DNA from: Glandiceps talaboti
Lineage: Eukaryota; Hemichordata; Enteropneusta; Spengelidae
Assembly: GCF_964340395.1 (NCBI RefSeq)
Contig: NC_135562.1
Span: 10,830,134 to 10,894,133 of the forward strand
Length of the DNA: 64,000 nucleotides
Direction: 5' to 3'
Shown here: positions 1 to 64,000 of the stretch, one piece after another
Numbering within the stretch: position 1 is the stretch's first letter
Layout of the letters: the number at the start of each line of letters is the position of its first letter
Translations under genes and position numbers: made by a program
Notes under the pieces: model-generated
What the model saw: the letters and a program-made list of their open reading frames with translations, nothing else
Told to the model about the DNA's origin: nothing
Databases searched by the model: none

Positions 1-1
1 C

Positions 2-32
<31 letters not shown>

Positions 33-52
33 TAGATAGACAGACAGAAAAC
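1..52. repeat. (CAGA)n microsatellite at the left edge
   Basis: Pure tetranucleotide run with a few GATA variants, cut by the window edge. Non-coding. Confidence 0.95.
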
Positions 53-186
53 AAAAACAAACTTATCAGAATCCTTTAAGTACGGAGTAGTATATACAAT
101 GCGATACTTAGTATATATGTCATATGATTTGTATTGATGGATTAAAGTGTGAATACATACAAATAGATTTGTAATGTAACGGAAAG

Positions 187-592
<406 letters not shown>

Positions 593-776
593 GGAGAAAG
601 ACGAACAGCTGCAGAGACAGACCAACAGAGATAAAAAGACATATGCAAGTGAAGTGAAATGAATTTCGGTTTTCTAAGCATAATAAATGTAGCCCAGACG
701 AATTCAGCCTCGTTTTAGTTTTACTGAACGAGAAAACCTATATGCATATCTCGTCCTGATTGGTCAGTATTCATAC

Positions 777-1037
777 CTTTAGTAGTACTATATAGTTGAA
801 CGGTATTCGCATTCCCTGGCCAGCTTTCTTTAACGGTGCCATGTTTGCTGTTCTGTCTTCCGGTGAGTCCCAGGATTTGGCTTCTAGATCCACATCATAC
901 TCGACAGGTAAAAAACCTTGGTAATCATACTGATCTGGTATTCCATTTTCGTCGTCGTCTGCAGTAACTATGGTAACCATCAAAGCCGGCAACAATAAAG
1001 CGATTGCCGCCAATAATGATGTATGACTTCTCTTCAT
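777..1037 (-). CDS. First coding exon of an unidentified secreted protein (partial, runs off the left edge)
   Basis: The minus-strand frame opens with ATG at 1037 and a textbook signal peptide: positive MKRSH, then a hydrophobic stretch of about 18 residues ending in VTADD, with likely cleavage around residues 25-27. The next residues, DDDENGIPDQYD, resemble one acidic calcium-binding loop of a thrombospondin type-3 repeat (D-x-D-x-D/N-G-I-P-D), though no second loop is visible. The frame ends at a good donor, AAG|GTATGA, with the last exon base at 777 and 87 codons encoded. Further exons would lie left of base 1; downstream of the donor there is only microsatellite. I do not recognise the family. 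A MITE-like repeat begins only about 36 bp upstream of the ATG. Seen: signal peptide, donor. Inferred: secretion, calcium binding. Confidence 0.6.
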
Positions 1038-1072
1038 ATTTCAAGTGGTCGACTCAAACCTGCAAACGATAT

Positions 1073-1400
1073 TAGGGGAGAAACGAAGTTGTCTTGGTGT
1101 TTCACTTATAGGACACGGTGTTTTTAACACAAATATCCATACAATTCAACTCAAGACTAACAATAACAGAGACACAACACACAAATCAAACAGCAGGATC
1201 CTTTACCCATTCACATTGAAAAATGATAAGCATTGATATTTGTTTACAGTGTAGTTAAAACTGGAAACATTACATGGACTTGATGATTTCAATGGCTTCA
1301 ATTGTTTACTTTCTAATTGATAATCTGCATCTGTGCGCGACACTATGATTGTGTCCCGTGTCATGAGTGAAACGCCACGGTATCTGTATTTCTCCTGTAG
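1073..1400. mobile_element. MITE-like element, family A, copy 1
   Basis: Its ends are imperfect inverted repeats of about 35 bp: GGGAGAAACGAAGTTGTCTT at the left, and the reverse complement of an ACAGGAGAAAT-type end at the right. The interior (runs such as ATGGACTTGATGATTT, and the AACAGAGACACAACACAC stretch) matches 39385-39790, and the termini match 5321-5760. No transposase is encoded. It occupies what should be promoter or 5' UTR of the secreted-protein exon at 777-1037. Confidence 0.75.
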
Positions 1401-1472
1401 TTCATAAATAGATCTTACAAGGCCATTCATCAATGTTTGTTCATAACTGGATAATGATGATAATGATGATAA

Positions 1473-1790
1473 ATAATTAGATATTATTCCCCAATACTCG
1501 TGACCTGAGGGGCCTTTGTCACTACTCGTCTAGCGACTCGTAGTGACAACCCTTAGGTCACGAATATTTTCCGGTTGAATGAAGAAAAATATTGTTGAAT
1601 AACATAATTATACCAGCGCCAGTGACATTAAAGAAAAATCAGGGAAAGTAATGGTAATTTTGTGCGTTTTGACTCATATTTCGAACACAGCAGAACCAGT
1701 GACGTAGACACGCGTTACCGTGACGTAGAACTACCAGAGTATATATTCCATATTTTTTGTTCAACTTGACTCGTGAATGGTATAATGTAT
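1473..1790. mobile_element. Foldback element, family B, copy 1
   Basis: The left part (1473-1611) is an imperfect palindrome: its ends fold together (ATTATTCCCCAATA against TATTGTTGAATAA) and so does its centre (GTGACCT...AGGTCAC). It is followed by about 180 bp of conserved tail beginning ACCAGCGCCAGT and including TTTTGACTCATATTTCGAAC. The same arrangement recurs at 2697-3020 and in part at 55045-55260. No coding capacity. Confidence 0.75.
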
Positions 1791-2696
1791 GATGAACACT
1801 TGCAATACGTCCAGAGTTGAATCATTTGTAGCATATAATTTGTATTTCTTGAGGACTCAGATCCAATTAGTCCGTGTAAACAAAAACACTATGTGCCTTC
1901 TCAGACCACTATAGTGAATTAATAATAAATGCCAGGCAACGGATTTAATCCCAGGTTCTCGAAGTAATACTATTATCTTTATCAGTGAAGCCATTAAAGG
2001 ATTTCTTAGGATGATTCCTTTGCTCAGGACGAACTACTTCCTAACTCTACCAGACAACATTTTTTTTCACATCTTGATTATAATCCTCCTTATCCGAACT
2101 TATATATCCAATTTGCACGGTCATTTTGTTTTAGTAAAGTTCACTGTCCGTCTGCTGCAGCATGAAAAGCGTTGTCCAAACTTAAAATGACGACAAAATC
2201 AAAAGACTGTACAAAATTTAATGGTCACTTCTCAAAATCGACAAATTTAATGCAGTATCTTGGAGTACTAAAAGCCTGTACAGTATTTTGTCTTTACAGT
2301 ACATTGTGACTATAAAGCTATAGCCAGTATAATGCATTCTTTCTCAACGTTCGCTTTGTTACATTTACTTACAGTATTACAATTTTCTTTTCAAGGTCAA
2401 GAATGTTCACTGATTAGGTTTTGTTTGTGTGTTAATATTAACTGTTTACTTTTTATTTTGAGAGCGACCGTTGATAGTGTATGTAATGTAAATAAAAGAT
2501 CGTTGTCGCTATAAAATAAATGTATCGTGGTAGATAGGATATAAGATAAGTGACGTGTATGGGGGATGAACCTTCGTCCAATCAAACAACAGCTGTTGCA
2601 CGCTTATAAAGTTCCCATGCCGATTCATATAGTTCTGTACAAAGAGATTGTTACGTTGATACCTTGATGAACAATCGTGTCGAACCATACAAGATG

Positions 2697-3020
2697 ATAA
2701 TTGGATGTTATTCCCCAATATTTTTCTTTATTCACCCAAGGAAAATACGAGTGACCTAAGGGGTCTTTGTCACTACGGGTCGATAGACGAGTAGTGATGA
2801 CAACCCTTAGGTCACAGTATTTCCAGCTGAATGAAGAAAAATATTGGTGAATAACATCCAATTATACCAGCGCCAGTAATATAAAAGAAAAATCGGGGAA
2901 AGTAATGGTAATTTTGAACGTTTTGACTCATATTTCGAACATGGCAGAACACGTGACGGAGACACGCGTTGTCGTGACGTAGAACGACCAGAGTATATAC
3001 TCCATATTTTTTGTTCTAAA
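2697..3020. mobile_element. Foldback element, family B, copy 2 (best preserved)
   Basis: Terminal inverted repeats of about 40 bp: ATAATTGGATGTTATTC at 2697 pairs with GAATAACATCCAATTAT ending at 2865. An inner palindrome is formed by GTGACCTAAGGGGT and ACCCTTAGGTCAC. The conserved tail follows to about 3020. A minus-strand frame at 2807-3142 with a hydrophobic start is largely made of this element and is not called as a gene. Confidence 0.8.
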
Positions 3021-3029
3021 TGGTTCGTG

Positions 3030-4445
3030 CATGGTGTAATACCTGGCATTTTGGCATTGAATTTATTACGATTATGTGTCGTATTTATACCGTGAGCCAC
3101 ACAGATCAATGACAGTGATGCAGTTATAAAATTAATGAACATGGGATCTAATATTCACTGAATTACAGTAAACCTGGAAATTTCCACTAAATACTTATTT
3201 TCGCTTATTTTACTGGAAAGCAAAATTACAAAAATAAGTAGCGACTATAATGCCTACTTGTACATGAAAACAATGTACCAGTCTGGTAATAAGTAAAAAA
3301 AAAAATAGTCCTTGAATGAGAACTAGCTGAAGACTGTAAAACCGCAAAATTTTCTCGTGGCGATAATATCTTGGTTTACACACCTGTATTTATCGGTTCA
3401 CTATAATTGTGGTCAGAGGCAGTCGTTTGCGTTAGCCATTTGCAGGAAAATAATTTAGAATACATTATATATTTATAAAGTACTATACTTTTAAAAAAAA
3501 ACCCGCCAACACAATTGTAATGTAAAGAATTACCAGTGAAAATAGACAAAAGGTTCTACTGATATATGCCCCAATACGTTACTATGTCCAAGACTGAGAT
3601 ATCGAATTTTGAACTAGTTAGCTTTTCATTCCCTAGTATGGTTAAATCATATTGATTTACCCAATAAAAATTCAGCTGTGTTGGTAAATCATAGTAAACG
3701 TTAATCCGATACCATATTGATTCACATATACACGTACAGAGTTAAGTTTCTCAATTTTAACCATAGACCCTACACGAAAGTGTCGGGTCTATCTTTTCAC
3801 TCCATCCGTAAGATATGTATTACCATTTGTTCTGAAATCGCTTCTTCATATTAACTTAGATTAGACATTAGACTTCAAGAATCTAAAAATGGGTCATCTA
3901 AAAACATAACGAATGAACAATTTATAATATGTAAAACATTTTTTACTGGTTGATACTGATAAACATAAGAGGGATATTGTGTTATCCTGGTAACTAAACT
4001 GCAGTAATATCCCATCGTTTATTCGATATGGTAGGTGGAGACCACGTGTACATTACTTAGAGAATAGAATACAACTCACCGGTGTTTCAGTATGGATATA
4101 CAACGTGTCCCAACTCACTGCTAACGGTTGAATGGGGTCACTTAGGATACACTTTTTAAGATATTAAGAATCGTGTGGCAGAAGGCGACTGGTATAAGCA
4201 TATCTGACGTGTTGGGTGTCCCATTGGTCGGTTTGCTATCAAAGTAAACGATAGAGAAAATAATCTTATAATTCATAGAGATAATATCTATAGATGATGT
4301 GTACTAGTATAATAGCGACGAGTCCATCCGGTCTGTACGACACCTGTCTTTGATACACAGATCTGATAACAGTAACGCCGCCACGTGCCATAACTTGATA
4401 TAGTAACAAATAACAGTTTTAATAAAACTGTGAGTTTAGGAATAG
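3030..4445. other. Gene-free stretch
   Basis: No exon-like frame, RNA gene or large repeat found. One small hairpin is seen at about 3768-3794, with arms TAGACCC/GGGTCTA and inner ACAC/GTGT. Confidence 0.5.
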
Positions 4446-4510
4446 GTGCAACGAATACTGGTAGTGATATATAGTGTATGTATATGTTTTAGTGACTCGC
4501 TGGTTATTTG

Positions 4511-4595
4511 TACTGTACTGTACTGTACTGTACTGTACTGTACTGTACTGTACTGTACTGTACTGTACTGTACTGTACTGTACTGTACTGTACTG
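4511..4595. repeat. (TACTG)n pentanucleotide microsatellite
   Basis: Seventeen uninterrupted TACTG units. Because 5 is not a multiple of 3, all plus-strand frames cycle through Leu-Tyr-Cys-Thr-Val; this is not coding. Confidence 0.97.
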
Positions 4596-5320
4596 TCATA
4601 TCATGGCGAAATTCAATATTCAGAGCCTATGTGTTGTCCTCGTGTGGACTATGTATAGTTATATAGTACAGTATCGAAAGTTCATTTCCAGGTGAAAATG
4701 CAGACCCATAGTCAGTGCTACCTCTGACTTGATCAGAGCTGAAAATATTGCAATTGTATTTTTTGCATTTCATTATAATGCCCTCATATCTGGACAAAAA
4801 TTAATTATTCATTGTTGGGCAAATACATGTAATTGTGTTTGTAGAAAGTGGAGTTATGTTATATTTAAAAAAAATAATTTTGAATGACTATCCGCCTACC
4901 TTGTTTTCTTTATGACAAAAACTAACGACAACCCAACACTGAGTAAGTACATTAATTCACAGCAACACCATTCGTGTGTATGGTATGACGTCATACTTCT
5001 GTGGGTAAATGAAATGTTGTAAATAGGGTAGCTAGGTCGGAATTTTAGTTTATTTTACTGAAAAATTACTTCGATTCCAAGATAAGATACTCGTCGGTCA
5101 CAATACTTCTGTATTAGTTTGATGAAATGTAAAGAAGTAAATGAACACAATCATACCTAATTAAGTAGACGAACATATTATAATCTAAAAAGACCTCTCT
5201 GAAATACGATTTTTAAAAAAAGTGATTAAAGATGAGGCCAAGGCATGAAGGTGTACATGGAAATAGAACTAAATAGTTACAATTTTACCTTTTTGCATGA
5301 AAAATAATGTTTAGCTTAAA

Positions 5321-5367
5321 CTAGGAGAAATGATGATGCCTTGGCTTTTCACACATGAGACAATACG

Positions 5368-5446
<79 letters not shown>

Positions 5447-5471
5447 AACAAACAAACACACATACACATAC

Positions 5472-5516
<45 letters not shown>

Positions 5517-5760
5517 GATAACTTAAAATGCAAAAGAAACAATTATAGGTATTAATGTAAACAAATATTAAGGTTTATCACTTTTCAATGTGACTCAGGT
5601 AAAAAATTCTGCTGTGTACGTGTGTCGGGTGTCTCTGATATTGTTAGCCTTGAGTTGATTTGCGTCTATATCTCTGTGTGTGTTTTAAAAAACAAAACAA
5701 AAACAAAAACATAGTGTCCCATGTCAGTTTAACACCAAGGCAACTTCATTTCTCCCGTAA
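5321..5760. mobile_element. MITE-like element, family A, copy 2, expanded by internal microsatellites
   Basis: The left end CTAGGAGAAATGATGATGCC and right end GGCAACTTCATTTCTCCCGT are inverted repeats of each other and match the ends of 1073-1400 and 39385-39790. Internally a (CA)n run (about 5376-5441) and a (CAGA)n run (about 5477-5516) have expanded. Confidence 0.7.
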
Positions 5761-6075
5761 AAGTGTAATGTGTTAGTTCTAGCTCTCTCGGATAGAAGAA
5801 AGTCACTACGTCATAAACCAATTTCTGTCATGTGATAAGATATTACAACATTTTCGTGAACATGAGCTACTACCAATCGACCCGGCTTCGGCCACTCCCC
5901 AAACCATCCCATTGACATACCAACGCTTTAGTACAGTTTTACTTTCATTTCTGTCCGTTTAAGTCACTTATATCCGTCATTCATTTCAATAGCGGGGATT
6001 GGGCAGGTTTAAATCAATTAAAGCAATTTTGATAAAATGTAACGGGAAATCAAATGATTTTCATGACAAAGGAGC
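5761..6075. other. Gene-free stretch
   Basis: Nothing supported: no exon with flanking splice sites and no RNA gene. Confidence 0.4.
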
Positions 6076-6079
6076 CTGT

Positions 6080-6373
6080 CACCTGTAGACTTGAAGGACT
6101 AACACTACTACACTATTTCTGCTATCCTAACTGTAGCCTACCTGTAGACTTGAAGAACTAACACTACTACACTATTTCTGCTATCCTAACTGGCATTTTG
6201 ATTTTTTTTTGTATTTTCGCTCATCCTTCCATGTCTGTCTGATTCTTTAGTTACGATGGTATTAAGTACATGTACATGTATTAAGTTGGTATTGAAAGGA
6301 GGGAAAATTTAAAAAAAAATCAAAATGTCAGTTAGGATAGTGGAAATAGTATTCATTTAAGTCTACAGGTGGG
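6080..6373. mobile_element. Foldback element with one duplicated arm
   Basis: The left arm, CTGTAGACTTGAAGAAC through CTATCCTAACTG, is present twice in tandem (from about 6083 and 6140). Its reverse complement, CAGTTAGGATAG to AAGTCTACAGGTGG, ends at about 6373. This is typical of a non-autonomous inverted-repeat element that suffered a local duplication. No coding capacity. Confidence 0.65.
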
Positions 6374-7325
6374 TTAATGATAAAAGTGGACTATGTTATG
6401 TTACATTGTCAGTACAGTGCAATCTGTGATTTAATTCCCTCTTTGTAGGGTTAAAGCCTGTTTTACGTCTGTTCCTTGAGAATGTGTGATACATATTGGA
6501 AATTGAAATGTGGCTACAAGTAAATTTCACCGACACGGATTCTTACGTTATTCCCACCACTAGATTAACTCATAGGGTCAAGCACTCAGATCTGTTGAAC
6601 TGTGGGGGTGATAAGGTTGACACCGTGATGTATTTGGTTACACCATGGACTCTAATGTGGTTATGCGGTGTTCAAAAGTTCGCCCCCTCGATGAAAGGAA
6701 ATTCACATTAGCACGTATCCTGACAAAGAGTACTTTATTCACTGAACTAGGTTACAGGCAGTACCACAGACGACCTCTAAGGCCAACCAGTGCACTCGAA
6801 CAAAGCGGGCGATAATAGAATCGTTCTTGAAGATACAAAACAACGGATAAGAGATCTCCAGATTGCGTGGGGGTTTACTACTGGTAGAAAGTGAGATTAA
6901 CATTACAGATATAGAATCTATTCTAGAAAGGTCTGCACTAAGTCCGGCTATACACAATTGGTACATTTGGCGCTCATCTCCTCCATATCAAGTTTTCAAT
7001 TTACTTACTGTTACCATGGTAACGGTACGATAAAATGATGAATATTGAATCATTTACAGTAGTGTCACATTGCCGCTTTTATTTTGAAGAGTTTGGATTT
7101 CCGGGCCTACTGGAAGTATCATTCACACGTGTCCAAAGGTCTGTATGACGTCTGCTGTTAGCTCATAGTGAGTGGTCGGAGATGCCAGCAACGGTTATCT
7201 TCTTGACTCCCACATAAAACCATTGTGTATGTAGTTGTCTGAGAGACTCCTACTTGCTTTGTAAATTGATAAGAACGTACTCTGTCTCAGAACTACGTGT
7301 GTAGGTGTTGTCTTCACGTACATGT
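6374..7325. other. Gene-free stretch
   Basis: Two short opposing open frames (6496-6711 plus, 6739-6966 minus) have no recognisable motif, signal or splice context. No gene is called. Confidence 0.4.
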
Positions 7326-7327
7326 GT

Positions 7328-7577
7328 CCGTATGTATGTATGTATGTATGTATGTATGTATGTATGTATGTATGTATGTATGTATGTATGTATGTATGTA
7401 TGTATGTATGTATGTATGTGTGTGTATGTATGTACATTTGTATGTATGTATGTATGTATGTATGTATGTATGTATGTATGTATGTATGTATGTATGTATG
7501 TATGTACGTATGTGTGTGTATGTATGTATGTGTGTGTATGTGTGTATGTATTAATGTATGTATGTGTGTGTGTGTAA
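7328..7577. repeat. (ATGT)n microsatellite
   Basis: About 240 bp of ATGT units with GTGT interruptions. Tyr-Val-Cys-Met frames result from the period. Confidence 0.97.
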
Positions 7578-7659
7578 AATCATCACCATCACCATCATCA
7601 TCATCATCATCATCGTCGTCATCATCATCATCATCATCATCATCATCAACAACAACAGC

Positions 7660-7694
<35 letters not shown>

Positions 7695-7695
7695 C
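7578..7695. repeat. (CAT)n followed by (CAA)n trinucleotide microsatellite
   Basis: CATCACCATCAT... passes into a CAA run ending near 7695. Frames read Ser, Ile, Asn or Thr homopolymers. No splice sites flank it, so it is not a coding homopolymer. Confidence 0.95.
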
Positions 7696-7749
7696 TATTA
7701 CAAGAATAGCAAAAGGATGTGGATTGTGATGTGTATAATCAAATAAATA

Positions 7750-10700
7750 GAAGATACAGAATCAAAACATAACATACTCATTTTAAGTCAAAGTACATGT
7801 AGAATTGAGGAAGAAACACGCTGTACTTCCAGGAATACATACTGAGAATAGTGACTATGTAAATATATATAGAGAGTCAATAACAACACCAACTGTTATT
7901 TATAGAGGAATTTATGACTCTGTATGACGTAGAAATATTAGTTGTAAATCATTTTGATGTAACTATATATGAAACAGTACTGATATAAATCTCTCACATT
8001 TCCTTTGGCTACATTTCTTAAATTAAAATATCACTGCCAGAAGATCTGAACCTCAAAGTTCCATTATCACACCCCAGATTTTTCCTGTGTTGTCATATAT
8101 ATTTTCTTACTGATTACTAATACATTCAGTGGCAGTGGCCATTAACTTGGCTGGATGTTAACTAAAATTACTACTTCAAGAAATCTGATAATGGTGACCC
8201 TCTTAAAAAAAGCATCTATTTCAAGTTTCTCTGCCTCTCCTTTTCCTCCTCTCTATCTTCTTTTTATTGGATTCCTGGTAACAACCATTTCTCAGCTTCT
8301 CTACACAATTGGCATTCTCAGCCCCCCCCCCCCCCCACTTGAATAACTTCCGTCATGGAAAAAAACTCTGTTCGTGAACAAGTATTGTCGATGCCGTCGA
8401 CAGTCCATGGCCAGACATTTGATTATTCTTTCCAGAGAGGGTGCTATTCCACAGAATATATATTAAGGGCGGGCGAATTTTTTTTTGAATTTTGATGTCG
8501 GATCTGAAAATATGGGTCGGTCGGGTAATGAGAAATAAAAATAGGTCCACTCTAATGTTCATTGTTGCCAGCTACTTCTCAATCGTGTCATTCGACTGAC
8601 AAAGTCGTCATTGTTAGCGCTCCACGTCACTTTCACCAGTAAAATTGTAACGGCAGTAACGGAGACTACTCTATCAACAGCACCTGAAATAATTTGCCTG
8701 CTTCAGTTTTTAACAACAAATTAAACACTCGTGGCTCTTTCTAAAACAATTTGTATAGTCTATTAGCACTATGTGTGCAGACTACAAATATACAACGGGT
8801 GTGACCCTTGACATTGATTGACTCTCTAACACTTATGGAACTTGTCAAACTGTAGTCTTTCAAAAAGTCCACCTTTTTTTCGAAAGCTTTATTTTGTGTC
8901 TTTCGGTAATGAAACCGAACTAAACTGATAACCCATTTTGTTACTACAGTATACTGTATACTATTTCAATTTCAATTTTAATTAATTAATTTACAGCGTG
9001 TACATGCTCTAACCTATAACCTATGATTGAAGTACTTTGCCGCCATTTGACTTTTGATCATCTCATAGGGTAATGTGTCACGTGACTTTAATGACAGGAA
9101 CTCTTTACCATAGGGACCACATGTGTATTATCTTGAATAATGTCCCTGGTGTCTTCCATATAATGTTCACTGTTCTAGAAGGCACGCCTCATGATATTGA
9201 CTAAACATTTCGGATTTATTTTCTCGCTAATATTTGACATTAACTACCGAGGTGACTCATAATTGACATAATCTGAGCTATAGAAAGTAATTTCCAGATA
9301 ACGACGACCACTCTGGGGACAAAAAAACAGTAGAGGTTGTAAAACGATGACGTCACGGTCACTTTCATACGTCACAGTTCGAACACCATGGGGTATGATG
9401 TCACTCCTACCAAGAGAATGACTGGAATTTTTTACAATGTTTTTGAATTCGGAGAATTACAATTAATATACATTGAGTGGTGTGGGAAATCTTACGAATT
9501 CCATTTTTCTCATTACTAATGTTAATTATAAACTACTGGTATAAACTTGTGGATAAGAATGGTATCATTAGATACGAACCCTATGTGCCAATGTCAACCC
9601 GTGTGTGTGTATGTGTGCTGCTATCTTTCTTTCCTAAAATAATGATTTGTCTGATAATCCACTATTATAGATACTTAGACTTTAAATCACTGCTCTTATA
9701 GCTTGTTACAATTTGTAAGTTGGCCAGATCGTTACGTTTTTGGACAAAGAAATTGTTCAGAGACTGATCAACTTGTAAAGCAGACGTCTTTGAATTAGTA
9801 TTCACTGAACCTGAGATCACGTGCATGACGTGCACTGAGACTGAACAAAAAAAGTCGTAAAAAGCGGCCCTTTCATTACAATAAGAGTTGAAGTGGCTGT
9901 AACTTTTCGGCCTTTATAACCCCGTTCTCATTCTGTCAGCCGACTGCCCGAATTCTGCACATGTTATGAAGCACGTATTTCAATCACAATCACCGGTCTA
10001 GTTCCCATAACGGCATTGTTACGATTTATACCTCCACTCACACCACGCTGACATCATGATCCAGGCTACAACCACTGGAATGACTCGTTCTACATGCAGT
10101 ACAGCCCAAAGGGACACGTATTATAATTGCATAAATTGCTATTTTCCTAAGAAAACATCACACGAATCCCGATACTACAAATGTATCAATTTATACTCTA
10201 TACAATAAGATAACTTGGTGTTCTTTCCGTAGATGTAGGGGAGATGTATTCAAGTCAAAACATTGCCATATTTAGACTGTAGTCAAGGAAAACAACACTC
10301 TAAGAGGCACAACACGCCCCTATGTTACAGCCCAGTTTGTAACGTGTATTGATAACGTTCTACCTGCAAAGTTCAAGCATTATTGTTCAATGGACATACA
10401 TTTCAGTGTAAACAACTTAAAGGTTCGTACTGATGACATTGTCCATGGAATAAAATTGGTGTTTCATCTGTTTTAGCTCCATCCAATTTATCATCTGTAG
10501 AATGGAATGATTGACTCAAAGTACCGACTATAATGGGAAGCTGTGACCGTGCGTCTGTTTGTGACGTGGTGGTTGTTTCTGTAGTATTAGCCTGTCATGG
10601 CTTGAAATTGCTGATTAACTTTTTCATTCTAAAAGGCGACATATACCTGTACTTTTAAATCAGTTGTTCTACTTAATAAAGCATGTAAAAACATGAATAT

Positions 10701-11450
10701 ATGTCGAGTACAATTAGTTTTTATATGAAGGTGACAATCTGTACGTACCATCGACATTATTTAAACTTGCTAAAATAACAAAAGGTTCGTACCAGATACG
10801 AGAAAGTGTGTATCGATGCGTGGTCACATTGAACAGGAAAGAAAAGTAGCAGGGGTACGTTTACTGTGATTGTTTAATGGTCATGGGTAATTTAAATATC
10901 AAAATGAAAAAGCATTTTAGGTGATCGGAGCATTTTTGTCAGTTTTTAGTTGAGTAAAAGAATTCATCGCAAAACTGACAGCGGACTTCAAACTATATAT
11001 AGTTAGAGGTTTACCCCGGCATACCTCTGTTAATGAATAACGGTGTGTCATGGACAAGGCCCTGGAACGACGTGACAGTGCGCTTGTACATGTTAAAAAA
11101 TTTCGCCGAATATGGAATGGTCGTGACTTTCAGTTTTGCTTTGTCATCACTTAGAGGAACTTTACTCAGTCGTTTTCCCGGTACAAAAGTTCAAAAAAGA
11201 ATTCTTTACTAATCAGTCGACGTCTTCAAGTTTTGTATTCCCGGATCCCTACATGGCCATGGTGTGACAACGCTGGCATATTCATCACGACGTCCCCACA
11301 TATCCCCCGAACCGTTTATTGAATCTAACGTCATCGGTTCATGTTACTCATACTCGCTTCATTTCCGGGATGCATTTGAAAAGTTATTAGCGACAACGCG
11401 GTAGCTGCTTTCAGAGACTCGGAATGTTACATATATTACGTGGGCGTGGT
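7750..11450. other. Gene-free intergenic stretch upstream of the glycine-rich protein gene
   Basis: Contains a poly-C tract at about 8321-8337 and one copy of a dispersed repeat at 10106-10405. No exon or RNA gene is supported. Confidence 0.5.
10106..10405 (+). repeat. Dispersed repeat, copy 1 (second copy at 20369-20660)
   Basis: Shares an ordered series of blocks with 20369-20660: GGGACACGTA, ATTTTCCT, CTACAAATGTATCA, GTAGGGGA, ATTCAAGTCA, CTAAGAG. Same orientation, roughly 290 bp, diverged. No coding frame or clear terminal repeats, so the class is unknown. Confidence 0.6.
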
Positions 11451-11504
11451 GGGTTATATTTACCGGGACTCCGTCCACTCTAGCTCACTCACTCAGCCAC
11501 CTTG

Positions 11505-11520
11505 ACAAGCGGTAAGTGGC
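11505..11520 (+). other. Possible 5' UTR splice donor upstream of the glycine-rich protein start
   Basis: AAGCG|GTAAGTGG (GT at about 11512) is a strong donor about 75 bp before the ATG. No convincing acceptor was found between it and the ATG, so a 5' UTR intron is only possible. A TATATTTA-like element lies about 60 bp upstream. Confidence 0.25.
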
Positions 11521-11586
11521 TAAACCGTAACTGAAGAGGCTACCGGTACAACAACGTGGTGATAGATATTATAGTAATAGACCACT

Positions 11587-21767
<10,181 letters not shown>

Positions 21768-21913
21768 ATTTCTCCCTATACGTGACTCAACGAGGAGTCT
21801 AAACTTTTACACGTACAGGTACCCCTAGATGTACAGACTGTGTCAGTTAAAGGCATCTGTAAACAGAAAGTGGGTTTTGAAGTAGACGGTTGGTCGTTTT
21901 AAATGTTCTCGTC

Positions 21914-21957
21914 AATAAACGTAAGGGTTGGCTAGTCTGAAAGATAAAGTAAATAAA
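21914..21957 (+). promoter_or_regulatory. Two polyadenylation signals for the glycine-rich protein gene
   Basis: AATAAA at 21914-21919 and again at 21952-21957, 147-190 bp after the stop codon, a normal spacing for a 3' UTR. Confidence 0.5.
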
Positions 21958-21959
21958 CC

Positions 21960-24900
21960 GGAAGTGACAGAAACTCTTCTTGTTGACTAATGGTATCCAT
22001 TTAGTCACAAGTCATTTTTAACAACAACAGTACGTGGTCGTTGGCGTTTTAAGCCTGACTTTGTTGTTTGTTTTTATCTCCATGGTTACACTGTTGTACT
22101 ATGTGCTAAGGCATGTATATTGATTGGAGTATAGCAAGATCTTTATAAAATACAAAATGTAAACACGGTTATACCGTACATATTTATTCACTGTAATATA
22201 ATTTAGGTCTAAACCTGAAAATAGACCATGTCTATTGATAGACGTATTGCAGCCTGATCTTGCAGATACTTTGAGCGTCAATTTTAGTCTATTAAAGTGA
22301 TAGACTGTAAGATTCGTCGTGTCGTTGTCCTCATCGGTCTCGTAGGGTTACCGATGTGTGAGGGCGCCCCATCACGGCCTACCTTGCAGAATAGTTCAAA
22401 CGTATATAATAATTGTAGAAGATCATCTTTGTGTTAAGTTTTTGTCGATCAGGAAATAATAGCGTACGATTGTACATATTGTACTATTGTAGTTTAATTA
22501 TTCCTAGATTTTTTTTCGAAATGTATCTTTTTTTATAATATTTATGTGGCATTTAGTGTCTTAATTAATTCAGTTCAACGAAAATAATGTCAATGTTATC
22601 ATTATCTCGTAAGTTCTTGAATGGTGATGATGGAGATTTTAACATTTGTACGCATGCGTAGTTTCAATTTGCTCAACCGTGCTTCGGTATCATATGAATG
22701 AACAATAACTATTGTCAGTTGTAGTCATGGTAACATAACTTAGTGTTTGTAAATTGTAGTACTATGAGTAATTCTATACATTCGGATTGATACATGTACA
22801 AGGGAAATTAATCGTGCTGCAGAAAGAGAACTTAATTTGTCTAAATTTTGGTTTCGGGAATATTCATGGCCATGAGAACCTTGCATTAATGCAATCTTAA
22901 TTCTTGTGTGACTGCAAAGACGTAGTTCGAGCCATAGGGACGCGTAATTTTGCTTGTATAAGTGGCTATATACGATAGTCTGTTAACGGTATATTCAATT
23001 TAATCTCTCAAACCTCAAACGGAATACACCGTAAACGCCATATAAACAGGCTAAGAATACGTTTATTCGTAGCAACATCATTCGACAGTTCGTATCTGTC
23101 CTTGGTGTAAATCCTCAATCCAGGTAACATTATGCGTCCCTGTGGTTCGATCTGTAACTATGGTGGGTAGACAAACGGTAGTAGTTACAGACCAAGCAGC
23201 GTTGATAGGTTACTGGAATCCAAAATCAATGATCTCACTATGGCAACGATGAGACATCACCCGGTTTTTCATACTATGTTAGACTAAAAGATCAGCGGTG
23301 GGTGCTCTCTTCACTGAAAGATCAACCGTTGTGGGCGCTCTTCTCATCCCTTTCCACAAATGTAACAATGACAAGGGCACTCACGGCGATGTATTTCAGT
23401 CTTGGTTTTATTAGATTATTAATTTTGAACGCAATACACTCTCTGTAAACACTTTTGTGTCCATACCTTTTTGCCTGTCCATTGATATTCAATGTATTAT
23501 GTATTTTCATTACAAGTTTCTGATCTGTGTATTTGTAATTGTAGTACCGGTTTTTGATTTATGTAAATATCGTAAGTTTTAATAAACAAGATGGTACCTT
23601 ATCAATAACAACTCTGAACAATTTGCATACGTGTTTATGTGGTAAATGTGACGCGCGCTAGCTGGACTGAGCTGAAAGATCGACCGCTGTGGGCGCTCTT
23701 CTTATTACTTTCCACAAGGGGCGAGATGATGAGGATGGACCACAGGGAGTCCAGGAGTCGTGTTACAAAGAAACAAAACCAAACAAGCAAACAAATAAAC
23801 ACACAAACTATGCATATGGGCAAATGGAATGTCATTTTAAACTCATGTGAAAACTCCCCTATAAACATGTATATACGTATATACAGGCCTGTATACTATT
23901 GAAACAATATACTATGTTTCTGTGTATACTCATCCAAACAGACAACACGTCGGGAGAATGGAGGCCATCTCAATACACAGTCTATTCGATTAGCAACACC
24001 TATTCACGTGCACAGATTGTTGTAAAATTTTGTCGTTGGGGGCGCTCTTTACGTCAGAATAAACCTCAATGCATACAGTAATTTGTGTTTGTGTAAAAAA
24101 AATTGTGTATAAAGTTCAAGCTTTCTTGTGACGAAATTCAAACTGAAGCCCACTGCTAACACGACATAGTCAGCACCTCTCTTCGTCAATTCCTCAAGGT
24201 TCTCCCCATTTTAGGGTTATTGACCTTTACAAACTAATAGCACATCACACTCAGAAAGTATTTGCTTACATTTTAATATTCCATAACACAATTTGACGTT
24301 AGGCTATATGACACTCCAACACTGACAACAAAGTCAGTCAAAATGCACCAATATTATGATTACAATGTACATATAATAATGTAAATAACTGATAAATAAT
24401 GTAATTCATTCACTAAAACAATGAAATGTACAGAGACCCTTACATTATAGTATACAGTATATGTAGTATAGAGTATATGGAAGTATGAGTGTAACAGTAG
24501 TTTACAGACTTTACTCTCAAATATTTTTAAAAAATAATTGTAAATTAAACCATCACAATTTCCTGTGCATCGAAAGCGATTTTCTTCGACAATAAATGTT
24601 ATCTTAATGTACTTATGTAGTCTAATTTGCTCCTAAGAACTTCTAGGCTGTTATTTCTATATGAACTTTTCTTGTACATATCTATTTAGCACACACAGTC
24701 GATCGTTTTCATTCTAACACAAGTCTTGAATATTAATTATAAGTTTAGTTTAATACATTTCAACATCTCCAAATTGCCATTTTCACTAATTTTCAAAAAC
24801 TAGAAATAATCAATAAATGGTGTGACTTCAGTACACCAAGTCAAAACTGCATGCATTCCTTAGGTATGATATGTTGAATTGTCCAAAGATCTCCCTCCAA

Positions 24901-25210
24901 AAATTTTAGAACAAATTTTTCTGTAAATTTTGGGGAAACTTCAATTTTGTTTTTTAGACTGGAATCATGGAAATAATATTTTTTACAGTTGTTACAAAGA
25001 TAGATTTCTCAGGGAGTCAAAGATTAGACCTGTGATCAATAGGGAAACTAGCTGTCAGTAGTTAGTTTTAGCACAGCTTGAGACAGGCTTAGAGCCGTGG
25101 TCAGTTGAAGGTTGTTGTATTGCATTTGGTAGAGATAATACAGCTATGTGTTTCTATATATTAAGACAAGAACCTGTAGAAAGACTTTACAACAATCTAA
25201 AAAGATACAA
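21960..25210. other. Intergenic stretch with short dispersed repeats
   Basis: No gene seen. Two related copies of a segment containing TGTGGGCGCTCTTCT plus CTTTCCACAA lie at about 23307-23360 and 23665-23720. A segment at about 22305-22390 (ACTGTAAGAT, TGTGTGAGGGCGC, TCACGGC) resembles 61895-61985. Confidence 0.45.
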
Positions 25211-25218
25211 TACTATTC

Positions 25219-25557
25219 TTAAAGTGGCCATATGGATGAGAATTTGGTATTTATTTTCGAACAACTTCACTATGTTTTTATACTTGAAAAAATAATGTGA
25301 AATAACATATACTAAGTCCATGTTCATAACTCAATACATTGCAAAAAGATGGAAAAAGTGTAAAAAGTTTGTTATTGTACGTACAATAACAAACATTTTA
25401 CACATTGTTTAATGTTTTGCAGTTTATTGAGTTATGAACATAGACTTGGTATATGTTATTTCACATTATTTTTTCATGTATAAAAATATAGTGAAGTTGT
25501 TTTATCAAATAAAAATCCAAAATAAATATAAAATTCTCATCCATATGGCCACTTTAA
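25219..25557. mobile_element. Near-perfect palindromic MITE with TTAA ends, copy 1
   Basis: TTAAAGTGGCCATATGGATG at the left is matched by CATCCATATGGCCACTTTAA at the right. The arms of about 165 bp stay complementary to a centre near TTATTGTACGTACAATAA (about 25382). Both ends carry TTAA, the target duplicated by piggyBac-type transposases; since the palindrome includes it, the TTAA may be target or terminus. A second copy lies at 57028-57383. No coding capacity. Confidence 0.85.
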
Positions 25558-25819
25558 TATATATCTTAGATACTAATACTACACTGTGAATATATCCAGT
25601 CTCTGAAAACAGCTGTATTTCTATCTTAACCTTTGACCCCCAATTATGTATTCGGATCCAGATATCAGCAAGGTAAGGTGAACTGTTCACTCTTAAGTAG
25701 TCTTTTTATCATAATGCATGAATACATTACAAGTTGGCAAAAATATATAACAAATATTACTTTTATCTGACACCTTGATTTGTAAAATGACTGATTTCTG
25801 TTATAACACTTACATATCC

Positions 25820-26135
25820 AGATTTTAAGTAGTACACCTGTTCAGCTAACCAATGATAATACATATGCATATTACTTAGTGGGGGGGGGGGGGATTATCA
25901 TGTCAAATTTGCATATTAGGAATACACCTTTTCAGCTTACCATTGACAAATACTTATACATACATACTTAGTGTCGAGCAAGGGTATTGATGTCTAATTT
26001 GCATATCAGGAATACACCTGTGGTGCTAACCAATGATAATACATATACCTACTTAGTGTGAGTGTATAGGGGGAGGGGAAAACGGATGTCTAATTTGCAT
26101 ATAAACAATACACCTGTGGTGTATGTTGACCAATG
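25820..26135. repeat. Degenerate tandem repeat with octamer and CCAAT motifs
   Basis: About four loose units of 75-110 bp, each with AATACACCTGT or similar, most with ACCAATGATAATACATAT and TAATTTGCATAT, plus a CTTAGTG box. A poly-G tract sits at about 25881-25893. ATTTGCAT is the POU octamer and CCAAT the NF-Y core, but no gene start is visible nearby. Confidence 0.55.
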
Positions 26136-26237
26136 AGAGAAATAGTGTAGGGAGAGAGAGTTGTAAAAAGAAAGTTAGGTTATAAAACTACAGTAGGGTG
26201 AACTAACAAACATCTATATCAAGAACACAGCAACTTG

Positions 26238-26524
26238 AACTTAAGAAAACATACATTCCCAACTAGAGTTTTAAGTATTTGGAACAATTTACCATCACTC
26301 ATTGTAAAATGCACCCACTCTCAACACTTTCACAAAAACGTCTAGATAAACATTGGAAAGAACAAGACATTTTGTACAACTATAAAGCAAATATATCCAG
26401 GAACATTAGAGAATCAACCAAGAATGAAGATGAGACAGAGCTGACCATTGAGGCAAGCCTGTGTTCAGAAAGACGTGTAAGGTTACGTAAAGTTGTAAGA
26501 TACTATCAATGCAGTGGCAGATAA
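26238..26524 (+). mobile_element. Non-LTR retrotransposon relic (C-terminal end of the ORF, frameshifted)
   Basis: From 26238 the frame reads NLRKHTFPTRVLSIWNNLPS, the R-x-x-x-F-x-x-R-V-x-x-x-W-N-x-L-P pattern at the end of many LINE reverse-transcriptase ORFs. After a stop at about 26343 the next frame continues QKRLDKHWKEQDILYNYKA, the usual following helix (F-K-x-R-L-D-K-x-W). One frameshift therefore breaks it. Only the 3' end is present. Clade not assigned. Confidence 0.7.
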
Positions 26525-26865
26525 CTACAAGCTAGAAATATGATGTCTGATAAGGAATCTATTATAATTGTATGTTACAAACTTTGAATAGAGAATTAAG
26601 CTTCTATTGGCACACATGACATATTTTCATTTCATGTAGTCTTGTAATAAGACCTTGGGTCAGTACTCTGAAGGTTACTGAACAAAAACTCAAGGGTGAG
26701 AGTGATTGGGGTGCCCCTGATGATCACTTTTGGTGCTCTCTGAGATTTGGTCACTTGTTGTAATATCAAATGAAAGCCCAACGGTCAATAGCTAGACTAG
26801 TTGGATTTCAGAGTGCTTTTCCTAGAGTGTGGTAACCCAGGTACGGTATAAGAAAGGGGTTAATC

Positions 26866-27320
26866 TGGTCAAACCACAGGGAAAAGGACGAATAATCAAT
26901 TTTTTTCTCGCGATTTTCAGGATTTCTAATATTATTGTCTCTATATTTCAAATAAAGTTTGAAATATTATTTCCTCTCACTGTTTTTTCGTACCTGTTAT
27001 CACTGTCTTATCAGAGTTTATAGCTAATCCTAGAACACACTGTACTGCCATTAGTCAGCTCAGTAGATGTTTACACTCACTGTGCAATGTGTTAATTGGG
27101 CAATAAGCCTGTGAGTTTGTTCTCGGATTAGCAATCTGCTAATGAATGCAAAGTTGGTAAACTCTGATAAGACAGTGATAACAGGTAGAAAATAGGGAAA
27201 ACAAAGTGAAAGGAAACAATATTTAAAACTTTATTTGAAATATAGAGAAAATAATATTAGAAATCCAGAAAATCATGAGAACAAAATTGATCATTCCTCC
27301 TTTTCCCTGTGGTGAAACTG
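26866..27320. mobile_element. Long inverted-repeat element, family E, copy 1
   Basis: The left arm (AAACCACAGGGAAAAGGA, ATTTCTAATATTATTGTC, ATATTTCAAATAAAGTTT, TTATCACTGTCTTATCAGAG) is the reverse complement of the right arm ending TCCTTTTCCCTGTGGT. The arms are about 180 bp, separated by about 90 bp. A diverged copy lies at about 37605-37880 in an RB1CC1 intron. Confidence 0.75.
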
Positions 27321-27329
27321 ACAACTTTT

Positions 27330-29400
27330 CCATTACATTATACTGGAATTTTGGCGGGAAATCCTGGTAAAATGACCGGGAACTCAGATAGATTTTACCT
27401 ACTTACCACCCTTACACTGTTTATAATGGTAACTGTTGGCATGTTGAAATAGACTGGTAAACAATATCATCACAAACTTATAGACTAAGAGTAGACCATA
27501 GAATTACATATACAGAACACACTAGTTATTACATTATAGAATAAACAGTGATTTACATCTATCGACATCCTTAGAAAAATATCACCATTTCTTTACATCA
27601 AGCACCTCTCAAAAAACTTCAAAATGCAGCATCTTGATTTGTTGCAAAATACAGAAACAGCCAATCAAAGCACTTGTTAAGTGCTCACAACCAATCAGAA
27701 TTACACAAACATGAAGTATAGTTGACTATAGCTGTATTCTATGACTGTATGTCTTGTACTTCGTTTATAAGATGACATCTATTATTCCTGTATACAATGT
27801 TTACGAACAGTAATACCTTGGATCTTAATAAGTTTAATTTAATTTCAAGAAACTATCTTATTTCCTTCAGAAGGGTATTAATAATTCTAGAAATGACATA
27901 TACACACATAGCCTGACATGACATATTTCAGTGATCCATTTGACATTGCACAATTTGACATCATTTCTATGGTAATATAATTTCAAGCAGTACACCTTAT
28001 CTGCCAGAGAGGGCGCTATTCTTGGTGTCTCTGCGACCAGTGAGGATGCTGTTGTTCACATAGTCTATGACAATTTCTGTAAGTTTATCTTTTTTTTAAT
28101 AATGTAAGATTATCATCAGTGAAACAAGATGTTTGAAATATTTTGAATGTTCTGTAGCATTAGGTGACAAAAAAAATTGAAAAATTTCTTTTAATCTATC
28201 ATGCTATACTTTGATAGTGACTGGAACACTCCCAAAAAACAAATAATCGGTACGATGTAGATATCTGAAAGTATGGCCATCTTTTCTGGTGTAACATTTT
28301 ACAAAATAAAATGGATAAAAATTTTTTTGCTTGGGTAACATATAAGATTTAACACTAAGCTCAAAGTGTGGAAGAGTGGACTGACTATAAACAGGTATAT
28401 AACTTTGTCTGAGCTAGGGAGACAAATTGGAGCATGACTTATGACTCCCTAGCCTAAACCTGATTTGTCTGATGGACATATAATCATGCAAGGAATTTCA
28501 ATATTCATAAAGTCAAAATTATGTGTCAATTTTCTAGAATGTTATGACAGAGTATGATTTGAATCTAGAAGGAGAGAATAGGTGGGGTGAGTATTTACAT
28601 TCATGCAAGTGTCCATTTTTCTAGAATGTTGTTCTGCAGTAGAGTTGAATGCAAAAAAATGTTTTGGTAGGGACGAGAGTTTATAATCATGTAAAGATTT
28701 TGAAATTCATATCACATATATAGTGATCTTATTGAAAATTCACTGCAAGACCTTTTGCCAACATCCCATAAATTTCATTGAAATTCAAAAATATGTCTAA
28801 AATATGAAATTTTTTGTACATGATGTACTTAGTAGAGATCTGTATAGAGACAAAAACACAAGGTTCAAAGATTTCAAGGCATCGTGCAAATATTTTGAAA
28901 AAGAGCTATTTGACAGAGAGTAGTTTACGTTTTCAAACAGTGTTTACGATTTCAAAATACTATCATGCTGTAAGAATTTTAACCCTTCAAATAAACTCGA
29001 CAAGCTTCCATTTTGTTTTGTAGAAAACAATCTACACATCAACACTTACAGATATAGCTGTTGCAAGTCACCTGACTTCATTAGACCAATCATGTAATAC
29101 TGCATTACCAATTTGATACATTTTTGACCAATCATGGAAGCTATAACATTTAATGAATTCCATATAAGGCTATACAAGGTTAATCACATGACAAACACTA
29201 GCTTCTGATTGGACACTTACTAGATGACACCTAGGATATATAGTATTGTTACTGAAGGGTTAGCTTATGATATGGCCAGCACATGTCTGGATAGTACGTA
29301 CATACTGATTGGCTTAGAAGGCCTACAGACTTGATATTACTCGGTCTTCAGCCAATGAGTGAAGGCATTGTATAACCCTGCTTGGGTTGACCTATAGTCT
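27330..29400. other. 3' flank of RB1CC1, no gene seen
   Basis: AT-rich, no supported exon. At 27360-27419 it holds the right half of a CAGTG-ended MITE (see 57646-57808). At 28375-28470 a segment with GTGGACTGACTATAAAC and GAGCTAGGGAG matches the element at 36777-37279. No clear polyadenylation signal for RB1CC1 could be singled out. Confidence 0.45.
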
Positions 29401-29405
29401 GTTAT

Positions 29406-29654
29406 CTATGTCTTCTTGGGCCATGGTACAGCCTTAACTCTGTAGAACTTAGTACCTGGTGGAACTTTGAAGCGGTTTTGAGCCTATATGAAAGAAATGA
29501 AGAAGAGAATGGAAAATAGATGTAAAATAATCATCTCTATCTCAACTCACAACTTGGTCACTTCTTTTTTTCTAAACAAATGTAGGAATCTATAACATGA
29601 AAGTATGCTACACTAATTGTTACTTCTATTGTGTCCAAGTATTTATCTATGACA

Positions 29655-29722
<68 letters not shown>

Positions 29723-29812
29723 GCCTGCCATCTGTCTATTTGCCTGCCTGCCAATTTGTCTACCTACCTGCCTGCCTGCCTGCCTGACTGACTGTCTGTC
29801 TGTCTGCCTGCC

Positions 29813-29845
<33 letters not shown>

Positions 29846-30760
29846 GCCCATCTGTCTGCCTGCCAATTTGTTTGTCTATCTATCTATCTGCCTGCCTGCA
29901 TGTATGTCTGTCTGTCTGTCTGTCTATCTGTCTGTCTGTATGCCTGTCTGTCCATCCGCCTGTCTGTTTTTTGTATTATTTTGTGGGTTTACGTTACCTT
30001 CTTAGCTTGGCAGTACTCTTTGTCTGTAATCTGTCCTAGCACCCATAACCTGTAAAAACAAACACAATATGTCAAAATTGTCATAAAAATCAGATAACTT
30101 GGTTTATAGCAAGCAATGTCTGTGTGTTGAAATTCTTCATATAGACTGAATGCCGTACTGAATTCATCATCATCATCAGGTTAAGCTAACTCAATTTTTC
30201 TCCATTGATCTTTTTGTTGCTTGATTGCTGGAATGATTTACTTACACCAACCACTCAGCAATACTGCTTATTATGGTGACAGGGCATTCTAAATTTGTGC
30301 CCCACACTTGTGGAATGCTCTGCCATCGTATCTGCAGAGTGTCACTACATTCCAGGCATTTAAATCGGGTCTTAAGACCTATTTCTTCAATAAGACTTTT
30401 GCTTGTTCTTAGTCTGTTTTTGTACTCATGTTTCTGTGCTTTGTAAAGCGCATTGAGATAGTTTTATGAAATGCGCTATATAAGAAAATTAGATTAGATT
30501 AAATCAGATTAGATTAGGTCCATAGATGGAGATTTAACATCAATGAGTGGACATAACCTGAAATGACATATTGACTTCTAGTATCAAGAATCACACATAG
30601 ACAACACATGGAGAGACATGGAAACATATATTGTTTTAATCAACTATACTGAATTATATCTGAGTTTTGATAGTATTTAATTGTGGTATACTTCCAGTGT
30701 TAATTTGCAGTAAAACAAACTTGCCATTGTATATGAAAACTGTGCAAATTTTACAAGGTA

Positions 30761-30829
<69 letters not shown>

Positions 30830-32964
30830 ACACCACACACACACACCCCCCAGTCAGAGTCAAGGATACTAAAACCCCATGGCCAGTAAAACACTGACAG
30901 AATTAACCCTTGTAAAAATACTGACACTTACTTTCTATCTCTTCCTGGTTGTGGTTTCAAATCCAATGCAGTGACAGAGTCTGAGTGAACAAAATACAGG
31001 ATTGGTCCAATGGTGAAGATTACATAGTTCTCACGATACTCATCAAAGCAGATCAACACTATATCACCAATGGAGAAACTAGACAGAGAGAAAAACAATC
31101 CATTTAGTTTATAACACAGTGTAGAACATGTCAGCTTTATCACAAGGTTTTGATCTATACTTAGTTTATAACACAGTGTAGAACATGTCAGCTTTATCAC
31201 AAGGTTTTGATCTATACTTAGTTTATAACACAGTGTAGAACACGTCAGCTTTATCACTTGGTTTTGATCTATACTTAGTTTATAACACAGTGTAGAACAC
31301 GTCAGCTTTATCACTTGGTTTTGATCTATACTTAGTTTATAACACAGTGTAGAACACGTCAGCTTTATCACTTGGTTTTGATCTATACTTAGTTTATAAC
31401 ACAGTGTAGAACACGTCAGCTTTGTTACTTGGTTTTGATCTATACTTAGTTTATAACACAGTGTAGAACACGTCAGCTTTATCACTTGGTTTTGATCTAT
31501 ACTTAGTTTATAACACAGTGTAGAACACGTCAGCTTTATCACTTGGTTTTGATCTATACTTAGTTTATAACACAGTGTAGAACACGTCAGCTTTGTTACT
31601 TGGTTTTGATCTATACTTAGTTTATAACACAGTGTAGAACACGTCAGCTTTGACACTTGGTTTTGATCTATACTTAGTTTATAACACAGTGTAGAACACG
31701 TCAGCTTTATCACTTGGTTTTGATCTATACTTAGTTTATAACACAGTGTAGAACACGTCAGCTTTATCACTTGGTTTTGATCTATACTTAGTTTATAACA
31801 CAGTGTAGAACACGTCAGCTTTATCACTTGGTTTTGATCTATACTTAGTTTATAACACAGTGTAGAACACGTCAGCTTTATCACTTGGTTTTAAATCTAT
31901 ACTTAGTTTATAACACAGTGTAGAACACGTCAGCTTTGTCACTTGGTTTTGATTTGTTAAAATATAATTCTAACCATGAGGGTCTATGTTCTAACATACA
32001 TACGTATTCTATATAAAATACACTTTTACTGTCCTAGAAAATTGGCAATACTTTGTGTAACAGTGAACAAATCAAAACATAAGCAAGAAAATTAAAACCT
32101 CATAATACAATGACAATGGAATACCATCTCTAGTAAAAACAAAGACATTTTCACTAAAAGAGACAGACATAGTAACATATAATAACAAAGTTAAAATCCA
32201 TGACATTCTTTAGTCGCTCCTGAGACTGTTCAGAAGGCAGATTTCTCTCATGATATACAAATATCCATCTATGTTGGCCTGAAGGAGTGAATTAACAATT
32301 GCTAACAAAATGACTGGCTACAAGATAGTTGGCTTCTCACCACCGCCTAAAGGAAAGAAAGTACACATCAGGAACAATTCACGCTATCTACCAGTTGGCA
32401 CGTTAGCTCAGCTGGTTAGAGCACTCTGACTAGTGTTCAGGGGACATGGGTTCAATTCACGGTATCTACCAGTTGGCACGTTAGCTCAGCTGGTTAGAGC
32501 ACTCTGACTAGTGTTTAGGGGACGTGGGTTCAATTCACGGTATCTACCAGTTGGTACGTTAGCTCAGCTGGTTAGAGCACTCTGACTAGTGTTCAGGGTA
32601 CGTGGGTTCAGTTCACGGTATCTACCAGTTGGTACGTTAGCTCAGCTGGTTAGAGCACTCTGACTAGTGTTTAGGGGACGTGGGTTCAATTCACGGTATC
32701 TACCAGTTGGGACGTTAGCTCAGCTGGTTAGAGCACTCTGACTAGTGTTCAGGGTACGTGGGTTCAGTTCACGGTATCTACCAGTTGGTACGATAGCTCA
32801 GCTGGTTAGAGCACTCTGACTAGTGTTTAGGGGACGCGGGTTCAATTCCTACACATGTCACTTTTCTTTCCTCAATTTTACATGATACAGAGGATTTCAA
32901 TGAAGACTTACTTTTGAATGGACACTTTGTCAGCCCTGGCAGAGGTAGCTCTTGTCAGTTGTAA
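29406..32964 (-). CDS. RB1CC1: RB1CC1 exons 16-19: C-terminal Claw domain
   Basis: Exon 16 (32964-32912), exon 17 (31078-30932), exon 18 (30049-29998) and exon 19 (29483-29406) encode residues about 1319-1427. The Claw starts at about 1336 with NFSIGDIVLICFDEY and ends in WPKKT. In vertebrates this domain binds cargo receptors such as p62 and NDP52-type adaptors. Three of these exons are under 80 nt, so gene finders may skip them; the intron between exons 16 and 17 holds two tandem arrays. Confidence 0.94.
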
Positions 32965-35900
32965 CTGAAATAATAATAAATGATTAAAACATAATCAGTT
33001 ATCTGTCTCTTATAACTGACACACTAAATCATTATATACATGACTGTTGTATTTGTACAAATTCAAATCTTAGAAATTCTAATGATATGAGTAACAGCAA
33101 GGATTAGACAATTTTATTGGTACATATATTTATTACTATAGTACCACCGTGACTGTTCCAAGACTGAATTTTCCTTCCATTGGTGAAGAGACGTAAAGAA
33201 TTAAGACTTACCAATCTCTGATTTAATGTCTTACATTCTTCTTCCTTGGCTCTGAGAGCTACATCCAACATATGGATTCTATCTTGTGATTCTAAACTGG
33301 TCTGTGTAATATCACTGTTATAGAAAACAAAACAAAATGAAAAATCACAACAATAAATTCTCCGATAGCTGAAGTGAAGCCAACATAAGTGTTCTGTCGT
33401 TGGATTCTAAACTATTCTGTGCAATATCACCGAACAAACAACCCCAACAATTAATTCTCTGAGAGCTGAAGCCAACATAAGTATTCTGTTGTTGGATTCT
33501 CCACTGGTCTGTGTGAGATATCATGGTTATGTAACAAAACATGACATCAAATAAAAATTTTTACTCACAGTAAACACCTGATGATGTTGACAAGAAGTAG
33601 GTGAAAAATTTTCAGATTCACTGTCAAGAAATTTTTTGACTCTTTTGAGTACAAATTTTCACTCATAACGCAAAGTCCATGGACATTCACTCTCAAAAAA
33701 CATAACATTTAATTGGTTTGTGGTAGTCAGATCTCAAGTTTTGCAAAACCTCTCCCCAAAAACAAAAGATTATGATGCGTTTACAGTAGTGCTACCAGAG
33801 AGGGGATTCACTGGAGATCAGGGTGAACATATGCCCTTATGCTTCATATCCCAAATACTGGAAAATACTGTAATGCCAAAGTTATAGACTAAGTATTGTG
33901 ACTTTTACTGTAATAAAAGAATGCAAGTTGTCGTTTTTTTACCTGTGAGCTGATGCTGATAATGAACCCTCAGGGATTTTATCAAATGTCATTGAAAGTG
34001 GTCTTTCTCTCTGTAATGGAACTCTTCCTTCCAACACTTCTAATTTCCTCTCAGCTTGTTCCAATTTATTTTTCAAGTCTTCAGAATTTTGTCTGAGTTG
34101 TTTTTCTGTATCTTGTGCTTGTGTGAGGGCTTTGTTGGTTTCTTCAGTAATGTCAGCATGGCCTGACAGTAACTTTGCTATGGTTTCTAGTAGGTACATA
34201 ACATACAAGACTTTAATATCATTCTAACACTTCCTATTTTAGCATCTTTGTTCAATACACTGCAATGTCTTATCCAATCAATTACACGACATGGCTGGAA
34301 AATACTTGATTGGTTAACTGACAGATGATTACTTTCATCAGCCAATCAGTAAAAGTCATGCTAAAATGAGTAAGTTGCTGATTGGTCAATGATTGCTTTT
34401 ATCAGCCAATCAGTGAAAGGCATGGTAATATGAGTAAGTTCCTGATTGGTCAATGATTACTTTCATCAACCAATCAGTGAAAGGCATGCTAATATGAGTA
34501 AGTTCCTGATTGGCCAATAGATAGATGTTGACTTTTATTAACTAATCAATATACATGTATGAATTTACAGTTTACAAGAGAGTTCCCCTGATTGGTTGAT
34601 GATTTGTTGTCAAATTTAACTTTTTACTCACCTTGATCTTTCTGTTGTTGTAGTTTCAATTCTTCTTGTTTTTGTTCCAGTGATGTAATAATTTTAACTT
34701 TCTCTAGCGTCACTTTAGTGAGTGCTTCGTTAAAACTGACTTGTTTTTCTGCTTGTAGACTGGTTCTCATACTAGTTAAACTATCGTGTTTATCTTTCTC
34801 ATACGATCTCACCATGTCATCCATCTCAATTTGATGTTTTTGTCTCTCCATCTCCACGGCAGCGGCGATGGCCTGCTCTCTTTCATCCATAAACTCAGCT
34901 TGTAATTTCTGCAAGCGTTCTTCGTATTTCCTCCGCTCCGTTTCCGTGGCAGCCAGGATAGCACTTTGTTTATCAGTTTGGAAGGATTCTTCCATTTTAC
35001 TTCCCATCATTTGTTCATCTAGTTTACTCTGTACTTGTAAGGTATAATCATTTTTCTCAGCTTCATATTTTTCCTGCAAACTATTAAGTTCACTTTGGTG
35101 TTCTCTCAGAAGTCGTTCTTTAATTTCTTCAATCTCACATTCTCTTTCGTGTTGTAACTTTTCTGTCAATTCAGTTATATTTTCCGAATATTTTAATTCA
35201 ATCCTTTCTCTCAATTCCTCTTTTTCTCTCTGTGAACTTTCTGCAAGTTTCTTGACATTTTCTTCAAATTTTGTCTTCATACTCTCCATCTTCTCCTTGT
35301 GCTCCGAGTTCAGTTTCGTTTCAACTTCTTCGATCCTTCTTTGTTCTTTTCTGTCTGCTTCAACTTTCAAGTTTGCCTCCAGCTCTCGTTTCGCGTTTTC
35401 AAACTGTGATCTTAAATCCTTGGCCAGCTGATCTTTCTCTAGAGCTAACTCTGCAATCACTTTCTCCTTGGCTTTAATATCAATTTCTAACTCTCTTATA
35501 TGCTGTATCATGTCATTTCGTAGACTCTCTACAGCTTTATCCTTCTCATGCTCTAACTTACTTTGCAATTCTTTCATTTGGCTTTCATAGTTCTGTTGTA
35601 CAGATTCAGAGTTATCAACAGTTGATTTCAGTTGTTCTTTCAAAGTTTTATTCTGTTGTTGTACACTATTGCACTTATCGACTTCCTCTTGAAGTTTTTT
35701 CTTGTATGTCTCTTCCATTTCAGTTGTGTTTTGTTTCAGTTGATTTATCAAACTCTGGGCATCACTTTTTTCTTTCTTGTACTCCTTTTTGACATTCTCC
35801 ACTGCCTGTACAAATTTAGTATTTGTGTTTTCTACGATAACACTGAAGTCTGTTTTAGTTGTCTCAATCAACTCTTTAATATCCTGCACATCTACTTTCA

Positions 35901-38900
35901 TTGTAGCCTTGGAGTCATTTAAAACTTGACACAATTTCTGACATTTCTCCTTTTCCTTGACCAGATTCATTTTAGAAATCTGCAACTCATGTTGGACTTT
36001 GACAAGTTCTATAGTTTTCTGTATCAAGGTACTTTTCAATTCTGCATTTCCTGTCGATATGTCTGTCTTCCGTCCGTCAGTCACATCAGGAAGTAAACTC
36101 TGACTAGCTGACAAAAACTCCTCATTTTGGTCAGCAAACGACAGAAATGGCATTGTCTCTAACGGTACATTGTTGGCTGTTCTTTGACCAGCAGCTCCTT
36201 GAACCGTCTCATCAATTTTCTTCAAGGACTGTCTATGTTCCTCAGCCATTTTTTGGAACTCCTCATCAAGAGCGACTTTCTCAAAACTGAGACTTAGTCT
36301 CTTCATTTCATCATTATCATCTACTCTTTCGGTATCCTTGACAACGTCTTTACTTGCATCCTCTGTAACCTTGACAACATCCTGATTGGTAGTCTGCTCT
36401 GTACTGGTTGCTACATCTCTTGGTGCAATATTAGGTTTACTAGGTACCATATCACCCAGAGTTGGAACTGTATCATTCAGACTGTGTGCGTTATCACCCT
36501 TGGCAGGTTGTTTATCACCCTGGGTGAATGCTATATCACCTATAGTGGGTGTCTTATCTCCTGGAGTTGGGGTCATATTTCCTATTAGTGATTTTTCACC
36601 TCCCTCAGGAAGTTCTTTGAGAGGACTTCTAAGTGTCAAACTCTTCAATGCAAGGACTTCTTGATGGTGCTCTTCAAACTCTTTCTTACAATTGTCAACA
36701 TCAGGTACTCTGTAAGGTCAAATGTGAAATAGTCAATCAGTCAAAGACATGAACCAAATTTGGCAAGATTGGGGAACAGTGGACTGACTGTAAATAGATA
36801 CATACTGTATGCAAGCTAGGGAGTTCAGGTCAGGGTTAGGAATGTGATTAGCCTCCCTAGCACAAATCAGATACATATTTGTATGCAAGCTAGGGAGTTT
36901 GGGTCTGGGTTAGGAATGTGATTAGATTCCCTAGCACAAATCAGATGCATATTTGTATGCAAGCTAGGGAGTTCGGGTCTGGGTTAGGAATGTGATTAGC
37001 CTCCCCAGCACAAATCAGATGCATATTTGTATGTAAGCTAGGGAGTTAGGGTCAGGGTTAGGAATATGGTTAGACTCCTTAGCACAAACCAGATACATAT
37101 TTGTATGCAAGCTAATATCATTTGACCACTGACAACCAACAATATATTGTTGAGTGTCAATGGCAAAATGATGTATCTGGTTTGAGCTAGGGAGTCTAAC
37201 CACATTCTTAACCCTGACCCTAACTCCCTAGCTTGCATACAAATATGTATCTTAGTATCTATTTACAGTCAGTCCACAGTTCTGGTACATAGTATTATTT
37301 CTTAGTTTTACTCACCTTAGCAATGTTGCCAGTTCTGGTACATCAATCATTTTATATCTCAGTTTTACTCACCTTAGCAGTGTTGCAAGTTCTGGTACAT
37401 AGTCTTTTAACTCTGTTATATCAGAGACTGTAATTTCTGGAAGACCAGTATCAAAGGAATCTGGAATTTCAGTCTGGTGAGAAAAAGACATGAAAAACAA
37501 ACACGATAATTGTTGTCAATGATTTTTCAATCTACAATAATAACATAATTCTAAACATTAGTTTCAATATATATCTTTTACTAATTTCAACAGAAGTTTA
37601 AATCACAGGGACCAGGAGGAATAAATGACTTTTTTCAAGATTTTCTGGATTTGTAATATTAAAAAAAGTGAGTTTATTCTAGAATATGTTGTACACTAGT
37701 TAATGCAAAGTTGATAAGACCATGATAACGGTGGGACACGGGAAGTAGACAGTCAGAGGAAAAAAGAAGTTATGATGGTAATAGGGTTAAAACTTTAGTT
37801 GAAATATGGAGAAAAATAAGAAAATAATACCAGAAATTTGGAAAATCATGAAAAATTCAGGTCGTTATTGCTTCGATGTCAGCAGTTGTATATTTCTGCA
37901 CAGAAACAAAATCTTATTTGAAAGTTGTTAGTTATTCGTGAAATTTTCACAGCTCTGGACCCAAAGGCAAGTATGTGTGAATCGAACAACTGCTGTGCTT
38001 AAAATATTCCAAAAGACAAGATACTATACATTATAGTTGTGACCTTTGACATATGGTAACCTATTCTCTTTGTTATGAAAAGTATTAATCATTACTCACT
38101 GCAAAGGATGATGGGTAATCATCAAGTCCAGGAAACAATGCATGAAGGAAGTGTTTTCCCATGACAGCGGAAAATTCCATTCTTCTGGACACTTCCTCAC
38201 CTTGAATTTGACCAGCATCTTCTGTTAGTTTGCTAGCCCACTGTTGGTGTAAGAAAATGTAAGATATGTAAAAATAGTGTATTTAGAGCTTCTTTTTTAT
38301 CTGTGGGAATATTACAAAAAAGAAACATTAGTAAAGTATTGTCTTCATGATAAGTATTCTACCAAATAAATCAGTTTATGATATGTGACTATAGTGTACT
38401 TTAAATCTCTCATGGCAACAGCTGGTACAAACAATGTGAATGACTGGCAGGTACTGCACCAGTCAATGGTGGAACCGTATGTACAATTACATTGGGTGCC
38501 TGGTGTTGTTTACTGCAATATGACACTGAAATCAGGGTCAGTTGGATTATAAGGAATAGACACAGTCACAGTGACAAACACACAGATACAGACACAGACA
38601 CAGACACAGGCAGACATAGACACATACACAGACACCGACACTGACACCGACACAGACACCGACACAGACACAGACACACACAGGCAGACAGACAGACACA
38701 GACACAGGCACAGGAACAGAGATAGAGACAGAGACAGAGACAGGAACAGAGACACACATACACACAATATGCCCCTTACGGAAAAATGTTTGTTTACAGA
38801 AAGCTAAACTAAAGACTCTTGTACTTCAAATTTTACCAATGTCGATCAGTGTTTTTGCTAAGATTGGGGAACCCTGGTAACAGAAAGGGAAAAAATGTAA

Positions 38901-41900
38901 AAATGGCAGTGTTTCCCCGATAGCGTTTATGGTAATTCTGTTTGGGAACACACGTCACAACATGACAAGGGAACCTGGTAGATTTTACTTACTTACCACC
39001 CTTGGCAAAAACACTTTTTCTACACTCTCCGTAAAATCATTCTCTTTTGTTCAATGTTATAACTGCAAGCCTTTAGGATAACTACATCACTAGACAAAGA
39101 CAGCTAGTCACTCATTTTATCAACTTTCACATACCTCCATAAACTTAGTAGAAAATAGTCTTCTCCTGTAGACTTCAACTACAGCCATGACATAGAGTTT
39201 AGGTGCCATATGTATCTGTTCTACAATTTCCAGACGTCGTCGTAATCTCTTCAGATTCTCATGGTATATCACCATTTTACTGTCTATATCAGATATCTGC
39301 TTTTCTACGTACATTATCCAGCTAAGAACAGAAAGATCAAAAAGTTGGTGTGAAAAACAATCACTTCTGAGACTTTGAATTGTTTACAGGAGAAATGATG
39401 TTGGTTTGGCATTTCACTCATGGAATATGTTTTAGCACAGAGATAGACACACAATTTAACTGTAGACAAACGACAACAGAGACACAACACACACAGCAAG
39501 ATCATTTACCTAATCAGATTGAAAAGTGAAAAAGCATTCTTTTATATGTACAGTGTAGTACAAACAGGCTTCTGCTACAAAAAATGAACATGGACTTGAT
39601 GATTTTAATGACTTTGACTGTTTACTTTAAAATTCCAACTGATAATCAAAATGGTAATTTGTCTATTTTTACTCCCCATGGTGTGCGGCACCTCCATAAT
39701 TGTTTCTTTTACATTTGAAGTTGTCTCTATGGTGTCAAAAACGTCCTGTATCATGAGTGAAATGCCAAGGTATCTTCATTTCTCCTGTAAGAAGTTTCTA
39801 TATCCTATATATGCTTTCGATGTTTTATATCAATCTATCGACACATGAACAAAATTCAATGCATGCACTATCTAATTTTTGGTATTTTAACATTTTTCAA
39901 TGAGTATATTGTGGTTGTCTGATAATTATACTCCAGTTACAACCAGTACAGTTTTAACATGGTGACAGATTCAAAACCATTCTTTCGCTCAAGATTTAAA
40001 CTTACCACTACACTACCTACAGATAATATTGACCACCAATTAACAGATAAAATGTCTTTTTATAAGTAATTGACCAATTTTTAGTGAATATATCTTTGAT
40101 TATTTGATGAAAGAAGTTCCAATAGGGAACTTGCAATCCAGACTAAGCATGCTCAGACGCAAAGGACTATGGGATCATCTATGGTTATCGTAATACCTAA
40201 TCTGGAGCTACCGATAAAATAAACCTCCCACAATTGTCAGGGTAACTATGAATTGATTATTTGTGGTTACAAACAATGTATCAACATTGTTTACAATACT
40301 AATTGATTAGTATTTATTATCACATTTCCCATGATGCAACATTCAACATGGCAGGTTTGCAAGTTCCCTATTGCAGCAAGCATGGGTCTGAGAGTGAAAA
40401 TGAGATTAATTACATTCATACCGTAATCTAGCATGTAGATTAATGGACAATTCTTCTTTAGCTAGTGTACATCTTCTCCTAATATCTCTGAGTTGGCTGT
40501 GATTTTTTAACATCACCATTAGTTGTTTTTGATGACTATTACATAAATCAGGTAGTATAGATGGATCGTTTAGTTTGTGTACTCGTTCCTGGTTCTGAAC
40601 AAATCCCTGCAAGTTGAAAAATAATTAATTTCATAGTTCACAATGCATATCATAAAGTTGTTGTATACTATATATGTGTCATGTTAAAATATTGAAAAAC
40701 TGGAAATGCCTGCAATATGGCCATGACAAAATGATTTCATATTTTAGAATGCAGATCATAAAGTTAATGTACCACTTACTTAAATGTTGTAATATTTGAA
40801 ATCCCTGGATTTATTCATCTATTTATTTATTATTTATTTATTCATTTATTTATCTATTTGTTTTGCTTGTTTGTTTGTTTGTTTGTTTATTTATTTATGA
40901 AACAATAGGTTGCACAGTTGCAGGTTGCATAAAAAGATTATAAAGACCATATTGACAGTTATTACATATTTCATTTTACATATCATAAAGTTGATAAACA
41001 TCTGTTCTCAATCAATCAAATACTATAAAACTGGAAATCCCTGTATTGACAGTTATTACATATTTCATTTTACATATCATAAAAGTTGATGAATATATGT
41101 TCTCTCAATTATTGTAAAACTGGAAATCCTTGTCTTAACAAAGAGATTTCATATTTTATAACGCACATCATAAAAAAGTTGTTAGCTGAGACATCTGTGT
41201 ATGCAATCAAATATTGTAAAACTGGAAATCCTTGTCTTAACAAAGAGATTTCATATTTTATAACGCACATCATAAAAAAGTTGTTAGCTAAGACATCTGT
41301 GTATGCAATCAAATATTGTAAAACTGGAAATCCCTGCCATGACAAAATTATTTCTTATTCACATCATAAAGTTGTTACACATCTGTGTATGCAATCAAAT
41401 ATTGTAAAACTGGAAATCCCTGTACTGACAAAGTGATATCTTTTTTCATAATGCACATCATAAAGTTGTTATACATCTGTGTATGCAATCAAATATTGTA
41501 AAACTGGAAATCCCTGCCATGACAAAATTATTTCTTATTGACATCATAAAGTTGTTATACATCTGTGTACGCAATCAAATATTGTAAAACTGAAAATCCC
41601 TGCCATGACAAAGTGATTTCATATTTCATAATGCACATCATAAAGTTGTTATACATCTGTGTATGCAATCAAATATTGTAAAACTGAAAATCCCTGCCAT
41701 GACAAAATTATTTCTTACTGACATCATAAAGTTGTTATACATCTGTGTATGCAATCAAATATTGTAAAACTGGAAATCCCTGCCATGACAAAATTATTTC
41801 TTATTTCATAATGCACATCATAAAGTTGTTATACATCTGTGTATGCAATCAAATATTGTAAAACTGGAAATCACTGTACTGACAAAGTGATTTCTTATTT

Positions 41901-42870
41901 CATAATGCACATCATAAAGTCTTACAATTGCTGAACATCTGTGTTCTCAATCAAATACCATCAAATTGGAAATGAAAGTTACACCGTACATGTACTTTCA
42001 TTTATAGCTCTACATTTAAAGTTTTCACATCAAAGAATTCTCTCTGAAATTGTGTATGAACACTTAAAATCATTTCACATTGTACTTACCTGAGACATAT
42101 CACCTTGTTCCTGTACTATCTTCCGAGCTCCAGCCATTAACTGTTCCAAACCATACAATCTATCACCAAGACCTTTGATTTCCTTCATACTGACATTATC
42201 AACTCCCTCTGTTAGGTATAAATATGAAATATATAATGATCAACTAAATGACAGGTGAAAATATCACTTACAACCATAACACCAAAGTAAAGCGTTTTCT
42301 GTATGCACCCCAATCATTTACAGCAGCCACATCAAGTGTAAAGTATACTGTTTCATTTGCTAATTGAACACATTAGAAAGGCCACATGCTAGGGTTGGAA
42401 ATAAATCAATTGAAAGAGTTTTACACTTGATATGAATGCTATAAATGAGTGTAGCAAATAGAGAAAGTGTTTTACTTCAGTTTGTAAAATTGGCACAAGC
42501 TGAGTTTATAAACTTTTTATGCAAATGAAACCTCAATTAAGCTATTCCAGTATAATATTAATGTCAATGCATACCTTTTATGACATTGTCTTCTGGCATT
42601 GTTAGCAGTTGATTGCATAGTAAGATTGTCCTCAATATTTTATACATCAAATAAAGTACATCTAACCAAATTATTTGTAAGTTATTGAGTTCAGTCAATT
42701 GTAGGTGATGGTTAATTATGCTTCAGTAAGCAGAATACTGCAAAACTGTTAGAATTTGCAACACAAATTAGAACAGAAAATATGTAAACTCAGCTTGTGC
42801 CCTTTGAAACATTTCCATCATTGCGTATTATCAAACTGAGAACATGTAGTATTCCCCTCATTCTAACAGG

Positions 42871-42901
<31 letters not shown>

Positions 42902-45900
42902 AAAGAAGGTAACATGTATCACAGTTTCCAAACATTTTTCTTTGATCTCGACTAAAATGAATATGTGTGCAAAAACTTTACCAGATTTCCATCTTTTAGT
43001 TTATGGGGTCCTAAAACTTGTAACAATCACTGAATGTATTAGTATAGTAAACAACATCAAGTTTGCAAGACTTTCCTCACTGTTACAGGCATTCTAGAAT
43101 GCTGGGATATAAACCCACATGTCAGCAATATTGGACAAAATCTACATCATGTACAATTTAATGAGAACTTACTTACCAAGTGATGTATTGATTTCTGTCA
43201 TTAAGTTGTTGAGAACTGACTCATCAAACTGAGGGAAGAAAACAGAACATTTCCTCAGACTTTTCCCATACATACATACTATCATCTGAGAAGTAGATCA
43301 TTTTTGTATTAGATCTGCTCAGATATTTTACTACTACCAGAACAGCCTTTCAACCAAACATTTTTTGTGAATGTTGTACATTTTCTTCACTTTTGTTTTT
43401 TACTGCAATCCAATTTAAGCCTACATCATAACCAATAAAGACAACTTGCTAAATCACTACTTGTTCCTGGGCCTTGACACACTTGACTGAAATAATTATA
43501 CCTGTTCCTGGGCCTTGACACACTTGACTGAAATAATTATACCTGTTCCTGGGCCTTCACACACTTAACTGAAAGCAATGGACCTGTTCCTGGCCTTGAC
43601 AGCTGAACTAATTATACCTGTTCCTGGCCTTGACAGCTGAACTAATTATACCTGTTCCTGGGCCTTGACAACTGAACTAATTATACCTGTTCCTGGGCCT
43701 TGACAACTGAACTAATTATACCTGTTCCTGGGCCTTGACAGCTGAACTAATTATACCTGTTCCTGGGCCTTGACAGCTGAACTAATTATACCTGTCCCTG
43801 GGCCTTGACAACTGAACTAATTATACCTGTCCCTGGGCCTTGACAACTGAACTAATTATACCTGTTCCTGGGCCTTGACAGCTGAACTAATTATACCTGT
43901 CCCTGGGCCTTGACAACTGAACTAATTATACCTGTTCCTGGGCCTTGACAACTGAACTAATTATACCTGTTCCTGGGCCTTGACAACTGAACTAATTATA
44001 CCTGTTCCTGGGCCTTGACAACTGAACTAATTATACCTGTTCCTGGGCCTTGACAACTGAACTAATTATACCTGTTCCTGGGCCTTGACAACTGAACTAA
44101 TTATACCTGTTCCTGGGCCTTGACAACTGAACTAATTATACCTGTTCCTGGGCCTTGACAACTGAAATAAGTATACCTGTTCCTGGGCCTTGACAACTGA
44201 ACTAATTATACCTGTTCCTGGGCCTTGACAACTGCACTAATTATACCTGTTCCTGGGCCTTGACAACTGAACTAATTATACCTGTTCCTGGGCCTTGACA
44301 GCTGAACTAATTATACCTGTTCCTGGGCCTTGACAACTGCACTAATTATACCTGTTCCTGGGCCTTGACAGCTGAACTAATTATACCTGTTCCTGGGCCT
44401 TGACACACATAAGTGAAATAATGATCATACCTGTTCTAGGGCCTTGATACATTGTTCTGCCATTTGTTGCAAAGTACTCCTCTGATCCTGTGAAGCATAA
44501 ACATACACATTTATATAATCAGTATGTTGACAAAAGACTGAAGTGGCAGTCAAAAATTTCGGGGTTACAATTTTCAAGTTTATGTTTGGAACAAAACTTC
44601 AATTTGATACTACAGTTTACCTGCACAGATGAAATTTCATTTTAAGTGAATGAAAGTTGATAACTTTTGGACAATCGCACAATGTCACACAAGCAAAATA
44701 AGCAAACTCTTCATTCGTTGGGGGGGGGGGGGGGGGGTCTGGCTTCAACGTCATTGCTGAACTTCATTTTCGCACTTCTATTTTCTAACCAAATTTTGAA
44801 AACTTTCACTCCTTCAATGATAACAGCTTCTGTATTTACTACTGAGATGTTGATAAGTTGATAAAAAATTACTTCTAATGTGAGATACAGTGCTGGGTTT
44901 CTGGTAGTGTTTTGATGTGTTTACCATCATCACAGTAAACAGGGCCATATGGTTGCAATTCATGTTTACCACGCTTTTACATTGCACTGACCATAGTGGT
45001 GTGACCGCTACATTTCGCATCATAGTTTACATCACTTTATTATATATAAACATGTGATGTAGTACCTGTGACTTCATTTAGGGGGAGGGGGAAGATGTTT
45101 TGTCCTAAATGAACAATATTCGCTTATTGAGATTGTGTGACATTGTGTGATCATCCCTTACCTGACTACTTATCCATTGTAGTAGTGTAAGAGAATGAGA
45201 TAAGTCTTTAGCTTTGTTTTGATGACTTAGTAGGCATGGTAGTAATGGCATCTTAGACAGCAAAGACAATACGTTACCAAAGTCTCTCAACATAGTCAAG
45301 TATTGGGATCTTGTTGTTAGAAACTCATCAAAGTTTAGCTGAAATATACTGGATCTCTGACCAAATGCACTGAAAAAATAACAAAGATTACTAGGTAGTG
45401 ATCGTAGGGTGAAATTGTCTTTCCAACAAATTGAATATAATATTTCCAATTCATGACAGTTTGCTAGTATTTCTTTGGTGTTTTTTTTCCTTTGTTTTCG
45501 TAGTGGTTGTATTATTTTTCATTTTTAGTGGTTAGTTTGTTGTACAATGTACTGAGATGTTGTATTATACATTACCTTGGCAGAGTGGGCCCTAGAGCCA
45601 CATAACTATGACCATGAGACGTTGTATTATACACTACCTTGGCAGAGTGGGCCCTAGAGCTACATAACTATGACCATGTGACGTTGTATTATACACTACC
45701 TTGGCAGAGTGGGCCCTACAGCCACATAACTATGACCATGCGACGTTGTATTATACACTACCTTGGCAGAGTGGGCCCTGCAGCCACATAACTATGACCA
45801 TGAGACGTTGTATTATACACAACCTTGGCAGAGTGGGCCCTCGAGCCACATTAACTATGACCATGAACTTTTCAAGCTCAATTCTCAATTTTCGTTGCCA

Positions 45901-48900
45901 GTTTCTAGAAGTCAGTTGTGAAATGTCACACGTACATCAGTAGACTGGCTTTCAAAACTTTTTAATTCCTTCAAGTTTGAGTGGATAGCTTGATAAAATG
46001 TAGGTTTCTTCAGTGTAGTGTAATCAAATCACTAGTCCTAGATGATCATATAGCCACACAGTAGATTGCATTCTAATTGGTATTTTGGCATTTTCTTAAT
46101 ACATGTACATTCTAAAGGGGAACAGCACTTCAGGAAATAGAGACATTTTCGTAAACTATGGGTTCTGGAGAATAATTTCATGATTTTACACCATCTAGAA
46201 TTATTTGCGATATCAGAGAAACATCAAGTTGATCTTGTGCCTTTATAGTGTATCTTTGCTATGGGCTATTGCATCATGGGAGTCAGTAGAAATAACGTAT
46301 TCAAGTTGCACATTGAATATTCATGAGCCTATATTAACTGAACAACTCTCATGAATATTCAGCAGGCAACTTGAATACATTATTTCTGCTGACTCCCATT
46401 ATGCAAAAGCACATACCAAAGATATCCTATCAAAGCAGCAATCAACTTGATGTTTTTTCTGTAATTGCAGGTAATTGTAGGTGATGTAAAATCATGAAAT
46501 CATTCTGACCCCAAGTTTATGACTGTGACTTCATTTCCTGGAATGGCATTCCACTTTAATACCTGTCTGAATTGTAATTGGTTTAGTCATGATATTTGAG
46601 AAGAGATGATGTTTCTTACCTACTAATATCTTCTAGATTAGCTACCACTGCTGCCCACCCTTGTTGTTGTAAGTGTTGGTCATGTACTAAACTTTCACAG
46701 CAGGTGACTTCATCTTTAGCCAAGTCGTAGATTTGCTGTAAATAAAAACACAGAACAGTTAGTCAGTAGTAAATAGTAAGATGGATAATTACACTTTAGT
46801 ACTACATATCATAGTTATAGTGGTTATATATGGTACCTTTGAGTTACCAAACTGGATTCTACTTACGATAATCACACTTGGTCATGATGGTTTAACTTAC
46901 CAATACTAACTAGACTCTAGTTATGATGGTTTACTTACCAATGCTAACTGTACACTTGTTATGACAGTCTCATAGAAAACGCTACTTGATATTTGAGATC
47001 TGGTTATGATGGTTTAAGTTACCAATACTAGAACATACAAATGCTAACTAGACTCTAGTTATGATGGTTTAAACTTACTAATGCTAATTAGACTCTAGTT
47101 TTGACAGTGTAACTTATCAATACTAGCTGTACCCTGGTTATGAGTGTAATGAGTTTAACTTACCAAGGCTAACTGTACCTAGGTTATGACAGTGTAACTT
47201 ACCAATGCTAGCTGTACTCTGGTTATGACAGTGTAACTTACCAATGCTAGCTGTACCCTGGTTATGACAGTGTAACTTACCAATACTAGCTGTACCCTGG
47301 TTATGACAGTGTAACTTACCAATGCTAGCTGTACTCTGGTTATTATAGTGTAACTTACCAATGCTAGCTGTACCCTGGTTATGACAGTGTAACTTACCAA
47401 TGCTAGCTGTACTCTGGTTATGACAGTGTAACTTACCAATGCTAGCTGTACCCTGGTTATGACAGTGTAACTTACCAATGCTAGCTGTACCCTGGTTATG
47501 ACAGTGTAACTTACCAATGCTAGCTGTACTCTGGTTATGACAGTGTAACTTACCAATGCTAACTGTACTTTGGTTATGATAGTGTAACTTACCAATGCTA
47601 GCTGTACTCTGGTTATGACAGTGTAACTTACCAATGCTAGCTGTACTCTGGTTATGACAGTGTAACTTACCAATGCTAACTGTACTCTGGTTATGATAGT
47701 GTAACTTACCAATGCTAGCTGTACTCTGGTTATGACAGTGTAACTTACCAATGCTAGCTGTACCCTGGTTATGACAGTGTAACTTACCAATGCTAGCTGT
47801 ACTCTGGTTATGACAGTGTAACTTACCAATGCTAGCTGTACTCTGGTTATGACAGTGTAACTTACCAATGCTAGCTGTACTCTGGTTATGACAGTGTAAC
47901 TTACCAATGCTAGCTGTACTCTGGTTATGACAGTGTAACTTACCAATGCTAGCTGTACTCTGGTTATGACAGTGTAACTTACCAATGCTAGCTGTACCCT
48001 GGTTATGACAGTGTAACTTACCAATGCTAGCTGTACTCTGGTTATGACAGTGTAACTTACCAATGCTAGCTGTACTCTGGTTATGACAGTGTAACTTACC
48101 AATGCTAGCTGTACCCTGGTTATGACAGTGTAACTTACCAATGCTAGCTGTACCCTGGTTATGAGTGTAATGAGTTTAACTTACCAATGCTAGCTGTACT
48201 CTGGTTATGACAGTGTAACTTACCAATGCTAGCTGTACCCTGGTTATGACAGTGTAACTTACCAATGCTAGCTGTACTCTGATTATGACAGTGTAACTTA
48301 CCAATGCTAGCTGTACCCTGGTTATGACAGTGTAACTTACCAATGCTAGCTGTACCCTGGTTATGAGTGTAATGAGTTTAACTTACCAATGCTAGCTGTA
48401 CTCTGGTTATGACAGTGTAACTTACCAATGCTAGCTGTACCCTGGTTATGACAGTGTAACTTACCAATGCTAGCTGTACCCTGGTTATGACAGTGTAACT
48501 TACCAATGCTAGCTGTACTCTGGTTATGACAGTGTAACTTACCAATGCTAGCTGTACCCTGGTTATGAGTGTAATGAGTTTAACTTACCAATGCTAGCTG
48601 TACTCTGGTTATGACAGTCTCATATGATGGATTCATATTAAGTGATCCTTCTACTTGATATTTGAGATCACCATCAGATCCTCCGTACACACTAGGTGAA
48701 GGTGGGGCTGCAGACTCTATTGTACTCTTACTGAACACGTATATAGGGTTGGTATCCTGAAAATAAAATATTACTATTTGTGTTCATATCAAACTCTATC
48801 CATAGAAGATCAGACAACCTAGCCGAGATAGAAACCAATCAGTGTGTGAACACTGGAACAACTTATCTCTTGATGTTAGGTCCAAATCATCAAGGAATGT

Positions 48901-50664
48901 TTTTCGTAACTCACTAAAATTTTCTTCACCTGATATGAATATACTGCAACTCATGTTGATGTACAATGTATATATTTTCATAGATATTTAGTTTTTTCAC
49001 TGCCCTCTTTATACTTTGTCATGTATTTATTTGTAAATTTTATTTACAGTGTCTAAGGAGACAGACTTGATTAGCAAGTAGCTATTTTTCTGGTCTCCTT
49101 TTACCTACCTCAAAACATGTATTATTTTATTTTGTCTACAAATGTAAAATATAATAAGGAGGTAATAAAGAAGATATATATATAAAATAAGGGGAAATGA
49201 CTGTTGGTTGTAAAGGCCAACAGGTAGCAAAAGCTGTTGGTCCTTAAGGGAAACTGCTGACCCTTACTTGATGCAGTTTATGACATGTATCTACAGCTAC
49301 CCCTCCCATCCCTTCGTAAGATCATACAATTTTAAACTTTAACATGATACAACATGTTGAACATTTAAATACGAGATTACTATGAATGGTGATTATATAA
49401 ATACAACTTACTGTGCCAGCATGATAACTACACACTCTCATCCCAGGGTCTAAATTTTCACCACCACTAATCAACAAAACTTGTTTGTCCACTGGAATCT
49501 GACATTCATCTGCTATTGCTTCTTGCAGATGACTGACACTACAACAAATTTAAGAAAATATCATATAATATAAATATTGAGGCTTCGGTTTACTGAAATA
49601 GACTCATACTAAAACTATTGTCACAACATATTGATACAAAAGTGATAATCTATGAAATAGATGTTGGTTTAAGTATAGTCTCAGTAGGGCTGCTCTCTGA
49701 AAACTAATTCCATAAACTTGCAGCGCACTGTTTTAGTATTTCCAATGTTTACTCTAACATGATCACAGGGTGATTAGAATTGCACTCAGAGGAACTGCTA
49801 TCATCCACCTGTGTAATCTACCACATTGAGTTTGAGTGTATGTACATATCTATCTTACTTAGTAAACTGAAATCTTGATTACCAGAGTTGTAAATATATC
49901 AAAATCTATGATACAGGAAAAATAAGAAGACATAAATAAATCCTTGTAGTGATCTAAGAACACCATATCATCACGAGCTCTCTCTTAAAAAAATTGCAGT
50001 ATTATAAGAATACATTTTATTCTCCAATTTCTACTATTTCCCCAGTACTGAAAGTTGTGGAGGTGAACTTTTGCAGGTGAACTTTTCCTTCTTTCTTAAA
50101 CTGGGTAATAACCATAGGAAAGAGCTAATATTTTTTTTTTACAATAAACTGGGTAATAACTGCTAATACATGCTTACAACAATAATTCCAATGTTCAGTA
50201 ATATCATTTGTTGTCTTGGGCAACTTCATAAAGAACATTTTTCATGGAGTGAAAAGTATACATAATCACATGGTGCCCGCATGTTTAATCTTCAAAATAG
50301 AGAATGGGAAATATCCTTAAATATGTTCATCAGATTATTAAAACGTAGTAATAACCAGCTAATTAGTTCTTGTATCATGACCAAGGGTTCTTTTTACTTA
50401 TGAATAACGTTTGTCTGTTCAAGTTGATAGGTTTTGTCATACTGTTTATTTGCTGGCTTTACCACTTTTAATAGTAAGGGAAATAGAATACAATTGCATT
50501 ATCAGGTAAATCATAGACAGTGGAAAAGAATACAATTGCATTATCTTCTCCACTGTCTGCGGGTAAATGGAATCCACTAGATATATAAAATCTTACCTTT
50601 CAACTGCCAGATTCATGTCAAAGTTCCACATGGTTCCCGTGTCAACAAGGAAGACGTACAACAT
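29406..50664 (-). CDS. RB1CC1: RB1CC1/FIP200, autophagy-initiation scaffold; complete 19-exon gene, 1427 aa
   Basis: Exons in transcript order: 50664-50597, 49538-49412, 48756-48589, 46735-46620, 45369-45162, 44487-44431, 43228-43177, 42208-42090, 40606-40422, 39321-39135, 38240-38100, 37473-37373, 36709-34632, 34186-33943, 33314-33212, 32964-32912, 31078-30932, 30049-29998, 29483-29406 (stop TAG). Total 4284 nt; every junction is GT-AG and keeps frame. The family member is the scaffold of the ULK1-ATG13-ATG101 complex at autophagosome initiation sites, about 1590 aa in vertebrates. Seen here: the N-terminal ubiquitin-like fold (MLYVFLVDTGT, LISGGE, RVCSYHAGT), an ATG17-like helical region (VHDQHLQQQGWAAVVANLED; PKLYVMAVVEVYRRR), a long coiled coil, and the C-terminal Claw (DYREN-like YVIFTIGPILYFVHSDS; WVLGQITDKEYCQAKK; NRFKVPPGTKFYRVKAV). 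It is head-to-head with SF3B5. First exon taken as coding because MLYVFLVDTGT matches the family N-terminus. First coding exon may be preceded by a 5' UTR intron. Confidence 0.96.
29658..29970. repeat. (GTCT/GCCT)n microsatellite in RB1CC1 intron 18
   Basis: Tetranucleotide run with interruptions, lying between exons 18 and 19. Open Cys-Leu-Ser-Val frames on both strands are artefacts. Confidence 0.96.
30293..30520 (+). mobile_element. CR1/L2-like LINE relic, 3' end
   Basis: The frame from 30293 reads CAPHLWNALPSYLQSVTTFQ then FKSGLKTYFFNKTF and a stop at 30410-30412. This is the LWN-LP...F+...LKT-LF end of CR1/L2-type LINE ORFs. The 3' UTR contains GTAAAGCGCATTGAGA and GCGCTATATAAGAAA, then an (ATTAG)n tail, also typical of that group. 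It lies in RB1CC1 intron 17, opposite strand to the gene. Confidence 0.85.
30763..30846. repeat. (CA)n microsatellite in RB1CC1 intron 17
   Basis: Dinucleotide run about 85 bp upstream of exon 17's donor, in coordinates just left of it. Confidence 0.96.
31104..31950 (-). repeat. 57-bp minisatellite, about 15 copies, in RB1CC1 intron 16
   Basis: Units contain AGTTTATAACACAGTGTAGA and CACTTGGTTTTGATCTATAC with very few differences. Since 57 is a multiple of 3 and the unit lacks stops in one frame, an open frame of 19-residue repeats runs on into exon 17. The exon 17 acceptor (CTCTGTCTAG, 31079) follows, and exon 16 joins exon 17 without a gap relative to other FIP200 proteins, so the array is intronic and not coding. 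Confidence 0.93.
32374..32849 (+). repeat. Tandem array of six tRNA-like units, exact 78-bp period
   Basis: GTTAGCTCAGCTGGTTAGAG (GATAG in the last) recurs at 32402, 32480, 32558, 32636, 32714 and 32792. Each unit has a perfect tRNA D-arm/A-box, a foldable anticodon arm (TCTGA-CTAGTGT-TCAGG, anticodon position AGT) and a B-box-like GGGTTCAATTC. The acceptor stem does not pair and the T-stem is imperfect, so these are probably not functional tRNA-Thr genes but tRNA- or SINE-head-derived repeats that could still bind TFIIIC. Located in RB1CC1 intron 16, antisense to it. Confidence 0.85.
33212..36709 (-). CDS. RB1CC1: RB1CC1 exons 13-15: linker and long coiled coil
   Basis: Exon 13 (36709-34632) is 2078 nt, the only large exon. 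Its first 80 or so residues hold a low-complexity run of about seven loose octapeptides around a Gly-Asp step (TPTPGDKTPT, PTLGDMVPS), then a disordered acidic stretch. From about residue 720 it is a nearly continuous charged heptad coiled coil. Exon 14 (34186-33943) continues the coil and then a linker with PLSMTFDKIPEGS. Exon 15 (33314-33212) encodes ALRAKEEECKTLNQRL, the conserved coil just before the Claw. The octapeptide run was not recognised from vertebrate FIP200. Confidence 0.93.
33345..33515 (-). pseudogene. Two decayed tandem copies of the 5' half of RB1CC1 exon 15
   Basis: Upstream of exon 15 the minus strand reads GDIAQNSLESNDRTLML, clearly the exon 15 start SDITQTSLESQDRIHML; a second copy further upstream has lost parts. 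Copies include the exon start but not its donor. They lie in intron 14 about 30-200 bp before the true acceptor. Confidence 0.8.
34250..34610. repeat. About 64-bp degenerate tandem repeat rich in CCAAT/ATTGG, RB1CC1 intron 13
   Basis: Four to five units with CTGATTGGTCAATGATTACT and ATCAGCCAATCAGTGAAAGG, giving CCAAT cores in both orientations. Begins about 20 bp after the exon 13 donor. Confidence 0.75.
36777..37279. mobile_element. Inverted-repeat element with an internally amplified arm, RB1CC1 intron 12
   Basis: CAGTGGACTGACTGTAAATA at the left pairs with TATTTACAGTCAGTCCAC at the right. The left arm contains about four direct units of roughly 82 bp (GTATGCAAGCTAGGGAGTT, GGTTAGGAATGTGATTAG, CCTAGCACAAATCAGATGCA); the right arm has one inverted unit. 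A related fragment lies at 28375-28470. Confidence 0.75.
37282..37372 (-). repeat. Duplicated 3' end and splice donor of RB1CC1 exon 12
   Basis: The exon end GTACCAGAACTTGCAACACT...GCTAAG|GTGAGTAAAACT is repeated 57 bp downstream as GTACCAGAACTGGCAACATT...GCTAAG|GTGAGTAAAACT (second GT at about 37314-37315). A third partial copy begins at about 37282. Using the second donor would read TGA immediately, so it would be non-productive. Confidence 0.85.
37373..48756 (-). CDS. RB1CC1: RB1CC1 exons 3-12: ATG17-like helical region
   Basis: Residues about 66-509. Exon 3 ends in SYETVITRVQLAL; exon 4 holds QGWAAVVANLED; exon 5 holds SIFQLNFDEFLTTRSQYL and KMPLLPCLL; exon 8 holds LGDRLYGLEQLM; exon 9 holds GFVQNQERVHKLNDPSILPD; exon 10 holds PKLYVMAVVEVYRRR; exon 11 holds LFPGLDDYPSSFA; exon 12 holds LPEITVSDITELKDYVPELA. 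These match the order of the conserved FIP200 dimerisation region that binds ATG13. Several introns here contain minisatellites copied from exon edges (exons 3, 6, 12, possibly 9). Confidence 0.93.
37605..37880. mobile_element. Inverted-repeat element, family E, copy 2 (diverged)
   Basis: Shares CACAGGGA, GATTTTCTGGATTT, TGCAAAGTTGATAAGAC, AAAACTTTAGTTGAAATATG and AATCATGAAAA with 26866-27320 in the same order. In RB1CC1 intron 11. Confidence 0.65.
38570..38765. repeat. (CAGACA)n-type microsatellite, RB1CC1 intron 10/11 boundary region
   Basis: Interrupted GACA/CACA/GAGA repeats between exons 11 and 10. Coding-looking Thr-Asp or Cys-Val frames are artefacts. Confidence 0.95.
38847..39018. 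mobile_element. CAGTG-ended MITE copy (RB1CC1 intron 10)
   Basis: Begins CAGTGTTTTTGCTAAGATTG and ends ACCACCCTTGGCAAAAACACT; same ends as 57646-57808, where a target duplication is visible. Confidence 0.75.
39385..39790. mobile_element. MITE-like element, family A, copy 3 (RB1CC1 intron 9)
   Basis: Ends ACAGGAGAAATGATGTTGG and CCAAGGTATCTTCATTTCTC are inverted repeats that also carry TTTCACTCATG/CATGAGTGAAA. Interior matches 1073-1400 (ATGGACTTGATGATTT, AACAGAGACACAACACAC). Confidence 0.8.
40800..40905. repeat. (TTTA)n/(TTTG)n microsatellite in RB1CC1 intron 8
   Basis: ATTTATTTATTATTTATT... passes into TTTGTTTG units. Confidence 0.93.
41000..41950 (-). repeat. Roughly 85-105-bp minisatellite, about 9-10 copies, RB1CC1 intron 8
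   Basis: Units contain ATCAAATATTGTAAAACTGG, AAATCCCTGCCATGACAAA and GCACATCATAAAGTTGTTA. Read on the gene strand each has GGCAGGGATTT, close to the exon 9 acceptor TTGCAG|GGATTTGTT. The match is only about ten bases, so derivation from the acceptor is suggestive, not shown. Confidence 0.88.
42871..42898. repeat. Poly-T/poly-G homopolymer tract
   Basis: Ten T followed by about 18 G in RB1CC1 intron 7. Another poly-G tract lies at about 44720-44737. Confidence 0.95.
43455..44430 (-). repeat. 35-bp minisatellite built from the end and splice donor of RB1CC1 exon 6, about 27 copies
   Basis: On the gene strand the unit is TCAAGGCCCAGGAACAG followed by GTATAATTAGTTCAGTTG. The first half is the last 17 nt of exon 6 (TCAAGGCCCTAGAACAG) and the second starts as a splice donor, like the true GTATGATCAT at 44430. 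The array starts 28 bp behind the real donor and runs through much of intron 6; far units (43455-43640) are more diverged and variable in length. Confidence 0.93.
45559..45866. repeat. 62-bp minisatellite, five copies, RB1CC1 intron 4
   Basis: GTTGTATTATACACTACCTT starts at 45559, 45621, 45683, 45745 and 45807, each followed by GGCAGAGTGGGCCCT. No similarity to the adjacent exons 4 and 5 noticed. Confidence 0.93.
46113..46559. mobile_element. Large foldback element, RB1CC1 intron 4
   Basis: TAAAGGGGAACAGCACTTCA at the left pairs imperfectly with GGAATGGCATTCCACTTTA at the right. Inner arms ATCATGGGAGTCAGTAGAAA and TTTCTGCTGACTCCCATTAT, and ATTGAATATTCATGAG and CTCATGAATATTCAGC, also pair. 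About 447 bp, no coding capacity. Confidence 0.75.
46835..48588 (-). repeat. 39-bp minisatellite built from the end and splice donor of RB1CC1 exon 3, about 36 or more copies
   Basis: The gene-strand unit is GTAAGTTAC followed by ACTGTCATAACCAGAGTACA and GCTAGCATTG (minus one shared base): nine intron bases plus the last 30 nt of exon 3 (TVITRVQLAL). Each unit thus recreates ATTG|GTAAGTTA, the real donor at 48588. Some units are a longer variant with GTAAGTTAAACTCATTACAC. Units at 46835-47160 are strongly diverged, and one (about 46955-47005) holds a longer piece of exon 3 (CTACTTGATATTTGAGATC). The unit is 13 codons, so one frame stays open, but the first unit after exon 3 reads GTA AGT TAA, a stop. 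Confidence 0.95.
48845..48991 (+). mobile_element. Short non-LTR retrotransposon relic, RB1CC1 intron 2
   Basis: The frame CEHWNNLSLDVRSKSSRNVF then RNSLKF has the H/L-W-N-x-L-x-x-x-x-R-x-x-x-S-x-x-x-F-x-x-x-L-K pattern of LINE ORF ends. A TAG follows at 48989 and then an AT-rich tail. Short and diverged, hence moderate confidence. Confidence 0.5.
49412..50664 (-). CDS. RB1CC1: RB1CC1 exons 1-2: ubiquitin-like N-terminal domain
   Basis: Exon 1 (50664-50597, 22 codons plus 2 nt, donor AAAG|GTAAGA) and exon 2 (49538-49412, acceptor TTGTTGTAG, donor ACA|GTAAGT) encode residues 1-65. The segment begins MLYVFLVDTGTMWNFDMNLA and ends PGMRVCSYHAGT; these align without gaps in my recollection of vertebrate RB1CC1 (VFLV-TGT, GGE, RVC-Y-AGT). 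The intron between them is plain; intron 2 carries a LINE relic at 48845-48991. Confidence 0.95.
50512..50560. repeat. Short hairpin in RB1CC1 intron 1
   Basis: Arms AGACAGTGGA and TCCACTGTCT around an AT-rich loop. The same arms form a tighter palindrome at 53894-53919. Confidence 0.6.
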
Positions 50665-53295
50665 GGCTGCAGTTTTTCAAAATGATCCAAACCTTGACAA
50701 TTTCAGTTTTGATATCTTGCAAATAGGGTAGACAGATAGTAAAGGGTGTTTGGAAGTTACAGGTATAGTTTCACATCACTGGCTCAGTGTGACAAGAATG
50801 GTCCACAGAATGCTGTATATTTTGTCTTATAAAAGTAGATAATGAACTTGGACTTAATGTACATGTGTAATCAGGCAAGTTCTGATTGGTAGTTACTATG
50901 ATGTCACAATTCTATAATCTAATTCTACCAGGTGGTAATTACAGGTAACACACATATGATATGCATATTTTGTTACATGTTCTACAGCTGACCAATCATC
51001 AAACAGGTTTCACTGGTAGGTTTCTTCGATGCAGGTGGTCTTTGTATATTTCAGTTCAACAACTTACTATGCTGCATATCAGCTATAACATGTGATTCAA
51101 TTGCCAAGGCCAGTATGCTGCTCATAAATCATCATTCTCGCATTCCAACTGTGTTCATCTTGAAGGTATATATGGATTTGAAAGTCAATGCATGAACCAA
51201 TCAGGAGCCAGTATATGTTGCTTTCCACCAATCAGAGGCCTACTGCGTGATGTCTGCTCAAACTAACTGATGCCTTGAAATTTCCTCCGGTGGTCTAGTA
51301 TTTCTTGAAGCATACAATAAAAGCATAAAGTGCTGACATAATTTCCATTCCTGTAAAAAATACCATAAATATCACATATGTGTTATCAGTGTATGAACAT
51401 TGTTGGATTCTGACAGAGATTTACAGTCATCAAGTGTCATGACAGTACCAGTTTAGCTCGCAGTTAGTTTATAAGTTACTTAACTATGAAAAAATAACAC
51501 TGCAGAGTTTGACTTTGACATCTACAGTGCAATATTTCCATGACTCATGATGAATTATAAATTTATCTACTGGTATATCCCAACCAATTACATGGTATTT
51601 TTGTCACTAATTTTCTTGTCTGTATACTTTCCAGCATCAGTTTTTTTAATCAACTTTCTCAGTGTCCACACTAGTTCTGAAGAATAGTTCATTTTCAGGG
51701 GATTAAATTCTGACTTGAAAACTTCAAATGTGAAACTTATTTTGCATGGTATATTTTTGTACACATTGGAGTAAAGATAAATACAACCATTTGACACACA
51801 CAAACAAGTAGAAAATGATGAAATGTTTTCAGAGTAATTTCCGTTTTACAAATTTAGGTGGAAAAGAAACATGGAACAAATGAAAAAATATGTATTCAAC
51901 AGCCTCTAAATTTAGATATGTGCCAGTATTTATTGTAACAGTTTTATCACAAATTGATGATGTCATTTGGAACATAATTGACACATAGTTGATGAAATAC
52001 AACATGTTACTGTGTTTCTATTAATAACAAAATACTTCAGTCCAATGTTGAGAACCTAAATAAAATTCTTTCATTTTTGGTAGACTTTGTTTCTTGCCTT
52101 GGTAAATAAAGTGACACATCGTTTTAATCAATGTGAGAAACTTGATGGAATTTAATTCAACACAAAATAAGACTAAAATGGGTTCGGTCTTTATTGAGAT
52201 GCAAAAATTGACAAGGATAATGTATATGTTTTCTTCTAACTTCTATGATCAAGAATACTGTAAAGTACACGCAATCGACGACTGGCTTACATGATGTAGT
52301 GCTGACGACAGATGAATTTTTGAGTCATCCTCGCACGTACGGATTCACATAAAATTTATAGGCGCTGCTCACTCCCTGGCCTTCACAGAAGTCAAATCTA
52401 GTTATGTTTATGATAGTATGGTATCATATACCACTGTATATCAATATCTCTTTCCGGTTAAAGATAAAAAAAAACCCGCTGTACTCGTACCTTTAAAAAT
52501 AAACCGGGAATACCCGACAATGCGACAGGTGACGCTGGTGAAACATTTTGATTCGTAATTTTGATATGACTAAAAATGACTAAAATTCTTTTAAAATCGT
52601 CAAGTTTTGCATTAAATAATCAGTGCATTTGTAGTATATTTCCTGAACCAATTTTGTCTTTTATTTCTTGTTTTGAAAAGAAACAAATTTAAATACCTTA
52701 CTGTTCGACGAATGTCTGCAGAAACAGCCTTCGGACAAGTGACCTGACCTTATAGTGTACCCTCTAAGTAAGAAGAAATTAATTATCCAAACTAGAAAGT
52801 GCTACGTCATATTACACTTAATATGGAAATTAGAGATGATTTCAAGTGAAGATTGATATACACAACTTCTCTATCTAATTACAAACTCAATGTGTAAGAA
52901 CTGGTTGCATTTTTATATGACAGTGTACAAGAATTGTTTTTCTAAGTATCGCTTCCTGGTTGCAAATGATTCATTTGTTATTATCAAGTTAGAGGGTCTA
53001 GTAGTGTTTTATTTCTAGATAGAAATTCGTAAAATATAAAGTATTCTTTCCAACTTTTTCTTTTAAATTCATTATGTTTATTTTTAAAATACACACATGT
53101 ATATAAAATAATATAATAAATTATGAAATCATTTATATCGGTTATGTTATTCGATATTGTGATTATTTTGAATCAGTAAGCTAAGTATTAAAGAATATGT
53201 TCAACTACATTTTCAGCGTCATCGCATTGTAGACAACGTGAACACCTGGCAGCTTACTACTTTTACTACCTGAGGAATCCTTTCTTATCCACAGT
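50665..53295. promoter_or_regulatory. Shared upstream region between RB1CC1 (minus) and SF3B5 (plus)
   Basis: The two start codons face away from each other across 2.6 kb. Near RB1CC1 the bases AAAACTGCAG|CC just before the ATG could be an acceptor of a 5' UTR intron. The most CpG-containing part is about 52260-52580 and is the best guess for a core promoter. No TATA box or transcript evidence can be cited. Confidence 0.3.
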
Positions 53296-53559
53296 ATGGG
53301 TGATCGATATAATATCCACAGTCAACTAGAGCATCTTCAGTCAAAATACATTGGAACTGGACATGCAGACACTACGAAATGGGAATGGTTAACTAATCAA
53401 CACAGAGACAGTTTCTGCAGCTACGTCGGCCATTTTGATATGCTCAATTACTTTGCTTTGGTTGAAAACGAAACTAAAGCGAGAGTAAGATTCAATCTGA
53501 TGGAGAAAATGCTACAGCCATGTGGACCACCTCCTGATAAACCCGAAGACCAACTCTAG
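53296..53559 (+). CDS. SF3B5: SF3B5 (SF3b10), splicing factor 3b subunit 5, 87 aa, single exon
   Basis: The protein starts MGDRYNIHSQLEHLQSKYIG and continues TGHADTTKWEWLTNQHRDS, LNYFALVENETKARVRFNLM and EKMLQPCGPPPDKPEDQL, stop TAG. It is nearly identical along its length to vertebrate SF3B5 (86 aa), one of the most conserved eukaryotic proteins. SF3B5 is a small subunit of the SF3b complex of U2 snRNP, in contact with SF3B1 and SF3B3, acting at branch-site recognition in the nucleus. The ORF is uninterrupted, as in most animals. Residue 2 is Gly where human has Thr. The bases ACATTTTCAG|CGTC 80 bp upstream could be an acceptor of a 5' UTR intron. Confidence 0.98.
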   Translation: MGDRYNIHSQLEHLQSKYIGTGHADTTKWEWLTNQHRDSFCSYVGHFDMLNYFALVENETKARVRFNLMEKMLQPCGPPPDKPEDQL

Positions 53560-53893
53560 AGACCACATTTTTGTGTTGAACTTGGAGGATCAATCATTCT
53601 TACGTGTGTACATCATAACAAAGCCCTCCCAAAATGTGAAACATGTGTTTCTGTAACACCATGGATTTATGGTACCATTCGAATTGTATGGAACTTCAAA
53701 TATCAGGATACAGTTCCAGATTTATGTCAATGGGATGGAAGAAAATCCCCAAGATTTTCTGTATGAATGTAATTGACCATGGATATACAAAGAACCCATT
53801 CCTTGTCACAGTGGAACGTCAGTGTGTATTCATGGATGATGATTTGTAACTGAGAACCACCATTCTTACAGTATAGAATTACTTTAATCATAG

Positions 53894-53919
53894 ACAGTGG
53901 AGGGGCTCCCCTCCACTGT
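53894..53919. repeat. Perfect short palindrome in the SF3B5 3' flank
   Basis: ACAGTGGAGGGG and CCCCTCCACTGT arms of 12 bp separated by CT. Its position about 335 bp past the stop codon fits either a 3' UTR hairpin or a tiny transposon relic (compare 50512-50560). Confidence 0.7.
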
Positions 53920-55040
53920 TATTACTTTAATGTCCTAGGATATGTTACCTCATCAATACTGCCTGTGTTTTATCCAAGAAAAGATGGTACTGACTTGCAG
54001 TATTCATTTTCTACTGACTGTGTTTTCTATGAATCAAGAACTTTAATGTTGAAAGTGTGACTGTTTTGGGGTTTCAAGTGGCTAAGATTGTGAATATTTG
54101 ATATATGCATATGAACTTTTCTATAAAAGATATTGTCTTGTCTACAAATTGCAAGTGTGTATTTTTTATCAAAAGTAATCCATGTTTGAAAACCTAAAAG
54201 TCATAAAGTGAAATTTAACTAGATTGTTTCCCCAAAAGATTTTGTGGTGAATTTTAAATCACCATCATTGTAACATGCCTCCTATCATGGAAGTAGTCCT
54301 GCTTGCAGACAGAGTACCTGTCAGTCAGGACTTGATTCTGACCATATCACTTTCTTTCTACATTGTACTTGTTTAGGGACGTTGTCAGAATCACGTTGTG
54401 TACACCGTTTGCAAGCAGGACTGCCATGGAAGTATGTATCACTAACTTCCATGCTTTCTACTCTGTTTTATTTGTGTCTATTTGAACGTCATGATTTGTA
54501 CCATTTTCAGACTGTGACCTATGACCTTCACAGGAATAACTGTAATGTTAATTTGTACTTAGAAACATATTTTCATGAGTAACATAAAAGTTATATTCCT
54601 GAAATTAAATATTTCCGAGGTAATAAGTCTTGAAGTTGTCTCTTGTTATTTGTTTTCTCAAGTGTTATCACTAGGAAATGTGTACAAAGTGGTGATGAAG
54701 ACCTGTGGTAATTTCTCACTTTACTGTATTCTAGTATCTTTTCAGGCATTAGTAAAACATATCACACTGAGCACCAACATAATGGTCTCCAAATGGCCGT
54801 GAATATATACATGTATGTCTTATGGCTGGTCTGTAAGGTAAGCTGTGTTGGGACACCTTTACACACTGGGTGGCCTACCCCTTTGATGAAAATAGAACAA
54901 TATCACACATCTTACATACATTGTATACAGTTTACATTGTGTTTCCAATAGCACAGGCAAGGAAGAAATTTCTTCTGTGATTGCAAACCCAGCCACCATC
55001 TTGTTCTTGTAAGTAGATTCATCTAATACCTACAATATAT
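53920..55040. other. SF3B5 3' flank, no gene seen
   Basis: AT-rich; short open frames have no motif. An inverted repeat at about 54288-54435 (CATGGAAGTAGTCCTGCTTG against CAAGCAGGACTGCCATGG) looks like a small foldback element. Confidence 0.45.
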
Positions 55041-55044
55041 CACC

Positions 55045-55262
55045 AATAGATGTTATTCCTCAATATTTTGTTCATTCAGTCAAGGAAAATATTACGTGAC
55101 CCGAGGAGTCTTGTCACTACGAGGTTGATAGGTCACAAGTGTTTTCCAGCTTAATGAAAGAAAATATTTAGGAATAATATATAATTACACCTTCTCAAGC
55201 ATAATTTATGAAAAATCAGGAAAAATAATGGCAATGTTGGAAGTTTTGACCCAGAACCAATG
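55045..55262. mobile_element. Foldback element, family B, copy 3 (diverged)
   Basis: AATAGATGTTATTCCTCAAT, CAAGGAAAATATTACGTGACC, TGAAAGAAAATATT and AAAAATCAGGAAAAATAATGG follow the same order as in 2697-3020. Confidence 0.7.
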
Positions 55263-55287
55263 ATTTGGACATGACCCTGGTTGTGTG

Positions 55288-55615
55288 GAGTCATGATGGG
55301 TGAATGGTTAGAGTGGCTGGTTTGGAACCTTCAGGTTCGAGCCCCATCACTGCCATTTGTTTCTGAATGGCTAAAGTCCTTGGGCAAGATTTGAACCACG
55401 ACTGTGCCTCAGTCAACCCAGTCGTAGAATTGAGGACCTGGTAGGATGTAGGCTTTAATCCTATGTGCTCTTAGGGGCTGCAATGGATTATATGCTCTCC
55501 AGGGAGTTTAGGATAAAGGGCCGTTATGCTGCTACAGATCTGTGCCTGGGGTAATAATTATAAAGTGCTTTGAGCACATAGTGAGAAAGCGGTATATAGA
55601 AACCAACATTATTAT
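55288..55615 (+). mobile_element. tRNA-derived SINE
   Basis: The head contains GGGTGAATGGTTAGAGTGGC (A-box region) and CAGGTTCGAGCCCCATCAC (B box GGTTCGAGCC). A conserved-looking central domain follows (CCTTGGGCAAGATTTGAACC, GTGCCTCAGTCAACCCAG, GAGGACCTGGTAGGA), then a LINE-like tail (AAGTGCTTTGAGCAC, GCGGTATATAGAAACC). The centre resembles the deeply conserved domain of animal SINEs described from several invertebrates (Nin-type), from memory, not searched. Confidence 0.75.
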
Positions 55616-56454
55616 TGTCATCAGACTACAAGGATATTAAACACATTTTCTGTTTAAATGTCAATTTTTCTAGTGTATGGTACAAGTGACTGTCTTCCTA
55701 ACTTTTTAAGGTGATGGTGGTCACTGATAGGGGTGGTGGTGGTTGTGGGTGGTGAAGTGAACTACCATGGCAATGCATGTGTTACTCCTATTATGCTTGA
55801 GTGAAAATGTCGACATTGTGCAACAAGATTATGTAACTAGTAGACAGGCTGAATTCAAATATGAATGGTAACATTATGTTGTAATTTCATCAGGATGTAT
55901 GTGTACATGTAACCCATAGACTAGTCTTGCTGCTTGACTCCTTGGGCTATTCTGCTCAGTGTGTGAAAGGCGATCAAAGGTCACTAATGAGGGTGATAGC
56001 CCTCAATTGCACCTTTCAGAAGAAAGCCCGGGGTCTAGCAGCCAGACTACATATAGGCTAGTCACTTACTAATCTGATTGACTTGACATTGCTGAATGAA
56101 CAACATTGTCAAGCCAGACAGCCAAGTCTCTGGGTTAGTGTACCTCAATATGTTACCTATTGACTAGTCTAGTTCCGGATGACCATGCACCAATTTACAC
56201 TACATTATCTTCACATAATGTGTCAAGATAACATAGTGAATTGGAACATGTCAGGTTGTCAGAAACCAGACTACCTATTGACCAAATAGTACACCGTTTT
56301 GCTGTTCTTACACAAATTGTACCAGAACAGATTTTTTATGGAGATGTGGAATTTTCCATTCCAACTTTAAGTATATTTCAAGGTGTAGAAGACAAATGTC
56401 CAGAGAGCCTTTGTATTATTGTGTGTATCTCCTATTGTCTAATTTATCTTAAAA

Positions 56455-56600
56455 GTGAAATACTTGTTCCCTGGCTTTGATTACCCATCATCCTTTGCAG
56501 TGAGTAGTGATGTTATATCTTGCATAATAAATAGAACCAATTACCATTATGTCAAAGGTCATATGTTGTATTGCATCATGTCTTTTGGTAGATTTGACAA
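56455..56600 (+). pseudogene. Decayed genomic copy of RB1CC1 exon 11 end with its donor and intron
   Basis: TTCCCTGGCTTTGATTACCC, ATCATCCTTTGCA|GTGAGTA, then TATGTCAAAGGTCA and ATCATGTCTTTTGG match exon 11 (LFPGLDDYPSSFA), its donor GTGAGTAATG and about 100 bp of intron 11. Because intron is included it is a DNA-level duplication, not a retrocopy. It is inverted relative to the gene. A block further left (GTGGAATTTTCC, about 56346) may be another piece of exon 11. Confidence 0.75.
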
Positions 56601-57027
56601 AGTTGTGAATGTTGAGGGGAAAAAATCATTTAGTTTTAGAAAGAAAACATGTAGTCAATGACCTGCAGTGAATATTTGAATTTATTTTCAATATGATTCA
56701 ATGATGACACATTTGGTAAGATATCAACTTAAAGTTTACAAAAACTTTGAGACGCCAAAATATTGTATGATAATTATAGAAGAGGAGATTTTACAATTCA
56801 TCATTTTGATAAATTAATATGTCAATTAATTGTATAATTCAGAAATATACAAAAGTGACACTCAGGGCTCAAAATTAACTTTTCCCTGTCGTATGCCCAG
56901 TGGACTATAACTTTCTGTAAGTGGTAGCCCAAGGATGGTGACTAGCTAAGTAGTCCCATTCATGTATTCCTAAGCTGAAAACGGGACCTCATTAGAAATA
57001 TGTGTTGTCAAAATACTTTCATATCTG

Positions 57028-57383
57028 TTAAAGTGGCCATGTGGATGAGGATTGGGGTATTTATTTCGGATTTTTAACTTTTAAGACAATTTTATCATGG
57101 CTTCCTACTTGACAAATGAGTGTGAAACAACGTCAGCAAAGTCTGTGTTTGAAACTCAATAAATTGCAAAAAGCTACAAAATGTATAAAAAGTTTGTGTT
57201 TGTACATACAATAACAAACATTTTATACATTGATTGATCTTTTGCAATTTATTGAGTCATGAACAAGGACTTGGTCTATATTGTTTCACATTGATTTTTC
57301 AAGTAGGAAGCCATGGTAAAATTGTTGCATAAATTAAAAATCCAAAATAAATACCCCAAGCTTCATCTATATGGCCACTTTAA
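57028..57383. mobile_element. Palindromic MITE with TTAA ends, copy 2
   Basis: TTAAAGTGGCCATGTGGATG and CATCTATATGGCCACTTTAA ends, with long complementary arms (CAATAAATTGCAAAAGCT... against GCAATTTATTGAG) and centre TTGTACATACAATAAC. Same family as 25219-25557 but more diverged between arms. Confidence 0.85.
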
Positions 57384-57645
57384 TGCTAAATTGTCACGTG
57401 CACGTAACCAGTGTTGGCCTCAGCTCAGTGGTGGGTTACCTGCTGCAGATTTTGGTAGCCCATGGCCAGAATTTGTAGTCTGTGAACATGGGATGGGGAC
57501 TTACATTAATTTTAAGCTCAGATAATATTGAAGATTCTGTATAGAATCATGTCATATTTGTGAACTGATTAGATAAAATATAATTAAAAATAATTTCTGA
57601 CATTTCCTTTGAAATTCCAGACTCCTTTCCAGGAAGGAATTACAG

Positions 57646-57808
57646 CAGTGTTTTTGCTAAGGTTGGGGAACCCCAGTATAAACAGAAAGGGGGGAATGTT
57701 GCATACTTTCAAATACAATGTACCACAATTTTGTTTGGGAACCCCAGGAAAAAGTAGTGTGGAACCCTGGTAGATATTACCTGCTTACCACCCTTAACAA
57801 AAACACTG
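57646..57808. mobile_element. CAGTG-ended MITE with visible target-site duplication
   Basis: Ends CAGTGTTTTTGCTAAGGTTG and AACCCTTAACAAAAACACTG-type (ACCACCCTTAACAAAAACACTG shortened) are inverted repeats. The element is flanked by ATTACAG at 57639-57645 and 57809-57815. CAGTG ends with a 7-8 bp duplication suggest the hAT group. Relatives: 38847-39018 and a right half at 27360-27419. Confidence 0.8.
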
Positions 57809-58499
57809 ATTACAGTCACAGATAATTGGTTTTAAAAACTATGTACAAGAACTAACAACTAGAATTAAAAAAATATATATATTTATATGTATGGCAAAAT
57901 TGCTACACTTTCCCAACTGTTACTCTATCCTAGGATAATATTAAAATTAGATGCAGGCTCAGCTTTCACCTGTCGACCAGTTTTGACGGGTTTCAAACTA
58001 TACAGTTTTAACTGGTTGTAACCAGTTTTAGCCAGTTTTCACCTGTTTCAACCAGTAATGTACGGAGAACACAGACATTACACAAGGGATCAGTGCCCCT
58101 AATTAATGAGAACACAGAAACTGCAAATGGGGTTCAACAACCCTCTAATGTTGTTTTAGAGGACACATTACAAGCATTACAAGTTGTTATGATGTTCTGA
58201 GAACACTGATTATAAATTTCCCGTACAGAGTTTATAATGTGTGAAGAACTTGGTACCTAGTTCTTGTAAGTTAGTACAAGTTAAACTTATATAAACCTTC
58301 ATTTTACTTTAAATTTCCTCCAATAATCTGACATCTACAGTCAGTCATTTATAGATTTTGTCTTGTTTTTATGTATACAAATGTATGTTGCTATGACAAC
58401 AATATTTAATGGAGGTAGTTATTCTGCAATGAATATTATCTCTTAATGGTTTGTATTTATATAGGTATACTCTCTCTTTGTTATGCTATGATAGACTAG

Positions 58500-59257
58500 T
58501 ACAGTTTGATGCAGTGGTTGCCATAGCTACAACTACACTGCAATGTACATTATCAAGCAATACTTTTGATCCCAGTCGGTTTACACAGTAGTACAGAATC
58601 TATACACACTGTTTGTTATGTTATTACTGTACAAACACTTTGATGCAGTGGTTGCCATAGCTACAACTACACTGCAAGGTACTGTATCTACCAATGTTAT
58701 TGATCTCAGTCAGTTTACATAGGGTAGTACAGTATCTATACACACTGTCTTTGTTATGTTATTACTGTACAAACACTTTGATGCAGTGGTTGCCATAGTT
58801 ACATCATCTCTCAATGTTATGCAGTCAGTTTACACAGGGTAGTACAGCATCTATACACACTGTCATTGTGTTATTACTGTACAAATACTTTGATGCAGTG
58901 ATTGTCATAGTTACACTGCAAAGTACTTCATCTGTCAATGTTTTGGGTTGTAGTTTACACAGGGTAGTGCAGTATCTATGCACACTGTCTTTGTTGTGTT
59001 ATTACTGTACAAACACTTTGATGCAGTGGTTGTCATAGTTACACTGCAAAGTACTTCATTTGTCAGTGTTTTGGGTTGTAGTTTACACAGGGTAGTGCAG
59101 TATCTATACACACTGTCTTTGTTGTGTTATTACTGTACAAACACTTTGATGCAGTGGTTGTCATAGTTACACTGCAAAGTACTTCATCTGTCAGTGTTTT
59201 GGGTTGTAGTTTACACAGGGTAGTGCAGTATCTATACACACTGTCTTTGTTGTGTTA
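58500..59257 (-). repeat. Minisatellite of about 118-139 bp made from the TRIM gene's 3' end, about six copies
   Basis: On the gene strand each unit contains CACTGCATCAAAGTGTTTGT then ACAGTAATAACA, matching the gene's last codons (CIKVFVQ) and its TAA stop, followed by repeated 3' flank (ACAGTGTGTATAGATACTG, CCCTGTGTAAAC). The first part of each unit (GATGAAGTACTTTGCAGTG) matches the coding DDVPCSV stretch but has lost about 10 bp, so repeats are out of frame. Confidence 0.88.
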
Positions 59258-61450
59258 TTACTGTACAAACACTTTGATACAGTCGTTGCCATTGTCAGCA
59301 ACAACAACACTGCAAGGAACATCATCAGTTAATGCTATACCATGGGGATACATCAATCCATCTTCATCGCTATCAATACGACAGACAAACTGACCAGTGA
59401 TGTCAAACTTCTGTACCCTGTGGTTGTCACTGACATACACATATCTATCATTTTCAATGGCCACTCCTTTAGGGGAATCTAGCTCACCATCTTCATCACC
59501 ATAACAACCAAATGAAAACAGAAATTCACCATCTGGAGTGAATATCTGAATGCAATGGTTGCCATTGTCAGCTACAAATACTCTTCCTGTACTGTCAACA
59601 CTTAAGAAATAAGGAGTGTTGAATTTCGCCTGACCTTTACCCTGTGAACCAAATGACCCAATATACTTGCCATGCTTTGTGTAAATCCTCACACAGTGTC
59701 CACCCTTGTCTGTGACATACACCTTTCCATCTACAGGGCTGATAGCTAGGCCATGGGGATTCCTCAGTTCTCTTTTTCCGAAGGATCTAATGATGTGTCC
59801 ATTCTGATCACTAACTACTACTTGTGTATTGTCATCATCTAAGCTATAGTATGTATTATCACTTGATATGGCAATATCACATGGCCTATATTTTTTTAAT
59901 TGTGAAAATGCCAAAATTTTCTGAAATCTACCGTCTCTAGTTGTTACTTGTAGTCTTCTATTGCTGTAGTCAGCTGTGACAATGTCACCATCTCTGTTCA
60001 TAGCAACACTCCAGGTGTCATTGTACTTTCCTTCCCACTTTCCCTTTTTGCCAATGGTCTTCACCAACCCTTTGATGACAGGAATGGTGACAGGACTGCC
60101 TGGTATTGGTTGATCGCCTATCGTCATAGTAACTTGATATGTACCGTCCATTTCTCCATGCACTGTCACCCTGTGTGTACCATCTCTGTTGTCTGCTACT
60201 TTGATGTCTCCCCATGATCCATCAGGTTTCTTGATCTTGGCTTTGACTTCTTGTCTGGGGATGACTTGTACTCCTTTGGAATTCCTGGTTGTTATCTGTA
60301 GGTGTGCTGAGTCGCCTTTCGGGAGTTGCTGTGGAACATCCTCGATTGTGCATTGTGATATGTAGATATCTGAAAGTGTTACCAGTTCTCCCAGTATTTC
60401 ATGATCGGCAAATGATTGTATTGGCTGGAATTCGATATGAGATAGTTCGAGTTTGGTTTCCATGGTGATGAGATGTTGGATACGATCTGTGGCTGCCTTC
60501 TTGGTAGACAGAAGTTGAACATCATTCGCGTGATGCATCAGTGTTTGTATGTAACCACACGTACTGTTAATGGTACCATGTTTTAATTCCAACTCATCAA
60601 TACCATCTACCGCACTTTTCAGTTTCATATCATATCCTCTGTTTAACTCATCTATCAATTTCTCCTCCGCTTTCTTTATTTTGTCGACGATTTCATTTGT
60701 TTTCATTCTCACCTTCTGCTCCTCCTCTCTCCACTGATCTTTTAGCTGACTGATGTGCGTCTGCTTGGCTGTAGATTCATGTTCGTCAGCTTCTTGTTCT
60801 TTCGCCTTCAACTTGTCAATCTTATCCTTCAACTGATATTCATCTGCCACATCTTTCAAATCTCTGTGGACATGTTCTGGTATACGGTGCTTTACTATAG
60901 TACAGTCTGTACAAACAGATATCTGGCAAGTGTCACAGTAGAATTCAATCTCATTTTTAGGGTGGATACTGCAGTACTCTACGGTTCGCACCGTTGGTCT
61001 AGAGGACACTGTTTTGTAGTCTTCGAAGGTGATCAGTCGATGTGATTTTGTGAGTGGCAAGATTTTATGTGCTTTCACACAGTTGTTACATAGATAAACT
61101 TTACATTCTACACACCTATGACTGGTTGTATTCTCTTGGCATCCCTCACACTGGATTAGACTGTCCTCAGCACTTTCTTGGAGTATGTGGTGTATTTCAA
61201 TACAATTGTCCATAAACAAGTCGGAAATCAGTCCTGGCACGCCTCCAACATGGAGGGGACATGAAGTAGAGCAAGATGGACATTCAAGTTATCCTTTCTT
61301 CTCCAATAATTCTACTATACATTGTTGACAGAAGGTGTGAAGACACGGTAGAATTTTAGGATCCTTAAACCGTCCCAGACAGATTGTACAACTCACGAAA
61401 TCTTCAGCAATTTCATCCCTGAGAATTTCATTTTCACTAGCAGCAGCCAT
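59258..61450 (-). CDS. TRIM-NHL protein (TRIM2/3/71-like), single-exon ORF with an in-frame TAA inside the RING finger
   Basis: Numbering from the ATG at 61450 gives 730 positions. Domains: C3HC4 RING with ligands C21, C24, C36, H38, C41, C44, C57, C60; B-box 1 about 101-147 (CEGCQENTT, CVECKVYLC); B-box 2 about 160-197 (YCSIHPKNEIEFYCDTC); coiled coil about 200-310; filamin-type Ig repeat about 365-460 (DNRDGTHRVTV, IPGSPVTI); six NHL repeats to the C-terminus. Such proteins are E3 ubiquitin ligases that often also bind RNA via the NHL propeller. Codon 54 (61291-61289) is TAA, in the same frame on both sides, between zinc ligands 6 and 7. No intron can remove it. Everything else is intact, so this may be a recent null allele, an error or read-through. 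Without it, an ATG at 61213 would start a RING-less protein. An earlier in-frame ATG exists at 61564, but MAAASENEILRDE is the family-like start. Confidence 0.88.
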
Positions 61451-61564
61451 GTTGAGTTCAATAGACATACTTATATGATAGTTACTGGCTCTCCCCGCTG
61501 TACTACTTGATTTACCCTTGGTGAATACTTGTAGATGCCTGATAAAGTGTGTTTTGTCATTCAT

Positions 61565-64000
61565 TAATAAGGATATATAAAAATGAAAAGAAAAAATAAA
61601 GACCTAAGTGGTATGGTACGATCATATCAGGTGTGCATAATATTATGGGATAGAATGCTATTTCTGGCTGTGAACAATGCGACATTTATCATTTTTATCA
61701 AGGTATCCTTGCACTAGACAACTGACGTATGATTAGAATTTAACCAGATAAAAATCTGATAAAGAGGGCCCTTGGCTATTTTATTTAGTCCGTATGTCAT
61801 GACTTTTACATGCTGGAGTTTGGAATGTAATCACCCCACGTGCTGAACAAACTTGGAAACTTTTATAGAATGAAGGCCGAAATTAAGATTTAATATACAC
61901 TGTAAGATACGTCGTGACGCGCGCTCCGCCCTCACCGGCCTACTATATGAGAGGGGTTGACCTATGTGTGAGGGCGCTCCTTCACGGCGTACCGGTACCT
62001 CATAATACAAACTGAAGATCTGAAATACACTTTAAACAGAACTTTTTCGTATTTGTAGTAGCAATGATTGCACAGGCACAATCACCACATAAATCGTTTC
62101 ATACGTTCAGGTTGTTCATATTTCTTGACTTGTAGTATTTTTACTCTGATGTTTGTGTTTCTTAATAAAAAGTTTTATGTCCAGAACAATAGGGTAATTT
62201 TGATTTCATGAGCGGCTGTATGACCTATTCTGTTCACGGTTATTCTGACTTCATGATGAAAAATACTAGTAATAATTCAACATGTCTGGTAAAGGTGAAG
62301 TCTGACATTTTTAAGTGTTTACTCATGCCATTCATTCACTGTTGCCGTGACAGCTACACTTACACAGTGTAGTCACGAGATGAGACATATATATACACCC
62401 CCCCCCCCTGGTCGAACTGTATAATTTGTAGTACTTAAATGGAGCTACTGTGTCATCAGTTTGAATGTTATTTAGTGAACATAATCAATAAAGTAGATAT
62501 ACTCAGTGACAAGTGGGTCAATCCCAAAGTTGTTATTAGAAGTAGCCCCTAATAACCTCACAAACGAGAGTGGTACAATTCTGCTACAATTTCGCAAGCT
62601 GCTCTATGGTTGTTGTTTGTACGTCCCGTCATACGTGTCCATCACGCAGTGATTATAGTTCCGAGATAAGAACTCTACAATGTCCGATTACGGTACACCT
62701 GACAGGGCGCCCTCGGTGGCAATAAAATAGTCTTTATAGACGTAAATATACACAAAATCATATACACGAAAGATTTTCACTACTATAGCCGTCTACCTGC
62801 CTCTCAAAAACCTGCATTTTAAAGAATTTCAAAAGACATAGGATAGAAATCACAGATATGTGATGACGCTAGACCTGTATACACACAAGGTGGTTTCATA
62901 AGTATTAAAGAGAAGCTATGACAGAAATGTAATATCTATATCATGACGTAAAGATGAGATTCTATCATCAATGTTTCATCTACAATCACAAATGAATTTT
63001 ATTTTTTATTAATAACCGTAATTTATGTGTGGACAACACAGTCGGGGGATATTATTCGTTGAGGGCGCTGTTTATCCGCGCCACAAATCAAACCATGGGT
63101 GTCACGTCAGTGGCACACCAACAAATGAAAACAGTACATGTTTGATGTATTCAATCACTTTCATTGTTCCCTGAATTTGGGAAAATAGGAATCAAGAAAT
63201 ATAACCCTATATGTCTCTTAGTTTCAACTCTTATAACGTACCAGATAAATAGTATACATTTTTTTTAAATATACAAGAGATCTATAAACCATAATACGAC
63301 GCGATGCTTTAACCGAGAGATGTGATGTGAAAAGTACATTTGCTAGGGCCATGCCGTTACATCTAAAAAAAAAAAAAAAATCATTTTTTGTACTACATAC
63401 AATGCCGTGTCGCGCAGACGCAGACTAGCAAAAAATCCCGGCTGGCTAGTCAAGCAGCTAAATCCTACCAGGAGAAATTAAACCTGGTTGGATATGCCGT
63501 TAACATGCACTTTTAGCTTCCATACTCAGCAGGTATTGTAACTGTAGTACAGTATCGCAACTTATTCATTATTCAAAATCCAGCCTCCTTCACCTTTGAT
63601 TTGTAGTTTGAATGATATAAGGAATTCAAACAGTATGGTATTAACTTTTAATTCCAAGTGTTCACTCTTTAGTCCAAAAGTCGTTCTTTGAAGCACTGTT
63701 TGTTTAATGTACAATTTATCCTTGTCTTGTTTACCTAAACTATCGGATTATGGGTCATTAACAGACTTTGGTCTTCATTAGTTTTTGTTTGAATGCTGTA
63801 GGCATTGAAAGCTAAGTAAAGGTTTGTTTTTGCCTTGGAAGCCTTTTTGAAATGACTTGATGAAAGTGTTTTCGTAAACACATTGTTTTAACGGCTGAAC
63901 AGACAAAGACAGAGATACATTTAGATACCTTCTTGATTGTAAATGACACGGTATCATGAACAGATTATCTGTCTTTTGTCAGTCGTGATAATGAATTAGG
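61565..64000. other. Upstream of the TRIM gene to the right edge; no gene seen
   Basis: Contains a diverged dispersed repeat at about 61895-61985 (CACTGTAAGATACGTCGT, TGTGTGAGGGCGCTCC; compare 22305-22390), a poly-C tract at about 62399-62408 and a poly-A tract at about 63364-63380. Short frames lack motifs and splice context. Confidence 0.45.

Follow-up and report, generated by a model that had tools for sequence, protein, structure and literature searches.

Donor-spanning repeats in RB1CC1

The window analyzed here, a stretch of 64,000 nucleotides from the hemichordate Glandiceps talaboti, contains on its minus strand the RB1CC1/FIP200 gene, the host of a minisatellite array in intron 3. 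The RB1CC1 exons were placed by homology and splice signals. Those needed below are the following (a slash marks a splice junction).

48589..48756, minus strand: RB1CC1 exon 3, supported by splice sites, frame and matches to human FIP200 and P. flava
46620..46735, minus strand: RB1CC1 exon 4, with the true acceptor TTTACAG immediately 5' and a match to human FIP200
44431..44487, minus strand: RB1CC1 exon 6 (DQRSTLQQMAEQCIKALEQ), with donor CAG/GTATGA, supported by alignment with P. flava
37373..37473, minus strand: RB1CC1 exon 12 (TEIPDSFD...LATLL), with donor AAG/GTGAGT, supported by alignment with P. flava

The peptide encoded by exons 3 and 4 matched human FIP200 (8soi_A) with an E value of 6e-23 and a gapless join, which reads QLAL/QIYDLA here and QLAL/EMYEVA in human FIP200. 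Among the best 120 of 647 matches to the RB1CC1 protein, the closest belonged to the acorn worm Ptychodera flava, with 85% identity across the first 515 residues, which points to an enteropneust host; amphioxus, annelid and mollusc proteins followed at 60% or slightly below. A second alignment, with P. flava, amphioxus, starfish and abalone, revealed no insertion at join 3/4 in any of the four, and none in the P. flava protein at joins 6/7 and 12/13. Since the joins are gapless against human FIP200 and P. flava, the proteins of these relatives contain no peptide from the array. The P. flava RB1CC1 model itself (P0121) predicts a protein of merely 895 residues, possibly through a gene-model fault.

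Structure of the intron 3 array

The array in intron 3 has a homogeneous part next to exon 3 and a diverged part at its far end.

47118..48588, minus strand: homogeneous array, comprising 36 GTAAGTTA copies in addition to the true donor at 48588
46847..47117, minus strand: diverged distal part, with seven donor-like sites

When intron 3 was cut at the donor, 44 donor-like sites were obtained in total. The homogeneous array consists of 37 units, 33 of 39 bp and four of 46 bp, and TRF reported a 39-bp unit in 37.1 copies at 47152-48618 with 93% matches. The repeats carry splice signals: GTAAGTTA starts all 37 homogeneous units, true donor counted, and is present in exact form at one of the seven diverged sites. 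The exonic portion of each 39-bp unit corresponds to the final 30 nt of exon 3. The original prediction, made from the letters of the window, had described about 36 repeats that copy the exon 3/intron 3 junction of RB1CC1 together with its donor, nearly identical by the exon and diverged distally, and all of this was borne out by the joins to human FIP200 and P. flava and by the units themselves. It was right about the 30 exonic nucleotides of the unit, but the copies share eight, not nine, of the first nine intronic nucleotides; likewise, a diverged part exists but extends over about 46847-47117 instead of 46835-47160.

The 46-bp units are located at 48588, 48386, 48184 and 47163, so that the 46-bp form found near exon 3 returns at a spacing of 202 bp, and the 90 bases from 48618 to 48529 match two further sites with 100% identity. 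A 46-bp unit immediately follows the true donor and carries the in-frame TAA that had been predicted there, but the more frequent 39-bp unit has no stop in that frame. Nine positions vary across the 33 39-bp units, and none of these falls in the last three exonic or first eight intronic positions; the intron 3 units differ in their point variants, whose order is non-periodic. The distal unit at 47022-46939 contains a longer piece of exon 3, which matches 48669-48651 at 47000-46982 (19 of 19 bases) and extends, with an internal gap, to 48669, 81 nt 5' of the donor. We read this piece as a probable fossil of a longer founding duplication, which would make the distal end of the array the old one and the exon-adjacent end the young one.

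A search with 221 bases of exon 3 and the junction against the animal's own genome (590 Mb, 47 contigs) returned 37 matches, all at this locus, and the array was not found elsewhere at the sensitivity of that search, which can miss repeats. A plasmid search returned no match.

Further repeats at RB1CC1 junctions

The intron 3 array is not unique, as like repeats were found elsewhere in RB1CC1 and in the genome. Within the window these are as follows.

43458..44430, minus strand: second donor-spanning array, in intron 6, mostly of 35-bp units CAAGGCCCAGGAACAG/GTATAATT...
37277..37372, minus strand: third donor-spanning duplication, in intron 12, with a unit of about 57 bp in which the donor AAG/GTGAGTAAAACT recurs
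33380..33557, minus strand: two decayed acceptor-side copies of the exon 15 start, upstream of exon 15, 68% and 74% identical
56464..56561, plus strand: inverted copy of the exon 11 tail and donor, 83% identical over 101 bp, 18 kb away

The repeated unit spans a real exon-intron boundary in introns 3, 6 and 12. Intron 6 units duplicate the final nucleotides of exon 6 together with the donor, and of the 26 copies that follow the true donor, 24 keep GTATAATT; donor position 6 varies among the units, and the final site, at 43466, is degenerate. The intron 12 repeat amounts to 2.4 copies including the exon copy (37277-37409, 84% matches). The decayed copies upstream of exon 15 are an old acceptor-side case.

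In all three of introns 3, 6 and 12, reading past the true donor leads to an in-frame stop ahead of the second donor. The predicted energy of base pairing to the U1 5' end was equal for true and copied donors in each of the three introns, so donor strength offers no explanation of the choice between them. Homogenization between array and exon had also been proposed. Near-identity of exon and array copies is indeed seen in intron 3, but only there: the exon 6 copy reads CTAGAACAG and the array copies CAGGAACAG, which indicates that array and exon are not kept uniform in intron 6 and that homogenization with the exon is not general.

Junction-spanning repeats in myosin genes of the same genome

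Six myosin loci, 59.2 kb in total, were fetched by exon density and not by repeats, with myosin-head exon positions taken from a family search (Myosin_head model, 78 matches). Four of the six loci yielded five tandem repeats that span a junction, three at donors and two at acceptors; three of the five lie at Myosin_head-matched exons and two at exons recognized by reading. Both kinds of boundary are thus affected in this genome, acceptors in loci L029 and L034 and donors in L031, L033 and L034.

C12:13784259-13784622: L031, donor-spanning, 31 bp x 11
C5:6412300-6412583: L033, donor-spanning, 141 bp x 2, 93%, final part of the exon plus donor
C4:29915298-29915496: L034, donor-spanning, 99 bp x 2, 97%, end of the P-loop exon GAGKTESTKYILR plus donor
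C4:29906627-29906742: L034, acceptor-spanning, 48 bp x 2.4, TTTCCAG/GGTTCCCTTAC with two near-copies upstream
C6:963034-963166: L029, acceptor-spanning, 66 bp x 2, 98%, TTTTGTACTTAG/GGTGGCAG

In L031, an exon ending in CIKPNELKKPN is followed by the 11 units of 31 bp, which repeat the exon end and donor; GT has become AT at the second and third donor places, a stop precedes the next intact copy, and the likely next exon lies 3' of the array. The P-loop exon of L034, recognized by reading, has a stop directly behind its donor, and the upstream acceptor copy in L029, if used, would meet a stop. The L029 exon was also recognized by reading and is absent from the model matches, which is why the automatic exon-end test, applied to four loci, missed its duplication. 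The duplication in L033 is open in frame, and splicing at its second donor would insert 47 stop-free codons. A stop is therefore not a universal safeguard, and in L033 either splicing must pick the correct site or the additional peptide must be tolerated. In the two other loci, L028 and L030, no self-match touched an exon end, as judged at matched exon ends.

Abundance and placement of minisatellites

The genome is rich in minisatellites, with 58 arrays of unit length at least 20 bp in 190 kb of arbitrary stretches (n = 19). None of these 58 units reached nine of nine positions of the donor motif, the best reaching eight (L019), in stretches that carry no gene models; within the window, the intron 12 unit alone reached nine.

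We compared the observed positions with random placement of the arrays, with exon destruction barred and the range of P reflecting the tolerated exon overlap; units of at least 20 bp (at least 30 bp for RB1CC1) entered these tests. In RB1CC1, three of the nine arrays span a donor, where 0.46-1.06 would be expected (P 0.009-0.08). When the intron 3 array was left out, two of eight did so (P 0.05-0.23), and when junctions of either kind were counted, the result was three of nine (P 0.09-0.39, the upper value under the loosest overlap rule). For the myosins, whose exon maps are partial and consist of model matches that in places merge adjacent exons, 3 of 16 arrays crossed a junction with model-matched exons only (0.58-1.28 expected, P 0.017-0.13). 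Adding the two exons found by reading, both of which came to notice via their arrays, raised this to 5 of 16 (0.65-1.40 expected, P 0.0001-0.008). With seven loci pooled, the count was 8 of 23, reached in none of 4,000 draws under the tightest overlap rule; the pooled test left out three short arrays that the myosin test includes. One L029 array (964654-964722), inside a single merged match, was unclassed in the pooled test and dropped from the myosin test. Taken together, an excess of junction-spanning arrays over chance is suggestive but not established.

Comparison with known systems

Tandem repeats of this kind are reportedly named mirages in a 2002 paper by Canestro. According to two later reports (PMC3087553, PMC3902484), amphioxus mirages are tandem repeats across exon-intron boundaries, on the donor or the acceptor side, in the genes for Adh3, the globins BflGb6 and BflGb9, PGBD5 and troponin C; they are unstable in length and reportedly leave regular splicing undisturbed. 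Their units measure 10-72 bp in Adh3, 157 bp in BflGb9 and 150-160 bp in BflGb6, which has six and three units in two haplotypes. The RB1CC1 repeats resemble them in spanning exon-intron boundaries, with splicing predicted here from genomic sequence. They differ in their hemichordate host, in the presence of three donor-spanning repeats in one gene, and in the 37 successive donors with an identical 8-nt start in intron 3.

Human IFI6 (6-16) has a minisatellite (Turri et al. 1995) that reportedly supplies multiple splice donor sites, with two downstream repeat units serving as donors. The RB1CC1 array similarly supplies many donors, of which the inner ones are putative. In human CBS, a polymorphic 31-bp VNTR of 16-21 copies, c.1444_1467+7, crosses the donor according to its published coordinates, with 24 exonic and 7 intronic nucleotides (PMC2630376); it is a single array, and its unit differs from the 30 exonic and 9 intron-side nucleotides in RB1CC1. 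Intron gain has also been reported to arise from tandemly duplicated segments that include splice signals, and human repeats at exon-intron boundaries have been linked to new introns (PMC2812944). The RB1CC1 copies likewise include splice signals, but the array lies inside an existing intron, and the exons are joined as in relatives.

The original prediction had supposed that no class of splice-donor minisatellites was described, which does not hold, as amphioxus mirages, human IFI6 and human CBS all precede it. Apparently new are the hemichordate host, the several cases per gene and the 37 donors with the same core. Among the titles and abstract openings listed from the open-licence literature, we found no report of a hemichordate mirage, a weak negative.

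Origin and persistence of the repeats

We are largely confident that the repeats are most likely mirages, that is, minisatellites seeded by tandem duplication across a junction and tolerated through use of the outermost splice site. The genomic DNA itself displays the junctions, their copies, the polarity of the array and the stop codons, and the recurrence of such repeats at several loci. A tandem duplication of a segment with an exon-intron boundary would seed an array whose copies lie on the intron side. We infer that splicing uses whichever site lies outermost (the 5'-most donor or, in acceptor mirages, the 3'-most acceptor); the protein would then be unchanged, which would be why the copies persist as nearly neutral sequence. 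For RB1CC1, use of the first donor would be in keeping with the relatives' proteins and with the stop codons. Splicing at an inner donor would mostly introduce an early stop, followed by loss. A duplication across a junction would be harmless only with use of the outermost site, and the copies would then be spare intron sequence. Arrays would change in size through unequal exchange or slippage, and in intron 3 the exon end holds recent block duplications, with old units surviving at the far end. A point against this account is that some placement tests suggest an excess of junction-spanning arrays, which random seeding does not predict.

Other explanations were weighed against mirages. Exon 3 could continue through the array as coding sequence, given that no stop interrupts the 39-bp unit in the frame of the exon; we consider this exceedingly unlikely, as the first 46-bp unit carries TAA, 46 nt shifts the frame, and the join lacks an insertion in human, P. 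flava, amphioxus, starfish and abalone alike. It is very improbable that the assembly collapsed or inflated a repeat. An amphioxus mirage does appear misassembled in a genome draft (PMC3087553), but the non-periodic point variants, the diverged tail and the independent repeats at other loci argue for a real array. A functional array, whose many donors would buffer or control the output of RB1CC1, for example through unproductive splicing and nonsense-mediated decay or through binding of multiple U1 particles that suppresses early polyadenylation, would fit the stop right behind the donor in all three RB1CC1 arrays and the invariance of the junction positions in the 33 39-bp units. We regard it as improbable: unrelated junctions in myosin genes, acceptors among them, carry similar repeats, the repeat in intron 12 reaches only about two copies, donor position 6 is variable in intron 6, and the common ancestry of units makes donor conservation weak evidence.

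The excess in the placement tests bears on a further alternative, that a process acting through, for example, transcription, R-loops or exon-edge chromatin duplicates DNA preferentially at splice sites. Both the RB1CC1 donor count (three of nine) and the myosin counts, with or without the two exons found by reading, point in this direction. Against it stand the weaker results without the intron 3 array and with both junction kinds, the partial myosin exon maps with two exons recognized through their arrays, and an array that also straddles a TRIM coding end, where no splice site is known. A junction-targeted process seems unlikely to us.

If the repeats are mirages, such repeats are present in a second phylum of deuterostomes, and several cases occur among a small number of genes, so that their rate, their origin and a possible role in new introns become testable genome-wide. 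We put forward only tentatively the broader proposal that mirages are common and junction-biased in hemichordate genes too, beyond cephalochordates, and that the spliceosome reliably picks the outermost of up to 37 same-core sites, a choice predicted neither by donor strength nor by closeness to the acceptor. Intron 3 offers a natural competition experiment, with the true donor set beside 36 copies of the first 8 intronic nucleotides, each behind about the same 30 exonic nucleotides. This near-identity of exonic sequence and donor core largely rules out choice by local sequence strength, and positional choice of the donor could be read directly from RNA. Annotators should be aware that gene models and short-read assemblies may err at mirage junctions.

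Other repeats in the window

Three further arrays in the window were observed. In a TRIM-NHL gene whose reading frame ends at 59258 on the minus strand, a 128-bp array at 58573-59292 overlaps the last ~35 nt of that frame, including the stop codon, and puts copies of the coding end in the 3' flank; this arrangement is in line with simple seeding where constrained sequence ends. At 31104-31953, a 57-bp array of 15 copies stops just 5' of the polypyrimidine tract of RB1CC1 exon 16 and leaves the junction uncrossed. Finally, an RB1CC1 intron contains, on the opposite strand at 32375-32848, six tandem 78-bp units that resemble tRNA-Thr(AGT), three of which are called by ARAGORN and one of which scores above the Rfam tRNA cut-off.
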